A stretch of 64,000 nt of DNA from Hydrogenimonas sp. (lineage in GTDB: Bacteria > Campylobacterota > Campylobacteria > Campylobacterales > Hydrogenimonadaceae): contig AP019005.1 of the NCBI GenBank assembly GCA_003945285.1, positions 1,178,001 to 1,242,000 of the forward strand, in the 5' to 3' direction. The notes under the pieces are model-generated. The model saw only the letters and a list, made by a program, of their open reading frames with translations. It was not told where the DNA came from and ran no database searches. Each line of letters opens with the position of its first letter. Within the stretch, counting starts at the first letter, position 1. This document shows, piece by piece, positions 1 through 64,000 of the stretch. The translations under genes were made by a program, and so were the position numbers.

Positions 1-600
1 CGCGATTTTTCTGCACTCCGCTCTGTCGGAGTCTGCCAGCATTCGAAGATCCGGCTCGCCGCCGCAGCCTGAAAACTCCATCCACTTCTTCATACCGCTG
101 CCGGAAGCGAACAGCTCTATGCAGTTATCTTTTCCGCATCCGCAACGCAACGGCGTCTTTTTGTAGGGAATGTGGCCGATCTCACCCGCCATGCCGCGCC
201 ATCCGTGCACTATCTCACCGCGCGAGACGATGCCGCACCCCAGTCCCGTACCGGAGTAGATGGCCGCCAGCTCCTTTTCGTTCCAGTAGACCGATTCCGC
301 CAGTGCCGCGCAGTTCAGGTCATTCTCTATTTTCAGGGGTATACCGAAACGGTTCTCTATGAAGTTCTCTATCTCCGGTTCGTCTATCTCTATGTTCGGT
401 GCCGAAAGTATGACACCTTCGTCTACCTGTCCGGCGAAAGAGATCGCCACCGCATCTATATGCGGGTGTTTTTCAAGGAGTGAAGAGATAAATGAGCCCA
501 GCTTCGTACTCTTTGCCGGAACCCTGCCGCACACCTCCTCTTCGCCGGCTATTTCATACCTGAACCAGGTGCCGCCCGCATCTACCGCAAGTCTGCTCAC
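1..600 (-). CDS. ROK-family sugar kinase (glucokinase-like), C-terminus beyond window
   Basis: Likely ATP-dependent glucose or related hexose kinase that feeds free sugar from glycogen breakdown into glycolysis. The first 200 codons are visible and read off the window edge. Seen: the N-terminal phosphate-binding loop DAGGTWFRYE near residues 7-16, ENDLNCAA, the glycine loop GTGLGCGIV, GEIGHIP, and the ROK zinc site CGCGKDNCIE. The start is a GTG at 600-598 that overlaps the glgA stop by four bases (GTGA), so it is the last visible gene of the glycogen operon and probably translationally coupled to glgA. Substrate is inferred from context; ROK proteins also include fructokinases, N-acetylsugar kinases and repressors, but no DNA-binding domain precedes the kinase fold here. 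Confidence 0.85.
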   Translation of the reverse strand, partial: MSRLAVDAGGTWFRYEIAGEEEVCGRVPAKSTKLGSFISSLLEKHPHIDAVAISFAGQVDEGVILSAPNIEIDEPEIENFIENRFGIPLKIENDLNCAALAESVYWNEKELAAIYSGTGLGCGIVSRGEIVHGWRGMAGEIGHIPYKKTPLRCGCGKDNCIELFASGSGMKKWMEFSGCGGEPDLRMLADSDRAECRKIA

Positions 601-2012
601 AATAGACTCCTGTAGAGTTCAAGGTAGCGCTTGGCACATCTTCCGACGGAGAAGTCGCAACTCATGTCGAACTCCCTTGTTCTTTGCATCTTGTGGAGTG
701 CGGCGTAGAGTGAAAGAGCCCTCTTCACCGCATCCAAAAAATCGGCAGCCTCCATCTTTTCAAACCTGAAGCCCAGTCCGCACAGAGGCTCATTGCTCTC
801 TATAGGGTGGACAGTGTCGCGAAGGCCGCCGACAGCGTGAACTACCGGTATTGCGCCGTATCTCATCGCTATCATCTGGTTGAGGCCGCACGGCTCGAAG
901 CGTGACGGCATAAGAAGAAAGTCGGCCGCCGCGTACATTCGGCGTGAGAGCGCCTCGTCATATCCGAATTTGACGGCAATGTTCGGGTATCTGTCGCAGA
1001 TGCTTCGAAGCTGCTCGCGGTACTTCCGCTCACCCTCCCCCAGAATGGCCAGCAGAAGCGGGAGTCGGGCCAACTTCTTTGCCGCCTCTACAATGAGCTC
1101 TATACCTTTTTGCTCCGTGAAACGTCCTATGAAGATGAAGAGCGGTAGTTCATATTTATCTATATCAAAGCCGGCCTCCCGCAAGAAACTCTCTTTGCAT
1201 AGACTCTTCCCTTCGAGGTTTTCAGAGTCGAAACGTTCAGGTATGGAGGGATCGGAGAGAGGGTCGAAGATGGAGTAGTCTATGCCGTTGAGTATACCTT
1301 TGAGCTTGCCGTTGTGTTTTCTCATAAAACCGTCCAGTCCGCACCCGTACTCAGCCTCCTGTATCTCTACGGCATAGCTGGGGCTCACGGTCGTCACCGC
1401 ATCGGCGTGGGCGATGCCCCCTTTCATCCAGTTGACCTCTCCGTAGAACTCCAGCTCTTCCATATTGAAATGCCTCTTCGCGATCCCGGTTCTTTCGAGC
1501 GATTCTGCGGGAAAGATACCCTGGTATGCGAGGTTGTGGATAGTGTAGACGATTTTTGCCCTGACACCCTCATCGTGTGCGATAAGAGCCGCAAGGGCGG
1601 TGTGCCAGTCGTTGAGGTGCATTATCTCGAAAGAGTGTATCTTCACCAGCTCCACGATCGCCCGGCAGAAGATGCTGAAGCGAACGTCGTTATCTTCGTA
1701 CCCCTCTCCCGGAGGGCCGTAGAGGTGGTCACGGTCGCACAGCAGCCGGTTGTAGACGAAGAGAACCTCTTTGCCTTCACATGCACCGGCGAATATCTCT
1801 ACGTCATACGTTTCTCTGCCGAAGTTCAGGACGAAGTGCTCTCCGGTGGGGCGTATACAGAAGCGCTCCTTATCTATGAAGCGGTAAAGCGGCATTACCA
1901 CGGTGACGTCAGCCTTCTCGCCGAGTGCGGCCGGAAGTGCATGGGCGATATCGGCAAGCCCTCCGCTCTTGGCGAAAGGGAAGATCTCGGCGGAAGCGAA
2001 AACTATTTTCAT
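597..2012 (-). CDS. glgA: Glycogen synthase GlgA (GT5)
   Basis: Transfers glucose from an NDP-glucose donor to the non-reducing end of a growing alpha-1,4-glucan in the cytoplasm. The 471-residue product has the usual length. Seen: N-terminal KSGGLADIAHALP, the donor-loop signature of bacterial glycogen synthases, and in the C-terminal Rossmann domain SRFEPCGLNQM followed by YGAIPVVHAVGGLRD. The ATG at 2012-2010 overlaps the galT stop (ATGA). A longer reading frame runs upstream inside galT but that extension is arginine-rich shadow sequence. No GlgC of the classic family is in the window, so the donor may come from the fused nucleotidyltransferase at 7110-9641; this is inference. Confidence 0.95.
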   Translation of the reverse strand: MKIVFASAEIFPFAKSGGLADIAHALPAALGEKADVTVVMPLYRFIDKERFCIRPTGEHFVLNFGRETYDVEIFAGACEGKEVLFVYNRLLCDRDHLYGPPGEGYEDNDVRFSIFCRAIVELVKIHSFEIMHLNDWHTALAALIAHDEGVRAKIVYTIHNLAYQGIFPAESLERTGIAKRHFNMEELEFYGEVNWMKGGIAHADAVTTVSPSYAVEIQEAEYGCGLDGFMRKHNGKLKGILNGIDYSIFDPLSDPSIPERFDSENLEGKSLCKESFLREAGFDIDKYELPLFIFIGRFTEQKGIELIVEAAKKLARLPLLLAILGEGERKYREQLRSICDRYPNIAVKFGYDEALSRRMYAAADFLLMPSRFEPCGLNQMIAMRYGAIPVVHAVGGLRDTVHPIESNEPLCGLGFRFEKMEAADFLDAVKRALSLYAALHKMQRTREFDMSCDFSVGRCAKRYLELYRSLL

Positions 2013-3046
2013 ATCTGCTCCTCGATACTCTCTCTTAGAAGCGCTGCCGCCTCTTCGGGCAGTACGGGGTTTATCTGCATACCGCTGCCCAGTTCGAAGC
2101 CTCCGAGCCTGAAAAGACGGGGCAAAATTCTTATCCTGATACGCCATATTTTGGCTATATCGTCGAAAAACTCTTCGGTAGAGAGACTCTTTTGCAGCGG
2201 CGGCGTATTGAAAGTGATGTTGAAATCGAACTCTCCGAGCTCCCTGTAGAGCGCACCTATAACCCTTTTCATAACTCCGGCCAGTTCGTGCAGGTCGGCG
2301 TCGTTCAACCCTCCTAGGTCGCCGACACCGCTCTTTTTGGATACGATGGCGGTCTCGAATGCGAACGATGAGGCGTATGGGCACATCACGGTAAAACCGG
2401 GACTCTCCGCCACAATACGCTCTTTGGCCGCAACTTCGGATGAGACAAGGGCATCGAAGAGGTTCTCGCCATGCTCCTTATAGTAGTTTCCGGCATGTTT
2501 CATCCGCTTCAAAAGAGCGACCGGCGCCGTAGGCAGAGCTATGAGCTGGGTGTGCGGATGAGGCTGTGTCGAAGCGGCATTGCGGCCGTGGTTTTTAAAG
2601 AGACTTATATACAAAAGCCGTATATCGTTTCTAAGATCGTTCAGGCGGGCACGCAGCGTATAGAGCCAGTTGAAATACTCATCGTCGCTCCACTCATCCA
2701 TTCTCGTAAGATGGCGTGGTGTGTCTATTATAATCTCATGCGCTCCGAACCCCTCCCACCTCCTGTAGATTCCCTCCTCGTGCATAACCCAGGGGGCCTC
2801 GATCTTTACGGCTTTGTACAGATTCGGGACTACCCGTGTCTTCCAGCCCGGCCCGTCCGGTTCATTCTCTCTTACGGCAAATATCTCGTGGGGAGTCATA
2901 GACTCGTGCCCCTCGCAAAAGGGACACTCCCTGGCTCTTTTTCGTCTCTCCTTACGGCTCTCGGCGAAGCTGTCTGGCCTATGGAGTCGCTCCGGTGCGA
3001 TAACGGAGTACTCGTCCAGAATCGGATCGTAACGAATATCAGACAT
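2009..3046 (-). CDS. galT: Galactose-1-phosphate uridylyltransferase family protein (GalT)
   Basis: HIT-superfamily hexose-1-phosphate uridylyltransferase of 345 residues. The catalytic motif HPHTQ is at residues 163-167, with the second histidine (165) as the expected nucleophile, and a zinc-type CPFC lies at 41-44. The classic enzyme swaps UMP between UDP-glucose and galactose-1-phosphate. Inside a glycogen operon, without galK or galE in view, a role in making or recycling NDP-glucose from glucose-1-phosphate (ADP- or UDP-linked) is as likely as galactose use. The stop overlaps the glgA start by four bases, and its start overlaps the end of the GH57 gene by eight bases. Confidence 0.9.
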   Translation of the reverse strand: MSDIRYDPILDEYSVIAPERLHRPDSFAESRKERRKRARECPFCEGHESMTPHEIFAVRENEPDGPGWKTRVVPNLYKAVKIEAPWVMHEEGIYRRWEGFGAHEIIIDTPRHLTRMDEWSDDEYFNWLYTLRARLNDLRNDIRLLYISLFKNHGRNAASTQPHPHTQLIALPTAPVALLKRMKHAGNYYKEHGENLFDALVSSEVAAKERIVAESPGFTVMCPYASSFAFETAIVSKKSGVGDLGGLNDADLHELAGVMKRVIGALYRELGEFDFNITFNTPPLQKSLSTEEFFDDIAKIWRIRIRILPRLFRLGGFELGSGMQINPVLPEEAAALLRESIEEQI

Positions 3047-5078
3047 CGCTCACCTTCAACGAACCGCAAACCGAAAGCTTTTTCGAAAAAGGCATCACAA
3101 CCATCATACTGACTCCCTGTGTCATCAGTTCGAAACCCTCCTCGCTCTGTGAGACACTCTGCAGCAAAACCGCCATCAAAGAGAAGTAGTGATCGGCCTC
3201 GAACCGCAGAACCCTTCCGGTGTAGCCATCTTCGATGGAAAAAGAGCGCAGCTCGTGCCATGTTCCGCTCTCAAACGGTCTATCGAGCAGGCGAATATTT
3301 CCGATCTCGGCGAAATGGAGATTCAACTCGATTCCATATTCATAAATATGAGAGCTTTCGCTCTCCAGATCGATGGTAAAACCGAAGCCGTCATCTTCGA
3401 AGTCGTAACGCTTTACCAGCCGGGTATCGGACTTGCCGTCACTGTCGTAGATGCCCCCCTGCCTCGTGAATGTAGCGCTCCTTGCGCCGGTGCGCAGTTC
3501 GAAAGGCTGATCGGCGAAATCGGAAAACTCCCTGAAGCTGCACCTTCTGAAACTCTCAGCGTCCAGGGTGTGGTCGCTAATGTGGTCGATGAAGGAGTTC
3601 TTTATATACCAGTCGTATACCAGGGCTTCGCGTATCGCTCCATCGGCACGGTGTGCCGCGTTGTGGATCGTGCTTATCCCCTCCTCTTCCGGTTTGGCCC
3701 CGTTTGTCGATGCGCCGCTCCCGAATATCTTCTCGTGGTACGCCTCTTTCCTGCGCGTAAGCACATTCTGGAAATTGAACAGCTTACTCCTGTCGCACAG
3801 CTCCACCAGCTGGCCACCGTAACGGCTGTCAAATCTTGCGATGATCCCCTTTCCGACCCACTTTACCTCTTCGAACCCGTTCAGGTCCCTGTCTGAGGAC
3901 TCTAAGGAGATCTCGTCGCCGTAACGCATATTTTCGCACTCCATAAGGTAGCGGTAGGCGTTGTCACGCAGGTTGGGGAGGTAGATACCGCCAAAGACGC
4001 CGTGCCAGAATACGTCATTCGTCTGGAGCGCATAGAGCGACTCTCTATACTCCGGGGTATCCGGTCCACTCCCGGAGCACTCGAGCATCCTCTTGTGCAG
4101 ACGGTTGGACTCCTCATATTTGACGAAGAAGTTCTTCCAGATGCCCCCTTTCAGAAACTTGATACCCTCCCGCTCGAAGCGCTCCTCACCCATTTCGGCT
4201 CTGAGCCTCTCCAGTGCAAGAGCGTCATCCGCTTTGAGGCTCCACTCTCCCATCTCGTAGTAGGAGACGCTCGGAAGGTAGGCAACCCCTTTCGCCCTCT
4301 TTTCGGAAAGATAGTTGCCGTATAGAGTCGTATCTATCTCACCATCTTCGAGTACCGTTTCGACAAACTCTTTTAGCCACCCCCTCTTGTGCACCCACTC
4401 ATTCGTACCGGGCCACATTCCGAACTTCTCCGCATCGTCGAAGATTATGGCCGCGCCATCTTCTCCGGCCGCTCTCTTGAGGGCCTCAACGGCTGTCTCG
4501 ACCGGCTTGAAGGGTATCGCGTATCTGAGGGGCCGGGAGATCGGAAAGAGTGCGATTTTACTGCCGCCCTCTTCGCTCAGGTAGAAACCGTTGAGCTCAC
4601 TTTTGTCGAAACCGGCCGCTATGAAATGGTAGTCGTCCACAAGCAGATACTCCATGCCGGCTTCGACAATATCGCAAACCTGCCCCGACTCCCACACCCT
4701 CTCCGTCAGCCAAAGTCCCCGCGGACGCTGCGAAAATCTATCTTCAATAGCCTGCGACAGCCCTCTTATCTGCCCTACCCGGTCCTTTGAAGGTATGGCG
4801 CTCAGAACAGGCTCGTAAAAGCCGGCACTCAGATACTCGACGCTGCCTCCTTGCGCAAGGGCCTTCATATCCGCAAAAAGCTCCGGATACTCTTTTTCGA
4901 TCTTCAGCAGAAGCCATCCGCTGCAGTGTACGCTGAAGCGAAACTCCGGGTATCGCCGCATCGTTGCGAAAAATGGCGCATAGCAGCTCTCTACGGCTCT
5001 TTTTACCGCTTCGTCGAAGTTGTCCACGGGCTGGTGCATATGGACTCCGAATAGGAGCGTATATCTTCTCTTTTCCAC
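3039..5078 (-). CDS. GH57 4-alpha-glucanotransferase / alpha-amylase
   Basis: Moves or cleaves alpha-1,4-glucan chains. With the start chosen here the protein has 679 residues, close to the 659 of the Thermococcus litoralis 4-alpha-glucanotransferase. The candidate nucleophile Glu is in WLTERVWES (about residue 126; 123 in the archaeal enzyme) and the acid/base Asp in IIFDDAEKFG (about 214-215; 214 in the archaeal enzyme). The N-terminal GVHMHQPVDNF strand is typical of GH57, and the C-terminal half matches the beta-sandwich region of this group. Start: a GTG at 5078 has GAGGAG six bases upstream. ATG codons at 5084 and 5108 are in frame, but 5084 sits directly on the Shine-Dalgarno and 5108 overlaps the preceding gene. 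It probably remodels glycogen. Confidence 0.88.
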   Translation of the reverse strand: MEKRRYTLLFGVHMHQPVDNFDEAVKRAVESCYAPFFATMRRYPEFRFSVHCSGWLLLKIEKEYPELFADMKALAQGGSVEYLSAGFYEPVLSAIPSKDRVGQIRGLSQAIEDRFSQRPRGLWLTERVWESGQVCDIVEAGMEYLLVDDYHFIAAGFDKSELNGFYLSEEGGSKIALFPISRPLRYAIPFKPVETAVEALKRAAGEDGAAIIFDDAEKFGMWPGTNEWVHKRGWLKEFVETVLEDGEIDTTLYGNYLSEKRAKGVAYLPSVSYYEMGEWSLKADDALALERLRAEMGEERFEREGIKFLKGGIWKNFFVKYEESNRLHKRMLECSGSGPDTPEYRESLYALQTNDVFWHGVFGGIYLPNLRDNAYRYLMECENMRYGDEISLESSDRDLNGFEEVKWVGKGIIARFDSRYGGQLVELCDRSKLFNFQNVLTRRKEAYHEKIFGSGASTNGAKPEEEGISTIHNAAHRADGAIREALVYDWYIKNSFIDHISDHTLDAESFRRCSFREFSDFADQPFELRTGARSATFTRQGGIYDSDGKSDTRLVKRYDFEDDGFGFTIDLESESSHIYEYGIELNLHFAEIGNIRLLDRPFESGTWHELRSFSIEDGYTGRVLRFEADHYFSLMAVLLQSVSQSEEGFELMTQGVSMMVVMPFSKKLSVCGSLKVSDV

Positions 5079-5088
5079 TCTCATCTCC

Positions 5089-7107
5089 TCATACGAACCA
5101 GTTTTCACTGTAATCGTCGTTCAGATCGATTCTCAGCTCGTAAACGCCGGGCAGTGTCTGCACCGCTTCGGCTCCTATCTCTATCTCCATACGCAGCTGA
5201 ACCGTCTCGGCCCCGCCGAAACGCCGCTTGTCGATCGATATCTCCATAATGGTATCCAGGGCGGCTTTTACATAGCCTCTCTTTGAGAGATGCCGTGTAT
5301 CCAGAACTATCGGCTCATCTTCCGTATCGGTGTAGATTTTTATCACCGCTCCTTCTGCAAGCCTCTCAATATCGCCGTCCAGGCGCAGGTAGAGATGCCT
5401 CTCGTCCTGCCCCCAGTATATCTTTTCTATCGGACCCCTCGAGCCCTCCATCGTACCGAAAACGGCTCTCTCGTCCATCATACCGCTCCCGAGCCACTCG
5501 AAAAAGGAGCTGACTCTGCCGTCTATTACGGGATGGATAGGGAATTTCGGTTCGCTGATGAGTGAACGGAGGTTTTGATCGGGAACGATCGGCCTGAAGA
5601 GATCGGACGGTACCGCAACTCCCATAAGCCTGTAAATCTCTATAAGGTGTCCCCTGAAGAGACGGTCGAAGTCGTCGGCATACTCGGTGTGGTGATCCTC
5701 TCCGTACCACCAATACCAGTCGGAGCATTCGCAGGCGAGAAAGTTGTACTCTATCTTCTCTCTCTCCTCTTTTCTCAATTCCGCTTCGTGACGGAAGTAG
5801 TCCGCCTTCGTCTGGAAAAAGAGCTCCCACGCCGCATTTTTCTGAGGGTGGCCTACCCATGTATCGAAATTCCCGTATATCCAGGAGCCGGGATGGACTC
5901 TTTTCAAAACCGCGCCCCGCTCCTTTGCCGCCTCCTCCATCGTTACGCAACCGCACCACTCAGCCTCTTCGAGTCTGCCGTAGAGCTCTTCGAAGAAGTC
6001 CAAAGCGTTGTTTTCATAGAACTCCCACGCATTTTCCCCGTCGAGAATTACCGAAACCAGCGGCTCTTTATAACTCCCCGAGATAGCTTTCAACCTTCTC
6101 ATGAAGTCCCTCGCCGCATCTTCGGCCCTCTTGAATCTGTATGTAAAACCTATCAGATCGCTCAGGGGATGGTCCCTGAAGAGGATATTCACCCCCGCAA
6201 AAGAGTACGGCCGGTAGAGCTCTCTCCTCTCCCGCTTCCCCAGAGATTTGAAGAGTATCTCCTCATCCGTGGCGATCCACCCAATTCCGTACTTCGCATA
6301 GAGCTCTATACTCTTTTCATCGACCGCCCCCTCGGCGGGCCACATACCTTTGGGTGCAGAGCCGAAAACCTCACCATAGAGCTCTACAGCCAGCGATACC
6401 TGCTCTTTTGCATCTTCGGGCATCGGCATGTAATTGGCGGGGATTTCTGTTTTCGGGTTCGATACCTCGGCACACTTCATATCTATCAAAAGAGGCAGTA
6501 TCGGGTGGTTCATAGGTGTCGTAGAGAGTGATATCCGCCCCTCCTTCCGCAGCCGGGCGTAAAAGGGCAGTATCTCCGGTATGAAGTCGAGAAGTGAGTT
6601 CAAAAGCTCCGTTTTATCGTCCGAATCGTAACCTCGCTCTTTCTGCAGCAGGGCCGTGACGACCTCATCGTTGCCTCTTAGATAGTTGCCGCACCATGAG
6701 AGCAGAAACAGTACCTGCAGCTCTATGAGTTCACTATCTTGAAAAGAGGTCCGTTCAAAGAGCTCCGCATACCGTTTCAGAGGCTTTACCATGGTATCGT
6801 ACCAGCTGCTTTTGCATATTTTCACCATCCATTCACGCTCTTCGCTTCCCAGTTCGTGCGGCTCTTTTGCCAAGAGGCTCAAGAATCGGTCACACTCCAA
6901 ACCCTCTCTCTCATACAGAAGGAGCTGCTCTATCAGGGGCGGGGTAAGATTGAACGTCGCCCTGATCTCTTTGCGGCGCGACAGGAGCCAGGGCATTTCA
7001 TAATAGTCTTTTATAGCATGCAAAAATACCCACGGCATTCTCATCACTCCGTCGCTTCCCCTGTAATCGGGCTGGTGCATATGCCACAAAAACGCGAGTT
7101 TCAGCAT
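5089..7107 (-). CDS. GH57 glycoside hydrolase (amylopullulanase-like)
   Basis: Second GH57 enzyme of the operon, about 672 residues, of a different subfamily from its neighbour. Seen: LAFLWHMHQPDYRG at the N-terminus, a candidate nucleophile Glu in GMWPAEGAVDEKS, a candidate acid/base Asp in VSVILDGENAWEFY, and a C-terminal beta-rich domain of about 170 residues containing WGQDERHLYLRLDGD, as in amylopullulanase and glucodextranase accessory domains. Likely hydrolysis or debranching of alpha-glucan; a branching activity cannot be excluded, since GH57 also includes branching enzymes and no GlgB is in the window. The ATG at 7107 is preferred because the homology begins there; a GTG at 7128 would overlap the upstream gene. 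Cytoplasmic, no signal peptide. Confidence 0.85.
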   Translation of the reverse strand: MLKLAFLWHMHQPDYRGSDGVMRMPWVFLHAIKDYYEMPWLLSRRKEIRATFNLTPPLIEQLLLYEREGLECDRFLSLLAKEPHELGSEEREWMVKICKSSWYDTMVKPLKRYAELFERTSFQDSELIELQVLFLLSWCGNYLRGNDEVVTALLQKERGYDSDDKTELLNSLLDFIPEILPFYARLRKEGRISLSTTPMNHPILPLLIDMKCAEVSNPKTEIPANYMPMPEDAKEQVSLAVELYGEVFGSAPKGMWPAEGAVDEKSIELYAKYGIGWIATDEEILFKSLGKRERRELYRPYSFAGVNILFRDHPLSDLIGFTYRFKRAEDAARDFMRRLKAISGSYKEPLVSVILDGENAWEFYENNALDFFEELYGRLEEAEWCGCVTMEEAAKERGAVLKRVHPGSWIYGNFDTWVGHPQKNAAWELFFQTKADYFRHEAELRKEEREKIEYNFLACECSDWYWWYGEDHHTEYADDFDRLFRGHLIEIYRLMGVAVPSDLFRPIVPDQNLRSLISEPKFPIHPVIDGRVSSFFEWLGSGMMDERAVFGTMEGSRGPIEKIYWGQDERHLYLRLDGDIERLAEGAVIKIYTDTEDEPIVLDTRHLSKRGYVKAALDTIMEISIDKRRFGGAETVQLRMEIEIGAEAVQTLPGVYELRIDLNDDYSENWFV

Positions 7108-7109
7108 GG

Positions 7110-9641
7110 TCAGTTGGTCTTCATCCACTCGTCTATCATACTGCGGTAGTAGTCGTGCAGCTTCTTTCCGCGTTTGGTATCGAGAGCCTGAATATAGAAG
7201 TTCAGATGTTCACTGTACTGGTCCGGTATCATCAAAATCCAGTCTGTCTCGTTCTCCCATATCTTTACGCCGTCCGTGGTGGAGGATTTTTTTCCCTTCG
7301 CATACTCCAGGAACTTGCGCATCATCTTTCCCTTCATCGACTGGGGACAGGGGATGCGGCATATGTGGAAGTAGAAGTGCGTCATCTCCTTGGCCACCTC
7401 CGAAAGGCTCACCTCGTGTCTCGTCAGTAGCTCCATGATCTTGATACTCGCATACATCGCGTCCCTGTAGAGTGAAAATTCGGTGAATGCGTAGTTTCCG
7501 TCTATCGTCGCTATCAGATCGAAACGTTTGAGCGTGGAGGCTTTGAAGTTGGAGTATTTGCCCCGTTTTATCTGGAGGTTCGAGTAGGATACATCCATAA
7601 GATCAGGGGCCCATGTGGGCAAAAAGACCTTCATTTTCGTCTGCCTGTGCTCCGCCTCCATATTCATCAGCTCCAAAACCGCGTTCAGCGCCTCCACTTT
7701 GTTTAGAACGTCGCCCTTGTCCGTTATGAGAGTCAATCTCTGGCCGTGGGGATATATGAGAACTCCCATATCTAGTCCCAGTCCCGTTACGACTCTGGAG
7801 ATATCCTCTTTCAACTTGATCTTCACATTGTGGATATTGGAGAGTTTTCTGGTGTCGGTATAGGCGTTTAGCATTATGTTGTCTATCTGCAGATCGGTCA
7901 TTATCTGCGGAAAGACATCTTTGGTGATGCCGAACATGAGGTCGACAGCCACACGGAAGCCTTTCGTCCTGATGATCTTGTGGTCTATCGCCTTCTCCAG
8001 CGCATCCTTGTAGGAGATGCAGCTGTCGTGCCGATAGAGGTGGCTGTCGTGGATGGTACCTATCTCGTTGTAGTCTACACGCCTGAAATCCTCTTTGAAA
8101 AAGGTCTTCTCTATACTCTTGGCGGAGTTGGAGTCTATCCTGAGCCCCTCTTCGGTATATATTGTTATCTGTACACCGGCTGGGTCTACAAGACTCTTCC
8201 TGAAGTGAACTCCGCCCAGAAGAGAGGGGTCTCTGCTAAGGTTGTACCGCAGTACCGCAGGCGGAATCGCTCTCAGGTCCACCACGTCTATACCGGCTGC
8301 AAGGAGGCCGCCGACGAACGCCCGCTTTATCATGCGCGGATTTTTGTCGTAGTCCCGGCCTACGGCGACACGGCTACCCGCAGGAAGCTGCGATCCGAAC
8401 GCCTCGCCTATCTTGCACGCCATTTCGCAGCTTATCTCGATATTGCTCTTGCCTACAATGCTTCCGTTTTCAAATATGGCGTTGCGGTAACGGCTGCCCC
8501 AGACTATGTTGTTGTTGACTATCGCAGCGGGCTCTATCTTCTTGTCGGGCCATACGGTCACATCCTGCTCGAAGTGTGCCAGCTTCCCTACCTCACACCC
8601 TTCTGCCAGTATGAGACCGGCCTTCGCTACCACACCGTCGGCTATCTTGTTGTCGTTGCATATAACCGAGTTGTCCAATACAACCTTCTTGCCGATCCTT
8701 ATATCGTGCCACAGTACAGAGTTTCTTATTTTGCACTCGTTTCCAATGGTCACGTTGTCGCCTATCGCCACATTGTGAAGGCGGGTATGTTTTCCTATTG
8801 TGACACCATCTCCTATGACTACGGTGTCTATTATCTCCACATCGTCACCTATCTCGCTCTCGCCCGTAAGATAGAGGGTGCCGTCCGGATAGTCGACTCT
8901 TCTTCCCGGAATCTTGAACTCCAGCCTGTGGTTGAAGATGTCGTCATGTACTTCGCGATAACTCTCCGGATTTCCTACATCGCGCCAGTAGCCGACGGCA
9001 TCGTACCCGAGAATATCTACACCCTCCTCCATCAGAAGCGGAAAAAGATCTTTGGCGAAGTCGAAATTCTCGCCTACGGGTATGTAGTTGAGTATCTCCG
9101 GTTCTATCAGATAGATACCGGTGTTTATAGTATCGCTGAAGACCTCTCCCCAGCTCGGTTTTTCGAGAAACTTTTCGATCTTGCCGTTCTCATCGGTAAT
9201 TACGACACCGAACTGAAGGGGGTTCTCCACTGAAGTGAGCGTTATCGTCAGTTTCGAGCGCCTCTTTTTGTGAAAGTCGACGATCTTCTTGAAATCGAAA
9301 TCGGTAACAAGGTCACCGCTCACTATCATGAATGTAGTATCCAGATACTCTCTTGCAAACCCGACGGCTCCCGCAGTTCCGTAGTCGTCGTCGGGAAGAA
9401 CGTACTCTATCTTCCATCCCATCTCGCTGCCGTCGCCGAAATGGTTTTTTATTACGTCGGGTTTGAAATAGAGCAGTATTATGAACTCTTTTATTCCTAT
9501 CTCGGCCAGCCGTCTCATCGTATGTTCCATCATGGGCAGATTCACGACCGGCAGCATCGGCTTAGGTATCGAGTGGGTGAGCGGCTGTATGCGGGTGCCG
9601 AATCCGCCGGCCATCACCACCGCTTTTATCTTCTTCGACAT
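7110..9641 (-). CDS. NDP-sugar nucleotidyltransferase fused to left-handed beta-helix and degenerate phosphohexomutase domain
   Basis: Three-part fusion of 843 residues. Residues 1 to about 235 form a nucleotidyltransferase domain with MAGGFGTRIQPLT and SGDLVTDFD, so transfer of a nucleotide to a sugar-1-phosphate is expected. About 245-370 is a hexapeptide-repeat beta-helix (IGDGVTIGKHTRL and similar). About 380-843 is an alpha-phosphohexomutase fold whose active-site loops are lost. The usual TASHNP loop reads FRKSLVD (residues 480-486); the metal loop DGDADR reads LDMGVLI; the GEESGH and RxSGTEP loops are also not recognisable. The mutase half is therefore probably structural or sensory. 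It is the second gene of the operon, 43 bases after the CBM48 gene, with AAGGAGGG before the ATG. It is a candidate source of the GlgA donor. Confidence 0.88.
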   Translation of the reverse strand: MSKKIKAVVMAGGFGTRIQPLTHSIPKPMLPVVNLPMMEHTMRRLAEIGIKEFIILLYFKPDVIKNHFGDGSEMGWKIEYVLPDDDYGTAGAVGFAREYLDTTFMIVSGDLVTDFDFKKIVDFHKKRRSKLTITLTSVENPLQFGVVITDENGKIEKFLEKPSWGEVFSDTINTGIYLIEPEILNYIPVGENFDFAKDLFPLLMEEGVDILGYDAVGYWRDVGNPESYREVHDDIFNHRLEFKIPGRRVDYPDGTLYLTGESEIGDDVEIIDTVVIGDGVTIGKHTRLHNVAIGDNVTIGNECKIRNSVLWHDIRIGKKVVLDNSVICNDNKIADGVVAKAGLILAEGCEVGKLAHFEQDVTVWPDKKIEPAAIVNNNIVWGSRYRNAIFENGSIVGKSNIEISCEMACKIGEAFGSQLPAGSRVAVGRDYDKNPRMIKRAFVGGLLAAGIDVVDLRAIPPAVLRYNLSRDPSLLGGVHFRKSLVDPAGVQITIYTEEGLRIDSNSAKSIEKTFFKEDFRRVDYNEIGTIHDSHLYRHDSCISYKDALEKAIDHKIIRTKGFRVAVDLMFGITKDVFPQIMTDLQIDNIMLNAYTDTRKLSNIHNVKIKLKEDISRVVTGLGLDMGVLIYPHGQRLTLITDKGDVLNKVEALNAVLELMNMEAEHRQTKMKVFLPTWAPDLMDVSYSNLQIKRGKYSNFKASTLKRFDLIATIDGNYAFTEFSLYRDAMYASIKIMELLTRHEVSLSEVAKEMTHFYFHICRIPCPQSMKGKMMRKFLEYAKGKKSSTTDGVKIWENETDWILMIPDQYSEHLNFYIQALDTKRGKKLHDYYRSMIDEWMKTN

Positions 9642-9684
9642 TAGACCCTCCTTCTATTTATCTCCTCATTCGTCTCCACTCTGT

Positions 9685-9963
9685 CTAGATATTTAAAACC
9701 GAATTCCTGCTTCCGAACGGTGTGTTTGATGTGGGGAGAGTCTCGTCATGGATCCACCCGCCTTCTGCGGGGAGATAGCCGAACTCGAATGTGCCGCCTG
9801 CGGGGAGAATTTTCACAATATAGAAATCGCCGTTCTTTTTGCGCTTCATCCGTTCCGCTTTCCAGTCGTTCCAGCTGCCTTTTATCTCTACCGATTCGAA
9901 ACCGTTGCCGTCAACGGTAAACGTGACCCAGGCCCTCTCTCCTTTTCTGGTAATCTTGACCAT
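9685..9963 (-). CDS. Small CBM48/AMPK-type glycogen-binding domain protein
   Basis: A 92-residue protein consisting almost entirely of one carbohydrate-binding E-set domain of the CBM48/AMPK-beta type. Seen: VTFTVDGNGFESVEIKGSWNDW, shortened here to its key GSWNDW turn, then NGDFYIVKILPAGGTFEFGYL and a late GWIHDE. Such domains bind glycogen or maltodextrin. It is the first gene of the glycogen operon, so it may tether or regulate the enzymes on the granule; that role is inferred. AAGGAGGGG precedes the ATG. Its start lies 31 nt after the foot of a repeated leader hairpin (9995-10017). Confidence 0.8.
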   Translation of the reverse strand: MVKITRKGERAWVTFTVDGNGFESVEIKGSWNDWKAERMKRKKNGDFYIVKILPAGGTFEFGYLPAEGGWIHDETLPTSNTPFGSRNSVLNI

Positions 9964-9994
9964 CTTCCCCTCCTTTTTTTATTTGATTAAATCG

Positions 9995-10102
9995 TTTTCC
10001 GGGCAAAGCCCGGAAAACGGCGGGGACTGAACGTCCCCTGCACCCCCCTAAAGCTTCGAAATCACAGATTTCGAGACGGCTTCCGCACTTCGTGCAGAGC
10101 CG
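9995..10102 (-). promoter_or_regulatory. Structured leader element, copy in front of the glycogen operon
   Basis: Four hairpins in a row. Hairpin 1 is TTTTCCGGGC / GCCCGGAAAA (9995-10004 and 10008-10017) with loop AAA. Hairpin 2 is GGGGAC / GTCCCC (10022-10027 and 10033-10038). Hairpin 3 is CGAAATC / GATTTCG (10057-10063 and 10067-10073). Hairpin 4 runs 10077-10102. A run of six C and AAGCTT lie between 2 and 3. The same order recurs ahead of pfkA, ppsA and the LOG gene. Between hairpin 1 and the ATG at 9963 lie 31 nt containing AATCAAATAAA and the Shine-Dalgarno. Most likely a 5' untranslated structure read on the minus strand. Confidence 0.7.
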
Positions 10103-10139
10103 GAAAGCAGCTTATAACCTCTTTATACTGAACAGATCC

Positions 10140-10440
10140 CCGGGCAAAGCCCGGAAAACGGCGGGGACTGACCGTCCCCTGCACCCCCCTGAAGCTTCGA
10201 AAACAAGCGTAGCGCAGTTTCTTTAGTAACTGACCTTACGCAAAATTTGTCCCCCCCGGGATTTGAGCGGAAAAATATCGTTCAAAAAACCGCGCCTGCC
10301 CGTCAGGACGCCGAAGGCGTCAGCGGTTTTTAGATATTTTGCAGCGTCCCGCAGGGCAAATCCCGCTCGGCGTGCGAATTTTGTGTAAGGTCAGTTAGTA
10401 AATCACAGATTTCGAGACGGCTTCCGCACTTCGTGCAGAG
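10140..10440 (-). repeat. Second, interrupted copy of the leader element
   Basis: A tandem copy begins 141 bases beyond the first: CCGGGC-AAA-GCCCGG at 10140-10154, then hairpin 2 and the C-run up to 10200. It is broken at the third hairpin. The rest of the block (atc-aca-gatttcg, then hairpin 4) resumes at 10402-10440. What lies between is a short unrelated segment (10200-10229) plus a 165-bp inverted-repeat element with its target duplication (10223-10401). The remaining bases to 10577 hold no recognisable gene. Confidence 0.7.
10230..10394. mobile_element. 165-bp MITE-like inverted-repeat element, copy 1
   Basis: Ends in near-perfect terminal inverted repeats: CTGACCTTACGCAAAATT at the left and the complement of CTGACCTTACACAAAATT at the right. 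It is flanked by a 7-bp direct repeat TTAGTAA (10223-10229 and 10395-10401), which looks like a target-site duplication. The inside is also palindromic: CGGGATTTG pairs with CAAATCCCG, and a central GACGCC-GAA-GGCGTC hairpin sits within a longer AAAACCGC/GCGGTTTT stem. It codes for nothing. A second copy of identical length is at 41099-41263. No transposase is in the window, so it would be a non-autonomous element moved in trans. Confidence 0.85.
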
Positions 10441-10577
10441 CCGGAAAGCAACTCGTAACCCTTTATACAGAACTGATCCCCCGGGTAGGCCCGGACATCC
10501 CTCACTGAAGTTTCGGAACCGCTGTCTCGCTCCGAATGTAAGCCAACCTGTTTTATTATAACCAAATACGGCACCGC

Positions 10578-11537
10578 TCAGTCGAGCCTGTTTAGCATAC
10601 CCAGCAGTTCCGGGTCTATTCTGTAGCGGTTTTCGACTATCTCCCTGATATCCCTCATACCGTATTCGCCGTTCTCGATCACCATCACTTTGTTGGAGTT
10701 TTTCGATTGGAGCAGATGGTCAACCGCACGGACAGTGAACTCGAAGGCGAGCATTCGATCGTTTACCGTGGGGCTTCCGCCGCGCTGTATATGGCCCAGT
10801 ACGGTGATTCGCGTCTCCATTCCGATATCCTTTTCGAGCCACTCCGCTATTTCATTCGTCATCTTCGTCCCTTCCGCAACTATAGAGAGTATATAGCTCC
10901 TGCCCTGCTCTATCTCCCTTTTCAGATGCTCTTCGGCTACGCTTTTGTTGAAGTCGGCTTCAGGTATCAGGCATATCTCCGCCCCGCTCGTAATGGCCGA
11001 AACCGCCGCCAGATAACCGCACTCCCTGCCCATAACCTCTACAACGAAAGCCCGGCTGAAGGTCGATGCGGTATCTCTGATCTTGTCCAGGGCGTCGCGT
11101 ATGACATTCAAGGCCGTATCGACACCTATACAGGTATCGGTACCGTAGATGTCGTTGTCTATGGTAGTTGGAATTCCTACGAAGTTGAGTTCGAACTCTT
11201 CACTGAGCCTATCCAGAGCACGAAACGAACCGTCGCCTCCCAGAACGACCAGCCCCTTAATGCCGTGTTTTTGGAGGTTTTCATATGCGGTTTTCCTATA
11301 TCCGTATTCGTAAAAACGCTTTGAGCGCGATGAACGGATTATAGCGCCTCCCCTGTGAACGATACCGGCTACATCTTTGTGTGTCGCAGGGACTATTTCA
11401 CCGTCTATGAGCCCTTCGAGACCGTTATATACGAAATATGGAGTCTCCCCCTTTTCGTATACGTAATCTACGAACTTTTTGATAGCCGGGTTCATACCGG
11501 GAGCGTCTCCTCCGGAACAGATTATGGCCAGTGACAT
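10578..11537 (-). CDS. pfkA: ATP-dependent 6-phosphofructokinase
   Basis: Phosphorylates fructose-6-phosphate to the 1,6-bisphosphate, the committed step of glycolysis. The protein has 319 residues, the usual bacterial length. Seen: ICSGGDAPGMN at the N-terminus, the ATP loop GGDGSFRA with glycine after the aspartate (the ATP-type rather than PPi-type residue), the catalytic PTTIDNDIYGTD, and VEVMGRECGYLA for substrate binding. The start ATG at 11537 follows AAAAGGAGAGCGA; the reading frame extends further upstream only because a repeat lacks stops. Many Campylobacterota lack PfkA, so its presence points to real glycolytic use of stored glycogen. A structured leader precedes it; the gene appears monocistronic. 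Confidence 0.95.
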   Translation of the reverse strand: MSLAIICSGGDAPGMNPAIKKFVDYVYEKGETPYFVYNGLEGLIDGEIVPATHKDVAGIVHRGGAIIRSSRSKRFYEYGYRKTAYENLQKHGIKGLVVLGGDGSFRALDRLSEEFELNFVGIPTTIDNDIYGTDTCIGVDTALNVIRDALDKIRDTASTFSRAFVVEVMGRECGYLAAVSAITSGAEICLIPEADFNKSVAEEHLKREIEQGRSYILSIVAEGTKMTNEIAEWLEKDIGMETRITVLGHIQRGGSPTVNDRMLAFEFTVRAVDHLLQSKNSNKVMVIENGEYGMRDIREIVENRYRIDPELLGMLNRLD

Positions 11538-11566
11538 TCGCTCTCCTTTTTTATTTGATTGAATCA

Positions 11567-11674
11567 TTTTCCGGGCAAAGCCCGGAAAACGGCGGGGACT
11601 GACCGTCCCCTGCACCCCCCTGAAGCTTCGAAATCACAGATTTCGAGACGGCTTCCGCACTTCGTGCAGAGCCG
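11567..11674 (-). promoter_or_regulatory. Structured leader element in front of pfkA
   Basis: Full four-hairpin block. Hairpin 1 is TTTTCCGGGC (11567-11576), loop AAA, GCCCGGAAAA (11580-11589). It is followed by GGGGAC/GTCCCC, the C-run with GAAGCTT, CGAAATC/GATTTCG and the terminal CGGCTT...GCCG hairpin ending at 11674. Spacing from the hairpin foot to the pfkA ATG is 29 nt and contains GATTCAATCAAATAAA before the Shine-Dalgarno. This copy is nearly identical to the one at 9995-10102. Confidence 0.7.
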
Positions 11675-11710
11675 GAAAGCAAATCGTAACCTCTTTATGA
11701 CAGAACAGAA

Positions 11711-11778
11711 CCCCGGGGCAAAGCCCGGAAAACGGCGGGGACTGACCGTCCCCTGCACCCCCCTGAAGCTTCGAAACA
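11711..11778 (-). repeat. Partial tandem copy of the pfkA leader element
   Basis: Starts about 142 bases beyond the first copy. Hairpin 1 is imperfect here (one extra G in CCGGGGC against GCCCGG). Hairpin 2 and the C-run with GAAGCTTCGAAA are intact, then the similarity stops. The next 160 bases run up to the pyruvate kinase start and include its putative promoter. Confidence 0.6.
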
Positions 11779-11902
11779 GACGGAGCACACATTTCAAGAG
11801 GGCCGCCGCATATCCTGAAGATATGCTGCCGGATTCTACACACTCCGAAGCTAAGAGCTCAAAAACGGGAGCTTCGGTAACCTCTTTGTATCATCAGGGA
11901 TG

Positions 11903-11908
11903 TATAAT
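11903..11908 (+). promoter_or_regulatory. Putative -10 box of the pyruvate kinase promoter
   Basis: A perfect TATAAT, 38 bases before the predicted TTG start of pyk. No convincing -35 hexamer is visible at the standard spacing, so this rests on the -10 box and position alone. Confidence 0.45.
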
Positions 11909-11940
11909 GTTAACACACATTGGTAAACAAGGAGTTCCGG

Positions 11941-13338
11941 TTGCATCCGAAAGTCAAAATAGTAGCCACACTGGGCCCCTCTACAAACAGTAGGGAGTCT
12001 ATCGGGAGACTGATAGAGGCGGGGGTGAACATTTTCAGGCTGAACTTCTCCTACGGTACACACGACGAACATATGGAGACGATCTTCAACATCCGCTCGA
12101 TAGCGGATGAAAAAGGGAGGCTCGTAGCTGTTCTTCAGGATATCTGCGGGCCGAAAATACGTATAAAAGGGCTGAACAGACGGATGAAGGTCGAGCGCGG
12201 CGACAGGCTCGTCATGGCAAAAACCGCCTCGGAGCAGGCATTCTCCATAACACACCCGGAGCTGATAGAGTCGATGCACGTGGGTGAGGAGCTCTTTTTC
12301 GCGGACGGTACGGTCCATGTACGCATAACCGGTAAAGAGGATGGAAGGGTAGATCTGGAAGTTCTCACCCCGGGAACGCTTGCCGAAGGGAAAGGGGTCA
12401 ATATACCGGACAGCCGCATAGACCTGAGTGCCCTGACCGACAAAGATAGAGAAGATCTTCGTTTCGGTGCGAAAGCCGGAGTAGATTTTGTAGCGGTTTC
12501 GTTCGTGAGCTCCCGGGAGGATATAAAAGAGGCGCGCAAAATAGTCGGGGAGGCCGGCGGGGATACGTGGATAATAGCGAAGATAGAGCGCAAAAGCGCC
12601 CTGGAGCGGATCGATTCGATTATCGAGGCGAGCGATGCCGTCATGGTCGCAAGGGGCGACCTGGGAGCGGAAGCAGGACTCTTCAGGGTCCCGCTGCTAC
12701 AAAAAGAGATAATCAAAAAGTGCAATGCAAAAGCCAAACCGGTCATAACAGCAACACAGATGTTGACCTCCATGGTGAACTCGCCCTACCCGACAAGAGC
12801 TGAAGTATCCGACATCGCAAACGCGGTACTGGACGGTACGGATGCGGTAATGCTCTCCGACGAGACCGCGGTCGGCAAGTACCCGGAGAAAGCTGTCGAA
12901 GTGCTAAAGGAGACGATTCTGCAGACCCAGCAATACTGCAGGGTTCCGAGCGACATCGAACCCGGCTCCAGAGAGGCTTTCCCGCACGCAGCCGTAGAGA
13001 TGTCGAAGCTGGTACCCTGCGATTTTGTAGCGGCTCTTACACTCTCTGGGTATACGGTACGCCATCTGAGCAGGTTCAGGCCCCAAAAGCCGATTTACGC
13101 CATTACCCCCGACCGCTCGCTGCTTAAAAAGTGCACCATCGTATGGGGGGTGAACTCCTGTGTATGTATCGAAGAGTTTGAAAGCGAAAAGGAGCTTACA
13201 TCCAAATTTCTGAAAGCGGCGAAAATCGAGCCCTCCGCTTTTCTGCTGGTGACCGGATATCTCGGGGAGAAGATATTTCAGGGAAAAAGTGTCCGTTACA
13301 TCAACAGGTGCGACCTGGACTCCCGCTGGAAGTCGTAG
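11941..13338 (+). CDS. pyk: Pyruvate kinase
   Basis: Converts phosphoenolpyruvate and ADP to pyruvate and ATP. Seen: KIVATLGPSTNSRESI at the N-terminus, FRLNFSYGTHDEH, the active-site segment IIAKIERKSALERID, VMVARGDLGAE, and TATQMLTSMVNSPYPTRAEV. About 465 residues, normal length, with a C-terminal domain that is the usual allosteric region. Start: TTG at 11941 has AAGGAG seven bases upstream; the frame opens at an earlier TTG (11920) that lacks a ribosome site. Its end overlaps the converging glgP-like gene by 43 bases. Together with PpsA at 38336 the cell can run the PEP/pyruvate step in both directions. Confidence 0.94.
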   Translation: MHPKVKIVATLGPSTNSRESIGRLIEAGVNIFRLNFSYGTHDEHMETIFNIRSIADEKGRLVAVLQDICGPKIRIKGLNRRMKVERGDRLVMAKTASEQAFSITHPELIESMHVGEELFFADGTVHVRITGKEDGRVDLEVLTPGTLAEGKGVNIPDSRIDLSALTDKDREDLRFGAKAGVDFVAVSFVSSREDIKEARKIVGEAGGDTWIIAKIERKSALERIDSIIEASDAVMVARGDLGAEAGLFRVPLLQKEIIKKCNAKAKPVITATQMLTSMVNSPYPTRAEVSDIANAVLDGTDAVMLSDETAVGKYPEKAVEVLKETILQTQQYCRVPSDIEPGSREAFPHAAVEMSKLVPCDFVAALTLSGYTVRHLSRFRPQKPIYAITPDRSLLKKCTIVWGVNSCVCIEEFESEKELTSKFLKAAKIEPSAFLLVTGYLGEKIFQGKSVRYINRCDLDSRWKS

Positions 13339-14966
13339 AGCTTTTCGTAATACTCCTCAACCATGCGCGAAGAGCTGAAGTAGGCTATGATGTCGTTCAT
13401 TCCGTTTTTTGCGATGTTTAGCCACTCTTTTTCATTCTCGTAGTACATCGGGATAATCGTCTCTTCGAGCTTCTCCATCATGCTCAGGTAGTCGAGTCGG
13501 TCGATCTCTTCGACCGGCAGCGAAGGATCGGCGTGGGGAATGGTGAAGGAGTTTATCCCGTCCTTTTGGAACTCTGCGTGCCAGCCGTCGTCGACGGAGA
13601 AGTGGATCGAAGCGTTTACCCCTGCGCTCATCCCGCTGGTACCGCTCGCTTCACGCCCCCATCTGGGGGTATTCAGCCAAAGGTCGCTTCCCTGCTTCAG
13701 CAGCTTCGAAAGACGAAGTTCGTAGCCTATCAGTACAGCCACATTTTTAAACTCGCGGCTCATCATTACCAGGTCATTGAACATCTGCACGGCCCTGTAG
13801 TCCAGAGGATAGGGCTTTCCTGCCCAGATTATCTGCACAGGTCTCTCGCTGTTGCCTATGAGCCTCCTGAAACGCTCCATATCGTAGGTAAGCAGACCGG
13901 GCCGTTTATACTCGGCGAATCTGCGGGCCCAGACTATCGTCAGGATATCCGGGTCGAAAAGTTTACCGGTCTGATGCGCCACCTCTTCGAAAAGAATATG
14001 CTTCAGATGTTTCTTCCTTCCGACAAGCTGATAATCCTCATGCTCCTGCATCCAGCTGAGAAGCTGTTTGTCGGCCCAGTAGCGCATATTCTGCGCATTT
14101 GTTATGCTGATGATTTCACACCTGCCCTCTACATCTTTCCACATCTCGTTGGCCACTTTTTCGTGGATTTTAGAGACGGCGTTCGCCCTTTTGGAGGTTT
14201 TGAGAGCACCCACCGTCAGCGAAAAGCTCTTGTCGTGATAGTTCAGCTTTCTCCCTATCTCATCGAAAGAGAAACCGTTGAAAAAACCCATACGTTCCAG
14301 CAGATGGGCGTCATGCTCTTCGTTCCCCGCCATCTCCGGCGTATGTGTCGTAAATACCACATGTTTTTTCAGCTCCTCCAGATCGGGATACCTCTTCATC
14401 AGTTCGAAAACAAGCGGAAGTGAATGCCCCTCGTTCATATGGTAGATATCCACATCTATCCCCAGAGCGTCCAGAACTTTGACACCGCCGACTCCCAGTA
14501 CTATCTCCTGGGCTATTCTCGTCTCTTCGTTGGCGTCGTAGAGTTTGTGGCTGATCGTGCGGGCCAGGTGGTCATTCTCGAAACAGTCGGTGGTAAGCAG
14601 CAGTACCGGGGCGGTGTCGAAAGTGGAAGCCGGGAGCAGGTAGGCCTTGACGACAACCGGTTTTCCGTTTATGTTCACCTCCACCCTTATCCCGGTATCT
14701 TCGATAAAGTAGTAGAATTTCCGGCGGTATTCGATCTTGAGAGTGTTGTCCTCGTGCCGCCCCTGGTCGTAATAGCCGTAACTCCACAGCATTCCAACAC
14801 CGATCGTATGCTGCCTTCTGTCGTTGGCGCTTCTCATATGTGATCCTGCGAGAAATCCTAGTCCGCCGGAGTATGTCTTCAGAGCCTGGTCTATGGCGAA
14901 CTCCATTGAAAAGTATGCCACTTTGGTACTGTACTTCTCGTCTATCGCATATGGAAAGAGATTCAT
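13296..14966 (-). CDS. Alpha-glucan phosphorylase paralogue lacking the PLP lysine
   Basis: GT35 glycogen-phosphorylase-like protein of 556 residues. Family features are clear: YFSMEFAIDQALKTYSGGLGFLAG, YHMNEGHSLPLVFE, FTTHTPEMAGNEEHD, WARRFAEYKRPGLL and VQIIWAGKPYP. The pyridoxal-phosphate site normally reads GTSGMK or GTSNMK; here it reads GTSGMSAGVNAS, with AGC (Ser, residue 447, bases 13626-13628) in place of the lysine. Without the Schiff-base lysine it should not work as a normal phosphorylase. It may be regulatory, a glucan-binding partner of the second GlgP (33987), or use another chemistry. It starts with an ATGA overlap on the pgi stop, so the two are one operon. Confidence 0.85.
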   Translation of the reverse strand: MNLFPYAIDEKYSTKVAYFSMEFAIDQALKTYSGGLGFLAGSHMRSANDRRQHTIGVGMLWSYGYYDQGRHEDNTLKIEYRRKFYYFIEDTGIRVEVNINGKPVVVKAYLLPASTFDTAPVLLLTTDCFENDHLARTISHKLYDANEETRIAQEIVLGVGGVKVLDALGIDVDIYHMNEGHSLPLVFELMKRYPDLEELKKHVVFTTHTPEMAGNEEHDAHLLERMGFFNGFSFDEIGRKLNYHDKSFSLTVGALKTSKRANAVSKIHEKVANEMWKDVEGRCEIISITNAQNMRYWADKQLLSWMQEHEDYQLVGRKKHLKHILFEEVAHQTGKLFDPDILTIVWARRFAEYKRPGLLTYDMERFRRLIGNSERPVQIIWAGKPYPLDYRAVQMFNDLVMMSREFKNVAVLIGYELRLSKLLKQGSDLWLNTPRWGREASGTSGMSAGVNASIHFSVDDGWHAEFQKDGINSFTIPHADPSLPVEEIDRLDYLSMMEKLEETIIPMYYENEKEWLNIAKNGMNDIIAYFSSSRMVEEYYEKLYDFQRESRSHLLM

Positions 14967-16231
14967 TGGTTTCGAGCCTTTTGGAATTTTTTTACGAGTA
15001 TCTGCTTGCCCTTTTCAACACCGGGCTGGTCGTATGTATCTATCTGCATCATCGCACCGGTCAGCGAAGTGAGAAGCTCGTAGTAGATAATCAGCCGTCC
15101 GAGATTGGCTTCGTCCGCCCTGTCGAGAGTTATAGAGTCGACCGGAACTCCCTCGCCTGCGAGACTCTCTCTTGTCGCGTCACACTCCGCGTTTATCAGT
15201 TCGTTGAATGTACGTCCGTTGACATAGTCACACTTTTGCAGATGTTCAAGTCTAATATCGGGTATTTTCAACTTTTTTTCAAAATTTTCAATCTTTATGA
15301 AGGTGACGCTCTTGTCGGCGGGCCCCTGCATGACAAGTTGAAGGAAAGAGTGCTGGTCGACCGATCCTATATGTCCCGCTGGTGTCGGCCCCACCCTGTT
15401 TCCACAGCGGTCTATCTTGCCGAGAGACTCGCCCCAGAGCTGTACATACCACTTTGTGAAGTCCTCCATGAATGAGGCGTAAGCGAAGATCACATTTGTG
15501 CGGTACTCCCTCCAGTTGCGGGCTATGAAGGCCGCTTTTATAAGCAGGTGCTCCTCCGTCCCGTCGAAGAAACTCTCAATCATCTGCGATGCACCTTCGA
15601 GAAGGGAGCATGTGTCGTATCCGGCAAATGTGAGCGGTACGATGCCTACACTGCTCAGTACCGAGAAGCGTCCGCCTACGTTATGGGGAATGGTGTAGGC
15701 TTTCAGGCCGTAGTGGTCGACGAAACGGCAGAGAGCCGACCCCTCGTCCGTAATCGCGATTATACGCTCTTTGTCACCGCTCTCCAGATCGATATCGAAC
15801 TTCTCGATGACCGCCTTGAAAATTGAGATCGTCTCTATGGTCGTACCGGATTTCGAAATGACTATGAAAATGGTTTTATCCCGCTCAATGGCTGCAAACT
15901 TCTCATCCAGCTCGACCGGATCTGGGTTTTCAAGAAAAATGAGACGTTTCGCATCGGGGTATCTGTGCTTCAGAACAGAATCGACAGCCTTGGCACCGAG
16001 GGAAGATCCGCCGATTCCTATGACCGCAATAGTGTCGCACTCCTGTATCAGACGGCTAGAAGAGGCGTAAGCCTCTGCTTCCGTGACGATGAGCTTCGAG
16101 TTTTGCGGCAGGTTGTAGTAACCCGCAACACCTTTTTCCCTCTCATAGACAAGATTCCCGAAGGCTTCCGCCATCAGCTCGTTCGCCTCATCGTCGGCTC
16201 TCCAGCCCAGTTCAAGGTCATAGGTTATCAT
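14963..16231 (-). CDS. pgi: Glucose-6-phosphate isomerase
   Basis: Interconverts glucose-6-phosphate and fructose-6-phosphate. 422 residues, the short bacterial form. Seen: AVIGIGGSSLGAKAV sugar-phosphate loop, FIVISKSGTTIETIS, IPHNVGGRFSVLSSVG and the late GPADKSVTFIKI region. First gene of a two-gene operon with the lysine-less GlgP paralogue. The ATG at 16231 follows AAAGGACCGAAG and lies 34 nt after a leader hairpin with the shared GC-AAA-GC apex. Confidence 0.95.
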   Translation of the reverse strand: MITYDLELGWRADDEANELMAEAFGNLVYEREKGVAGYYNLPQNSKLIVTEAEAYASSSRLIQECDTIAVIGIGGSSLGAKAVDSVLKHRYPDAKRLIFLENPDPVELDEKFAAIERDKTIFIVISKSGTTIETISIFKAVIEKFDIDLESGDKERIIAITDEGSALCRFVDHYGLKAYTIPHNVGGRFSVLSSVGIVPLTFAGYDTCSLLEGASQMIESFFDGTEEHLLIKAAFIARNWREYRTNVIFAYASFMEDFTKWYVQLWGESLGKIDRCGNRVGPTPAGHIGSVDQHSFLQLVMQGPADKSVTFIKIENFEKKLKIPDIRLEHLQKCDYVNGRTFNELINAECDATRESLAGEGVPVDSITLDRADEANLGRLIIYYELLTSLTGAMMQIDTYDQPGVEKGKQILVKKFQKARNQ

Positions 16232-16265
16232 CTTCGGTCCTTTTTTGGTCTTGTTGATACGCGAA

Positions 16266-16358
16266 CAGGAGCAAAGCCCCTGAAGAGTACGCTGGCCGCT
16301 GTGGCACTAAAGCTTGCCATTTTATTGACACGTCTTCAGAAGCAAAGCTCCTGAAGAC
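16266..16358 (-). promoter_or_regulatory. Two leader hairpins in front of pgi
   Basis: First hairpin: CAGGAGC (16266-16272), AAA, GCCCCTG (16276-16282). Second: GTCTTCAGAAGC (16332-16343), AAA, GCTCCTGAAGAC (16347-16358). Each has a single imperfect position that is A-C on the plus strand but G-U in RNA copied from the minus strand, the pgi-coding strand. The sequence after each hairpin (gctgg-c-cgctgtg-cactaaagcttgcc) is shared, so the unit is duplicated in tandem as in the other leaders. Confidence 0.6.
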
Positions 16359-16386
16359 TACGCTGGGCGCTGTGCCACTAAAGCTT

Positions 16387-16627
16387 GCCCCTTGCGGGGC
16401 AGACGCTCACTTTGTTCGCGGGTAGCGAAACGCTGTTTTAGGTTACTCCCTTTCTCGAAATCTCCGATTTCGTAGCTTCAGGGGGTTGTAGGGACTTCAG
16501 TCCCTGCTCTTTTGCGGGCTTGGCCTGCAAAAGAAGTAACATAATGGTCCGCCCCTTGCGGGGCAGACGCTCACTTTGTTCGCGGGTAGCGAAACGCTGT
16601 TTTAGGTTACTCCCTTTCTCGAAATCT
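16387..16627. repeat. 77-bp direct repeats and an inverted leader-like block between pgi and pgm
   Basis: Two identical 77-bp copies at 16387-16463 and 16551-16627, each opening with GCCCC-TTGC-GGGGC. Between them sits a block that resembles the leader element in opposite orientation: CGAAATC-TCC-GATTTCG at 16456-16472, AGGGACTTCAGTCCCT at 16492-16507, and CTTTTGCGGGC-TTG-GCCTGCAAAAG at 16508-16532. No gene is present from 16232 to 16693. A further degraded piece of the block follows to about 16675. Confidence 0.65.
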
Positions 16628-16693
16628 TTGATTTCTCAGCTTAGCTTCAGCCTTTTCTCTTTTGCGGGCTTGGCCGAAAAGTTTTCACACCTC

Positions 16694-18319
16694 TTATAGC
16701 GCGGATACGATATTTTGCGCGGCCTCAAGCAGTTGTTCGAGGTGCTCTTCGGAGAGAAAACTCTCACCGTATATCTTATATATATCCTCGGTTCCGGACG
16801 GTCTTATCGCTATCCAGCCGTTGGCGGTCACTATCTTCAGGCCGCCTATGGGGGCTCTGTTTCCCGGTGCTTCGGTAAATATTTTCTCTATTTTGTCTCC
16901 ACCCAGCGTCGTTTCCGTTATCTCACTTTCGTCCAGATTTTTGAGTCTCTCCTTCAGCTGCGGTGTCGCGGGCGCGTCTATACGTCTGTAGTAGGCTTTG
17001 CCAAACTCCTCTTCGAATCCTGCATATATTTCGGCGGGATCTTTTCCGGTGACCGCTTTCATCTCAGCCGCCAGAAGGTTCATTATGATACCGTCTTTGT
17101 CTGTTGTCCATACACCCGCATCAAATCTCAGAAACGACGCACCGGCACTCTCCTCTCCTCCTATCCCCAGTTTTTCGTCAAACAGGCCGTCGGCGAACCA
17201 TTTGAAACCGACAGGCACTTCATACACTGCACGCCCGAGGCTTGCGGCGATCTTGTCTATCATGGAGCTGCTTACAACTGTTTTGCCTATTTTCAGGCTG
17301 TCGGGCCACTTACGGTGTGTAAATAGATACCAGGTTGCCGTGCATAGATAGTGGTTTGGGTTCATAAGGCCGCCTACCGGTGTCACTATGCCGTGCCTGT
17401 CGGAGTCGGTATCGTTCCCGAACGCCAGATCGTAACTATCTCTCAGTTTCACCAAAGAGGCCATAGCCCACTTCGAGGAGCAGTCCATCCTTATCTTCCC
17501 GTCATGATCGAGTGTCATGAACGAAAAGGTCGGGTCGACATAGGGGTTTATGATGTCGATATCGAGCCCGTAGATCTCATTTATCTTCCTGTATACACCT
17601 ATTGCTGAGCCTCCGAGCGGATCAGCCGCTAGCTTCAGTCCGGAGTGTTTTATCACTTCCAGGCTTACTATGTCCGAAAGCGCTTCCACATATGGGGTGA
17701 TGAAGTCATACTCAGATACGTACTCCGAGTGAACAGCCTCTTCATAATCTAGACTCTTCACCCCTTTCAGACCATTCTCCATAAGCTGGTTGGCACGCTT
17801 CTCGATTTCGGACGTTATATCGCTCTCGGCGGGACCGCCGTTGGGCGGATTGTACTTGAAACCGCCGTCTTCCGGGGGGTTGTGCGAAGGGGTTATGACG
17901 ATACCGTCGGCAAGGGCTATCTGTTTGGAGTTGTGCTCCAAAACGGCGAACGAGACAAGCGGCGTGGGTGTATACTCTCCATCTTTTGCCACTCTGACGA
18001 CAACACCGTTGGCTGCAAATACTTTTAAGGCACTCATCTGGGCAGGCCTGGAGAGGGCATGCGTATCTATACCCATGAAAAGAGGTCCCCTGATCCCATT
18101 CTCTCTTCTATAGTCGCATACTGCCTGTGAAATAGCAGTCACGTGCATCTCGTTGAAACTCTTTTTAAGAGAGCTACCGCGATGACCCGATGTGCCAAAA
18201 GAGACCCTCTGTGTACTCTTCGACGGGTCAGGTTCAAGCTCGTAGTATGCAGATACGAGAGCGGGAATATCCGCGAGTTCACTCCTTGGAACCTGTTTGC
18301 CTGCCAGTGGACTGTTCAT
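16694..18319 (-). CDS. pgm: Phosphoglucomutase (alpha-D-glucose type)
   Basis: Interconverts glucose-1-phosphate and glucose-6-phosphate, linking glycogen phosphorolysis and synthesis to glycolysis. 541 residues. Seen: RVSFGTSGHRGSSLKKSFNE near the N-terminus, the catalytic phosphoserine loop IVITPSHNPPEDGGFKYN, the metal loop GNDTDSDRHG, GGEESAGASFLRFD and the C-terminal phosphate loop RPSGTEDIYKIYG. All four loops are intact, in contrast to the mutase half of the fusion at 7110. It is separated from the upstream EI24 gene by only 10 bases, so both may be co-transcribed. Confidence 0.95.
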   Translation of the reverse strand: MNSPLAGKQVPRSELADIPALVSAYYELEPDPSKSTQRVSFGTSGHRGSSLKKSFNEMHVTAISQAVCDYRRENGIRGPLFMGIDTHALSRPAQMSALKVFAANGVVVRVAKDGEYTPTPLVSFAVLEHNSKQIALADGIVITPSHNPPEDGGFKYNPPNGGPAESDITSEIEKRANQLMENGLKGVKSLDYEEAVHSEYVSEYDFITPYVEALSDIVSLEVIKHSGLKLAADPLGGSAIGVYRKINEIYGLDIDIINPYVDPTFSFMTLDHDGKIRMDCSSKWAMASLVKLRDSYDLAFGNDTDSDRHGIVTPVGGLMNPNHYLCTATWYLFTHRKWPDSLKIGKTVVSSSMIDKIAASLGRAVYEVPVGFKWFADGLFDEKLGIGGEESAGASFLRFDAGVWTTDKDGIIMNLLAAEMKAVTGKDPAEIYAGFEEEFGKAYYRRIDAPATPQLKERLKNLDESEITETTLGGDKIEKIFTEAPGNRAPIGGLKIVTANGWIAIRPSGTEDIYKIYGESFLSEEHLEQLLEAAQNIVSAL

Positions 18320-18329
18320 TTTCTTTCCT

Positions 18330-19259
18330 TCAATTCAAGCTTTTACTCTTATGCTCCATTATCCAGTGAAAGAACATCAGCTGTGCAAAAAAGGGTGCAA
18401 AAATATTGATCGCAGGCAGGAAGTTGAGAAGAGATGCGAAAACAGCGATGCTCCAGATAGTATAGCTGTGCCGATGCAGCTGCTGATAGTCATCTTCGTT
18501 ACAGTAGAGAGAACAGGTACTCAGAAAGTACGACTCCCTGTATAGCCACGCCCAGAGAAAGAGCTGCACGAATACGTTGGCGACCGGAATGAACAATAAG
18601 GGAAAAAGCAGTACCGACAAGATCAGAAAGAGAGTCGTATCGCGAAGAATACCGAAATGGTGCTTTTTGCTGATTCCGCTTCCGGATGTGTCGATATGCG
18701 GATAATCCATCTCTTTTATAGCCTCCAGGAAAGGCCTTCTGAAGTATGAGATGATCAGGTAGAGCGATAGTATAAAAAGATTGTAAAAGAGGTAGAAAGC
18801 CATAAGCCAGGCTATACCGTCGGCCACAGTCTGAAACGGCAACATGGTAAGAAGCTTCTGTATTTCGGCATTTACCAGATGCCAGTTGAGAAGAAGAGCC
18901 AGCGCCCACACAGCGGAGAGGATCAAGAGTGTTGAAAATGTATAGAAGTAGTATGTGTTCTCTTTGAATTTTCTAAGTATGGGCGGTCCCACGAGGGCAG
19001 TAATTACTGCAAAACTGACCAGAACCGCTACAAACCATATAAAAAAGAGTATGAAAAGCGCACCGTTGGCCTTGACAATCGAAAAAGGGACCCAACTTAT
19101 AATTTTTGATGTAATCGAGACCGCAGGATCCCAGTAGAGCCATCCTATAACGATCCATATAGCCATGAGAGGGAGTCCTACCCCCAACGTTATTTTCAGA
19201 ACATCCCAGCGTAGAATATCTTTTATACTTCGTAAAAAATAGCTGTTTACTTTTTTCAT
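18330..19259 (-). CDS. EI24-domain (CysZ-like) integral membrane protein
   Basis: 309-residue membrane protein with about seven hydrophobic segments, matching the EI24/CysZ family (sulfate-uptake-associated in some bacteria, unknown in most). Seen: ITLGVGLPLMAIWIVIGWLY, a pair of segments near residues 65-130, YLIISYFRRPFLEAI typical of the family, and LLFPLLFIPVANVFVQLF. Starts at ATG 19259 after AAAGGATATTTGAT. Directly upstream of pgm; a functional link is not evident. Confidence 0.7.
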   Translation of the reverse strand: MKKVNSYFLRSIKDILRWDVLKITLGVGLPLMAIWIVIGWLYWDPAVSITSKIISWVPFSIVKANGALFILFFIWFVAVLVSFAVITALVGPPILRKFKENTYYFYTFSTLLILSAVWALALLLNWHLVNAEIQKLLTMLPFQTVADGIAWLMAFYLFYNLFILSLYLIISYFRRPFLEAIKEMDYPHIDTSGSGISKKHHFGILRDTTLFLILSVLLFPLLFIPVANVFVQLFLWAWLYRESYFLSTCSLYCNEDDYQQLHRHSYTIWSIAVFASLLNFLPAINIFAPFFAQLMFFHWIMEHKSKSLN

Positions 19260-19470
19260 ATCAAATATCCTTTATGCGATAGTCGATCGGCTATTCTATC
19301 AAAGTTCTCATTTACCTTTTCTGTCGTTCAGCGTATTGAGAGGCAAGCTGTTGTAACATCTCCTTTGAGATCCCAACATGCGGACCACCGATGAAGTCGA
19401 CATCTACCTATTGCAAGGCTGACATATTTTGCACAAGCTCAGTCATCCAAAAAACGCGAGGAGCGAGATA

Positions 19471-20409
19471 ATGTATATCTTTTCTGACGACCGGCTCTAC
19501 AGAAGAGAGGAGATCGACCTCCTTGAACACAAAAAGCAGATAATCTTCACCTCTATGGGGAACATTGAGATCATAAAGTGGCTGAAAAAGCACAACTTTC
19601 CCGAGAGTTTCATCGAAGATATCAACAACGAAGACCAGAGTGTAGCCTATGAGGAGAACGAATCTTTCAAGCTGGCCATTTTGAAATACTTTCAGAAAGA
19701 TGAAGAGAACGATCTTCTCTATAACGACAAAAATATAGCGATCATCATGCACGAGCAGAAGTTCATCTTTCTTAGCAGAGAGGAGAAGATAGTCAAGTCC
19801 ATAGTCAACAGACTCTACAGACGCTACAAGCCGACAGACTCCCTGGAGTACGTTCTATATCTGGTTATAGATATCATGGTCGACCATACGATGAGCGTGA
19901 TAGACCACATAGACAACAGGCTTGAAGAGATAGAGGATCGTATTTTCAACGAGAGACTCGATGAGCAGGAGGTACAGAAGAATCTCTACTTCGCCAGAAG
20001 AACACTCAACCGAATAGCGAAACTCTCCGTACAGCAAAACGATACCATCAATAAAATCTTCAACCATTTCCCCGTTGTCATGAGAAAGAAACTGAAGTAC
20101 GAGTTCATCGACCTGAAAGAGCACCTCTCCTTTCTCATCAACGAATCGAAAACATATCTTGACCGCACAGGCTACCTCCAGAACCTGCTCATGGGTTTCC
20201 TAAGCAACAGAATGAACCAGGCGATGCAGCGGCTGGCGGCTATCTCACTCATCTTCCTTCCTCTGACGTTCATCGTCGGCAACTACGGAATGAACTTCAG
20301 ATTCATGCCGGAGCTCGATTGGAAATATGGATATGCCGCGGTATGGGGAGTCAACCTGCTTATAGCCTACCTGATCTTCAAATGGCTTAAGAAAAAGAGA
20401 TGGATATAG
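19471..20409 (+). CDS. corA: CorA-family magnesium/divalent cation transporter
   Basis: Inner-membrane pentameric channel for Mg2+ (and possibly Co2+ or Ni2+). 312 residues with a long helical cytoplasmic domain, two C-terminal membrane segments and the signature NYGMNF between them (GNYGMNFRFMPEL), followed by WKYGYAAVWG. Start: ATG 19471 after GAGGAGCGAGATA; the frame opens earlier with a TTG (19429) that has no ribosome site. The upstream 210 bases hold no recognised feature. Confidence 0.9.
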   Translation: MYIFSDDRLYRREEIDLLEHKKQIIFTSMGNIEIIKWLKKHNFPESFIEDINNEDQSVAYEENESFKLAILKYFQKDEENDLLYNDKNIAIIMHEQKFIFLSREEKIVKSIVNRLYRRYKPTDSLEYVLYLVIDIMVDHTMSVIDHIDNRLEEIEDRIFNERLDEQEVQKNLYFARRTLNRIAKLSVQQNDTINKIFNHFPVVMRKKLKYEFIDLKEHLSFLINESKTYLDRTGYLQNLLMGFLSNRMNQAMQRLAAISLIFLPLTFIVGNYGMNFRFMPELDWKYGYAAVWGVNLLIAYLIFKWLKKKRWI

Positions 20410-20421
20410 CAGGCTATTTAC

Positions 20422-20440
20422 CCCAAATCTCAGATTTGGG
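20422..20440 (+). terminator. Terminator after corA
   Basis: Inverted repeat CCCAAATCT (20422-20430) / AGATTTGGG (20432-20440) followed by TTTATT, eleven bases after the corA stop. AT-rich stem, so moderate strength. Confidence 0.5.
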
Positions 20441-20466
20441 TTTATTACCGTTAACAATAACTCAAT

Positions 20467-20493
20467 TTACTTTATGTTGTAATACGTTATAAT
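20467..20493 (+). promoter_or_regulatory. Putative sigma-70 promoter of the OmpA-like gene
   Basis: TATAAT at 20488-20493 with a weak TTTACT 15 bases upstream. GAAGGAG at 20511-20517 follows, seven bases before the ATG at 20524. Confidence 0.5.
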
Positions 20494-20523
20494 CTCGCCC
20501 AAATATTACAGAAGGAGAACTGA

Positions 20524-21801
20524 ATGAAAAAGATTGGAGCACTGCTGCTCAGCGTTGCGGCAGCCGGAACATTGACGGCATCGGAATATAGATACTCTAT
20601 TACGCCGATGTTCGGCGGGGTGGAACCTCTGAACAAAGAGTTACTGGACAACGGCACCAGCCTCGGAGCGAGGCTGGGCTACAATATTGACGAGAGCCAG
20701 ACAATAGAGCTAGGTTATGACTTCATGGACAGTATAGATTACAAAAATCTAGTTCCCGGAAGAGATACCGACTCTCACCAGATCACAGCAAACTACCTCT
20801 ACCACTTTCTCGAGCCGGAGAGCCGGATTCGTCCATATCTTCTGGCTGGTCTTGGTGTAGAGGATTTCACGAACAATCTCGGTGGGCTCAGAGACGGTCT
20901 CATCGGTAACCTGGGCCTCGGACTCAAAATGAAAGTCTACAAGGACCTCGCCCTCAGACTTGAAGCGAGAGACTTCATCAGGTATGATGACGGCGGACAT
21001 ACCCTGGCCTACACGGCCGGCCTTATGCTCCCTTTCGGAGAGATTGAAAAAGAGGCACCCGCACCCGCCACGGTAAAAGCGGAAGTGCCGGTGAAAGCAC
21101 CAGACAGCGACAATGACGGTGTTGCCGACGCGGAGGATAGATGCCCGAACACGCCGAGAGGCGTTGATGTGGATCTCGACGGATGTCCCCTCGATACAGA
21201 CGGGGACGGCGTTCCGGACTACAAAGATGAGTGCAAGGGTACACCGGACGGAGTAAAAGTCGACGCCAAGGGATGCCCTATCGACAGCGATCACGACGGT
21301 GTAGCCGACTTCATGGACAAGTGCCCGAACAGCAAGACAACCATAGTCGATGAAAACGGCTGCGCTCTCGACAGCGATCAAGACGGCGTAGCGGACTACC
21401 TCGACAAGTGCCCGGCGACACCGAAAGATTTCAAAGTAGATGCACAGGGGTGTGCAGTAGGATTCACCATGCATGTCAATTTCGCCACAAACTCCGCCAA
21501 GATCGAATCCAAAGACACCCCTTACATAGACAAGCTCGTCAAATTCATGAAAGAGCATCCGCAAACTAAGGTACGTCTTGAGGGTTACACAGACAGCGAC
21601 GGAAGTGCCGCTTACAACCTCAAACTCTCGGCCAAACGTGCCGAAGCCGTTAAAAAAGAGCTCATCTCCAGAGGAATCGAAGCCTCGAGAATAACAACAA
21701 AAGCGTATGGGGAGGAGAATCCGGTAGCATCTAACGACACACCGGAAGGAAAAGCGCAAAACCGCCGGGTAGAAGCCGTTCTGATTCCAACCCGGAACTA
21801 A
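20524..21801 (+). CDS. OmpA-family outer membrane protein with TSP3-type calcium repeats
   Basis: 425 residues in four parts. A signal peptide (MKKIGALLLSVAAAGTLTAS) comes first. An eight-strand-type beta-barrel runs to about residue 175. About 195-315 holds four thrombospondin type 3 repeats (DSDNDGVADAEDRCPNTP, DTDGDGVPDYKDECKGTP, DSDHDGVADFMDKCP, DSDQDGVADYLDKCP), expected to bind calcium. The C-terminal OmpA peptidoglycan-binding domain has VNFATNSAKIE, LEGYTDSDGSAAYN, LSAKRAEAVKKEL and NRRVEAVL. Likely a major structural porin linking outer membrane and peptidoglycan. Stands alone, with its own promoter and terminator. Confidence 0.92.
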   Translation: MKKIGALLLSVAAAGTLTASEYRYSITPMFGGVEPLNKELLDNGTSLGARLGYNIDESQTIELGYDFMDSIDYKNLVPGRDTDSHQITANYLYHFLEPESRIRPYLLAGLGVEDFTNNLGGLRDGLIGNLGLGLKMKVYKDLALRLEARDFIRYDDGGHTLAYTAGLMLPFGEIEKEAPAPATVKAEVPVKAPDSDNDGVADAEDRCPNTPRGVDVDLDGCPLDTDGDGVPDYKDECKGTPDGVKVDAKGCPIDSDHDGVADFMDKCPNSKTTIVDENGCALDSDQDGVADYLDKCPATPKDFKVDAQGCAVGFTMHVNFATNSAKIESKDTPYIDKLVKFMKEHPQTKVRLEGYTDSDGSAAYNLKLSAKRAEAVKKELISRGIEASRITTKAYGEENPVASNDTPEGKAQNRRVEAVLIPTRN

Positions 21802-21811
21802 TTATATCTTT

Positions 21812-21831
21812 CCGTGCCTCTCCGGCACGGA
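21812..21831 (+). terminator. Terminator after the OmpA-like gene
   Basis: CCGTGCC, short loop TCTCC, GGCACGG just after the stop codon, flanked by T-rich and A-rich sequence. A good intrinsic hairpin, although the T-tract on the plus strand is poor. Confidence 0.5.
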
Positions 21832-21930
21832 AACAACAATTTCAACCTCCAAACTACTTCAACAGTTACCGTATAACCAAGGTTCAATTTTATTTCCATC
21901 ATACCGATATAGAATAAACCCAAGTCTCGA

Positions 21931-22070
21931 AATAGGATAGTTTTAAATCGTTACGATGCTTGTCATCAGGCGGTTTCGGGAAAATTTGGGTCGCACCCGT
22001 CATGTGCGTAGACGTTTTCCCCAAAGTACACGGCTGCAATGATCGTGTCTGGTTCATCTATCTCTATTTC
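21931..22070 (+). promoter_or_regulatory. Leader of the soluble MCP gene, partly shared with the mgtE leader
   Basis: Two blocks recur ahead of mgtE. Block 1 (21931-21958) contains the palindrome ATCGTTACGAT. Block 2 (22023-22070) is 48 bases and contains GGCTGCAATGATCGTGTC and TCTATCTCTATTTC. Here the blocks are 64 bases apart; ahead of mgtE only 3. The extra 64 bases could fold as a three-way junction: outer stem GGGAAAA (21978-21984) / TTTTCCC (22015-22021), inner stems GGGT/ACCC and GTC/GAC. Confidence 0.5.
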
Positions 22071-22104
22071 GAGATTTGGGTTAAAGTATTCATAAAGGAG
22101 TTCC

Positions 22105-23202
22105 ATGTTTTCCGGTGCGAAGGTAAAAGGAATGGAGGAGGAGATCTCCCGGCTCAAAGAGGAGAATCTGTCTTTAAAACGGCAAATTGAGAAGATGGAG
22201 CAGGATCTTGCACTCTCCAGAAGCAACGAACAGAGCCAGTCGTCCAAAGATGATTCGGAGTTGAGGGCCGAACTGCTGAAGCTGCTTTTGGAGAGTTACG
22301 ACGACGGTACCGATTTCCTACAGGAGTCGATAGAGAAGAACCTGCTGATGCTTGAAGAGAGCGGCCGCCTGAATGAGACGAATACGGAAGAGGCGGCGGA
22401 GATCGGAAGACGGAGTGCGGATGTTATAGCGGCGATGGAGAATATAGTCGAAAAGTCTACCTCTTTAAAGGACGATTCGGAGGCTTTGAACAACCATGTC
22501 GCATCAATTTCGGAAATCATAAACCTGATAAAAGATATAAGCGACCAGACCAACCTGCTGGCGCTCAACGCGGCTATAGAGGCGGCAAGAGCCGGAGAAC
22601 ACGGCCGCGGTTTCGCCGTTGTGGCCGATGAAGTGAGAAAACTGGCCGAGCGTACACAGAAAGCTACACAGGAGGTCGAGATAAACATCTCCACACTCAA
22701 ACAGAGCTCATCCGCGATCGTCGAAGCCGGAGAGTCTTTTCAGAACGATGCCCAAAGAGGGATGGAGCAGCTCCAGGACTTCCAGGAAAGGACATCGAAG
22801 GTTATAGAGAACTCCCATAAGCTCGAGAAGCATATGTCGGCCGTCATCAACGGAATGAAGGTGAGCAACGGAAAGATAGACCACATACACTTGAAATTGC
22901 AGGGGTACAACGCCCTCCTCGAAGGCAGAAACACCACCATAACCGATGAAAACAGCTGCCGATTCGGAAAGTGGTTCTCTTCCGAGCTGGTAAAACTGCT
23001 CTCCAACAGTCGTGAAACACTCTCATCGATACAGAAGCATCATCACAATGTTCATCAAAGGCTACAGCTCGCACTGAAACAGTTCTTCGATAAACACGAT
23101 TTCAGAGCTGCCGTAGAGGAGATGAAGTCGGTCGAAGAGTCGAGCAAGCTGGGCTTTGAAACTCTGCAGGAAGCGATAGATAGGCTCAGTGCCGCCCAGT
23201 AA
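22105..23202 (+). CDS. Cytoplasmic methyl-accepting chemotaxis protein with C-terminal CZB zinc domain
   Basis: 365 residues without membrane segments. An N-terminal coiled coil (about 10-50) precedes the MCP signalling hairpin, recognised by [20 protein letters not shown] and [20 protein letters not shown]. The C-terminal CZB domain shows a His-Cys-His-His set: [16 protein letters not shown], and HHHNVHQ. CZB domains sense zinc or hypochlorite in other bacteria. Expected to signal to CheA from the cytoplasm. ATG 22105 follows AAGGAGTTCC. A paralogue of the same design lies at 56098. Confidence 0.92.
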
Positions 23203-23206
23203 CCGG

Positions 23207-23360
23207 TTGACGCTACGCAAAAACATATCGCCACCTGGAAATCCGAGATTTACCAAAGAAACCGCACTTCGCTTGTTTTGTAATATCAGTGCATTCGGTG
23301 GACGGTCACTATCCGCCGAAACGTTGGCTTTGTCCAAGCTTTGCGTAACATTCGGTCAGC
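23207..23360. repeat. Possible diverged inverted-repeat (MITE-like) element after the MCP gene
   Basis: Left end TTGACGCTACGCAAA and right end (complement) CTGACCGAATGTTACGCAAA both resemble the CTGACCTTACGCAAA ends of the 165-bp elements, the right one with five extra bases. Length is about 150 bp. The inside includes a 33-base stretch (23247-23279) related to the insertion site of element copy 1. No clear target duplication is seen, so identity is uncertain. Confidence 0.35.
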
Positions 23361-23375
23361 ATAGAAGCCGAACCG

Positions 23376-23603
23376 CTACTTGCGGCTGCAGGACTCCTCT
23401 TTCGCCTTAATCACCTCCAGGCGGCGGAGAATATGCTCCAACTCTGCAATATTCTCTTCACACTCCTTTTTGAGTGCATCTCTCTTGTTTTTTATGAGAT
23501 CGATCTGCTTTTGAAGATCGTCCAGGTCAATCCGGCACTCTCTTGCAGCCTCCTCCTCTTTGTCCAGCACCCATTCTGTGGCTCTTTTTAAAAACTCCAT
23601 CAT
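23376..23603 (-). CDS. Small coiled-coil protein of unknown function
   Basis: 75 residues, highly charged, predicted as one long helix from about residue 17 to 70 (EEEAARECRIDLDDLQKQID onward) with heptad-like spacing. Three cysteines are present. No family recognised. A good ribosome site (AAAGGAGACAACT) precedes two adjacent ATG codons, and a hairpin (AAGCTTG/CAAGCTT, 23631-23653) plus a GAGAC/GTCTC hairpin lie upstream, resembling a diverged copy of the leader element. Cytoplasmic. Confidence 0.65.
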   Translation of the reverse strand: MMEFLKRATEWVLDKEEEAARECRIDLDDLQKQIDLIKNKRDALKKECEENIAELEHILRRLEVIKAKEESCSRK

Positions 23604-23630
23604 AGTTGTCTCCTTTTTACTACATTAACA

Positions 23631-23697
23631 AAGCTTGAGTGAAACCCAAGCTTCGGCGGAGACTCTCCGTCTCATGCAAATACCCTTGCAAAAGCTT
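23631..23697 (-). promoter_or_regulatory. Degenerate copy of the structured leader element
   Basis: AAGCTTG (23631-23637) pairs with CAAGCTT (23647-23653); then GGCG-GAGAC-TCTCC-GTCTC (hairpin 2, 23659-23673), TGCA, and AAGCTTC. Compared with the GGGGAC/GTCCCC form, hairpin 2 has an A where others have G and a T where others have C at the paired position. The foot of hairpin 1 is 27 nt from the ATG of the coiled-coil gene. Confidence 0.45.
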
Positions 23698-23715
23698 CAC
23701 TCCTCGCTGAATAGA

Positions 23716-24648
23716 TTATTTCCCGTAATCTCTGCCACATGCAATCTTCAGACAGTTTGGAAGCGGTTTGGAGTCGATAAAAGCTCTCATGTTTTTCAAT
23801 GAAATTTCCATAATCCTCTCCAATGCTTCCTTCGTATAGTATGCCATATGCGGTGTATAGATAATGTTGTGGCGTACTACATATCTTATATCACTTATAA
23901 CATCCAGGCATAGTCTGTTTTCGACACTTCCGTAGAGCTCATCCTCTATGATCTGTGCCCTTGCGACATTCACTATCACGGCATCTTTTTTCAGGTTTCC
24001 GATATTCTGTCTGTTTATAAGCCCCTTTGTGGATGGAGTGAGAGGAAGTGCTATCATCAAGACGTCGCTTATCTTCATAACTTCGGTGAGATCTGTTTGA
24101 AAATCTATACCGAGCTCGTCGACTATGCTACGCCTCGAACGCGACCATACGGCAAGCTCCATGCCGAACCCTTTTCCGATGCGCGCCATCTGCGATCCTA
24201 TCGTTCCCAGCCCCAGTATTCCAAGCCGTTTGCCGTAAAGCTCCACACCCTTGAGGTCTCTGTACTCAAAAATACCCTCTTTCGCTCTCCCGATAGCGGT
24301 ATGCGTGTGCCTGGTGCAGTTCAGAAGCAGAGAGAAAGCGAACTCCGCAACTGCCGGCCCGCCGTAACCGGTAACGTTGGAGGCGACGACTCCGCGTCTG
24401 TAGAGTGCTTCGCAAACCAGATGTTCGTACCCGGTCGACCTGGTCTGGATGTAACGCAGCTTCGGCAGTTTCGACAATATATCGTCGTTGATGCGTGAAT
24501 GTATAAAAACGCTTACAGCCTCGTAATCGGCCTCGGTATCCAGTACTTCGTTTATCGTTTCATCGAAGAAATACAGCTCCTCACCAGCAAGATGCTTCGA
24601 GAAAAACTCCTTCTCCTCCGGCTTGATTTCAAAAAAAGCGATTTTCAT
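23716..24648 (-). CDS. D-isomer-specific 2-hydroxyacid dehydrogenase family protein, catalytic Glu not found
   Basis: NAD-dependent oxidoreductase fold of 310 residues. The nucleotide loop LGILGLGTIGSQMARIGKGF is clear, as is the region RSTGYEHLV. The substrate arginine is in VNVARAQIIED and the catalytic histidine in YTPHMAY. The segment between, which normally carries DVF..EP with the catalytic glutamate, is shortened to LCLDVISDIRYVVRHNII and shows no equivalent Glu. It may have altered activity or none. Start ATG 24648 after AAGGATAGTTG. Stands alone. Confidence 0.82.
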   Translation of the reverse strand: MKIAFFEIKPEEKEFFSKHLAGEELYFFDETINEVLDTEADYEAVSVFIHSRINDDILSKLPKLRYIQTRSTGYEHLVCEALYRRGVVASNVTGYGGPAVAEFAFSLLLNCTRHTHTAIGRAKEGIFEYRDLKGVELYGKRLGILGLGTIGSQMARIGKGFGMELAVWSRSRRSIVDELGIDFQTDLTEVMKISDVLMIALPLTPSTKGLINRQNIGNLKKDAVIVNVARAQIIEDELYGSVENRLCLDVISDIRYVVRHNIIYTPHMAYYTKEALERIMEISLKNMRAFIDSKPLPNCLKIACGRDYGK

Positions 24649-24896
24649 CAACTATCCTTCCCGCAGAAGATATGTTCCGCATCATGATTTTACCACCCAA
24701 ACGGTTAACGTAGGCAACATTTGCGTCCGAAACCGAAAGCGATGGGAATTGAAGCAGCCCGGAGAAAGCCTGTACTTAGATGCGATTTGCCATTCAGTTC
24801 GCGTAAGCAGGGCTGAAAGAGGAAATTCACTCACTCTTCAACATGTGAATAGCTTTTATTACCTAGTCACCTTTCACTTTTTACCCTCAAACTGAA

Positions 24897-24975
24897 AATA
24901 GATTAGTTTTAAATCGTTACGATGATTAAAGTACATGGCTGCAATAATCGTGTCGGATTCTTCTATCTCTATTTC
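24897..24975 (+). promoter_or_regulatory. Leader of mgtE, shared with the soluble MCP gene
   Basis: Block 1 (24897-24924), with palindrome ATCGTTACGAT at 24913-24923, and block 2 (24928-24975) match the MCP leader at 21931-22070 at most positions. The shared part lies 108 to 186 bases before the mgtE start. The stretch 24649-24896 holds nothing recognisable. Confidence 0.5.
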
Positions 24976-25082
24976 ATATCTCCGACACTCTCCACACCGT
25001 ACAACAAAGTACAAAAGTTCAGGGTTTTCAGAGGTCCTCTTAAGTACAATCCCATTCAACTGCACCTCATAGGAGAGAAGCC

Positions 25083-26447
25083 ATGGAGCGTAACATCGAA
25101 GAACTCAGTATCGAAATCGAACGCCGCATAAAACTCTTTACTGAAGGGATGGATGAAAACGCCCAGGCATACGAAATTGCCGAACTTCTAGAACAGGTAC
25201 GCGAAGAGGACAAAAATAGATTCATACAACTTCTGAAATCCTTTCCCGAAGATCTCAAGGCGGACGTACTTTCGGAACTCTCCAAAAATGCACAGGAAGA
25301 TGCACTCGAAGCGATCGACGTAAAAGAGCTGGCCGATATCATCGAAGAGATGGATACCGACGATGCCGCCGACATAGTTCAGCAGATCGAAGAGATCGAT
25401 GAAAGCAAGGCGGAAGAGGTCCTGGAAGAGATTGACAAAGAGGAGAGCAAGGTTATACGGGAACTCATCAGCTACGATGAGAACGAAGCCGGTGCCCACA
25501 TGCAGACCGAACTCTTCAAAGCCTATATAGACGAGACTATAGGAGAGTCGGTAAAACGCCTAAAACAGATGAAGCTGGAAGGGAGACTCAACAACGCCTA
25601 TCATGTATTTATAGTAGACAGGCATGAACGTTTCATGGGTATGATGCCGATGGAGGACCTGGTTCTGCTGGGGCCCGGCGAAATATACCGTAACGCTATA
25701 GAGAAAGAGGGGGTGCTAACCGTCTCCGTAACCCCAAACGACTCGATAGACAAGGTTATAGAGCTGGCAGGTAACTACAACATGAACGTTATTCCGGTAG
25801 TGGACGAGTTCGGTATACTCCTCGGACGAATCACCGCGGACGACATCTACGACCTCATGGAGAAGCAGGCGACCGATCAGATCTACGGTATGGCCGGTGT
25901 CCAGGAGGAGTCTGAGGAGAGTGAAAATATCATAGAGGCGGGAAAGTCCCGAGCGATCTGGCTCGGAATCAATCTCGTAACCGCGATAGCCGCATCGATA
26001 GTGATCGGCCTTTTCGACTCCACCATTCAGTCCATAGTCGCACTGGCGGTCCTGATGCCCATCGTCGCATCGATGGGGGGAAATGCCGGTACACAGTCTC
26101 TGACGGTAACCGTACGACGGCTTGCGCTGGGCGATATCGATCCCAAGGAGGCGAAAAGGGTAATCACCAAGGAGGTTCTGCTCTCTCTCGGTAACGGGAT
26201 ACTATATGCGGTAGTGATGGGCGTTATCGCATACTTCTGGTTCGATATGCCGCTTCTTGGCGTAGTCATAGCCCTCTCGATGCTGATAAACCTGCTTGCG
26301 GCAGGTTTTTTCGGCGCAACGGTTCCACTTGTTCTGAAAGGGCTCGGCATAGATCCTGCGGTAGGCTCCACAGTCCTGCTCACAACCGTAACGGATATAG
26401 TGGGCTTTTTCAGTTTTCTCGGCCTGGCCACACTAATACTGCTATAA
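25083..26447 (+). CDS. mgtE: Magnesium transporter MgtE
   Basis: 454 residues in the usual order: N-terminal MgtE_N helical superfamily domain rich in acidic repeats (about 1-130), paired CBS domains (about 140-265) that sense Mg2+, then five membrane segments with SMGGNAGTQSLTVTVRRLA and TVLLTTVTDIVGFFSFLG, which form the pore. ATG 25083 follows AGGAGAGAAGCC. With CorA at 19471 this is the second magnesium channel within 6 kb. Confidence 0.94.
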   Translation: MERNIEELSIEIERRIKLFTEGMDENAQAYEIAELLEQVREEDKNRFIQLLKSFPEDLKADVLSELSKNAQEDALEAIDVKELADIIEEMDTDDAADIVQQIEEIDESKAEEVLEEIDKEESKVIRELISYDENEAGAHMQTELFKAYIDETIGESVKRLKQMKLEGRLNNAYHVFIVDRHERFMGMMPMEDLVLLGPGEIYRNAIEKEGVLTVSVTPNDSIDKVIELAGNYNMNVIPVVDEFGILLGRITADDIYDLMEKQATDQIYGMAGVQEESEESENIIEAGKSRAIWLGINLVTAIAASIVIGLFDSTIQSIVALAVLMPIVASMGGNAGTQSLTVTVRRLALGDIDPKEAKRVITKEVLLSLGNGILYAVVMGVIAYFWFDMPLLGVVIALSMLINLLAAGFFGATVPLVLKGLGIDPAVGSTVLLTTVTDIVGFFSFLGLATLILL

Positions 26448-26456
26448 GGAGCATCA

Positions 26457-29315
26457 ATGAAAAAGGGCTTTTTGATCTTTCTGATCCCGCTGACCTATCT
26501 ATTCGCACATGAGTGCAGCTACGGGCTAAAACTCTCTTTCGATATGAAAAGAGGTGTTCTTGAAGGAGCCGCGAAGATAGAGACAGATCACGACTCTGTC
26601 ACTCTTCTGGACACCTCCGCCAACATCACCTCAATAAAAAACGCAAGGCTTGTCGTCCGTGAAAACAGGCCCCTGCTTGTCAAAGATTCAAAAAAGGATC
26701 CGATCGAGCTCACTTTTCTCTACGGATTCAGACCCGGTGCAAAAGATATCTTGCTTCTTGACGAGTGGTATCCGGCTATCGACCTGATGTGCAGGTACGA
26801 AACTACGGTAAAAGAGCCCGGGATGAAGGTAGTTACCGAAGCTACGGCTGTAGAAAAAGTTCCGGGAGGCACGCTCTACCGTTACGACCATCCTCTGGAT
26901 TCCCTCCACATCATCGCTTCGTCACGCTATAAAACGGAGAGTTTCGATTCACCTGACGGGGTTAGGATATCTACATATCTCTACCCCGAGGATGCCGGCC
27001 TCTCCGAAAGATACCTGAAGAGGAGTTCCGACTACTTTTCAAGATACAAAAAGATGTTCGGCTTTACACCGTTCGACAAATTTACCGTAGCGGAAGCCCC
27101 TTTCCCCGCCGGCTACTCGATGCCTACATTCACTCTCATAGGAAAACAGATAATAGACAAGCCGTTCGTTTTCGACAGCTCACTTGGGCACGAAATAGTC
27201 CACCAGTGGTTCGGAAACTATGTCTACGCTCCATATCGCGGAAACTGGGTCGAAGGGCTGACCACCTTCTACTCCGATTATCTATACGCCAAAGATGAAG
27301 GCAAAGATGTACAATACCGCAAAGATCTGCTAATAAAATACGACTCCTATGTAAACTCGGCAAACGAGATTGCACTTATAGAGTTCACATCCAAGACAAA
27401 AGAGAGCAAAAACGCCATCGGCTACGGCAAGTCGGCTTTCTTTTTCTATATGCTCGAAAAGAGGATAGGCAAAGAGGCGTTTGAGCGCGCAATAGCGAAA
27501 CTGCTGAAAGAGTTTCCCTACAAAACTGCAAGCTACAAGGACCTCAGAAAAATTTTCGAAGAGGCTTCCGGGCAAAAACTTCTTGATTTTTTCAAAACGT
27601 GGGTCTACAGAAAAGGTGCGTTCGATTTCAGTATATCCAATATAGAGTTGAGTTTCATAGACGACAGATACAGGCTGGAGTTCGATATTCACAGTAACGG
27701 AATGATGAAACGTCTGCCCATCAAAGTCTGTTCGGAAGATGAGTGCCTCTGGGAGACGATAGACCTGGGAAAGAGGCATCATGAGCTCGAACTCGATATC
27801 GAACCGAAGAGGATCGTTGTAGATGAAAATTACGAAATCTTCAGATATCTCTATCCCGACGAGGTTCCTCCGGTAATATCCAGAATTCTTGAAGGCGGCG
27901 TCATGGTTGTGGTAGACCGCAAAGATGAGAGCCGATTTTCCAAGATGTTGAAGGTCTTCAAAAATGTCGTCTACTCCGACGAGGTAAAATATGATGAGCT
28001 TAAGAAGAGAGACCTACTTGTGCTTGGAGAGAAAAACAGCTTCCTGAAACAGGTTGCAATACCGTTTAGAATGGAGGGGGATACGAAAATAGAGCTTTTC
28101 AAAAACCCCTTCAGCAAATCGCACGTAGTGGCGGTGTTCGAGAGTCGAAAGCTCTCCAGATCGATATTCTTCAGATTGAGACATCTGGGCAAATACTCGA
28201 CTGTAGTCATGGAAAACGGGAAGATTGTAAAGAAGGTGACGAAGCCTTCACAAAGGGGAGTTCAGTACGATATTCCAAGCGGCTCTTACGCCCTCAAACC
28301 GGAACTTGATCCGCTGAAGTCGATATTCCCCGACCTGGCTGGGGAGAGAGTGCTATTCGTGGGAGAGCAGCATACCGACTTCTCAAACCACCTCAACCAG
28401 CTGAAGATAATAAAGGCGATGGTAGCGGCCGGCAAAAAAGTCGCGATCGGGATGGAGATGTTCCAGGAGCCATACCAGAAGTATCTGGACCTTTTTATTG
28501 AAGGTAAAATTTCCGAAAAAGAGATGCTGAGAAAAACGGAGTATTTCAAGCGATGGAAATACAACTACCATCTCTACCGACCCATAATTCTTTTCGCGAA
28601 GAAGAACGGGCTTCCTATAGTCGCGTTGAATATAGAGAAGGAGATCACCAAAAAGGTTGTAAGAGAGGGGATAGATGCTCTCAGCAAGAGTGAAAAGAGC
28701 AGAGTTCCAGCATCCATAGACTTTTCGAACAGCAGGTACAAAGAGGAGCTCCGCCGCATATATTCGAGTCACCAGGCCCAAACTTTCAAAAATTTCGACG
28801 AATTTTACTATGCACAGCTGCTTTGGGACGAGACGATGGCGAAAAACGTGGTAAGTTTTCTAAAAAAACATCCTGACCGCTCCATGGTGGTGCTGGCCGG
28901 CAACGGCCATGTAATGTTCGGCTTCGGAATACCGGACAGAATCGAAAGAAGAGGGATAAAGAGCTACAAAATCGTAGTCAACTCGATGAAACCGAAGCCA
29001 GGCATAGCCGACTATCTTCTCTATCCTGAGCCCATAGAGACCGCTCCCGAGAAAAAGATCGGCGTATACCTGGAAGGGGATCAGAGCCTGAAAGTGGTTA
29101 AGCTGGTCGAGAATTCGCCGGCGATGAAGGGCGGTATCAGGAAAGATGACATAATCACAGCCATCGACGGTGCGGAGGTCGGCACCATCCCCGATCTGAA
29201 ACTGGAGCTCTTCTTTACGGGAAAAGAGTGTATCGTAACCGTCTTGAGAAACGGGAAACGCCTGGAGATCCCCATCACTTTCGAATCGGACGAGCCTCCT
29301 CATCACAGGGGCTAG
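26457..29315 (+). CDS. Secreted fusion: M1-type metallopeptidase + ChaN-like domain + PDZ
   Basis: 952 residues with an N-terminal signal peptide (MKKGFLIFLIPLTYLFA). The first part is a gluzincin of the M1 aminopeptidase type: the zinc motif HEIVHQWFGN at residues 245-254 and the third ligand in NWVEGLTTFY. About 610-850 is a ChaN/Tiki-like domain (haem-binding in Campylobacter ChaN) with VLFVGEQHTD, AIGMEMFQEPYQ and VVLAGNGHVMFG. The last 80 residues are PDZ-like (ENSPAMKGGIRKDDIITAID). Likely periplasmic or outer-membrane-attached; a peptidase joined to a haem or metallohydrolase-type module suggests processing of host or biofilm protein, but this is inference. Begins nine bases after mgtE. 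Confidence 0.85.
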   Translation: MKKGFLIFLIPLTYLFAHECSYGLKLSFDMKRGVLEGAAKIETDHDSVTLLDTSANITSIKNARLVVRENRPLLVKDSKKDPIELTFLYGFRPGAKDILLLDEWYPAIDLMCRYETTVKEPGMKVVTEATAVEKVPGGTLYRYDHPLDSLHIIASSRYKTESFDSPDGVRISTYLYPEDAGLSERYLKRSSDYFSRYKKMFGFTPFDKFTVAEAPFPAGYSMPTFTLIGKQIIDKPFVFDSSLGHEIVHQWFGNYVYAPYRGNWVEGLTTFYSDYLYAKDEGKDVQYRKDLLIKYDSYVNSANEIALIEFTSKTKESKNAIGYGKSAFFFYMLEKRIGKEAFERAIAKLLKEFPYKTASYKDLRKIFEEASGQKLLDFFKTWVYRKGAFDFSISNIELSFIDDRYRLEFDIHSNGMMKRLPIKVCSEDECLWETIDLGKRHHELELDIEPKRIVVDENYEIFRYLYPDEVPPVISRILEGGVMVVVDRKDESRFSKMLKVFKNVVYSDEVKYDELKKRDLLVLGEKNSFLKQVAIPFRMEGDTKIELFKNPFSKSHVVAVFESRKLSRSIFFRLRHLGKYSTVVMENGKIVKKVTKPSQRGVQYDIPSGSYALKPELDPLKSIFPDLAGERVLFVGEQHTDFSNHLNQLKIIKAMVAAGKKVAIGMEMFQEPYQKYLDLFIEGKISEKEMLRKTEYFKRWKYNYHLYRPIILFAKKNGLPIVALNIEKEITKKVVREGIDALSKSEKSRVPASIDFSNSRYKEELRRIYSSHQAQTFKNFDEFYYAQLLWDETMAKNVVSFLKKHPDRSMVVLAGNGHVMFGFGIPDRIERRGIKSYKIVVNSMKPKPGIADYLLYPEPIETAPEKKIGVYLEGDQSLKVVKLVENSPAMKGGIRKDDIITAIDGAEVGTIPDLKLELFFTGKECIVTVLRNGKRLEIPITFESDEPPHHRG

Positions 29316-29342
29316 GGCCGTCGGGGGAGCGGCCGCAAAGCT

Positions 29343-30239
29343 TTACAGCTCTATCGTAAAGAGCGCTCCCTCTTCCGAATTTTCAGCTTTCAACTTCCCG
29401 CCGCAGTGCTCTTCTATTATTATTTTACTCATGTAAAGTCCTATTCCGGTCCCATCTTTCTCTTTCGTGGAGAAGCCGGGATCGAAAATATGTCCCAGAA
29501 TAGAAGGGTCGATACCGCCGCCGTTGTCACGTACCTCCAGATAGTGTCTGCGGCCGTCGTACCGTGCGACAATCTCTATACGCGGATTCTCCACACCTCT
29601 TTCAATAAGAACATCCTGGGCATTCTTCACAAGATTCAAAACTACCTGCTTTATCTCGTTCGGATAGCTGTTGAAACGTGCATTACCGTCCAGGTTGTAG
29701 ACGACCTTTATAGAGCTGTTTTTCAAAGAGGTCTCTATGATTCCCTTAAGGCTCTCAACAATCTCCTTGAAGGAGGTTTCGGTACGATTTTTCCCGGACT
29801 TGAAAAAAGTTCTGAAATCTTCAACGGTCTCACTTAGATGGTGAACATACCCGACTATCTTCTCCAGCCCCCCGACAAGAGAGTTATCATCGCTCTTTCC
29901 CATCAATATTTTCAGCTTCAGATCCGAAGCGGTAAGACTTATCGCGTTCAAAGGCTGCCTCCACTGATGGGCTATCATGCTCACCATTTCACCCATTGAG
30001 GCGAGTCTTGACTGCTGGACCATCCGCATCGACTGTTCCCTGTTTCTCTCCAGCGCCTCTCTCATCTCTTCGGAGGCTATCTCCAAAGAGCGGTCGAGCA
30101 TCCTTATACTCTTCTCATTCTCCTCGTAGGAGGCCTCCACAAGCTTTAGAAATGACTCCAGCTTCTTTGGATCTATCGATTCCAAAGAGTCTATCCCGCA
30201 CTTTTTGAGCTGTCTTTTAAGGAGTCTGTTTACAGTCAT
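29343..30239 (-). CDS. Soluble sensor histidine kinase
   Basis: 298 residues without membrane segments. A helical coiled coil (about 30-95) leads into the dimerisation box SMIAHQWRQPLNAISL with the phosphorylated histidine, then the ATPase domain with LNLVKNAQDV (N box), RDNGGGIDP (G1) and GTGIGLYM (G2). AHQWRQPLN is typical of Campylobacterota kinases. Its ATG overlaps the stop of the FIST gene (ATGA), so the two form a signalling unit in which the FIST protein is probably the ligand-binding input. No response regulator adjoins. Confidence 0.9.
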   Translation of the reverse strand: MTVNRLLKRQLKKCGIDSLESIDPKKLESFLKLVEASYEENEKSIRMLDRSLEIASEEMREALERNREQSMRMVQQSRLASMGEMVSMIAHQWRQPLNAISLTASDLKLKILMGKSDDNSLVGGLEKIVGYVHHLSETVEDFRTFFKSGKNRTETSFKEIVESLKGIIETSLKNSSIKVVYNLDGNARFNSYPNEIKQVVLNLVKNAQDVLIERGVENPRIEIVARYDGRRHYLEVRDNGGGIDPSILGHIFDPGFSTKEKDGTGIGLYMSKIIIEEHCGGKLKAENSEEGALFTIEL

Positions 30240-31414
30240 TGGGCGCACTTTTCCCGGATCCAAGTAAGTGTCATCGTCTGGTTGAGAAGATCGCACCGTC
30301 CGGGAGTACCGGTAGATATCTCCCCGTAGGAGTAGAACCCTATCATCCTTACGGAGGGAGGAAATATATCTCTGACCACTTCCAGTTCATCCTCACTTCT
30401 CTGCCCAAGGACAAGCCGCCTTCCGACACAGCTGACGGCGATCAACAGGGCATCCTCTCCGTCGTAATCGTCCCTGTCTATATGCATTGCGGCCTGCTCC
30501 GCTCCACTGACCAGGTTATCGAAATTCGCTTTCATGAAAGATACACAGCTGCCCTCTTCGATATCCCCGGCAAAGGTAATCGAGTTCTCCTCTTCGTTCA
30601 CTCCTACTATGGTCCTGACTTTTTTTATCTCTCCCTCTCCCTTTATCTGCAGCGGGAAAAGAAGCCCGGAAGCGGGCAGCTCATCCGCATACTCACCCAG
30701 ATATCTTTTGTAGAGTTCCAGTGCCGGTTTATCATCCAACGTATAGAGAACATTCCCTTCGGAACGGGTCACTCTCCGATCTATTCCGAAACGGTCCCAG
30801 CCTCCCTGTGAACCGTATCCGACATATATAGAATCTCCGTAAAACCCTACAGCGGTCACATGGTTGCGCTTCAACTTACGGTCCACAATCACCCAAGTGG
30901 CCTGAAAACGGTCCCCGTCTCCCGCCAGTGCACCAGTGACCACTACGTCCGACGACTCTATACTCCTGTTTATACCCCTTGTCAGCTCCGAACCGTTGAC
31001 AGCGAGCCCGTCGCTCAAAACGAAAACAGCCCTCAGGTCATCCCGTCCATCTAGTTTCCGTATAAGCGCCTCGCCCAGAACGAAGTCGTTGGAATATGAC
31101 TCTACATCACATGCGGCAACACTCACTTCGGTACAGTCGAAACAGATTACGGCCGCCACCAGCGAACCGGAGTAGAGCTCATCTTCAAATATCTCTCCCG
31201 CAGTGGAGCACCCTACGATACTGGAGTCCGGGTAGGCGTCGAAAAGCATCTTCAGACTCTCATCATCTTCATCTATATCCGGATCGGCAAAAACTATTAC
31301 AATGGTCTTTTCAGAGTCCAATCCTCTTTCAAAAGGGCGGTCCCATCCTCTACCAGAAAGATATCGGTACGTCTCAAGTTTCAAAAAAAATCCTTCGTCA
31401 TAATATTTTGCCAT
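30236..31414 (-). CDS. FIST-domain sensor protein (FIST_N + FIST_C)
   Basis: 392 residues. The N-terminal FIST domain shows SSIVGCSTAGEIFEDELYSG and the alternation VFVLSDGLAVNGSEL; TGALAGDGDRF follows. The C-terminal FIST_C domain has ALLIAVSCVGRRLVLGQRSE and MIGFYSYGEIS. FIST domains are thought to bind small ligands such as amino acids. Cytoplasmic, with no transmembrane region. The gene is first in a two-gene operon with the histidine kinase. The 343 bases upstream (31415-31757) are AT-rich near the start and contain no recognised gene or RNA. Confidence 0.88.
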   Translation of the reverse strand: MAKYYDEGFFLKLETYRYLSGRGWDRPFERGLDSEKTIVIVFADPDIDEDDESLKMLFDAYPDSSIVGCSTAGEIFEDELYSGSLVAAVICFDCTEVSVAACDVESYSNDFVLGEALIRKLDGRDDLRAVFVLSDGLAVNGSELTRGINRSIESSDVVVTGALAGDGDRFQATWVIVDRKLKRNHVTAVGFYGDSIYVGYGSQGGWDRFGIDRRVTRSEGNVLYTLDDKPALELYKRYLGEYADELPASGLLFPLQIKGEGEIKKVRTIVGVNEEENSITFAGDIEEGSCVSFMKANFDNLVSGAEQAAMHIDRDDYDGEDALLIAVSCVGRRLVLGQRSEDELEVVRDIFPPSVRMIGFYSYGEISTGTPGRCDLLNQTMTLTWIREKCAQ

Positions 31415-31757
31415 TTGGAACAGGTAGGCAACAATTTGTTGATTATATTAAAAAAAATCATAAAGCAGGATTTTGCGATATTATCGCTTAAAATATGCTA
31501 CACCTGTTTTTAATACTGTTTCCGAAAAGAGAGGCCACTCCGTAAGGCTAGTCGGCTGCTTCTGCGCCGCTTGGTATTAAAAGGTTCGTGCAGAGCCGCA
31601 TAGTCACCGTTAAAGACCCTGTATAGCCGACAAAGAGTAAAATGCCGCCACCTATATTGAGACATCTCTTCTATATGATATCGGCAATAGTGAAATGCAC
31701 TTAATTTTTTTACCGTTTGGCATCCGCTTTTTACGTAATGCCAGCCCGATTCTCTAT

Positions 31758-32450
31758 CTACAGAACCCTCTTTCCAAGAAGGTGCAAAGTCTCGTCAAAA
31801 CGGTAGACTATCGGCACTCCTGTCTGGATCTCCAGCTTGACGACCTCCGCCGGCGTAAGCTTTTCGATCGCCATGACCAGCGCACGTAGCGAGTTTCCGT
31901 GGGCACTTACCAAAACGGTTTTGCTTCGGGCCAATTCAGGGGCTATCGACTCGGCGAAGTAGTTTAACGTCCGTTTCCTCGTCTCTTTCAGCGATTCACT
32001 CCTCGGCAGCAGGGATGGGTCTATCTTTTTATACCTGGGGTCGTTTTGCGGCAATCTCGGATCTCCATCTTTGAGAGGCGGAGGAGGAGTGTCGTATCCG
32101 CGTCGAACAGCTATGAATCTCTCCTCTCCCACCTCTTTTTTTACGGCATCCTTGTTGTGCTGCTGCCAGGCACCGTAGTGGCGCTCGTTGAGTTTCCAGC
32201 TTCTTATGGAGTCTATATGCTCCCACTCCATCTCTTTCAAAACTATCTGCGCCGTATGGATCGCTCTTTTAAGCCATGATGTGAAACATATATCGGGGAA
32301 GAGATCCTCTTCAAGAAGCGATCTTGCAGCTCTTTTAGCCTCCTCTATACCCTTTTCACTCAGATCTATATCCGTCCAGCCTGTAAAGAGATTCTCTCTG
32401 TTGTAAAGGCTCTCGCCGTGGCGCAGAAGAATCAGTCTAGCCTCGTTCAT
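31758..32450 (-). CDS. gpmA: 2,3-bisphosphoglycerate-dependent phosphoglycerate mutase
   Basis: Interconverts 3- and 2-phosphoglycerate. 230 residues. Seen: LLRHGESLYNRENLFTGWTD with the phosphohistidine, SWLKRAIHTAQIVL, LNERHYGAWQ, and SAHGNSLRALVM with the second histidine. The cofactor-dependent type is clear from RHGES with the following N-rich segment. It lies 12 bases downstream of the DUF1269-like gene and is transcribed in the same direction as the gluconeogenic operon. Confidence 0.94.
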   Translation of the reverse strand: MNEARLILLRHGESLYNRENLFTGWTDIDLSEKGIEEAKRAARSLLEEDLFPDICFTSWLKRAIHTAQIVLKEMEWEHIDSIRSWKLNERHYGAWQQHNKDAVKKEVGEERFIAVRRGYDTPPPPLKDGDPRLPQNDPRYKKIDPSLLPRSESLKETRKRTLNYFAESIAPELARSKTVLVSAHGNSLRALVMAIEKLTPAEVVKLEIQTGVPIVYRFDETLHLLGKRVL

Positions 32451-32462
32451 AGCTCACTCCGT

Positions 32463-32969
32463 TCAATGTATCTTCAACTCGCCTTTTCCCATTTTTTCCA
32501 ATATATCTTCGGCCCTCTTCAACTCGTCGCCCGCCGCATGGACGATGACGAGAGCTTTCCCCTCCTTGAGCAGTTTTTCGTAGCGGTGGGCCTCCAGCTC
32601 TTCCATGCTGAAGTCCGCAAGCCATGCCGCAAGCGCCGAAGCGCTTCCGAAAGTAGCCGCACCTCCCAGAAAACCGGCAAGAGAGGATACAACCGGCCCT
32701 GCCGCCACCAGAGGCCCGAAACCGGGAACGATGGAGAATATACCGCCTGCCAGCAGACCGAAGAGGCCTCCCCACAACGCCCCCTGTTTGCCCCAGAAGA
32801 GAATGCTCTCGTTCTCTTTCTCTATCTCAAAACTCTTCTCCGGACTATCTTCGCCTCTGGAGAGGGCGTGAATATGCTCTTTCGCCACTCCCCCTTCAAG
32901 AAGCCTCTTCACAGCCTCCATCGCATCTTCATCTCTGTCGAAAACATCCACTATCGTCTTTTTCATCAT
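32463..32969 (-). CDS. DUF1269-like membrane-associated protein
   Basis: 168 residues. An N-terminal alpha/beta segment (KKTIVDVFDRDEDAMEAVKR) is followed by a central glycine- and alanine-rich hydrophobic stretch (ALWGGLFGLLAGGIFSIVPG to about residue 120) of glycine-zipper character and a C-terminal alpha/beta part (KALVIVHAAGDELKRAEDIL). This order is that of DUF1269 and general-stress 17M-like proteins. Function unknown. AGGAGGGTA precedes two ATG codons. It is eight bases from gap and 12 from gpmA, so possibly part of one long transcript. Confidence 0.7.
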   Translation of the reverse strand: MMKKTIVDVFDRDEDAMEAVKRLLEGGVAKEHIHALSRGEDSPEKSFEIEKENESILFWGKQGALWGGLFGLLAGGIFSIVPGFGPLVAAGPVVSSLAGFLGGAATFGSASALAAWLADFSMEELEAHRYEKLLKEGKALVIVHAAGDELKRAEDILEKMGKGELKIH

Positions 32970-32976
32970 TACCCTC

Positions 32977-33990
32977 CTATCTCATCTTTCCGGCTATGTA
33001 GTCCGCCAGCTCCAGCAGGCGCTGTGAGTAGCCGTACTCGTTGTCATACCATGCCATGACCTTGACCATTCTGTCTCCTACTACGGAAGTCGAGAGAGCG
33101 TCGACGATGGAGGAGTGGCGATTACCTATGATGTCGGTAGAGACCAGCTCCTCCGTCGTAAACTCCAAAATCCCCTTCAGACTCCCTTCGGCAGCCTTTT
33201 TGAAAGCTTCGTTGACACTCTGCGCCGTTACACCCGTTCCAAGCAGCGCAACAACTTCGGTAATCGCTCCGTCGGGCACGGGAACACGCAGCGCCATAGC
33301 CTCCATCTTCCCTTCGAGGGAGGGGATAACCTCCACGGTAGCTACCGCCGCACCGGTCGTAGTGGGAATGATATTGACAGCCGCCGCCCTGCCTCTTCTC
33401 CTCTTTTTGGCCCTCTTGTCGACGGTTGTCTGAGAGGATGTGTAGGCATGGGTTGTGGTTATCATGGCACTCTCCACGCCGAAACTCTCTTCCAGTACCT
33501 TCATGACAGGGGCAAGGGAGTTGGTGGTGCAGGAGGCATTCGACACTACATGGTGCCTCTCGTCATCATACTCTTCATGGTTGACACCCACAACGAAAGT
33601 CTTGTCGATATTTTTGCCGGGAGCCGATATGATCACCTTTTTCGCACCGGCTTTTATGTGTTGTGCCGCTGCGCTCCCCTCGGTGAAGCGGCCGGTACAC
33701 TCCAGAACTATGTCGATACCCATATCCTTCCACGGCAGTTCCAGGGGGTTGTGGGAGCTTACGATATCTATCTCGTGACCGTCAACCACCAGCTTTTCGT
33801 TTCCCGTTGTCTCTATCTCGAAGTCTGCCTTTCCGTGTACCGAGTCGTACTTGAGCAGGTAAGCGGCATCTTCTACACTCGAAGTGTTCGCCGCGACTAT
33901 TTCACAGCTCTTCGGAAGGTTGTGTATGTAGTGTCTGAGCACCTGGTTCCCGATGCGTCCAAGTCCGTTTATCGCCACTCTCTTTTTCAT
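32977..33990 (-). CDS. gap: Glyceraldehyde-3-phosphate dehydrogenase
   Basis: 337 residues. Seen: VAINGLGRIGNQVLRHYI NAD loop, ECTGRFTEGSAAA, the active-site Cys in SNASCTTNSLAPV, TTHAYTSSQ, and the C-terminal MAWYDNEYGYSQRLLEL. The ATG at 33990 overlaps the glgP stop (ATGA) and follows AAGGGAGAGAAATC. Residue after the NAD loop strand (VAANTSS) lacks the aspartate typical of strict NAD enzymes, so dual or NADP use is possible, as in anabolic GapB types. Confidence 0.94.
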   Translation of the reverse strand: MKKRVAINGLGRIGNQVLRHYIHNLPKSCEIVAANTSSVEDAAYLLKYDSVHGKADFEIETTGNEKLVVDGHEIDIVSSHNPLELPWKDMGIDIVLECTGRFTEGSAAAQHIKAGAKKVIISAPGKNIDKTFVVGVNHEEYDDERHHVVSNASCTTNSLAPVMKVLEESFGVESAMITTTHAYTSSQTTVDKRAKKRRRGRAAAVNIIPTTTGAAVATVEVIPSLEGKMEAMALRVPVPDGAITEVVALLGTGVTAQSVNEAFKKAAEGSLKGILEFTTEELVSTDIIGNRHSSIVDALSTSVVGDRMVKVMAWYDNEYGYSQRLLELADYIAGKMR

Positions 33991-36131
33991 GATTTCTCTC
34001 CCTTTTTTACTTCTGTTATCTCTTTGGATATCGGGATATAGAACTTCTCCAGATAATCCTTCATCATCCTTCTTGCGCTGAATCGGGGCGATACGGACTT
34101 CATCGCCTCCTTCATCATCCTGACCCATCCGCCCGGCAGATCCCTCTCATCGAGCGTATAGTAGAGCGGTACTATCTTCCGCTCTATCGTATCGTAGAGT
34201 GCGGCGGCGTCTGCGGCATCGTCGGAACTCTCACCACCTATAACCCAGCCGTTGCGTCCGTTGTACCCTTCAGGCCACCAGCCGTCGAGGTTCGAGCAGT
34301 GGATAGTGCCGTTTATGGAGGCTTTCATACCGCTCGTTCCGCACGCCTCCATAGGCATCAGAGGGTTGTTCAGCCAGACGTCGCACCCTCTGACGAGATA
34401 TTTCGCCACACTCTCACCGTAATCTTCGACAAAAGCTATACGCCCCCTGAAACGCGGGTCCTGTGCCGTCTTGAAGATGTGCTGGAGAATCTTCTTGCCC
34501 GGGTTGTCGGAGGGGTGAGCCTTTCCGGAAAAGACAATCTGCACAGGTCTGGCGAAGTTGTTGATGATCTTCTCCAGCCGATCCAGATCGTGAAGAATCA
34601 GATCCGGACGCTTGTAGGCGGTCATTCGGCGGGCGAAGCCGATAGTCAGGACATCCGGATCGAGCATCACACCTTCAGCCATCGCAACCAGGGGATCTAT
34701 CCCCTCGTCGGCCCACTTGCGCCGGACCCTCTCTCTTATGAAGTTCACCATCCGCACTTTGTATATGTAGTGAAGCTCCCAGATCCTCTTGTCCTCTATT
34801 TCATCCAGACGGCTCCAGATATCTTCGTTGTCCTGCATATGCAGCCAGTTCTCTCCCAGACTCCTGTCGAGCTCCTCGAACAGTTCGTCTCCTACCCAGG
34901 TGGGAATATGCACACCGTTGGTAACGTACTCTATGGGCCTCCTCCTCTCACCGTCGCTGTCGAAGAGACTCTTCCATATCCTGCATGTGACATCACGGTG
35001 TTTTCTGCTCACGGCGTTGCGGTGATTGCACATTTTCAGCCCCAGAACCGTCATGTTGAAGCCGGCCTTGGGGGCATCCGGGTTTATTCCGAATGCCATG
35101 AAGCGCTCTTTGTCCATTCCGAGACGTTTCCAATAGTCTTCGAAATAGTGGCTCATCATATCGAAGCCGTAAACATCCGTTCCCGCCTGAAGAGGAGTAT
35201 GGGTCGTGAAAACAGAGCTCTTTCTCACCGCCTCGATCGCCTCATCGAGCGGCATATCTTCATTCTCTATGAATGCGCGGATACGCTCCAAAAGCGCAAA
35301 GGCCGGATGCCCCTCGTTTAGATGAAGAATGGAGTACTCAATCCCCAGCTCCTCCAGAACCCTGTACCCGCCTATACCCAGGACAATCTCCTGCCGCAGA
35401 CGCTGGTTCATATCCGGTGTGTAGAGCCTTGATGATATCTCCCTGTCCCACGGATCGTTCTTTTCGATATCCGTATCGAGCAGGTAGAGGGTGACGCGGC
35501 CGACATTTATTTTCCATACCGAAGCGTATACCGGAGGATCTATGAAAGGAACCTTGATCGTGAAGTGTTCACCCTTCTCGTCAAGTACCCTCTCTATCGG
35601 TGCGGTATCCCTGTTTATGGGTTCATTGGTTCCGTTTTGCCAACCGTCGCTCCCGATTATCTGGCGGATATACCCCTGCGGGTACATAAATCCCATACCG
35701 ACCATAGGGAGCCCCATATCACTCGACTCCTTCAGAATATCTCCGGCCAGAAAGCCGAGTCCGCCAGAATAGATGGGAACCGAATGGTGCAGCCCGTACT
35801 CCGCGCAGAAATAGGCGATCGGAAGCGGCTCATCTTCGCTGTAGACGGTTTTGTCGTGCATATACTCCCTGAAGAGTGCGTAGACGTAACGGTACTCGCG
35901 CATGAAGCCAACATTTTTGCATACCTCCTGAAGTTCGGCGTCGGAGAGTTTTTTAAGCATCTCTATCGGGTTGTGGCCGCTCTCTTTCCAGAGATAGGGG
36001 TTGAGCTGCCTGAAAATGTTTTTGCCTCTGGGATTCCATGTCCACCATAGATTGAGGGCTATCTCCCCCAGTCCCGCTATCTCGTCGGGAAGTTCCGGTA
36101 TCGCAATATTTGCAGAAGGGTCTGACATCAT
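33987..36131 (-). CDS. glgP: Alpha-glucan (glycogen) phosphorylase, active type
   Basis: 714 residues, the bacterial/archaeal long form with an N-terminal DUF3417 domain (GLGEIALNLWWTWNPRGKN). Phosphorolyses alpha-1,4-glucan to glucose-1-phosphate. Seen: YFCAEYGLHHSVPIYSGGLG, LHLNEGHPAFALLE, FTTHTPLQAGTDVYG, FARRMTAYKRPDLIL, and the PLP site EACGTSGMKASINGT with lysine 603 present. Starts ATG 36131 after GGGGGAGC. Gluconeogenic and glycogenolytic enzymes share this operon, so it may serve both building up and mobilising storage. Confidence 0.95.
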   Translation of the reverse strand: MMSDPSANIAIPELPDEIAGLGEIALNLWWTWNPRGKNIFRQLNPYLWKESGHNPIEMLKKLSDAELQEVCKNVGFMREYRYVYALFREYMHDKTVYSEDEPLPIAYFCAEYGLHHSVPIYSGGLGFLAGDILKESSDMGLPMVGMGFMYPQGYIRQIIGSDGWQNGTNEPINRDTAPIERVLDEKGEHFTIKVPFIDPPVYASVWKINVGRVTLYLLDTDIEKNDPWDREISSRLYTPDMNQRLRQEIVLGIGGYRVLEELGIEYSILHLNEGHPAFALLERIRAFIENEDMPLDEAIEAVRKSSVFTTHTPLQAGTDVYGFDMMSHYFEDYWKRLGMDKERFMAFGINPDAPKAGFNMTVLGLKMCNHRNAVSRKHRDVTCRIWKSLFDSDGERRRPIEYVTNGVHIPTWVGDELFEELDRSLGENWLHMQDNEDIWSRLDEIEDKRIWELHYIYKVRMVNFIRERVRRKWADEGIDPLVAMAEGVMLDPDVLTIGFARRMTAYKRPDLILHDLDRLEKIINNFARPVQIVFSGKAHPSDNPGKKILQHIFKTAQDPRFRGRIAFVEDYGESVAKYLVRGCDVWLNNPLMPMEACGTSGMKASINGTIHCSNLDGWWPEGYNGRNGWVIGGESSDDAADAAALYDTIERKIVPLYYTLDERDLPGGWVRMMKEAMKSVSPRFSARRMMKDYLEKFYIPISKEITEVKKGEKS

Positions 36132-36141
36132 GCTCCCCCTT

Positions 36142-37425
36142 TCACGGCCGTTTCCAGTAGTAGAGCGCATCGGAACCGAGCCCGTCCTCTATCTCTAGCA
36201 GCCTGTTGTACTTCGCGAGCCTTTCGCTCCGGCTGGCGGAGCCGCTTTTCAGATGGCCGCTGCCCATCGCCACGGCGAAATCGGCCAGGAATGTATCGGC
36301 TGTTTCACCGGACCTGTGCGAAAGAAATGCGCGCCATCCGTTTTCGAGGCAGAGCCTGACCGCATCGACCGTTTCCGTAACAGTTCCTATCTGGTTGAGC
36401 TTTATGAGCGAAGCGTTGGCTGTGCCCTCTTCTATTCCTCTGGTTATAAATTTGGTGTTTGTGACGAAAATATCGTCACCTACCACCTCTATCTTGTCGC
36501 CCAGCGCATCCGTAAACTTCGCGAAACCCTCCCAATCCTCCTCGGCAAGGGGATCTTCCCAGAGAATTATCGGGTACTTCTGTACCCATTTTTGCGCAAG
36601 CTCTATAAGATCGTCGCTGCTCATCCTGCCGGCACCGGACCACCTGAGGTCGTAATGCCCTTTTTTGCCGGTGCAAAACGATGTAGCGGCGCTGTCTATG
36701 GCTATGGAGATGTCGACCCCCGGTTCGTAGCCGCTCCTCTCCACCGCCTCTATTATGAGCTCTACCGCCTCTTCGTTGCTTTTGAGGTTCGGGGCGAAAC
36801 CGCCTTCGTCTCCGACGGAGGTGGCATACCCTTTTGACTCCAGTATCTTTTTCAGAGTGTGGAACGTCTCGGCGACATAGCGTAGCCCTTCGCTAAAAGA
36901 GGGTGCACCGTGCGGCACCGCCATGAACTCCTGAAAATCGACGCTGTTGTCGGCATGCTCTCCGCCGTTGAGTATATTCATACACGGCACCGGTACTCTC
37001 CTTGCCTCACTGCCGCCTATATAGCGGTACAGCTCGCTTCCTTCGCTCTGTGCCGCCGCTTTCGCTACAGCCATGGATACTCCGAGTATGGCGTTCGCTC
37101 CCAGCCTGCTCTTGTTTTCTGTTCCGTCGAGCTCTATCATCAACCTGTCTATCATCGCCTGTTCGGAGGCATCGAGCCCGCGCAGTTGGGGTGCGATCAC
37201 TTCGTTTACACTCCTGCACGCTTTTAGAACACCTTTACCCCCGTAGCGATCCGCATCTCCGTCCCGCAGCTCGACCGCCTCGTTTTCGCCTCTGCTTGCA
37301 CCTGATGGGACAGAGGCACTCGCGCGTGTACCGTCTTCAAGAGAGACAAATACACGCACGGTCGGGTTCCCGCGTGAATCGAGTACTTCGATGGCACGCA
37401 GGTTTTCTATTGTGCAGCTTCCCAT
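36142..37425 (-). CDS. eno: Enolase
   Basis: Interconverts 2-phosphoglycerate and phosphoenolpyruvate. 427 residues. Seen: IEVLDSRGNPTVRVFVSLED, SGASRGENEAVELRDGD, LGANAILGVSMAVAKAAA, ILNGGEHADNSVDFQEFM, VGDEGGFAPNL, and the signature LIKLNQIGTVTETVDAV followed by SHRSGETADTFLADF. All metal and substrate ligands are in place. ATG 37425 follows AAGGGAGAGTAG directly after the aldolase stop. Confidence 0.96.
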   Translation of the reverse strand: MGSCTIENLRAIEVLDSRGNPTVRVFVSLEDGTRASASVPSGASRGENEAVELRDGDADRYGGKGVLKACRSVNEVIAPQLRGLDASEQAMIDRLMIELDGTENKSRLGANAILGVSMAVAKAAAQSEGSELYRYIGGSEARRVPVPCMNILNGGEHADNSVDFQEFMAVPHGAPSFSEGLRYVAETFHTLKKILESKGYATSVGDEGGFAPNLKSNEEAVELIIEAVERSGYEPGVDISIAIDSAATSFCTGKKGHYDLRWSGAGRMSSDDLIELAQKWVQKYPIILWEDPLAEEDWEGFAKFTDALGDKIEVVGDDIFVTNTKFITRGIEEGTANASLIKLNQIGTVTETVDAVRLCLENGWRAFLSHRSGETADTFLADFAVAMGSGHLKSGSASRSERLAKYNRLLEIEDGLGSDALYYWKRP

Positions 37426-38334
37426 CTACTCTCCCTTCGCAATCTTCAGCGCTTCGTCGACGGAAGCGTTTTTTACAGTAACCGCATAGATCGCGTTTGC
37501 CATACGTACAGCCTCTTTGAACGGCCTCTGATGGATATTGCGGCCGGTTCCGTTCCCGCGGCTGCCGCCTATATGGATCTGTTCGTGCAGCTGTGCAAGG
37601 AACTCCGCTTCCTCTATTTTGTCGCCCCCTTCGCACAAAACCCCGGTACGGCCGGCAGCTCCGGTCGCCTCTTTGAGAAGAGTGGGGTCGAAAGTGCCGT
37701 TTATATAAGGCACTTTCAGTTTCACGAAATCGGCACCCAGGCAGACACCTACCCCGGCTGCTCCGGCAATCAGGTGCGGATCGTGCTGATCCTTTACATA
37801 TTTTCCTTTCGGATATATCCAAAGCACCGCGAGCAGTCCGTTTTCATGCGCTTCGTGAACGATGCGTGCGGCTTCGCGAAGCATGGAGTGCTCATGCTCC
37901 CCTCCCAGATAGACGGTATAGCCGACACCGCGGATATCCAGGCCGCTGCTCTTTTTGAAGCGGACCACATCACCGACCTCCAGCCAGTTCTGCGAGTAAG
38001 GATCCTTGTCGCTGTAGGGGACAAGGTTGGTTTTGGAGTTAAGTTTCACCAGATAGGGAATCTCTCCGTAGTCTCCGGCATACCTGGATATCAAACCGAA
38101 TTGTGTGGCAAAAACTCCGATCTCAGCTTCAGAGGCGATCTTGAACATATGCTCCGGATCGTTGTCTTCGGCCGGAATACCGCTTCCGTAAAAGTCGTTG
38201 TTAAGGTGTTCAACCTTCTGGTCTCCGGCAAAAAGCATCAGTCGGCCGCTGCCGCCTGTCGTCTTCTCGAAATTTTCGAGAAACTCGCCCTCTCTCTCCT
38301 TCGGCACATCGGCCGGCAGATATTTTTTCAACAT
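37426..38334 (-). CDS. fbaB: Archaeal-type class I fructose-bisphosphate aldolase (DhnA/FbaB family)
   Basis: 302 residues, DeoC/LacD superfamily barrel with an unusually placed lysine in GADFVKLKVPYINGTFD as the likely Schiff base. Seen also: MLFAGDQKVEHLN, GVGYTVYLGGEHEHSML and HIGGSRGNGTGRNIHQR phosphate loop. In archaea and deep-branching bacteria such enzymes can combine aldolase with fructose-1,6-bisphosphatase; whether this one does is unknown, but no separate FBPase is in the window. ATG 38334 with AAGGAGCTGAG; one base from the ppsA stop. Confidence 0.88.
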   Translation of the reverse strand: MLKKYLPADVPKEREGEFLENFEKTTGGSGRLMLFAGDQKVEHLNNDFYGSGIPAEDNDPEHMFKIASEAEIGVFATQFGLISRYAGDYGEIPYLVKLNSKTNLVPYSDKDPYSQNWLEVGDVVRFKKSSGLDIRGVGYTVYLGGEHEHSMLREAARIVHEAHENGLLAVLWIYPKGKYVKDQHDPHLIAGAAGVGVCLGADFVKLKVPYINGTFDPTLLKEATGAAGRTGVLCEGGDKIEEAEFLAQLHEQIHIGGSRGNGTGRNIHQRPFKEAVRMANAIYAVTVKNASVDEALKIAKGE

Positions 38335-38335
38335 C

Positions 38336-40756
38336 TCAGCTCCTTCCCAGCCTCTCTTCAAGCTCCACGATATCGCGTATCGTCTTAAGTACACTGTCGG
38401 GGTTCAGACTGATGGAGTCTATTCCGAGTTTTACGAGGAATTCGGCCACTTCCGGATAGTCCGACGGGGCCTGTCCGCAGATGCCGCTGTGTCTTTTGTT
38501 GCGTTTGGCGCCCTCCACCGACATCTCGATCATCTTCATCACACCTGGGTCTCTCTCGTCGTAGTCGAAAGCGACTATTTCGCTGTCACGGTCGACCCCA
38601 AGCGTCAGCTGGGTCAGGTCGTTACTCCCTATACTGAAACCGTCGAATATCTCGCTGAAGGCGTCTATCTGGATGACATTGTTGGGAATTTCACACATCA
38701 CATAGATTTTCAGTCCGTTTTTCCCCCTCTCCAGACCGTACTTTTTCATGGTTTCAAGTACCTTTTTGCCCTCTCCCACACGCCTGCAGAAGGGGATCAT
38801 CAATATGACATTTTCAAAGCCCATCTCCTCTCTGACCCTCTTCATCGCCGCGCATTCGAGAGCGAAACCCTCTTCGTAGGCCGGATGGCTGTAGCGTGCC
38901 GCGCCTCTGAAACCTATCATCGGGTTGTCCTCTTCCGGTTCGAAGAATTTTCCGCCCAGAAGCGTTGCGTACTCGTTGCTCTTGAAGTCGCTCATGCGGA
39001 CGACACACGGTTTCGGATAGACCGATGCGGCGATCGTGGCGACACCTTCTGAGAGTGTCTTCACGAAGAACTCTTCCGGAGTCTCGAAAGCCCCGGAGAG
39101 TTTTTCGAGAGCCTCTCTCGTCTCTTCATCCACCCTCTCCATATGTTTCAGGGCCATCGGGTGCGCCTTGATATACTCGTTTATGATGAACTCCATCCTC
39201 GCAAGGCCTATTCCGTCTACTGGAAGTCCGGCTAGAGAGAATGCAATATCGGGATTGCCGAGATTCATCATAATTTCGGTTTTGGGTCTTCCCATCTTCG
39301 ATAGATCGGTCTTGACTATCTCATACTCCAAAAGTCCCTCATAGACATTTCCAGTCTCACCCTCCGCACAGCTGACCGTAACCTCCATGCCGTCTTTCAG
39401 GACTTCGGTCGCATTGTCAGTGCCGACAACCGCGGGTATGCCGAGCTCCCGACTTACTATCGCGGCATGGCATGTCCGGCCTCCGCGGTTCGTTACGACG
39501 GCTGCCGCCGTTTTCATTACAGGTTCCCAGTCCGGAGTGGTGGTCTCGGAAACAAGCACTTCACCCGGCTTGAAGGTATTTAGTTCGCTTATATCTTTTA
39601 TGACACGCACCTTCCCCTGCCCTATCTTTGTACCTACCGCACGGCCGCTGACCAGAACCTTTCCCTTCTCTTTCAGGTGGTACATTTCGAGTATCGTCCC
39701 CTTTTTCTGGGACTGAACCGTCTCGGGTCTCGCCTGCACCATATAGAGATGGCCGTCCAGACCGTCCTTGGCCCACTCCATATCCATCGGTTTGGTGTAA
39801 CCGGCCTTTTGTGAATAGTGTCTCTCGACCTTTATCGCGTAATCGGCCAGTACCATCACATCTTCGTCGGTAATGCAGAAGCGGCTGCGCTCCTTTTCGT
39901 CCGTCTCTATGTTTTTCGTGTACTCTACTGCGATATTTCCGGTATTAAGCTCCGAGGCGAAAACCATTTTCAGCTGCTTTTTACCGAGGCGGCGCTTCAA
40001 TACGGCTCTGTAACCCTTCTCGAAAGTAGGTTTGTGTACATAGAAACTGTCGGGATCAATAGTCCCCTGTACGATATTTTCTCCAAGGCCATAGCCCGCA
40101 TTTATGAATACCACATCTTTAAACCCGGTTTCTGTATCTATGCTGAACATGACACCGCTTGAGCCTTTGTCGGAACGCACCATCTTCATGACGACTACAG
40201 AAAGATACACTTTTGACCAGTCGAAGCCGTGGTCATATTTATAATGTAAGGAACGGTCTGTAAAATTCGAAGCGAGGCAGCGTTTATATGCATCGAGCAG
40301 CGCATCCTCTCCGGCAATATTCAGGTATGTGTCGTTCTGTCCGGCGAACGACGCTTCAGGAGAGTCTTCGGCGGTAGCGGAGGAGCGCACGGCAAGAGAA
40401 ACATCCTCTCCATACTCCTTTTTGAGCCCGGCGTAACTCTCCAGAATATCCCTTTTCAGATCTTCCGGAAGATCGCAGTTGTAGATTATCTGCCTGCATG
40501 CTTCACCCCGTTTCTGAAGCTCCGTAACATTGTCATAATCCAGATTGTCCAGTTGTTCGTGAAGCTTCTCCCAGGCCCCGTTTGCATCCAGCACATGGCG
40601 GTAGGCGGTAGCGGTAACAGCAAAGCCGTCAGGAACCCGCACGCCTTCACCGGTAAGATTGCGATACATCTCTCCGAGTGAGGCGTTTTTACCGCCGACT
40701 TCCGCTGCATCCTCTATGCCGATCTCTTTGAACCACTTTATATATCTCCCCATCAT
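38336..40756 (-). CDS. ppsA: Phosphoenolpyruvate synthase
   Basis: Makes phosphoenolpyruvate from pyruvate and ATP, the entry to gluconeogenesis. 806 residues. Seen: WFKEIGIEDAAEVGGKNASL, the ATP-grasp SLAVRSSATAEDSPEASFAGQ in overlap-sized parts, the swivelling phosphohistidine site GGRTCHAAIVSRELGIPAV, and in the barrel domain RMSDFKSNEY, IMIPFCRRV and GSNDLTQLTLGVDRDS. First gene of the ppsA-fba-eno-glgP-gap operon. ATG 40756 (or 40753) after AGAAGGAGTCG, 29 nt behind a leader hairpin. Confidence 0.95.
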   Translation of the reverse strand: MMGRYIKWFKEIGIEDAAEVGGKNASLGEMYRNLTGEGVRVPDGFAVTATAYRHVLDANGAWEKLHEQLDNLDYDNVTELQKRGEACRQIIYNCDLPEDLKRDILESYAGLKKEYGEDVSLAVRSSATAEDSPEASFAGQNDTYLNIAGEDALLDAYKRCLASNFTDRSLHYKYDHGFDWSKVYLSVVVMKMVRSDKGSSGVMFSIDTETGFKDVVFINAGYGLGENIVQGTIDPDSFYVHKPTFEKGYRAVLKRRLGKKQLKMVFASELNTGNIAVEYTKNIETDEKERSRFCITDEDVMVLADYAIKVERHYSQKAGYTKPMDMEWAKDGLDGHLYMVQARPETVQSQKKGTILEMYHLKEKGKVLVSGRAVGTKIGQGKVRVIKDISELNTFKPGEVLVSETTTPDWEPVMKTAAAVVTNRGGRTCHAAIVSRELGIPAVVGTDNATEVLKDGMEVTVSCAEGETGNVYEGLLEYEIVKTDLSKMGRPKTEIMMNLGNPDIAFSLAGLPVDGIGLARMEFIINEYIKAHPMALKHMERVDEETREALEKLSGAFETPEEFFVKTLSEGVATIAASVYPKPCVVRMSDFKSNEYATLLGGKFFEPEEDNPMIGFRGAARYSHPAYEEGFALECAAMKRVREEMGFENVILMIPFCRRVGEGKKVLETMKKYGLERGKNGLKIYVMCEIPNNVIQIDAFSEIFDGFSIGSNDLTQLTLGVDRDSEIVAFDYDERDPGVMKMIEMSVEGAKRNKRHSGICGQAPSDYPEVAEFLVKLGIDSISLNPDSVLKTIRDIVELEERLGRS

Positions 40757-40785
40757 CGACTCCTTCTGTTTCATTTGATTGAAGC

Positions 40786-40894
40786 AAATAGTGGGCAAAG
40801 CCCACTATTTGGCGGGGACTGACCGTCCCCTGCACCCCCCTAAAGCTTCGAAATCCGAGATTTCGAGACGGCTTTTGCACTCTGTGCAACGCCG
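40786..40894 (-). promoter_or_regulatory. Structured leader element in front of the ppsA operon
   Basis: Hairpin 1 is AAATAGTGGGC (40786-40796), AAA, GCCCACTATTT (40800-40810): a perfect 11-bp stem whose outer part is unlike the pfkA copy but still fully paired. GGGGAC/GTCCCC, the C-run with AAAGCTT, CGAAATC-CGA-GATTTCG, and a final hairpin with TTGCAC-TCT-GTGCAA follow to 40894. A partial second copy lies at 40921-40960. Spacing to the ppsA ATG is 29 nt with CAATCAAAT. Confidence 0.7.
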
Positions 40895-40920
40895 GACAGC
40901 AGCCTGGACTCTCCGCGGCA

Positions 40921-40960
40921 GGGCAAAGCCCACTATTTGGCGGGGACCGGCCATCCTCTA
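40921..40960 (-). repeat. Remnant tandem copy of the ppsA leader element
   Basis: GGGCAAAGCCCACTATTTGG followed by CGGGGACCGGCCATCCTC, a decayed hairpin 2. The left arm of hairpin 1 is mostly lost. The remaining bases to 41090 are AT-rich with no recognised feature. Confidence 0.5.
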
Positions 40961-41098
40961 CCTATGCAGCTTCAACGAGAAACAAAGCTCTCTTAAATTA
41001 AACGATATCAGCAATCCGGTCTCCATGATTAATTCTACACCAAAAACCGTTTACAGGTCGTTTACTTTTCAAAAAGGGAGGTAACTCAAATTAGGATA

Positions 41099-41263
41099 CT
41101 GACCTTACGCAAAATTTGTCAGCCCCGGGATTTGAGCGGAAAAATATCGATCAAAAAACCGCGCTTGCCCGTCAGGGCGCCGAAGGCGTTAGCGGTTTTT
41201 AGATATTTTGCAGCGTCCCGCAGGGCAAATCCCGCTCGGCGTGCTGATTTTGCGTAAGGTCAG
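41099..41263. mobile_element. 165-bp MITE-like inverted-repeat element, copy 2
   Basis: Same length and internal plan as the element at 10230-10394, differing at a handful of positions. Ends are CTGACCTTACGCAAAATT and its near complement. Flanked by an exact 8-bp direct repeat TTAGGATA (41091-41098 and 41264-41271), consistent with a target duplication. It sits between the ppsA leader and the end of the crp-like gene and disrupts no reading frame. Confidence 0.88.
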
Positions 41264-41299
41264 TTAGGATATATGAAGAGACGGATCGGCGAAATCGGT

Positions 41300-42009
41300 T
41301 TAGAGGTTGTATCTCTCTTTGAGGTGTTCCAGCTCTTTTACAAGCAGTTTTCCGCGCTTTGAGAGAATCAGCCCCTCTTCTCTCATTCTGTTCAGTTGTG
41401 TAGTGACTACCGATCGTACGGACCCTATCATCTCTGCCATGGTTTCGTGGGAAATTCGATTTATCAGATGTACGGGAGAGTGTTTATTCTCTTCACTGCC
41501 GGCATCTGTATGTTTGAGAATGAGTTTCGCCAACCTGGTGGCGGTGTCGTCGAATACCAGGCTCTCGGAAAACGATTCGAGCTGCCGCATCATACCGCCC
41601 AGATATGGCAGCATCATCGCATTTAGCTCCGTAAATTCGGTAAACCATCTTCTCGCTTCATCCATAGGTGCTCGCAGAATGAGGCTGTTTTGCAGCGTTA
41701 CCGGAAAAGTTATATGTTTTTTTCCATCAAGAAGTGAGAAAACGTCGAAAACATCTCCCGCATGAAGAACGAAAGGAGCTATGCTCCTTCCGCTTCCAGG
41801 ATCTGTCAGGAGCAGTTTCACTCCACCGCTTATGACGATATTGAAGAGTTCCACACCCTCATCGTTGTCTATCGAAACAGATTTTTATAGGTTTCGCAAC
41901 TGCACCTGGGTAGAATATCGTCCAGTTCGTTCTCTCTCAAGCCTCCGAAGAGCCGGCTCGATTTCAAAACATCCAGACTCTGCTTGTAGCATGGTGAAAT
42001 TTTCTGCAT
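41300..42009 (-). pseudogene. Crp/Fnr-family regulator interrupted by a frameshift
   Basis: Two frames together make a complete regulator. The N-terminal piece starts at ATG 42009 (GGAGGGCAGAGAGT upstream) and reads DVLKSSRLFGGLRENELDDI...CETYKNLFR before a TAG near 41873. The rest continues in the -1 frame as SIDNDEGVELFNIVISGGVK, with the C-terminal helix-turn-helix ISHETMAEMIGSVRSVVTTQ to 41300. One extra base in the TTT run would restore the protein (about 235 residues). No cysteine cluster of the Fnr type is seen. It could be a true pseudogene, a phase-variable gene or a sequencing error at AAAAA or TTT. Downstream of the unknown helical gene at 42047. Confidence 0.75.
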
Positions 42010-42046
42010 ACTCTCTGCCCTCCGACACGGTTGATACCGTTTGAGA

Positions 42047-42571
42047 TCAGGAGGTTCCGTAATACTTCGCCTCCTCTTCATATAAGGATATCATAATGTC
42101 GATATGAGCGAGAGACCTGCTGCCTGAGCATATTATCTCAAGCAGCTCTTCATACCTGTTCTGTTCATAGAAACGCTCTACGCTTTCGAGTATAAGAGCC
42201 AGAATATCTCTCTTCCTTCGCACTCTTCTTATGAAGAGAGTGTAGCTGTTTTGAATGAGATTTCGCAAATCCATCTGCCTCTTACTATCCCCATTCGCCG
42301 AATCTTTGTGCGCAAGAGCCTCTCTTCTGCCCCTTTTCATCTCATACCTGATCCTCGACTCCAGGCCGTCTATCATTATGAAAGAGGCTTTGGCCAACGC
42401 CTTCGCAATCCTCTCTTCACTCTCCCCTTTAAGACTCTCTTTCAGGCTGTAGAGAATGAAAAAGACCGGGTTCTGCCTCACCGAAGTGAAGAAGAGACTC
42501 TTTTCCAGATCCGATACATCCCCGGCAGATGCAGGGCTTAAACTCCCGACCCTGTTGACAATACTTTCCAT
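42047..42571 (-). CDS. Helical protein of unknown function
   Basis: 174 residues, mostly predicted helix, soluble and charged. Seen: DLEKSLFFTSVRQNPVFFIL, a basic centre (RYEMKRGRREA), NLIQNSYTLFIRRVRRKRDI, and an acidic C-terminus. No family recognised. ATG 42571 is preferred over the frame start at 42625 because the upstream residues overlap other coding frames. It ends 37 bases before the crp-like start, so the two are probably one transcript. Confidence 0.6.
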   Translation of the reverse strand: MESIVNRVGSLSPASAGDVSDLEKSLFFTSVRQNPVFFILYSLKESLKGESEERIAKALAKASFIMIDGLESRIRYEMKRGRREALAHKDSANGDSKRQMDLRNLIQNSYTLFIRRVRRKRDILALILESVERFYEQNRYEELLEIICSGSRSLAHIDIMISLYEEEAKYYGTS

Positions 42572-42621
42572 TTTGTCCCTCTCTTTTCCAAACGGCAAGA
42601 TATAGATCCGGGAGCCGCTTC

Positions 42622-42813
42622 TCAAGAGACAGTCTCAAGAGTACGACGAACTCCCTTTCTATCACGCTTGCCGCTTCGTACCGGAAGATATTTCTGCATC
42701 GCCCCGCTCCCCTCCGAGGCGATGCCCTCTCTTTTTCCGGAATCGACGGACGGATCCGTCACCTTCACATTCACTGTACCGTTGTCGAAAAACCCGTACT
42801 CCCTCTTCTGCAT
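42622..42813 (-). CDS. Possible small protein, unknown
   Basis: 63 codons starting at ATG 42813 behind a strong ribosome site (GAAGGAGGGGGCT). The product is charged and low in hydrophobic residues (MQKREYGFFDNGTVNVKVTD at the start). It ends in a basic tail. The overlapping frame around 42545-42665 reads the more protein-like REFVVLLRLSLEKRLPDLYL, so the real gene may shift frame here. Low certainty. Confidence 0.35.
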   Translation of the reverse strand: MQKREYGFFDNGTVNVKVTDPSVDSGKREGIASEGSGAMQKYLPVRSGKRDRKGVRRTLETVS

Positions 42814-42960
42814 AGCCCCCTCCTTCGGCCCCGACACATCTAAAGAGCGGAGCAGGCAGGACTTTTTCGAACTTACATATCGAAAAGCCCGAAAGAACCC
42901 GTTCTGGCGGCCCCCACTTCCAATCGTATACATTTTAACACAATTGATTTTTTAATGAAT

Positions 42961-42974
42961 GTAAGCCGGCTTAC
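42961..42974. promoter_or_regulatory. Perfect 14-bp palindrome upstream of the DUF389 gene
   Basis: GTAAGCCGGCTTAC, followed on the plus strand by a run of six T. Without a loop it is more likely an operator than a terminator. It sits 87 bases before the DUF389 start. A TATAAT at 43021-43026 lies in between. Confidence 0.4.
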
Positions 42975-43060
42975 TTTTTTGAATTGACGCGGCTAGAAGC
43001 GAGCGTTAACTTCCATAATGTATAATAGTACTTATCCCGGTAGCGTTCGAAGGAGAGTCA

Positions 43061-44953
43061 ATGGCCGAAGCCGCCGCGCTGTTTCTACACGATCACCGTC
43101 TCGACAGAGATGAAGCCGACCTGATCTGCGCCAGGATAGAGGAGTTGACCGGTCGAAGGGTCGAGAGAGCGATTTTCAAAAGACGAAAAAACCTCTTTGA
43201 ATCCGGAAGTCATATCTATGTAATGGTAGAAGACGAAGATTTTCGGGAGTGGCTCAGACATATTCGTCATGCGGATATAACCGTCACTCTGCTCCCTTTC
43301 GACAAAAACAGGCTCTGCCGTGAAGCCTATGCTATACCTTCAACTCTGGACGATGCCGTGAAGCTCGCCGAAGATGAGAGCGTTCATACTCTCGATCACC
43401 AGGTGCTCTGTAACGGAAAAGTTATAATCGGCTGTGCATCGGCCGGAGAGAGCGGCTGGATCAACGGCAACGGTCCAAAGGCTCTGGCAAAATCGGTTTT
43501 CAAAAGTCTCTTTTCACTGAAACTCTTTCCGCTTCAGATCGTTACCGCCAAAGAGAAGGAGATATCTACCGCATCGCTTCTCATCGAAGCGGGAGGCGAG
43601 GGTGTGATGCAGATCAAAAGACCCTACTTTTTCAAAGAGTCCGACAACCAGTGCCGCCGCATCGCATCGGTAATCTACGCTCCCCAGAGCATTCTCGGAG
43701 CTTTGAAACTGAGATTTTTTCTCGCGAAGAGGAAAATCAACCCTACCGAGACTCTTCCTCCCGGCATAGGAACCGTCAAAAGCGAATCTGTCACCCTGAG
43801 AAGCGCAAACAGCAAACCTATGCACCTGATAGTGGACGGAATGAAGAGCGAAGTGAAAGAGATAACATTTGAAACAGTGGAGAGCAGCGCGAAAATAGTT
43901 ACAGGATGGAAAGGGTGTTCCGGCGGGGAGGAGAAAGAGAGTCTACGTACACAGAATCTCCCTCAAGACGGCGACCTGATAAACTTTTTCACCCGCAGAA
44001 CACTTCCTCTGGTCCCGATAGCCTCCGAAGAGGCTTTCGAAGAGCTATTCAGAAAACTAAGAAACTCAGCCAAGATGTCGGCAAGCTACCTTCTGCTGCT
44101 TCTGATCAGCGTACTGATGGCGGCTACAGGCCTCTTCCAGAACTCTTCACCAACAATTATAGGCGCAATGATCCTGGCGCCCCTCATGGCGCCCATCGTA
44201 GCTTTCGCCATGGGGGCAATCCGCTTCGACAATGCGCTCATGCAGAAGAGTACAAAGACTATACTCCTCTCCGTCGTAATATCGCTTGCCGCTTCGGCCC
44301 TATACGCATGGTGGCTCCCTTTTACACATATAACGGAGCAGATGTACATGAGAACACACCCGACTCTTCTGGATCTCGCCGTCGCTGTTTTCGCCGGAAT
44401 CGCCGCAGCCTACGGATACTCCAACTCGAAGGTCGGGGAGAGCCTGGCGGGCGTTGCGATAGCGGTTGCTCTGGTGCCGCCTCTTTGCGTCTCCGGCATC
44501 GGCATAGGCTGGGGTTCCTGGCCGATATTTTCGAACGCATTTTTACTTTTTCTCGCAAACATCGTAGGAATCATCGTAGCATCCGGCGCAATGTTCTACA
44601 TATTGGGGTTCGCTTCGAGCAGGTACGCTTCCGCCGCCTTCTTCATCAAACTCCTGATGGCCGGTATCATAGCGATACCGTTATGGCTCTCCACGCGCAC
44701 GCTTGTAGCACAGGAGCACGTCTATGAGAGTCTGGCCGAAATGAGCCGCCTGAAAGTGGACGGAAAGAGCCTCGAGATCCACTTGAAGCGCGTAAGACAC
44801 GAGAACGGGTTTATATATGCCGACCTCATCGTATATTCGAAGGGGGAGCTCGATGCGAAAAGCAAAAAAGCTGCGATTCAAAAGATTCTCGAAAAAACCG
44901 ATCCGAATACAAGGGTCATTGTAGACTTTAAAACCGTATACTCGAAGCGGTAA
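43061..44953 (+). CDS. DUF389 membrane protein with a large N-terminal cytoplasmic domain
   Basis: 630 residues. The C-terminal half (about 340-560) is the DUF389 membrane domain with MSASYLLLLLISVLMAATGL, NSSPTIIGAMILAPLMAPIV and GESLAGVAIAVALVPPLCVS. The first 300 residues are soluble and include LPLQIVTAKEKEISTASLLI-like alternation and HLIVDGMKSEVKEI, which resembles the end of the diacylglycerol-kinase fold; that similarity is weak. A final soluble segment of about 70 residues follows the membrane part. Function unknown. ATG 43061 after GAAGGAGAGTCA. Confidence 0.8.
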   Translation: MAEAAALFLHDHRLDRDEADLICARIEELTGRRVERAIFKRRKNLFESGSHIYVMVEDEDFREWLRHIRHADITVTLLPFDKNRLCREAYAIPSTLDDAVKLAEDESVHTLDHQVLCNGKVIIGCASAGESGWINGNGPKALAKSVFKSLFSLKLFPLQIVTAKEKEISTASLLIEAGGEGVMQIKRPYFFKESDNQCRRIASVIYAPQSILGALKLRFFLAKRKINPTETLPPGIGTVKSESVTLRSANSKPMHLIVDGMKSEVKEITFETVESSAKIVTGWKGCSGGEEKESLRTQNLPQDGDLINFFTRRTLPLVPIASEEAFEELFRKLRNSAKMSASYLLLLLISVLMAATGLFQNSSPTIIGAMILAPLMAPIVAFAMGAIRFDNALMQKSTKTILLSVVISLAASALYAWWLPFTHITEQMYMRTHPTLLDLAVAVFAGIAAAYGYSNSKVGESLAGVAIAVALVPPLCVSGIGIGWGSWPIFSNAFLLFLANIVGIIVASGAMFYILGFASSRYASAAFFIKLLMAGIIAIPLWLSTRTLVAQEHVYESLAEMSRLKVDGKSLEIHLKRVRHENGFIYADLIVYSKGELDAKSKKAAIQKILEKTDPNTRVIVDFKTVYSKR

Positions 44954-44959
44954 GTAACA

Positions 44960-44989
44960 GATGTTGCGCAAAAAGCGCAACATCACTTT
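44960..44989. terminator. Bidirectional terminator between the DUF389 and HdeD genes
   Basis: GATGTTGCGC (44960-44969), loop AAAAA, GCGCAACATC (44975-44984), then ACTTTTT. Perfect 10-bp stem seven bases after the DUF389 stop. It also overlaps the end of the converging HdeD gene. Confidence 0.8.
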
Positions 44990-45525
44990 TTCAGGTAACT
45001 GCCGAGAGTTATCAGAACTATGCCGTCTATAAAGAGGCTGATACCTACAAAAAGCCCTACAAGATAGAGAGAGCTGAAGGGCCATCCTATCAGAAATATG
45101 ACGGCCAGAATGAGTGAAAAGATTCCGTTGACCAGCCATAGCCACCACCCTTTTGCCGGTTTCATCGTAAACGCAAGCGCCATATTCCCAAAGGAGTCGA
45201 AGAGGAAATAAATGGCTAGGAGCATACCTACCGCCGCGATTCCGGGCATAGGTTTTAGAATGAGCAGTATGGCCGTAGCGACTAGAATGAAGGTTTTAAG
45301 CCATCCGAGCCAGTCGTTTCTGTCGCTCATCCATGTGAAGTATCCTGTCATCATACCTCCCAAAAGCAGCATCCACGCTACGAAAAATAGTGTAGCCAGA
45401 GACATCATTCCGGGAAATATGATTCCTCCCAGCCCGAGCAGCACCATTACGACACCCGCCACCCTGAAGTTTTTCGAGACTCTCTTTTTGGTCTCTTCGT
45501 CCATATCCATCCAGATTTTCCACAT
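44983..45525 (-). CDS. HdeD-family (DUF308) membrane protein
   Basis: 180 residues with six hydrophobic segments in the DUF308/HdeD pattern (VVMVLLGLGGIIFPGMMSLA, then paired segments, and a late LFIDGIVLITLGSYL). E. coli HdeD is linked to acid resistance at high cell density; here function is unproven. ATG 45525 follows AAAGGATCGGAC. The stop lies within the terminator hairpin. Confidence 0.85.
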   Translation of the reverse strand: MWKIWMDMDEETKKRVSKNFRVAGVVMVLLGLGGIIFPGMMSLATLFFVAWMLLLGGMMTGYFTWMSDRNDWLGWLKTFILVATAILLILKPMPGIAAVGMLLAIYFLFDSFGNMALAFTMKPAKGWWLWLVNGIFSLILAVIFLIGWPFSSLYLVGLFVGISLFIDGIVLITLGSYLKK

Positions 45526-45591
45526 GTCCGATCCTTTGCGAGAAGTCTAATATTCTGTCGCCGACGCCGACACCTCTGTGTAACATCGGGG

Positions 45592-45786
45592 TTATTCGAG
45601 CACAAGGCCGGGAGGCCCCATAAACAGGTGCACCATTCCGCCGAAAAGCATTCCCAAAAACATCATGATGAAGTAGATGATAAAAAGCGCCGGAATAGAT
45701 GCCAGCGCAAGCTTCACCATGAACCAGACCAGATTCCAAAACGGTATCTCAAGCCCCGATACGACAACTTTTTTAATCTCTTCCAC
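45592..45786 (-). CDS. Small membrane protein of unknown function
   Basis: 64 residues with a GTG start at 45786 behind AAAGGAGAGAGCA. Two hydrophobic segments (FWNLVWFMVKLALASIPALF and FIIYFIMMFLGMLFGGMVHL) make it a likely two-pass inner-membrane protein. It overlaps the end of the LOG gene by 14 bases, so it is translated from the same mRNA. No family recognised. Confidence 0.65.
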   Translation of the reverse strand: MEEIKKVVVSGLEIPFWNLVWFMVKLALASIPALFIIYFIMMFLGMLFGGMVHLFMGPPGLVLE

Positions 45787-46723
45787 TGCTCTCTCCTTTC
45801 ATGAACAGAGGTGTTCTCCTCTCATTGTACCACTCTATTATGTGGTCCCACGCATCTGCGGCATTGTCGACAATCTTGAACGTATCCAAATCCTCCGGGG
45901 CGATGACCCCTTCCTCTTTGAGAAAATCGAAATCTATGAGCTTGCGCCAGTAGCTCTTTCCTACCATCACGACCGGTATGGGGGAGGTCTTTCTTGTCTG
46001 CACGAGCGTGAGTATTTCAAATAGCTCATCGAGTGTTCCGAACCCGCCCGGGTAGACCACAAGCGCCTTTGCCCTCAGGAAAAAGTGGAGCTTTCTAATG
46101 GCGAAATAGTGGAACTGAAAACAGAGTTCCGGGGTGATGTACGGGTTGGGATACTGCTCGTGCGGAAGCTGGATATTGAGCCCTATAGACTTCGCCCCAA
46201 CATCGAACGAGCCGCGGTTGGCCGCCTCCATGATACCGGGACCTCCTCCCGTCATAAGTATGACACGGCAATCTTCGGGCCCTTTTCCGCTCTTTCCTAT
46301 ATAGCGCCCCAGCATCCTTGCATCGTCGTAATAGATGCTCTTCTCCAACATTCTCTCGGCACTGTAGAGTTCGTTGAGAAGCGCTTTGGAGTTTGGGTGC
46401 GCCTCCACCTTTTTCTGAATCTCCTTCAGCTTGGCCATAGCCGTTTTGTGCTCATGAATACGTGCACTGCCAAAGACCACTATCGTATGTTCTATGCCGA
46501 ATTTCGACATGGCGAGTTCGGCTTTCAGGTAATCGACCTCGAGCCTTATTCCTCTCGCTTCGTAAGAGGCCATGAAGTCCGGGTCCTCTTCGGCCAGACG
46601 GTATGTGGGGCTCTCCATTATCTTTTTCACAAGTGCCAATGCCTTCGGGTCTTCGCTTTTCGGTTTCGGGTGCTCCCAGGGAAGCGGTGTTTTGTGATTG
46701 TTTTTTCTCTTTTTGTTCAGCAT
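45773..46723 (-). CDS. LOG-family Rossmann-fold protein (TIGR00730-like)
   Basis: 316 residues. The family signature PGGFGTLDELFEILTLVQTR is present along with GGGPGIMEAANRGSFD, which form the nucleotide-binding site. LOG proteins release cytokinin-type bases from nucleotide monophosphates or act as nucleotide 5'-monophosphate phosphoribohydrolases (PpnN type); the substrate here is not known. The N-terminus (about 100 residues) is longer than in short LOGs. ATG 46723 follows CGGAGGAACC, 29 nt after a leader hairpin. Confidence 0.85.
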   Translation of the reverse strand: MLNKKRKNNHKTPLPWEHPKPKSEDPKALALVKKIMESPTYRLAEEDPDFMASYEARGIRLEVDYLKAELAMSKFGIEHTIVVFGSARIHEHKTAMAKLKEIQKKVEAHPNSKALLNELYSAERMLEKSIYYDDARMLGRYIGKSGKGPEDCRVILMTGGGPGIMEAANRGSFDVGAKSIGLNIQLPHEQYPNPYITPELCFQFHYFAIRKLHFFLRAKALVVYPGGFGTLDELFEILTLVQTRKTSPIPVVMVGKSYWRKLIDFDFLKEEGVIAPEDLDTFKIVDNAADAWDHIIEWYNERRTPLFMKGESSGRD

Positions 46724-46752
46724 GGTTCCTCCGTTTTTTTATCTATTTTAAT

Positions 46753-46863
46753 CAAAAAATGGGCAAAGCCCATTTTTTGGCGGGGACTCTCCGTCCCCTG
46801 CACCCCCCTGAAGCTTCGAAATCAGAGATTTCGAGACGGCTTTCGCACTTCATGCAAAGCCGG
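46753..46863 (-). promoter_or_regulatory. Structured leader element in front of the LOG gene
   Basis: Hairpin 1 is CAAAAAATGGGC (46753-46764), AAA, GCCCATTTTTTG (46768-46779): a perfect 12-bp stem whose outer sequence differs from all other copies. It is followed by GGGGAC-TCTCC-GTCCCC, the C-run with GAAGCTT, CGAAATC-AGA-GATTTCG and the last hairpin to 46863. Foot to ATG spacing is 29 nt. On the minus strand the stem is followed by TTTTTT, so this copy could also work as a terminator. Confidence 0.7.
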
Positions 46864-46885
46864 ACAACCGTTTGCACTCTTCGGT

Positions 46886-46963
46886 AAACAAAGCCCATTT
46901 TTTGGCGGGGACTCTCCGTCCCCTGCACCCCCCTGAAGCTTCGAAATCAGAGATTTCGAGAGG
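46886..46963 (-). repeat. Tandem second copy of the LOG-gene leader element
   Basis: ACAAAGCCCATTTTTTGG, then hairpin 2, the C-run and hairpin 3 as in the first copy. The left arm of hairpin 1 is missing. It ends 20 bases before the DUF4010 stop. Confidence 0.6.
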
Positions 46964-46981
46964 ATGTTACACAGGTAAATT

Positions 46982-48241
46982 TCAAACCCTTGTCAGAACG
47001 ACTCCCCACACAATCGTCACGACACCCAATACCGCTATGGCCGCCGATGACCGAAATGTCTTTTTCAGCCCTCCGAACCAGACGGCGTAGAACGCCTTCA
47101 GAAGGTTGTTGCTTCCGGCAGCGATCATGACCAGAGAGGCCACCTGAGCCGCGGATACGCTGTATTTTCCGGTCAGCAAGGAGAGCACGAAGGGGTCTAT
47201 GTCCGTAAACCCGACTACGAAAGAGAGTACCTCCAGCCCTCCTGAGCCGTACTCTTTCGAGACAAACTGCGTCAAAACCATCATAACCACGAACAGCAGT
47301 GCAAACAGAAGCGCAGCCCCGAGTTCCAGAGGGTTCTTGTCTACAAAAGAGGCTTCACCTTCACCGCCGCCGCCAGATCTCATAAAGAGTGCGGACAGAC
47401 CCAGACCTACCGCAAAGAGTATCAAAAACGGAAGTGCCAACGATTTGGCGACCGGTATGTTGAAAATGGCGGCTACCACGATGAGACGAAGATACATCAC
47501 CGATGTCGCGGCGATTATCGCGGATTCGACAACCGAATTGTACCCCATGCCCTTCAGCTTCCTGGCCAGTACGACCGTGGTGGCGGTAGACGAGTAGGTT
47601 CCGCCTATGAGTCCGGTCAGAAAAAAGCCTTTCGAGGGTAAAAAGTATTTCTGGGTTATGTAGCCTCCGTAACTGATGGCCGAAATGACCACTACCGCCA
47701 TCCATATCTTGAAAGGAGAAAGCGGGATGTAACGGGTTATCGGCTCATCGGGAAGAAGAGGCAGTATGACGGCCGAAAGTAGCACCATCTTTCCGAGCGT
47801 CTCGAACTCGTATGTGTTGATGCCGAGTGTAAATTTCTGAATAGTGTGCCTGGCGTTGAGAATGAATATTATGAGAACAAACAGAAGCGCCGGCATCCAG
47901 AGCGGATATATCTGTGTCATCGGTCCGAATGCGTAGACGCAGAGCATGACTGTAAAGAGCAGTATACTTTGACTCTTTTTCCGCACTTTCGTCCAGTAGA
48001 AAATCGAATAGACAAGGCTCAAAGAGATCAAAACAGCGGTATATGGAACGAGGTGCACAGGATCGATTTTATAGAAAAGAAAGCCCAGAATTCCTACGAA
48101 TGTCAGTGTCCTTGCCGAACCGAAAAAGTATTTCGCCGAATCTGCATGGAACTGTATTCGGTACGTTTTGACCTCCAGCCCCACAAGAAAGCTGAAGACT
48201 ACGGTTATCGCGAAGTGTACGAGATCTGGCTCCAGTCTCAT
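46982..48241 (-). CDS. MgtC/SapB and DUF4010 domain membrane protein
   Basis: 419 residues with about twelve hydrophobic segments. The N-terminal part (FAITVVFSFLVGLEVKTYRI) fits MgtC/SapB and the C-terminal two thirds fit DUF4010 (FFLTGLIGGTYSSTATTVVL, SFVVGFTDIDPFVLSL, VMIAAGSNNLLKAFYAVWFG). Function unknown; related proteins are implicated in ion homeostasis. ATG 48241 overlaps the ppk2 stop by four bases, making it the last gene of the H+-ATPase operon. Confidence 0.82.
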   Translation of the reverse strand: MRLEPDLVHFAITVVFSFLVGLEVKTYRIQFHADSAKYFFGSARTLTFVGILGFLFYKIDPVHLVPYTAVLISLSLVYSIFYWTKVRKKSQSILLFTVMLCVYAFGPMTQIYPLWMPALLFVLIIFILNARHTIQKFTLGINTYEFETLGKMVLLSAVILPLLPDEPITRYIPLSPFKIWMAVVVISAISYGGYITQKYFLPSKGFFLTGLIGGTYSSTATTVVLARKLKGMGYNSVVESAIIAATSVMYLRLIVVAAIFNIPVAKSLALPFLILFAVGLGLSALFMRSGGGGEGEASFVDKNPLELGAALLFALLFVVMMVLTQFVSKEYGSGGLEVLSFVVGFTDIDPFVLSLLTGKYSVSAAQVASLVMIAAGSNNLLKAFYAVWFGGLKKTFRSSAAIAVLGVVTIVWGVVLTRV

Positions 48242-48996
48242 GGCGCAATCAACCCCTTTTCGTAGCACTGAGGATCGAACTCGCAAACCACATCGTTGTC
48301 GAAGAGCAGGTACTTCTCCTCCTTCCCCGGATAATCCACATGCGAAAGAAAGTGTTTCATGACATTTATTCTGGAGACCCTCTTGTCGTCGCTGTGCACC
48401 ACATACCAGGGGGCGAAAACGAACGATGTCTTGGCAAACATCTCATCTCTGGCTTTTGAATACTCCTTCCAGAGTTTTTGGGCCTTCTGGTCTATCGGGC
48501 TGAGTTTCCACTGCTTCAGCGGATCTCTTTTCCTCTCCTCGAGCCGTCTCTTCTGCTCCTTTTTCGAAATATCCAGGTAGTATTTGAAGAAGATCATCTC
48601 CGAGTGCGTAAGCATCTGTTCGAAGCTGGAGACCTCTCTCATGAAGAGTTCATACTCCTTTTTTGTACAGAAGCCCATCACCTTTTCGACGCCCGCCCTG
48701 TTGTACCAGCTCCGGTTGAAAAAGACGATCTCCCCGCCGCTCGGCAGATGCGGCGTATACCGCTGAAAATACCACGACTTTCTCTCTCGGTCACTCGGTT
48801 TACCGAGCGCCACGGAGCGCACCTCCCTGGGGCTGAGATGTTCGGTGAACCGCTTTATGGTTCCATCTTTACCGGCGGCATCCCTCCCTTCGAATACCAC
48901 GCAGACTTTGATCTCTTTTTTAATAACATGGCGCTGGAACTTCACCAGTTCGACCTGCAGCCGGTAGAGCTCCTTCTTGTACCTCTTTCTATCCAT
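48238..48996 (-). CDS. ppk2: Polyphosphate kinase 2 family protein
   Basis: 252 residues. The Walker A loop is VFEGRDAAGKDGTIKRF, Walker B region GEIVFFNRSWYNRAGVE, and the lid DRERKSWYFQRYTPHLP. PPK2 enzymes transfer phosphate between polyphosphate and nucleoside mono- or diphosphates. The class (NDP- or NMP-using) is not decided from sequence alone. ATG 48996 overlaps the last base of the flavoprotein stop (TAATG), so it is coupled. May supply nucleotide triphosphate from polyphosphate for the proton pump upstream; inference. Confidence 0.92.
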   Translation of the reverse strand: MDRKRYKKELYRLQVELVKFQRHVIKKEIKVCVVFEGRDAAGKDGTIKRFTEHLSPREVRSVALGKPSDRERKSWYFQRYTPHLPSGGEIVFFNRSWYNRAGVEKVMGFCTKKEYELFMREVSSFEQMLTHSEMIFFKYYLDISKKEQKRRLEERKRDPLKQWKLSPIDQKAQKLWKEYSKARDEMFAKTSFVFAPWYVVHSDDKRVSRINVMKHFLSHVDYPGKEEKYLLFDNDVVCEFDPQCYEKGLIAP

Positions 48997-50366
48997 TACA
49001 TCATACCCCGCATTATCATGTTGAAATAGACCCAGCGCATAAGGTGGAGGTCTATCTCCCACCATATCCACCTTGGTTCGGTCGGATCGAGCGGAAAAGT
49101 GGGATCGAACCCTTTTTCGTCATATTCGGCCAGCATCTCCCTGCCGTAGCGGGTGCGTATCGGAACCGCCGTATAGCCCAGATACTTCGCCGGAAGCGGC
49201 TTCTCTTCGAGAGCCGCGGCGATATTGTCCTGCATTACGATCGCCTGGTCGCGTGCGGCTGCACCGCTCTTTCCGAAAGGGGTGCCCAGAACGTCGCCGA
49301 CTCCGAAAACGTTGGGGTAGCTCTTGTGACGGAGAGTACGGGCCTCTGCATCGAACCACCCTTTGAACTCACCTTCGTAGGCTGCGAGCGGGGAGTCTCT
49401 GAGTACACCGGAGGCCCTCATCGGAGGAGTGATATGCAGAAAGTCGTACGGTACCTCTCTGCCTGTTCCCCCGAATTCGAACGTCGCTATCTTTCGCTCC
49501 GCATCTACCGAAATGAGCCTGTGTGAAAAGAGCGTAGAGAAGTTTTTCTCACTCCCGACCATCTTTTTGAGTACCTTGTCGTATCCGACGTTTCCTATCA
49601 GCCTATCCGACGATTTCACAAGAGTGAACTCCGCTTTCGCATGAAGATCAGAACCCTTCATCGGGCCGTTGCCCTTCAGCATATCGTTGCATAAAAAGAG
49701 GATATCGAGCGAAACGCCCTCACCTTTCACCGGCGTATCCGGATCGGCGAGCAGAACCTTTACATGCCCGCTCTGTGCACTTTTGCGTATATCCGAAAAC
49801 CAGCTTCGGGTGAGCTCGCCTCCGGTTGCGACTCCTTTTGACGTATCGTTCATATATACGCTTGTGATGCCGTTTTTGCCTATCATAGAACTCTCCAGGC
49901 CCTCTATAGCCCCGAAATCATACTCACAACCGGTAGCGACTATAAGAAAGTCGTAGAGAATCTTGCCGCTCTTGTCTGTCTTTAGAGAGTTACTCTCCGG
50001 ATCGAAAAAGAGAACACTCTCGCGAAGCCATTTTACGCCGTCCGGGAGAAAACCGGATGTCGGCTGAACATTGTCGGAACTCCTGTAGAGACCGGCCGCC
50101 GTAAAGAGCTGCCCAGGCTGATACAGATGCTGCGCATTGGGCGAGACGAGGATGATCTGCGCATTCGGAGCGGCTCTGCGGATACGTGCCGCAACGGCCA
50201 TACCGGCAGTACCGCCTCCGGCAATGACGATACGTGCTTTTCTCTTGCTCGAGGGCATCGAAAGTTTCGTCTCGGCGGCATTGAGCCCGCCAGACAAGAG
50301 CAGGCCGGCACCGATTCCGAATCTTTTCAGGAGCTCCCTGCGCCGGGCATCAAATAACCTCTTCAT
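48996..50366 (-). CDS. SQR/FccB-like FAD-dependent oxidoreductase with Tat-type signal
   Basis: 456 residues. The N-terminus RRRELLKRFGIGAGLLLSGG looks like a twin-arginine signal, so the protein may be exported and face the periplasm. The FAD loop VIAGGGTAGMAVAARI, LIVATGCEYDF and NVFGVGDVLGTPFGKSGAAA match sulfide:quinone oxidoreductases and flavocytochrome c sulfide dehydrogenases. Only two cysteines are present (in ATGCEYDF and LFLCNDML); the second active-site cysteine expected in the C-terminal half (here HITPPMRAS) is absent. The C-terminus (IDLHLMRWVYFNMIMRGMM) is amphipathic and may anchor it to membrane. Start ATG 50366 after GAAGGAGATACC. Confidence 0.8.
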   Translation of the reverse strand: MKRLFDARRRELLKRFGIGAGLLLSGGLNAAETKLSMPSSKRKARIVIAGGGTAGMAVAARIRRAAPNAQIILVSPNAQHLYQPGQLFTAAGLYRSSDNVQPTSGFLPDGVKWLRESVLFFDPESNSLKTDKSGKILYDFLIVATGCEYDFGAIEGLESSMIGKNGITSVYMNDTSKGVATGGELTRSWFSDIRKSAQSGHVKVLLADPDTPVKGEGVSLDILFLCNDMLKGNGPMKGSDLHAKAEFTLVKSSDRLIGNVGYDKVLKKMVGSEKNFSTLFSHRLISVDAERKIATFEFGGTGREVPYDFLHITPPMRASGVLRDSPLAAYEGEFKGWFDAEARTLRHKSYPNVFGVGDVLGTPFGKSGAAARDQAIVMQDNIAAALEEKPLPAKYLGYTAVPIRTRYGREMLAEYDEKGFDPTFPLDPTEPRWIWWEIDLHLMRWVYFNMIMRGMM

Positions 50367-53007
50367 GGTATCTCCTTCGGTAGTAACGCAGAACAGCCAT
50401 CTTGACTACATCGTTGAATACGAACCATGCAAGGGCATACGCCCACATGAACATTGCCCACTCCCATCCTATCGGCTCCATCAGCCCAAAACCGTATACG
50501 GCAATAACCGTACCAGCCACCGCACTGGAAAATGAAGCACCGAATAGTGCCCATGATGGCCACGGCCTCTTCCAGAACCAGTCGTCGATGCGGGTGTTGT
50601 AGATAGTACCATGCCCCGCTATGACCAGCTTCGCGAAAAATGCCGACTGTACGAAATCGAGCGGCAGATGCATAACCGTTATCAGAATCCAGAAGAGAAG
50701 GAAAGAGGATAGAACCCCGGCGATCCCGAGCCATGACGCCAATACGAAAATCTCCTTCATATCCCAGCGTACCGGTTTTTCTCTTACCTTGGTATTGTCG
50801 TAGGCAATAGTCATGATCGGAATGTCGTTCAAAAGGGCAAGCACTATGATCATTATTGCTGTGATCGGGTAGAAGTCATAGATCACAATAGCAAGCGTCA
50901 TGAAGAGAAGAATGCGAATCGTCTCTGCTATTCTATAAATTGTATAGCTCTTCATTCGTTCGAAAATCTTGCGGGACTCCTTGATCGCATCGACGATGAC
51001 CCGCAGACCTGGTGCCATCAAAACAATATCTGCCGCCGCCCTAGCGGCGTCGGTCGCCCCGCTGACCGCTATACCGCAGTCTGCTTTCTTGAGTGCCGGT
51101 GCATCGTTTACACCATCGCCCGTCATCCCGACGATATGATCCGCCTTCTGAAGCTCATCGACAATGAAATATTTATCTTCCGGAAAGACCTGTGCAAACC
51201 CGTTGGCCTCCTCGATAGCCGCGATGATCTCCGATTCGTGCTTCTTGACCGAACCTTTGGGAAGCGGCATGTTGTAGAGTTCGCGCTTCACCTTTTTCAT
51301 GATGGCGTCGACCTCTTTTTGAATCTCATCTTCGGAAGCGTCGGGATGCATCTGCTCCGTTATAGCTTTCGTAAGGATATTAGAAAGATATATATACTCC
51401 TCTACCGATTCGCCTTTTAGTTCGCGGACATCCTTTATATTTTTGCCTATTCCCAATATGGAGGCGATATATCTTGCTACGGCAATATTGTCGCCTGTAA
51501 CCATCTTCACCTCTACACCCTTCGCCTGCGCCTCCGAAATCGCCTGCTTCGAATCCTCTCTCGGAGGGTCGAACATAGGTATCAGGCCGACGAAATGGTA
51601 GATATCCTCTTCGCACCTCCTGTAAGCGACTCCCAGTGTCCTGAACCCTTTTTCGGCGAAGGCTTCGACCTGGGTATAAGCGGCTTTTTTGTCGAACTCC
51701 TTCTCTTCACACTGCTCTATGATCACTTGCGGGGCACCCTTGGTGAAGACCATGCACTCTTCGCCGCCGTAGAGCCCTTCCGTCCGTTTGTGCACCGGGT
51801 CGAAAGGGAGAAACTTCGTCATCTTGTAGCCTTCGAGTTTCCGGCGGAGGTCATGCTTGTCGATATAGTCGAAGATAGGCTTCTCTATGGGGTCGTCGTT
51901 CTCCTCTTTACTTGCAAGAGCCGCAAAAAGCATCAGCTCATCCGCGGTGTGACCGTCTGCCACATAGGGGTCGGCCAGGCTCATCCTGTTTTGCGTAAGG
52001 GTACCTGTCTTGTCGGAGCAGAGAATATCCATACCCGCCATCTCTTCTATCGATGCGAGACGGCTTACAATGGCCTGTTTGGCCGCAAGGACCTGCGCAC
52101 CCAGAGCCATAGTCACCGTCAAAACGGCAGGCATTGCTACCGGTATGGCCGATATAGTCAAGACAAGTGCGAAGACCAGAAGATCTACCGTAGGCTGATG
52201 CGTTTTCAGACCGTGGTATATTATGATCGCTATCATTACGATCGTAACCGCGATCAGAAAGTTACCTACTTTGATGACCATCACCTGGAAGTGGCTGCGC
52301 TGTTCGCGCTGCGCCTTTGCAACGAGCCCCACTGTCTTCCCGAAGTAGGTATTCAACCCGGTTCCGGTAACCTCCGCGATCATCTCACCCTGCTTTATGA
52401 CGGCATTGGCGTATAGACTTTCTCCCGGTTTCCGGTTAACGGGAAGCGACTCGCCCGTAAGTGCCGACTGATCCACAAGCAGAAAATCCCCGCCGCCCAG
52501 AAGCTTTGCGTCTGCCGGGACTATGTCGCCTATTTTCACTTTTATGATATCGCCCGGAACAAGCTCTCTGGCATCTATCTGCTGCCACTTTCCGTCCCGT
52601 AGCACCAGCGCTTTGCGGGCCAGTTTCTTCTTGAGTACCGCTATGGCGTTGAGAGCTTTCGACTCCTGGTAGAAGTCGACTATCGCATTGACCAGGAGCA
52701 TGATCATGATGACGATGAAATCTTCCCAACGTTTAGCCATGGCAGAGAGTACGGCGGCAGTCTCTATCATCCACGGAATCGGCCCCCAGAATCTTCTAAG
52801 CAGCCTATGAAGCCAGGTCTCTTCTCTCTCTTTTATCTCATTGTAACCGTACTTTTCAAGACGTTTTTTCGCCTCTTCACCGCTTAGACCTTTTATATCC
52901 TCCACACCGGAATCTACGGCATCCGTACTCTTTTCAACCTCTTCCTGCGGCTCATCTTTTTCGGAGCCTCTTCCACCGCTTGCTTTCAATTTTTCTTCTT
53001 CGTCCAC
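50350..53007 (-). CDS. Plasma-membrane proton-efflux P-type ATPase (PMA1-like)
   Basis: 885 residues, P-type IIIA. Seen: TGES actuator motif (residues 184-187), the phosphorylated aspartate 332 in SDKTGTLTQN, the ATP-binding and hinge motifs MVTGDNIAVARYIA and VGMTGDGVNDAPALKKAD, and the proline turn AIPVAMPAVLTV. Expected to pump H+ out at the cost of ATP. An extra segment of some 60 residues (EEYIYLSNILTKAITEQMHP onward) lies between the P-domain GDN region and FAQVFPEDKY. GTG start at 53007 after AAGGGGGTAGATC. First gene of an operon with the flavoprotein, PPK2 and DUF4010. Confidence 0.92.
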   Translation of the reverse strand: MDEEEKLKASGGRGSEKDEPQEEVEKSTDAVDSGVEDIKGLSGEEAKKRLEKYGYNEIKEREETWLHRLLRRFWGPIPWMIETAAVLSAMAKRWEDFIVIMIMLLVNAIVDFYQESKALNAIAVLKKKLARKALVLRDGKWQQIDARELVPGDIIKVKIGDIVPADAKLLGGGDFLLVDQSALTGESLPVNRKPGESLYANAVIKQGEMIAEVTGTGLNTYFGKTVGLVAKAQREQRSHFQVMVIKVGNFLIAVTIVMIAIIIYHGLKTHQPTVDLLVFALVLTISAIPVAMPAVLTVTMALGAQVLAAKQAIVSRLASIEEMAGMDILCSDKTGTLTQNRMSLADPYVADGHTADELMLFAALASKEENDDPIEKPIFDYIDKHDLRRKLEGYKMTKFLPFDPVHKRTEGLYGGEECMVFTKGAPQVIIEQCEEKEFDKKAAYTQVEAFAEKGFRTLGVAYRRCEEDIYHFVGLIPMFDPPREDSKQAISEAQAKGVEVKMVTGDNIAVARYIASILGIGKNIKDVRELKGESVEEYIYLSNILTKAITEQMHPDASEDEIQKEVDAIMKKVKRELYNMPLPKGSVKKHESEIIAAIEEANGFAQVFPEDKYFIVDELQKADHIVGMTGDGVNDAPALKKADCGIAVSGATDAARAAADIVLMAPGLRVIVDAIKESRKIFERMKSYTIYRIAETIRILLFMTLAIVIYDFYPITAIMIIVLALLNDIPIMTIAYDNTKVREKPVRWDMKEIFVLASWLGIAGVLSSFLLFWILITVMHLPLDFVQSAFFAKLVIAGHGTIYNTRIDDWFWKRPWPSWALFGASFSSAVAGTVIAVYGFGLMEPIGWEWAMFMWAYALAWFVFNDVVKMAVLRYYRRRYHEEVI

Positions 53008-53030
53008 GATCTACCCCCTTACTTGGATAT

Positions 53031-54428
53031 CTAAACGAATATTTTCTCTTCGGGCGCCACTATATGTGCTCTCTTCTTCACTCTTTCATCGATAGCCGTT
53101 TTAAAAACCTTCTGTTTCTCAAATTCACCGTGGATCAGGAAAATCTTCCCAAGCTTCTCGAAATGGTCCATCCAGTCGATCAGACCGTTCTGGTCGGCGT
53201 GTGCGGAGAAGCCGTTGATTGTATGAATAGCGGCCCTGACTACGACCTCTTCATGATATATGTGAATATGACGCTCACCCTCTATTATACGCCGCCCAAG
53301 GGTCCCTTCGGCCTGGTAGCCTACAAAAAGAAGAGCGTTCTTTTCGTTCCAGAGACGGTGTTTGAAGTGGTGCAGTATCCTGCCGCCTGTGCACATACCG
53401 CTTCCGGCGACGATAATGCAGCCGCTTTCAATATCATTTATCTGTTTCGACTCCTCCGGCTTGAGTGTATAGTGAACATATGGAAACTCGAAAACGGAAC
53501 CGTCACGCTTCAAAAAGTCGTTACAGCATCGGCTGAGCTCTTCATGGTAGATATCGTAGAGTCTCGTGGCCCTGATCGCCATCGGCGAATCTATGAAAAT
53601 TTTGCACTTCGGCAGCTCTTTTTTCTCATACATCTGTTTCAACAGGCACATAATCTCCTGAGTCCTCTCTATCGCGAAAGAGGGTATCAGAACGTTTCCG
53701 CCGTTAAGAAGGGTGTTGACGACTACCTCCTTGAACTCATCTTCACTATCTTTTATACCCTTGTGGTTACGGTCGCCGTATGTCGACTCTATATAGAGTA
53801 CATCGGCCTCTTCGACGAAAACCGGATCGTGCATTACCATATCGTTGCGATTACCGAGGTCACCGCTGAAGAGAATACGTTTCACTTCCCCGTTTTCCGT
53901 AAAATCGAGCTGAATCGTGGCTGAATCGAGAATATGGCCGGCGTTTCTGAATGTTGCGGTTACACCTTCGGCAAGCTTCACACTCTTTTCGTACTCCGCA
54001 TATTCGACTGGAAGATCGTAGACCGCTTTTACATCGTCAACATCGTAAAGCGGCTCTCTTACGCTCGCCTCCGCACCGCGCCGCTGCGCTTTTCTGAACT
54101 TCGTACGGTACTCCTCCTCCATCAGGTGGGCACTGTCCAGCAGTACGACCTCTGCAAGATCCATAGTGGAGCGCAGTGTTACGATACGCCCGCGAAAACC
54201 CTCTTTTACCAGCTTCGGTATCCTTCCTACATGGTCTAGGTGGGCATGTGTTATAAGCAGGATATCGACATCTTCAGGGTTGAACCCGAAGGGTTCGAAG
54301 TTTCTGTTCTCCACAACCCCCTGGAACATTCCGCAATCGACCATAATATTAGGGCCTTTCTCTATCTGAAGAAGGTGACACGACCCGGTTACCACCTCCG
54401 CCGCCCCGTAAGATTGAATGATTGCCAT
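53031..54428 (-). CDS. Beta-CASP metallo-beta-lactamase-fold RNase/exonuclease
   Basis: 465 residues. Metallo-beta-lactamase zinc motif THAHLDHVG, later NAGHILDSATIQLDF and FSGDLGNRND. A beta-CASP insert with VLIPSFAIERTQEIM and a Zn-dependent RNA-specificity domain (VAGSGMCTGGRILHHFKHRL, HTINGFSAHADQNGLIDWM, FLIHGEFEKQ) completes the fold. Related to bacterial and archaeal CPSF73-like nucleases that process or degrade RNA. ATG 54428 with AAAGGATTACAG; the frame opens 60 bases earlier. Divergent from the amino acid permease. Confidence 0.9.
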   Translation of the reverse strand: MAIIQSYGAAEVVTGSCHLLQIEKGPNIMVDCGMFQGVVENRNFEPFGFNPEDVDILLITHAHLDHVGRIPKLVKEGFRGRIVTLRSTMDLAEVVLLDSAHLMEEEYRTKFRKAQRRGAEASVREPLYDVDDVKAVYDLPVEYAEYEKSVKLAEGVTATFRNAGHILDSATIQLDFTENGEVKRILFSGDLGNRNDMVMHDPVFVEEADVLYIESTYGDRNHKGIKDSEDEFKEVVVNTLLNGGNVLIPSFAIERTQEIMCLLKQMYEKKELPKCKIFIDSPMAIRATRLYDIYHEELSRCCNDFLKRDGSVFEFPYVHYTLKPEESKQINDIESGCIIVAGSGMCTGGRILHHFKHRLWNEKNALLFVGYQAEGTLGRRIIEGERHIHIYHEEVVVRAAIHTINGFSAHADQNGLIDWMDHFEKLGKIFLIHGEFEKQKVFKTAIDERVKKRAHIVAPEEKIFV

Positions 54429-54471
54429 CTGTAATCCTTTTTTCGCTTCTAACGCTATTATAGGACAGTTT

Positions 54472-54513
54472 CGGTAAACGAATCGCAAACATACCTAAAA
54501 CTCTCGTTTACCG
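54472..54513. promoter_or_regulatory. Long inverted repeat in the divergent promoter region
   Basis: CGGTAAACGA (54472-54481) and TCGTTTACCG (54504-54513) form a perfect 10-bp inverted repeat with a 22-base spacer between the beta-CASP gene and the permease. The spacing suggests either two half sites for a dimeric or looping regulator, or two divergent -35-side sites. Confidence 0.5.
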
Positions 54514-54534
54514 TTCTTGTAATACAATACGACT

Positions 54535-55857
54535 ATGAAGAACAAAAGAGCGGAAAAGAGGAAAGCATTCGGGGTCGTAAGCGCCGTAATGCTCGGCATA
54601 GGGTCGATGGTAGGTGCCGGTATATTCATAGTGATAGGCCAGGCCGGCTCCATAGCCGGCAACATTGTGTGGCTCTCGTTTCTCATCGGCGGGGCGGCGG
54701 CGCTTCTGAGCGGCTACTCCCTGGCGAAGCTCGCCCTTCGCTACCCGTCGCGGGGAGGCATTGTGGAGTACCTGGTCCAGGGATTCGGAGAGGGTGTCTT
54801 CTCCGGCTCCGCGAGCATACTCTTCTACTTTTCGCAGCTGGTCGCCATAGCGGCGGTTGCAAAATCGTTCGGAGCCTATGCCGCCACTTTCATCCATTCG
54901 GGCTCCGCTTTCTGGGTAGATATCTACGCTGTCGGCATAGTGCTGCTCTTTACGGTCATAAACCTGATCGGCGCCTCGTTTGTAGCCCGCTCGGAAAATA
55001 TCATCGTAATGATTAAAGTGACAATACTGGTAATATTCGCCGTAACGGCACTTTTTACCGTCAAACCCGAACTGCTGGGTGTATCGAAGATGCCGCCGCT
55101 GAAAGATATGCTCTTTGCGACAGGCTTGACATTCTTCGCATACCAGGGGTTCAGCGTCATTACAAATACAGTTGAAGATATGGAGAACCCGTCGAAAAAT
55201 ATGCTCAAGTCGATGGTTATCGCCATTTTGCTGGTCGCTCTTCTCTATGTGATAACCAGCATAGCGGTTCTGGGGAATCTTCCGCTGAAAGAGGTGATAG
55301 AGGCAAAAGATTACGCTCTGGCGGAAGCGGCCAAACCGGTATTCGGAGAGTGGGGCTTCAGGATAATGGCCGCAACCGCCCTTCTCGCGACCGCTTCTGC
55401 GATCAATGCGACTCTCTTCGCCGTTACGGAGATCGGTTACACCATGGCGAAAGAGGGCAACCTGCCGAAAATCTACGAATACAACAGCTTCAGCTCCTAC
55501 GAAGGGCTCATAATAAGCGCCCTGCTCATAATTCCGATGATTCTCTTCTTCTCCCTGGCGGAGGTAACTACGGTAGCCGCCCTGACCGTACTCATCATAC
55601 AGGGAGTGGTCCATACAGGCCACCTCTTCAGGCTCAAACAGACAGGTGCGAGCAGACTGCTGGTCGCCTCCGCCGCAGCCTCGATGTTTGCAATAGCCAT
55701 CCTTACCCTAATCTATACGAGCCGGCACGATCCGCAGATCCCCCTCTACCTGCTGGGGGCATTCGCCTTCGCCTTCTTCACGGAGGTTGTTCTCAGGCTC
55801 GTAACCCACCGAACGGTTAACAGGCAGATTGTAGATCTCTTTAACTTCAGAAAATAA
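54535..55857 (+). CDS. APC-family amino acid permease
   Basis: 440 residues, about twelve membrane segments, no signal peptide. Seen: GVVSAVMLGIGSMVGAGIFI at the first segment (the helix-breaking GxGxGIF motif), LAKLALRYPSRGGIVEYLVQ, FFAYQGFSVITNTVEDMENPS, and EIGYTMAKEGNLPKIYEYN. Likely a proton-coupled amino acid or amine importer. The only -10-like hexamer, TACAAT at 54523-54528, leaves almost no leader before the ATG, and no Shine-Dalgarno is seen, so translation may be leaderless. Confidence 0.9.
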   Translation: MKNKRAEKRKAFGVVSAVMLGIGSMVGAGIFIVIGQAGSIAGNIVWLSFLIGGAAALLSGYSLAKLALRYPSRGGIVEYLVQGFGEGVFSGSASILFYFSQLVAIAAVAKSFGAYAATFIHSGSAFWVDIYAVGIVLLFTVINLIGASFVARSENIIVMIKVTILVIFAVTALFTVKPELLGVSKMPPLKDMLFATGLTFFAYQGFSVITNTVEDMENPSKNMLKSMVIAILLVALLYVITSIAVLGNLPLKEVIEAKDYALAEAAKPVFGEWGFRIMAATALLATASAINATLFAVTEIGYTMAKEGNLPKIYEYNSFSSYEGLIISALLIIPMILFFSLAEVTTVAALTVLIIQGVVHTGHLFRLKQTGASRLLVASAAASMFAIAILTLIYTSRHDPQIPLYLLGAFAFAFFTEVVLRLVTHRTVNRQIVDLFNFRK

Positions 55858-56097
55858 CCGCTGTTTTGAAGCTATGTATCCCGCTTTCCCTGCTTTTCGG
55901 AGGAAAGCTTCTCTATTCAATAAAACGGTAACCTACAATCAAGACGAAATATACAATTTTTCGCCATTCAGCTTAGCTGAAATATCTAATCACAATTTTT
56001 GATTTATATTGATGTTTAACAGTTTTAAGATTCTGCCGATCTTATTGCAAACATTATGATATAGACGATCAGATAGTATCGTTCGACGGAGGTAGAT
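55858..56097 (+). other. Intergenic stretch between the permease and second MCP
   Basis: 240 bases, AT-rich in the second half. A loose GCTTTCC...GGAAAGC hairpin near 55890-55915 may be a permease terminator, and TTCAGC-TTA-GCTGAA at 55967-55981 is a small perfect hairpin. GACGGAGGTAGAT before ATG 56098 is a good ribosome site. Nothing else recognised. Confidence 0.35.
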
Positions 56098-57204
56098 ATG
56101 GGATTTTGGGAGAAAAAAGAGCCACAGAGCCGGACGGATAGCGAAACCGACTCGTTGAGAAAAAAGATAGAGGAGCTGGAGGAGGAGAACAGACGCCTCA
56201 AAGAGAGCCTGGCTTCGGCATCAGGCCGTGAGGCAGCCGCAGGCGGATTCGAGGATCTCTTCATATATGAAAACGAACAGCTGAAAAAAGGGCTGCTCGA
56301 CATTCAGAAAAATATGGCAGAAAATGTGGATGTCTCCAAGGAGAATCTGGTAGAGACGAACAGGCTTATATCAGAGATGGAGCGCTTCACGAAAGAGATA
56401 TTGGGCATAAGCTCTACACTCGACTCTCTGCACGAGATGTCCGGCGAGTCCAGCGATACGGCACAAGTGCTCTCCGGCAGGGCCGAAGATGTAGGCTCCA
56501 TACTGAATCTAATAAAAGATATTTCCGACCAGACCAACCTTCTTGCGCTGAATGCGGCCATAGAGGCCGCAAGGGCGGGGGAGCACGGACGCGGATTCGC
56601 CGTTGTCGCCGATGAGGTCCGTAAACTGGCGGACAGAACCGACAAGGCGATAGGAGAGATAAACATAGCCCTGCAGTCCATGAAACAGGATGTAGGCGAT
56701 ATGACTATGAAAACGGAACGGATGCAGAGCCTGATAAACGATGCCAACAGTGCGGCGAAAGATTTCCACGAGAAGTTCGAAGCGGACCTGGACCTTGTCG
56801 AAAAGAGTTTCCGCAACCTGAAGTTCGTCTCCGACAGAACCTTCATGTCACTGGCGAAGCTGGACCATGTAATCTGGAAAGTGAACACATACCTCTCCGT
56901 CGGGCACCGCAAAGAGGCATTCGGTTTTGTGGACCACCACAACTGCAGACTTGGAAAATGGTACGAACAGGGAGACGGAAAAGAGTACTTCTCCGCCGCG
57001 AAAAGCTATCCTTCTCTCGTCGAGCCGCATAAAACCGTGCATAACGGCACAAAAAAGGTTTTTGCCCTCATAAAAGAGGAGCCGCTCGATTTTGAAAAGC
57101 TCAAAAGAGCGTTCGAAGAGATGGAGCGCGGCAGCGAAATGGTATTTGAAGTGCTCGACAAAGTACTTCACGAAAAAGATAAGATAGACTTAGCCGAGGG
57201 CTGA
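56098..57204 (+). CDS. Cytoplasmic methyl-accepting chemotaxis protein with C-terminal CZB domain, second paralogue
   Basis: 368 residues, same plan as the gene at 22105: an N-terminal coiled coil ([20 protein letters not shown]), the MCP hairpin core [20 protein letters not shown] and [20 protein letters not shown], and a CZB domain with [21 protein letters not shown] and [10 protein letters not shown]. It diverges strongly from its paralogue outside the hairpin. Its last 15 bases overlap the convergent mtfA end. Likely senses a cytoplasmic cue such as zinc or redox. Confidence 0.92.
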
Positions 57205-58035
57205 GAATAGAGCCGCCGTATCGATTCTGTAGAACTTCTTCAACTCCTTGTAGAGGTCGGGGAAATGTTTTTCAAGTGAGACCGGGCACTGAAAGAAGCG
57301 TTCGCTCAAAACGGCAAAAAACTCGGCTTCGTTTGTGGAGGCATACTCCCCGATGAAACGGTACTCACCCCACTCACGCCCTTTGGAGACGATATCGAGT
57401 AGCTCTTCGTAACGGCGGCGGAAAATGTTGTTCCAATGTTTTCTTTCATCCGAATCCAGAGGCGGGGTGCCGTCGGCGTAACCCTCTTCGAAATCGAGCA
57501 GATGGGCAAGTTCGTGAACTATCACATTGCCGCAGCCGTGACGGTAGGCTTCATGTCTCGCCTCTCTCCAGGTGACAAGCAGCGTCCCAGGCGCCGACTC
57601 ACCCTCCAGAACCATCTCCCCGTCACTGAACACCCCTCCACTCTCATGAGCCCCGTGCACCACTACATCGTGCGGATAGATCAGTATGGTGTCAAGCTCT
57701 TCGAAAGGTTCCGGCTCGTCGTAACCCATAACCATCAACGAAGCGTAGAAAGAGATGACCGCCTTCATCTCCTCGCTAACTTCGCACTTTACGCAGATAA
57801 ACTCCTTGACGGCGGCGAAGTAGAGCATCTTCGGCCGCAGCCTCTCTTTCGCCTCCTTCGAGAGAAGCCTGTAGTGGGGAATCTTTTCGAGAGTCTCCAG
57901 CCACTCCGCGGAGAGCTCCTGTTTGGAGAGTCTCTTGTAAAGGGACATACGGCGGTAGTAGAGTATGGCCCGCCATGTCAAAAAGATGGCGAGAAGCACA
58001 AAGAAGAGCTGCATCAGGAATAGATAGTAGTTCAA
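57190..58035 (-). CDS. mtfA: MtfA-like zinc metallopeptidase (M90)
   Basis: 281 residues with an N-terminal membrane segment ([20 protein letters not shown]). The zinc site is [20 protein letters not shown], with a further region [12 protein letters not shown] carrying the third ligand. E. coli MtfA binds the glucose regulator Mlc; no Mlc homologue was recognised here. Overlaps the selU stop by four bases (ATGA), so the two are co-transcribed. Confidence 0.88.
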
Positions 58036-59126
58036 GACGAAAGAGCCTCTTGCAGATACTCCATAACCGAATCGGAGTCGCCGGTAAAAACCACTCTTCG
58101 GGCACGTTTTTCAATCTGGTAGTCGTACATCGGGTCGTAGTACTCTCTTAGAAGATACTCCACCCACTCCTTGTGCGGCTCTGCGCTTCCGCTTCTTATC
58201 TGTTCCGTGAAAGCGCTCTGAAGCATACTTTTGACTCTCGCGTGTCTCTCCCCTCCGAGTCTTCTTTTTATGCGGTCCATAGCCGAAGAGACCGCCTCTT
58301 TCCACTCCAGCAGAGGCTCCGTGCTTCCGATTTCGAGATACTCTCTCTGCGCATCCGCGACATACTCTCTCCATGTAATCTCTACCCTGCGATCCATAGG
58401 TGTCTGCAATATTACGAGCGGGGCCTCCCCGAAACTCGAAAAGAGCGCCTGCGGAAGGTAGAGTCTGCCGACATTTCGTCCCTCATCCTCAAAAACGAGT
58501 CTGAAGCCGTAGCTGTCGGTCTTCTCTATCAGATCGTAGGCGAGCCGGTTTTCGAAAGATATCTGCGTAGGCTGCGGCGATATTTTGCGCCCGAATGCGG
58601 AGCCTCTGTGGTTGGCCAGGGCTTCAAGATCGATGCTTGCCGCTATTTTTTCAAGCAGAAGCGTCTTGCCCGATCCGGTCCGGCCTCCGAGTATGATCGG
58701 CTCCAGTTTTCCGCCGATTCGCTCAGTCTCATCTATCAGGTATCTTCTGAAAGCCTTATATCCGCCGCGAAGCCTTGGAACCGGGCATCCGGCCAGAGCC
58801 ATCCACTCCTGTGAAATCTGCGAACGCTGACCGCCCCTGAAACAGTAGAGAAGCGCTTTAGGATGACTCTTCACGAAGCTGCACCACGCTTCGATACGCC
58901 TCTTTTTAATCTCCCCGCTTACAAGCTCATGCCCCAGCTTCAGAGCTTCGGCGTTGCCCCTCTCTTTGTAGCGGATGCCTACCAGCCTTCGCTCTTCGTC
59001 ACTCATCAGCGGCAGATTCACCGCTCCGGGAAATGCGCCCTTCTCATACTCTACCGGTGCACGTACATCGATAAGCGGCAGCCGCTTTTTCACGATGGAA
59101 CGGAAGTCGTCGAAGAGTTCTCCCAC
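58032..59126 (-). CDS. selU: tRNA 2-selenouridine synthase (SelU/MnmH)
   Basis: Replaces sulfur by selenium at the wobble 2-thiouridine of certain tRNAs, using selenophosphate. 364 residues: an N-terminal rhodanese domain with PLIDVRAPVEYEKGAFPGAV and the active-site cysteine in LLYCFRGGQRS, followed by a P-loop domain GGRTGSGKTLLLEKI. GTG start at 59126 sharing one base with the selD stop (TAGTG). Dependence on SelD directly upstream supports the assignment. Confidence 0.94.
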   Translation of the reverse strand: MGELFDDFRSIVKKRLPLIDVRAPVEYEKGAFPGAVNLPLMSDEERRLVGIRYKERGNAEALKLGHELVSGEIKKRRIEAWCSFVKSHPKALLYCFRGGQRSQISQEWMALAGCPVPRLRGGYKAFRRYLIDETERIGGKLEPIILGGRTGSGKTLLLEKIAASIDLEALANHRGSAFGRKISPQPTQISFENRLAYDLIEKTDSYGFRLVFEDEGRNVGRLYLPQALFSSFGEAPLVILQTPMDRRVEITWREYVADAQREYLEIGSTEPLLEWKEAVSSAMDRIKRRLGGERHARVKSMLQSAFTEQIRSGSAEPHKEWVEYLLREYYDPMYDYQIEKRARRVVFTGDSDSVMEYLQEALSS

Positions 59127-60157
59127 TAAACCACCTCGATCAGACGGGAGCCTTCACTTACCGTCCGGCCTATCGGTTCCAGCTTCAGGCCCCAACGTCC
59201 GGCTACATCTTCGAACGCCTCCCTCTCCTCTTTTCTGACGATAACAAGCAGCCCGCCCGAAGTCTGGGCGTCACAGAGAATCTCCCGCTGACGCTGCGTC
59301 ATGGGTCCTACCTTGTGGCCGTAGCTTTTGAAGTTCTTCTTCGCGCCGCCCGGTATGCAGCCCATCTGCCGATACTTCTCCACATTGGGAAGAAGCGGAA
59401 CCCTGTCGAACTCCACTACCGCCTTTATGCCGCTTCCTTCGCATATCTCAACCAGATGTCCGAGCAGTCCGAAGCCTGTAACGTCGGTCATCGCGACGAC
59501 ACCTTCGAGTTCTGCAAATTCGGCCCCGACACTGTTGAGAGTCGTCATAGCCTCAATAGCCGGCTCTATATCGCCTTCGGCAATCTTCTTCTGCTTCTGC
59601 GCAGTCGAGAGTATCCCTATTCCCAGCGGTTTTGTAAGATATATGTCGCAGCCCGCTTCCGCAGTGTCGTTCCGCATTAGGTTTTGGTTATCGACCCGCC
59701 CCGTTACGGCCAGACCGAAGATGGGCTCCGGCGAATCTATGGAGTGGCCTCCCGCCAGAGGAATTTTTGCCTCTTCGCAGACCGCCCTGCCCCCCTCTAT
59801 GACCTCTCTTCCGACCTCGGCGGGAAGTCTCTCTATGGGCCATCCGAATATCGAGATCGCCATCAGCGGTCTTCCTCCCATCGCATATATGTCGCTCAGG
59901 GCGTTGGTAGCCGCGATCTTTCCGAACGTATACGGATCGTCGACTATCGGCATAAAAAAATCTGTCGTCGAAAGCACCGAGGTTCCGTCGCCCAGATCGA
60001 AAGCGGCCGCATCGTCCCTGCTGGCGTTGCCGACAAGCAGGTTCGGGTAGACCGAAACTTCGGTATCGCTTTCGAGTATCTCTTCGAGCACCATGGGCGA
60101 GATTTTACACCCGCACCCCGCACCGTGACTGAATTCGGTAAGTTTTATTGTTCCCAT
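59126..60157 (-). CDS. selD: Selenide, water dikinase (selenophosphate synthase), cysteine form
   Basis: Makes selenophosphate from selenide and ATP for SelU and selenocysteine synthesis. 343 residues. The catalytic position in [11 protein letters not shown] is TGC (Cys), not TGA (Sec). Seen also: [58 protein letters not shown], and [11 protein letters not shown]. Divergent from the TonB receptor. No selA or selB in the window. Confidence 0.95.
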
Positions 60158-60270
60158 TTTTCCATCCGTTTAATCCGATTTTCGTTATACTAAGGTAATT
60201 AAAACCGTATTATGTAATTATAACCGATATAACGCGGTATATTCCTGTTCCCAAAATGCGGAGGAGCTGT

Positions 60271-62205
60271 TTGATATCTGAAAGAGCTTTAGCGATGCCC
60301 TTCATACTCGTTTTTATACTCATTTTCATGCTCTTTGCACCATATCTCTGCGCAAACGACGGGAAGATAGAGAGTATGATCGGAGAGTATGCCCAAAAAG
60401 CAGATCTTTCCGAAAAGACGAAAAGAGAGAGCGACGGTTACCTGATGGTATTCACGAGGCAGGATCTGGATAGAATGCAGATCAGATCACTCCAGGAGAT
60501 CATTGAGAAGATTCCCTTCATCCGCTACAACGAAGACAGGCTAGGTCTCTCTTCATCTTTCTATGCCCCGTACCAGCCCAACCCTCCCGCCGGGCTCAGG
60601 GTCTACATAAACAACAGAGTTCTCTATACGCCATACTTCGGAAATGCACTAAAGATGTTCGGTCAGCTCGATATGGGGTATATAGACCACGTGGAGGTCT
60701 ACTACGGTATGCCTTCGCAGACTCTGGGCATAGACGGAGCCGTAGTGGTCATAAAGATGTATACGAAAGATCCGCTCAGAGAGAAGACTTCGCTTGCCGG
60801 GGCGGTAGGCGGAAGCGAAGGTTACGGTGAACTCTACGGCTATACGGCCGGCGGCAAAGAAGACTTTTCCCACCTTGTCTACGCCGATTACAGGAATATG
60901 AAGCGCAAAAAAGAGAGCTACAACGGGAGTATACTCTCCAAAGACAGGGAGAGTACAAATCTCTTTGCCGATTTTCGCATGGGTAACAACAGCTTCGAGG
61001 TGCAGGCCGTCAGGGGAAGGCTCGACACTTTCCTGGGCTTCTCTCCCCATCTGGACCCGTTGAATCCGCATCTATCGTTCAGTTACCTCTACGGAGGCTG
61101 GGACTATGAAAACCGTGATAACAGGCTAAAAGCCTTCCTCCATTTAACCAGGAATTCCACCCGTCACTACGACGCCTCCAAGAGCCTGCTCGGAGTCTAC
61201 CCGTCGCCGGACGGTCCCGTCACCTTCACCACATCAAGATTCAACATGCTACAGTACCATGCCGAAGCACAGCTGCAAAAGGGGTTCGACGCTTTCGGCA
61301 CGGAGAGTTCGGTGGGAATGCAGGCAAGAACGGGAAGATTCAGTTTCAAAGAGGTCTACCTGGACGAAAAGCCATACAACGCACCATCTGGGTATGACCG
61401 TGAAACAGCCCTCTCGCTCTTTGCACAGAGCAGCTACATGATAGACGAGAGCAAAATAGCAGTAGCCTCCGTAAAGGGTGACAGGTATCTCGAGAGATCC
61501 GGTGTAAAAGATTATACACTCTTCTCCGGCCGTCTCGGTTATATCTACAACTCCGAAAGATGGATATCCAAAAGTTTTCTCTTTTACGGAACCTTCTCTC
61601 CGAGCGTCGAAACCCTTTATAAAAACAGGTATCTTTACGGTCAGAACAGGGACCCAGATGCGGAGCGTTCCGCAATCATCTCCACCAAAGCGACATACCG
61701 CTACGGAAATCATGAAACTTCGCTTCTTGCTGCCAGATACATCAAGATGAACGGTCTCTATTTCGACGGTGAAGGTTTCTTGAATTTCCGTGATGACATT
61801 ACGATAGACTGCTATATGTTGGAACATCTCATCCGGCTCTCCTCCCCCGGCAGCATCAAAGCGGAGTTTTGGACGAACAGGCACCGACCACACAACTCTA
61901 TCCCCGCCCGCAACACCTACGGGGCGTCTCTGAACTACATCGACAGCGTGGGCAGGCTGGATATCTATACAGGCCTTAACTACATATACTCCCCGGAGGT
62001 CAAGCCGGGATTCGATCTCAATGCTGCACTGACATACCGCCGCTCCCGCAACCTCTCCCTCTTCCTGAAAGGGTCAAATATTCTTGGAAAGGCACTTAAA
62101 AGCGAATATTACGGAATAGATCCGTTTACCGGAGAGAAGAGCGAAATCGGGAATGTCGATGTTATAGACAAACGGCTATGGGTCGGAGTGGAGTATCAGT
62201 TTTGA
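60271..62205 (+). CDS. TonB-dependent receptor-like outer membrane protein
   Basis: About 644 residues. Signal segment FILVFILIFMLFAPYLCAND, then a plug domain with MVFTRQDLDRMQIRSLQEII and PPAGLRVYINNRVLYTPYFG and a beta-barrel to the C-terminal VGVEYQF. The plug is shorter than typical siderophore receptors and no TonB box is evident. Start TTG 60271 is chosen because GGAGGAG lies four bases upstream; an ATG at 60256 precedes that ribosome site. Overlaps the next gene by four bases. Confidence 0.82.
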   Translation: MISERALAMPFILVFILIFMLFAPYLCANDGKIESMIGEYAQKADLSEKTKRESDGYLMVFTRQDLDRMQIRSLQEIIEKIPFIRYNEDRLGLSSSFYAPYQPNPPAGLRVYINNRVLYTPYFGNALKMFGQLDMGYIDHVEVYYGMPSQTLGIDGAVVVIKMYTKDPLREKTSLAGAVGGSEGYGELYGYTAGGKEDFSHLVYADYRNMKRKKESYNGSILSKDRESTNLFADFRMGNNSFEVQAVRGRLDTFLGFSPHLDPLNPHLSFSYLYGGWDYENRDNRLKAFLHLTRNSTRHYDASKSLLGVYPSPDGPVTFTTSRFNMLQYHAEAQLQKGFDAFGTESSVGMQARTGRFSFKEVYLDEKPYNAPSGYDRETALSLFAQSSYMIDESKIAVASVKGDRYLERSGVKDYTLFSGRLGYIYNSERWISKSFLFYGTFSPSVETLYKNRYLYGQNRDPDAERSAIISTKATYRYGNHETSLLAARYIKMNGLYFDGEGFLNFRDDITIDCYMLEHLIRLSSPGSIKAEFWTNRHRPHNSIPARNTYGASLNYIDSVGRLDIYTGLNYIYSPEVKPGFDLNAALTYRRSRNLSLFLKGSNILGKALKSEYYGIDPFTGEKSEIGNVDVIDKRLWVGVEYQF

Positions 62206-62633
62206 AAAGGTTGTTGATTCTACTCATTACCGTTTCAGCCATACTCTTTGCGGATACACCGGAGAGGATAAAGGCGAAAATAATCGGAAAAGTAACCACC
62301 TCTCTTCTGGGGGTAGGTGTCGTTTTCATATATACCGACGATCCTTCATATAAAAAAATTTTCGTAAATGAAGAGAATATAGTAGAGACCGGGTTCTGCA
62401 ACGATGCGGACCTGATACTCTCCTCCCGCCTGGAGAGATACAGGTCAAAATGCCCTCCCACCCCTCTAAGACTCTATTTCGCCACCGACTACAGCGACTA
62501 CATGAAAAACAGGGATGTAGCCGTAGGTGCATTCTTCTGGCAGAAGGGGCGTCCCAACCTGATATTGAACGAAAAGGTGTTGAAGCGGTTGAGGATAGAG
62601 CTGCCGGCTGAATTCGACAGCTATATCGAATGA
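62202..62633 (+). CDS. Small exported protein, YfiR-like (DUF4154 type)
   Basis: 143 residues with a signal peptide (LKRLLILLITVSAILFA) and a mature domain with RIKAKIIGKVTTSLLG, PLRLYFATDYSDYMKN and NLILNEKVLKRLRIELPAEF. The pattern resembles YfiR-like periplasmic proteins, which signal to inner-membrane cyclases. The TTG at 62202 overlaps the receptor stop and has GGAG eight bases upstream; an ATG at 62178 lies inside the receptor gene. A receptor-linked input role is inferred. Confidence 0.65.
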   Translation: MKRLLILLITVSAILFADTPERIKAKIIGKVTTSLLGVGVVFIYTDDPSYKKIFVNEENIVETGFCNDADLILSSRLERYRSKCPPTPLRLYFATDYSDYMKNRDVAVGAFFWQKGRPNLILNEKVLKRLRIELPAEFDSYIE

Positions 62634-62650
62634 AGAGAGGAGTGTGCACA

Positions 62651-63112
62651 ATGAAGATACCGGGATACGGTGATCTGGATATAGAAGATATCGTCTGCGA
62701 CTTCAACGGAACAGTAGCCAAAGAGGGAATACTGCTTGCGGATGCGGCAGAGGTGATTGAAGAGCTGACAGGAAAATACAGGGTTCACATAATAACGGCG
62801 GATACTTTCGGCAGTGTGGCGGCGCAGGTCGACAGACTCGGCGTGGAGTTGAAGATTCTTGAAACCGGCGATCACACGACGGAGAAAAGAGAGTATATTG
62901 AGACTCTGGGGTCAACAAAGTGTGCAGCGATAGGAAACGGCAACAACGATCTGCAGATGCTTCAAGCCGCGGCCCTCGGCATCGCGGTGATCGCCGACGA
63001 AGGGTGCAGTGTGAAGACTCTTATGAGCGCGGATATCGTCTGCAGGAGCGGCTACGAAGCGCTGGCCCTGTTTGCCGCTCCCAAACGCCTCATAGCCACC
63101 CTCAGAAAGTAG
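62651..63112 (+). CDS. HAD-family hydrolase (soluble P-type-ATPase-like phosphatase)
   Basis: 153 residues. The HAD motif I reads VCDFNGTVAKEG (Asp-x-Asn in place of Asp-x-Asp), and motif IV is AIGNGNNDLQMLQAA, where ND replaces the DD pair; motif II is IITADTFGS. Such short P-type-like HADs lack a transport domain; substrate unknown. ATG 62651 follows AGGAG eight bases upstream, and an ATG at 62630 also overlaps the previous stop. Confidence 0.78.
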   Translation: MKIPGYGDLDIEDIVCDFNGTVAKEGILLADAAEVIEELTGKYRVHIITADTFGSVAAQVDRLGVELKILETGDHTTEKREYIETLGSTKCAAIGNGNNDLQMLQAAALGIAVIADEGCSVKTLMSADIVCRSGYEALALFAAPKRLIATLRK

Positions 63113-63165
63113 CCGGAAACAGACCTTTCGGCCCGCAAGGATCAAGACAGTCCCAAATTGGACAC

Positions 63166-64000
63166 TCACATACGTGGACCGGGCTCAACCCCGTTCCTCT
63201 CTTCGATCTCCTCGACCTCCCATGCCAGCTCTCTTTTATCGATTTTATGTTTCCTATTTTCAAAAAGGTTCTCCTCCAGTTTGTGAACCGCCGACTCGAT
63301 GAGTTCGCTCTGTTTCATATATGGGAGCAGAAGCTCCAGAAGCTCCTTGTCGCTTTTCGCACCCATTATCTTTCTATATGCGGCTTTCGCACCTCCCTCT
63401 CTTCGCGCGGGGAAGGAGCCGAAACGGTTGTATGCGAAGACCGCACCGGAACCGGCAAGGAATGCCAGTGCGAGATAGAGCCAGAAAAGGGCTCCTTCAT
63501 CTTCATTCGTTCCCGGCTTCTCCGGCTGTTCCGGACTCTTTTTCACACTCTGCGGCCCGCTTTCCGAGCGGTTCAGACCCTCTTCATCACTCTTGGTAAC
63601 GGCCGGACTCCCTCCTTTAACCCGTATCTTTACGGGGTCCGTTCTCTTCTCTACCACTCTTCCGCTTTCGGCATCCATATAGCGAAGAGTGAATGCCGGA
63701 ACGGTATAGTTTCGGTCCGCAACCACCGTTATCTTCTGAACCGAGATGCCGCCGTACCTGCCGTTTTCCATCCCGGCCTCTATCTTCGGCTCGTCGGCGT
63801 AGACGACCGCATCCGGTATATCGGGCTCATATTTGGGCACATCGTCGATATTCCCGTAACCTTCGATGCGAATCTGAATATGCAGAGGCTTTCCGGCATC
63901 GACCTCCCTTCTATCTACCGAAGCCGTGATATTGAAATCTCCGTAGAGCTCTACACCGGAGGGCAGCGGATCCACATGCAGGTCGACACTGTTTGAAGCG
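63166..64000 (-). CDS. BatD-like aerotolerance protein, N-terminus beyond window
   Basis: C-terminal 278 residues of an exported protein read in from the right edge. Seen: repeated Ig-like beta strands (YGDFNITASVDRREVDAGKP, VVADRNYTVPAFTLRYMDAE), a proline- and glutamate-rich linker, one membrane segment (ALFWLYLALAFLAGSGAVFA) and a cytoplasmic helical tail (KAAYRKIMGAKSDKELLELL). This order fits BatD/Bat-operon proteins, which act with BatA/B von Willebrand proteins. The true start lies outside. Confidence 0.7.
   Translation of the reverse strand, partial: ASNSVDLHVDPLPSGVELYGDFNITASVDRREVDAGKPLHIQIRIEGYGNIDDVPKYEPDIPDAVVYADEPKIEAGMENGRYGGISVQKITVVADRNYTVPAFTLRYMDAESGRVVEKRTDPVKIRVKGGSPAVTKSDEEGLNRSESGPQSVKKSPEQPEKPGTNEDEGALFWLYLALAFLAGSGAVFAYNRFGSFPARREGGAKAAYRKIMGAKSDKELLELLLPYMKQSELIESAVHKLEENLFENRKHKIDKRELAWEVEEIEERNGVEPGPRM

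Follow-up and report, generated by a model that had tools for sequence, protein, structure and literature searches.

In the window, by which we mean the whole 64,000-nucleotide stretch of the Hydrogenimonas sp. source genome analysed here, the gap after the phosphofructokinase gene (pfk) contains a 165-bp element that lies between two copies of TTAGTAA (10223-10401 in all) and is bounded by 17-bp terminal inverted repeats differing at one position (Table 1); the first-pass annotation's 165-bp inverted-repeat element with target duplication is thus confirmed. The element has no coding capacity (0 overlapping ORFs of at least 100 aa), and by its features it is a MITE, that is, a non-autonomous DNA transposon. 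A matching mobile family is present: a blastn search of the genome (one contig, 2.19 Mb) with the 165-bp element gives 41 matches, one of which is a member of the T5 family described below, and about 40 dispersed copies, here called family A, carry target duplications of 7-8 bp. The 7-mers flanking these copies agree perfectly in 13 of 36 cases and to within one base in 19 of 36, and the observed mean was reached by 0 of 20,000 shuffles; three copies show 8-bp duplications, and the target consensus is TTANTAA. The end motif of the family (type T1) has five matches in the window where 0.11 are expected, and 120 genome-wide against 0 for the reversed control motif.

Table 1. Repeat features of the window, with window coordinates
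Feature	Position	Strand	Remark
Family B core, uninterrupted tandem copy	9999..10126	+	
Host repeat, family B (second repeat family), variant B'	10140..10460	+	interrupted by the element
Left target-site duplication TTAGTAA	10223..10229	+	equals family target consensus TTANTAA
MITE, family A, T1 ends	10230..10394	+	165 bp
Left terminal inverted repeat CTGACCTTACGCAAAAT	10230..10246	+	
Conserved structured core	10246..10376	+	positions covered by models R1/R2
Core apex, stem AAAAAACCGC / GCGGTTTTT around two small hairpins	10284..10331	+	T-run, both strands
Right terminal inverted repeat CTGACCTTACACAAAAT	10378..10394	-	1 mismatch
Right target-site duplication TTAGTAA	10395..10401	+	
Family B/B' element, T1-like ends	23207..23356	-	holds uninterrupted target 23247-23279; limits approximate
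Second MITE copy	41099..41263	+	156/165 identical; TTAGGATA duplicated both sides

Two minor features accompany the family A copies. A T5-end remnant (GAGACGGATCGGCGAAATC) adjoins the second T1 copy of the window at 41272-41300, and L019, L022-L025, L027, L030, L040 and L154 carry near the apex either TTTAGAGGTGCCC or a longer stretch bounded by its ends, inserts that look like remnants of another small element.

When the element was used to search genomes of the same genus, blastn matched its positions 31-149 and not its ends, and G007 and G013 have that core, at about 75-82% identity, flanked by other ends; this within-genus homology is independent of the structure models R1 and R2 introduced here. 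The core forms a long, imperfect hairpin that has a bulge of conserved, GTTA-like sequence and a three-way-junction tip, in which a stem AAAAANNGC / GCNNTTTTT encloses two small hairpins. RNAalifold, applied to 40 copies from four species, gives double compensatory changes in 18 of 32 pairs, while in a set of 65 distinct copies, drawn from 30 genomes, 93.5% of cells are paired, double changes affect 29 of 32 pairs and the covariation is 0.584, compared with 0.19 for shuffled and 0.07-0.11 for slid controls, the models having been built from and fitted to core structures so that the pair counts lean towards those structures. Kept across genera are the GTTA-type bulge opposite a single A, the two side hairpins, and the AAA/TTT and CCC/GGG blocks, which are invariant. 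Model R1 detects the core in 36 or more out of 399 Campylobacterales genomes, from at least 11 genera, and the broader R2 returns more matches; with eight candidates scored per genome in these searches, copy numbers are lower bounds. The matches span genomes of about 31% to 63% GC, and in 20 genomes outside the phylum the core model gave no positive (0/20). Pattern matches to the core in unrelated genomes were set aside as chance or plain terminators, the model finding nothing there. No Rfam family matches the core above its gathering score, and a pattern match marks a putative terminator-like site at 10307-10321 on the plus strand.

The core was found between at least five end types, among them types with target duplications of 7-8 bp (T1), 3 bp (TNA; T2) and 10 bp (T4). 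T1 elements (CTGANNTTACGCA; 163-166 bp in total; 7-8-bp duplications) occur in the source genome and in G083 and G053 (two other families of the order), T2 elements (TACCAATCC; about 218 bp; TNA duplicated in 11 of 13) in G007 and G001, and T3 ends (about GGCACTGACTAAAT) in G013, families f15 and f18. T4 ends (CAGGGCTGTTTCA), with a 10-bp duplication in 4 of 6 copies, come from G246, and T5 ends consist of CGGTAATTCAAAAC outside GAGACGGGTCGGC in the Hydrogenimonas sp. source genome. The G013 ends had at one stage been read as GAGTGGCAG, which was wrong, the true ends lying further out (TGACTAAAT, T3). On a tree built from the cores, end type has to change seven times or more, and the T5 cores of the source genome cluster with G007's T2 cores (100/99) rather than with the T1 cores of their own genome.

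Within the source genome, T1 and T5 end types coexist and are accompanied by T1/T5 chimeras: L175 is of type T1 up to the apex and T5 beyond it, L042 is a T5 element with one T1 end, and L135 has a T5 body and a T1 end. The chimera joins fall inside the shared element, in one case at the core apex, which suggests that core-sharing elements recombined or that the template was switched from one to another. Nested insertions are also seen, both in L170, where a T2 element sits within another core-bearing element, and in the window, where A sits within B'; the order in which swaps and nestings took place is something we infer. A third MITE, with CTGATGTTACGCA ends, a TTAGGAA duplication and an unrelated interior, lies inside a core-bearing T2 element of G007 (L128:910-1178). 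With at least five kinds of ends around the core, one module seems to have been carried by several unrelated transposition systems.

Our working view of the core is that its fold is put to use as DNA or RNA and that it may, as a side property, terminate transcription in both directions; its conserved asymmetry would argue for use of the fold. Tentatively, the core may be a selected portable nucleic-acid module that would correspond in bacteria to the highly conserved domains found in SINEs; it might move between unrelated transposon families via recombination within the core, its fold being the part in use, and this fold could perhaps have been kept across Campylobacterales for a host protein, for the transposition process or for an RNA. 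The nearest parallel we found is the V domain, a highly conserved domain of SINEs that is carried by the MER6 MITE (PMC6887750). Like the core, such domains are non-coding and pass between mobile-element families, whereas the V domain of MER6 went from a eukaryotic retroelement to a DNA transposon (PMC6887750) and the core is bacterial and has a covarying secondary structure.

It appears doubtful that the element is an ordinary MITE with a passive, left-over interior and a functionless core that owes its structure and covariation solely to hairpin-templated (quasi-palindrome) correction during replication. The arms of one copy do agree more closely than arms that have been shuffled (mean mismatches 1.03 against 1.50), in keeping with arm-to-arm correction following an end swap, and copy-specific ends are matched on both sides, for example in L020 and L212. 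This likeness of arms within a copy also tempers the case for selection on the core, since part of the covariation could be hairpin-templated correction. Correction alone, however, should erase asymmetry, and the asymmetric bulge, the side hairpins and the invariant blocks have been kept.

Two further proposals for the core are unlikely to about the same degree. According to one, it would be a small or regulatory RNA gene spread by transposons, with neighbouring genes or the transposase as its targets, a proposal to which the three-way junction with compensatory changes over genomes of such different GC content and the runs of T on each strand of the stem at the apex lend some weight, but against which stand the lack of an Rfam family and of any promoter-like site seen in the element, as well as a gene context that equals background. 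According to the other, it would be a portable terminator of transcription in both directions, through which insertions are tolerated and its carriers survive. The compensatory changes that maintain the AAAAANNGC...GCNNTTTTT stem would suit such a role; yet termination would call for a simpler apex, and of 30 copies, 27 of which lie outside predicted ORFs, 14 are in tandem, 11 in divergent and five in convergent context, so that relative to the window convergent sites are not enriched (5/30) nor divergent ones depleted (11/30). This background-like placement gives no support for selection as terminators. As a separate observation, at the divergent sites L004, L014, L024 and L028 of the source genome the element is often 21-24 bp from a predicted ORF start to one side, a spacing that would place the promoter in or very near the element.

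The repeat that the element interrupts is a copy of family B (variant B') and corresponds to that family's interior. Elsewhere in the genome and in other species, family B has ends of the same type (CTGA[C/T]NTTACGCAAA) and 7-bp duplications, and the element at 10230-10394 is therefore a MITE within a copy of another MITE-like repeat, in agreement with the earlier proposal of an insertion into a repeat at a point fixed by an uninterrupted relative. Removal of the element and one TTAGTAA joins the flanks into a 33-mer that agrees with the complementary strand of 23247-23279 at 29 of 33 positions, as that proposal had stated, against at most 21 of 33 in a shuffled-window control (one strand). 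Better empty paralogues exist at genome positions 1338499 (32/33) and 584262 (31/33). In all, the target occurs five times in the genome, three times empty (1201247, which is window 23247, together with 1338499 and 584262, 23247-23279 being the most diverged) and twice filled at the same nucleotide, in both cases TTAGTAA (1188230, the element at window 10230, and 1247837). The comparison drawn by the first-pass annotation thus holds insofar as 23247-23279 is an uninterrupted relative that fixes the insertion point, but it is not a same-locus empty allele; we rejected that status, as the site is a diverged paralogue within another family B copy. The search for an empty site in relatives, which the annotation had suggested, covered 13 relatives from the same genus for which both flanking genes could be seen: in each of them the orthologous gap that follows pfk lacks the element, and in one, G012, a family B element lies at another place nearby. 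That the two filled targets are copies of one A-in-B' composite rather than two insertions is improbable: the same nucleotide is indeed filled in both, but the A copies fall into separate subfamilies (one with a GGTGCCC insert), their flanks differ, and with TTAGTAA agreeing with the family consensus target two independent hits are plausible.

As to the source of movement, the transposase flanked by the element ends that the annotation had proposed to look for was not found in the source genome or in the relatives examined. The source genome has no PF01609 match, none of the PF01609 transposases of relatives (genus plus 30 other genomes) is flanked by T1 ends, and no autonomous T1 element was detected as T1 end pairs with duplications up to about 4 kb apart at loci of the own genome, at other loci of the genus, or in plasmids and phages, and viral contigs gave nothing beyond chance-like matches. 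We therefore infer the helper transposase; it may be lost or reside in other genomes, leaving the element possibly stranded, which lowers the claim of parentage and not the MITE class. Movement by a tyrosine (HUH) transposase in the manner of REPINs, which the hairpin and the many extragenic copies might recall, is highly improbable, as target duplications (here 7-8 bp) and true terminal inverted repeats are not expected of RAYT-type movement. REPINs (RAYT) and the element are both non-autonomous extragenic hairpin units, and the element differs in its duplications, its long terminal repeats, its much greater length and a core kept across genera (PMC3116915). A closer candidate is the ISPepr1 subgroup of the IS4 family, with 7-8-bp repeats, 5'-CT ends and AT-rich targets, all of which the element shares, and with an end consensus YT-AA-YTT---A (PMC2266710). 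T1 ends agree with this consensus at 6 of 8 positions, having C for A at position 5 and A for T at position 9; as ISPepr1 has a YREK DDE transposase and the source genome no PF01609 match, we have not filed the element as a member, and these points, with the missing autonomous T1 element, weigh against IS4/ISPepr1 parentage.

The reading we favour, at a probability of roughly 0.8, is that of a MITE mobilised in trans which sits in a second MITE-like repeat and has a core of order-wide distribution and exchanged ends. A transposase acting in trans, most likely of the IS4/ISPepr1 kind, would cut at CTGANNTTACGCA ends, and insertion at TTANTAA-like sites would duplicate 7-8 bp, the ends, target and duplication being directly visible in the copies; in this instance the element entered a copy of the second repeat at its TTAGTAA. 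Its interior is a conserved T-shaped hairpin module common to non-autonomous elements with at least five end types in Campylobacterales, the ends of which have been swapped several times, with recombination or template switching between core-sharing elements as the putative source of chimeras.

Like bacterial MITEs in general, the element is short, has no gene, and shows terminal inverted repeats, target duplications, many copies and a long hairpin; unlike them, it has a structured core that is kept over many genera and common to unrelated ends, and no helper was found for it. A search of the open-access literature for MITEs of this bacterial group turned up no earlier description. What is unusual is that a structured core is kept in many genera while being passed between ends that are unrelated. 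The usual expectation for a non-autonomous element is that the ends read by the transposase persist and the interior is lost; here this is reversed, the interior being kept over many genera and the ends and the duplication length varying. This offers a bacterial system for studying how small transposons change helpers, with chimeric intermediates visible in one genome, and for asking what a hitch-hiking structured core is for, and a covariance model is now available to annotate a repeat absent from Rfam.

Family B itself also forms tandem repeats (GGCGGGGACTGACCGTCCCCTGCACCCCCCTAAAGCTTCGAAATC) in the window, at 9999-10126, 10140-10460, 11573-11791, 40793-40959 and 46761-46961, directly upstream of minus-strand phosphofructokinase, nucleotidyl transferase/phosphomannomutase operon, PEP synthase and LOG-like genes, where they may represent a shared leader with a C-rich stretch. 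Close by, a small ORF of less than 100 aa on the minus strand (window about 9660-9963), which begins MVKIT.KG..AWVTFT and resembles a glycogen-binding domain protein, is also kept by relatives in the interval from pfk to the nucleotidyl transferase gene.
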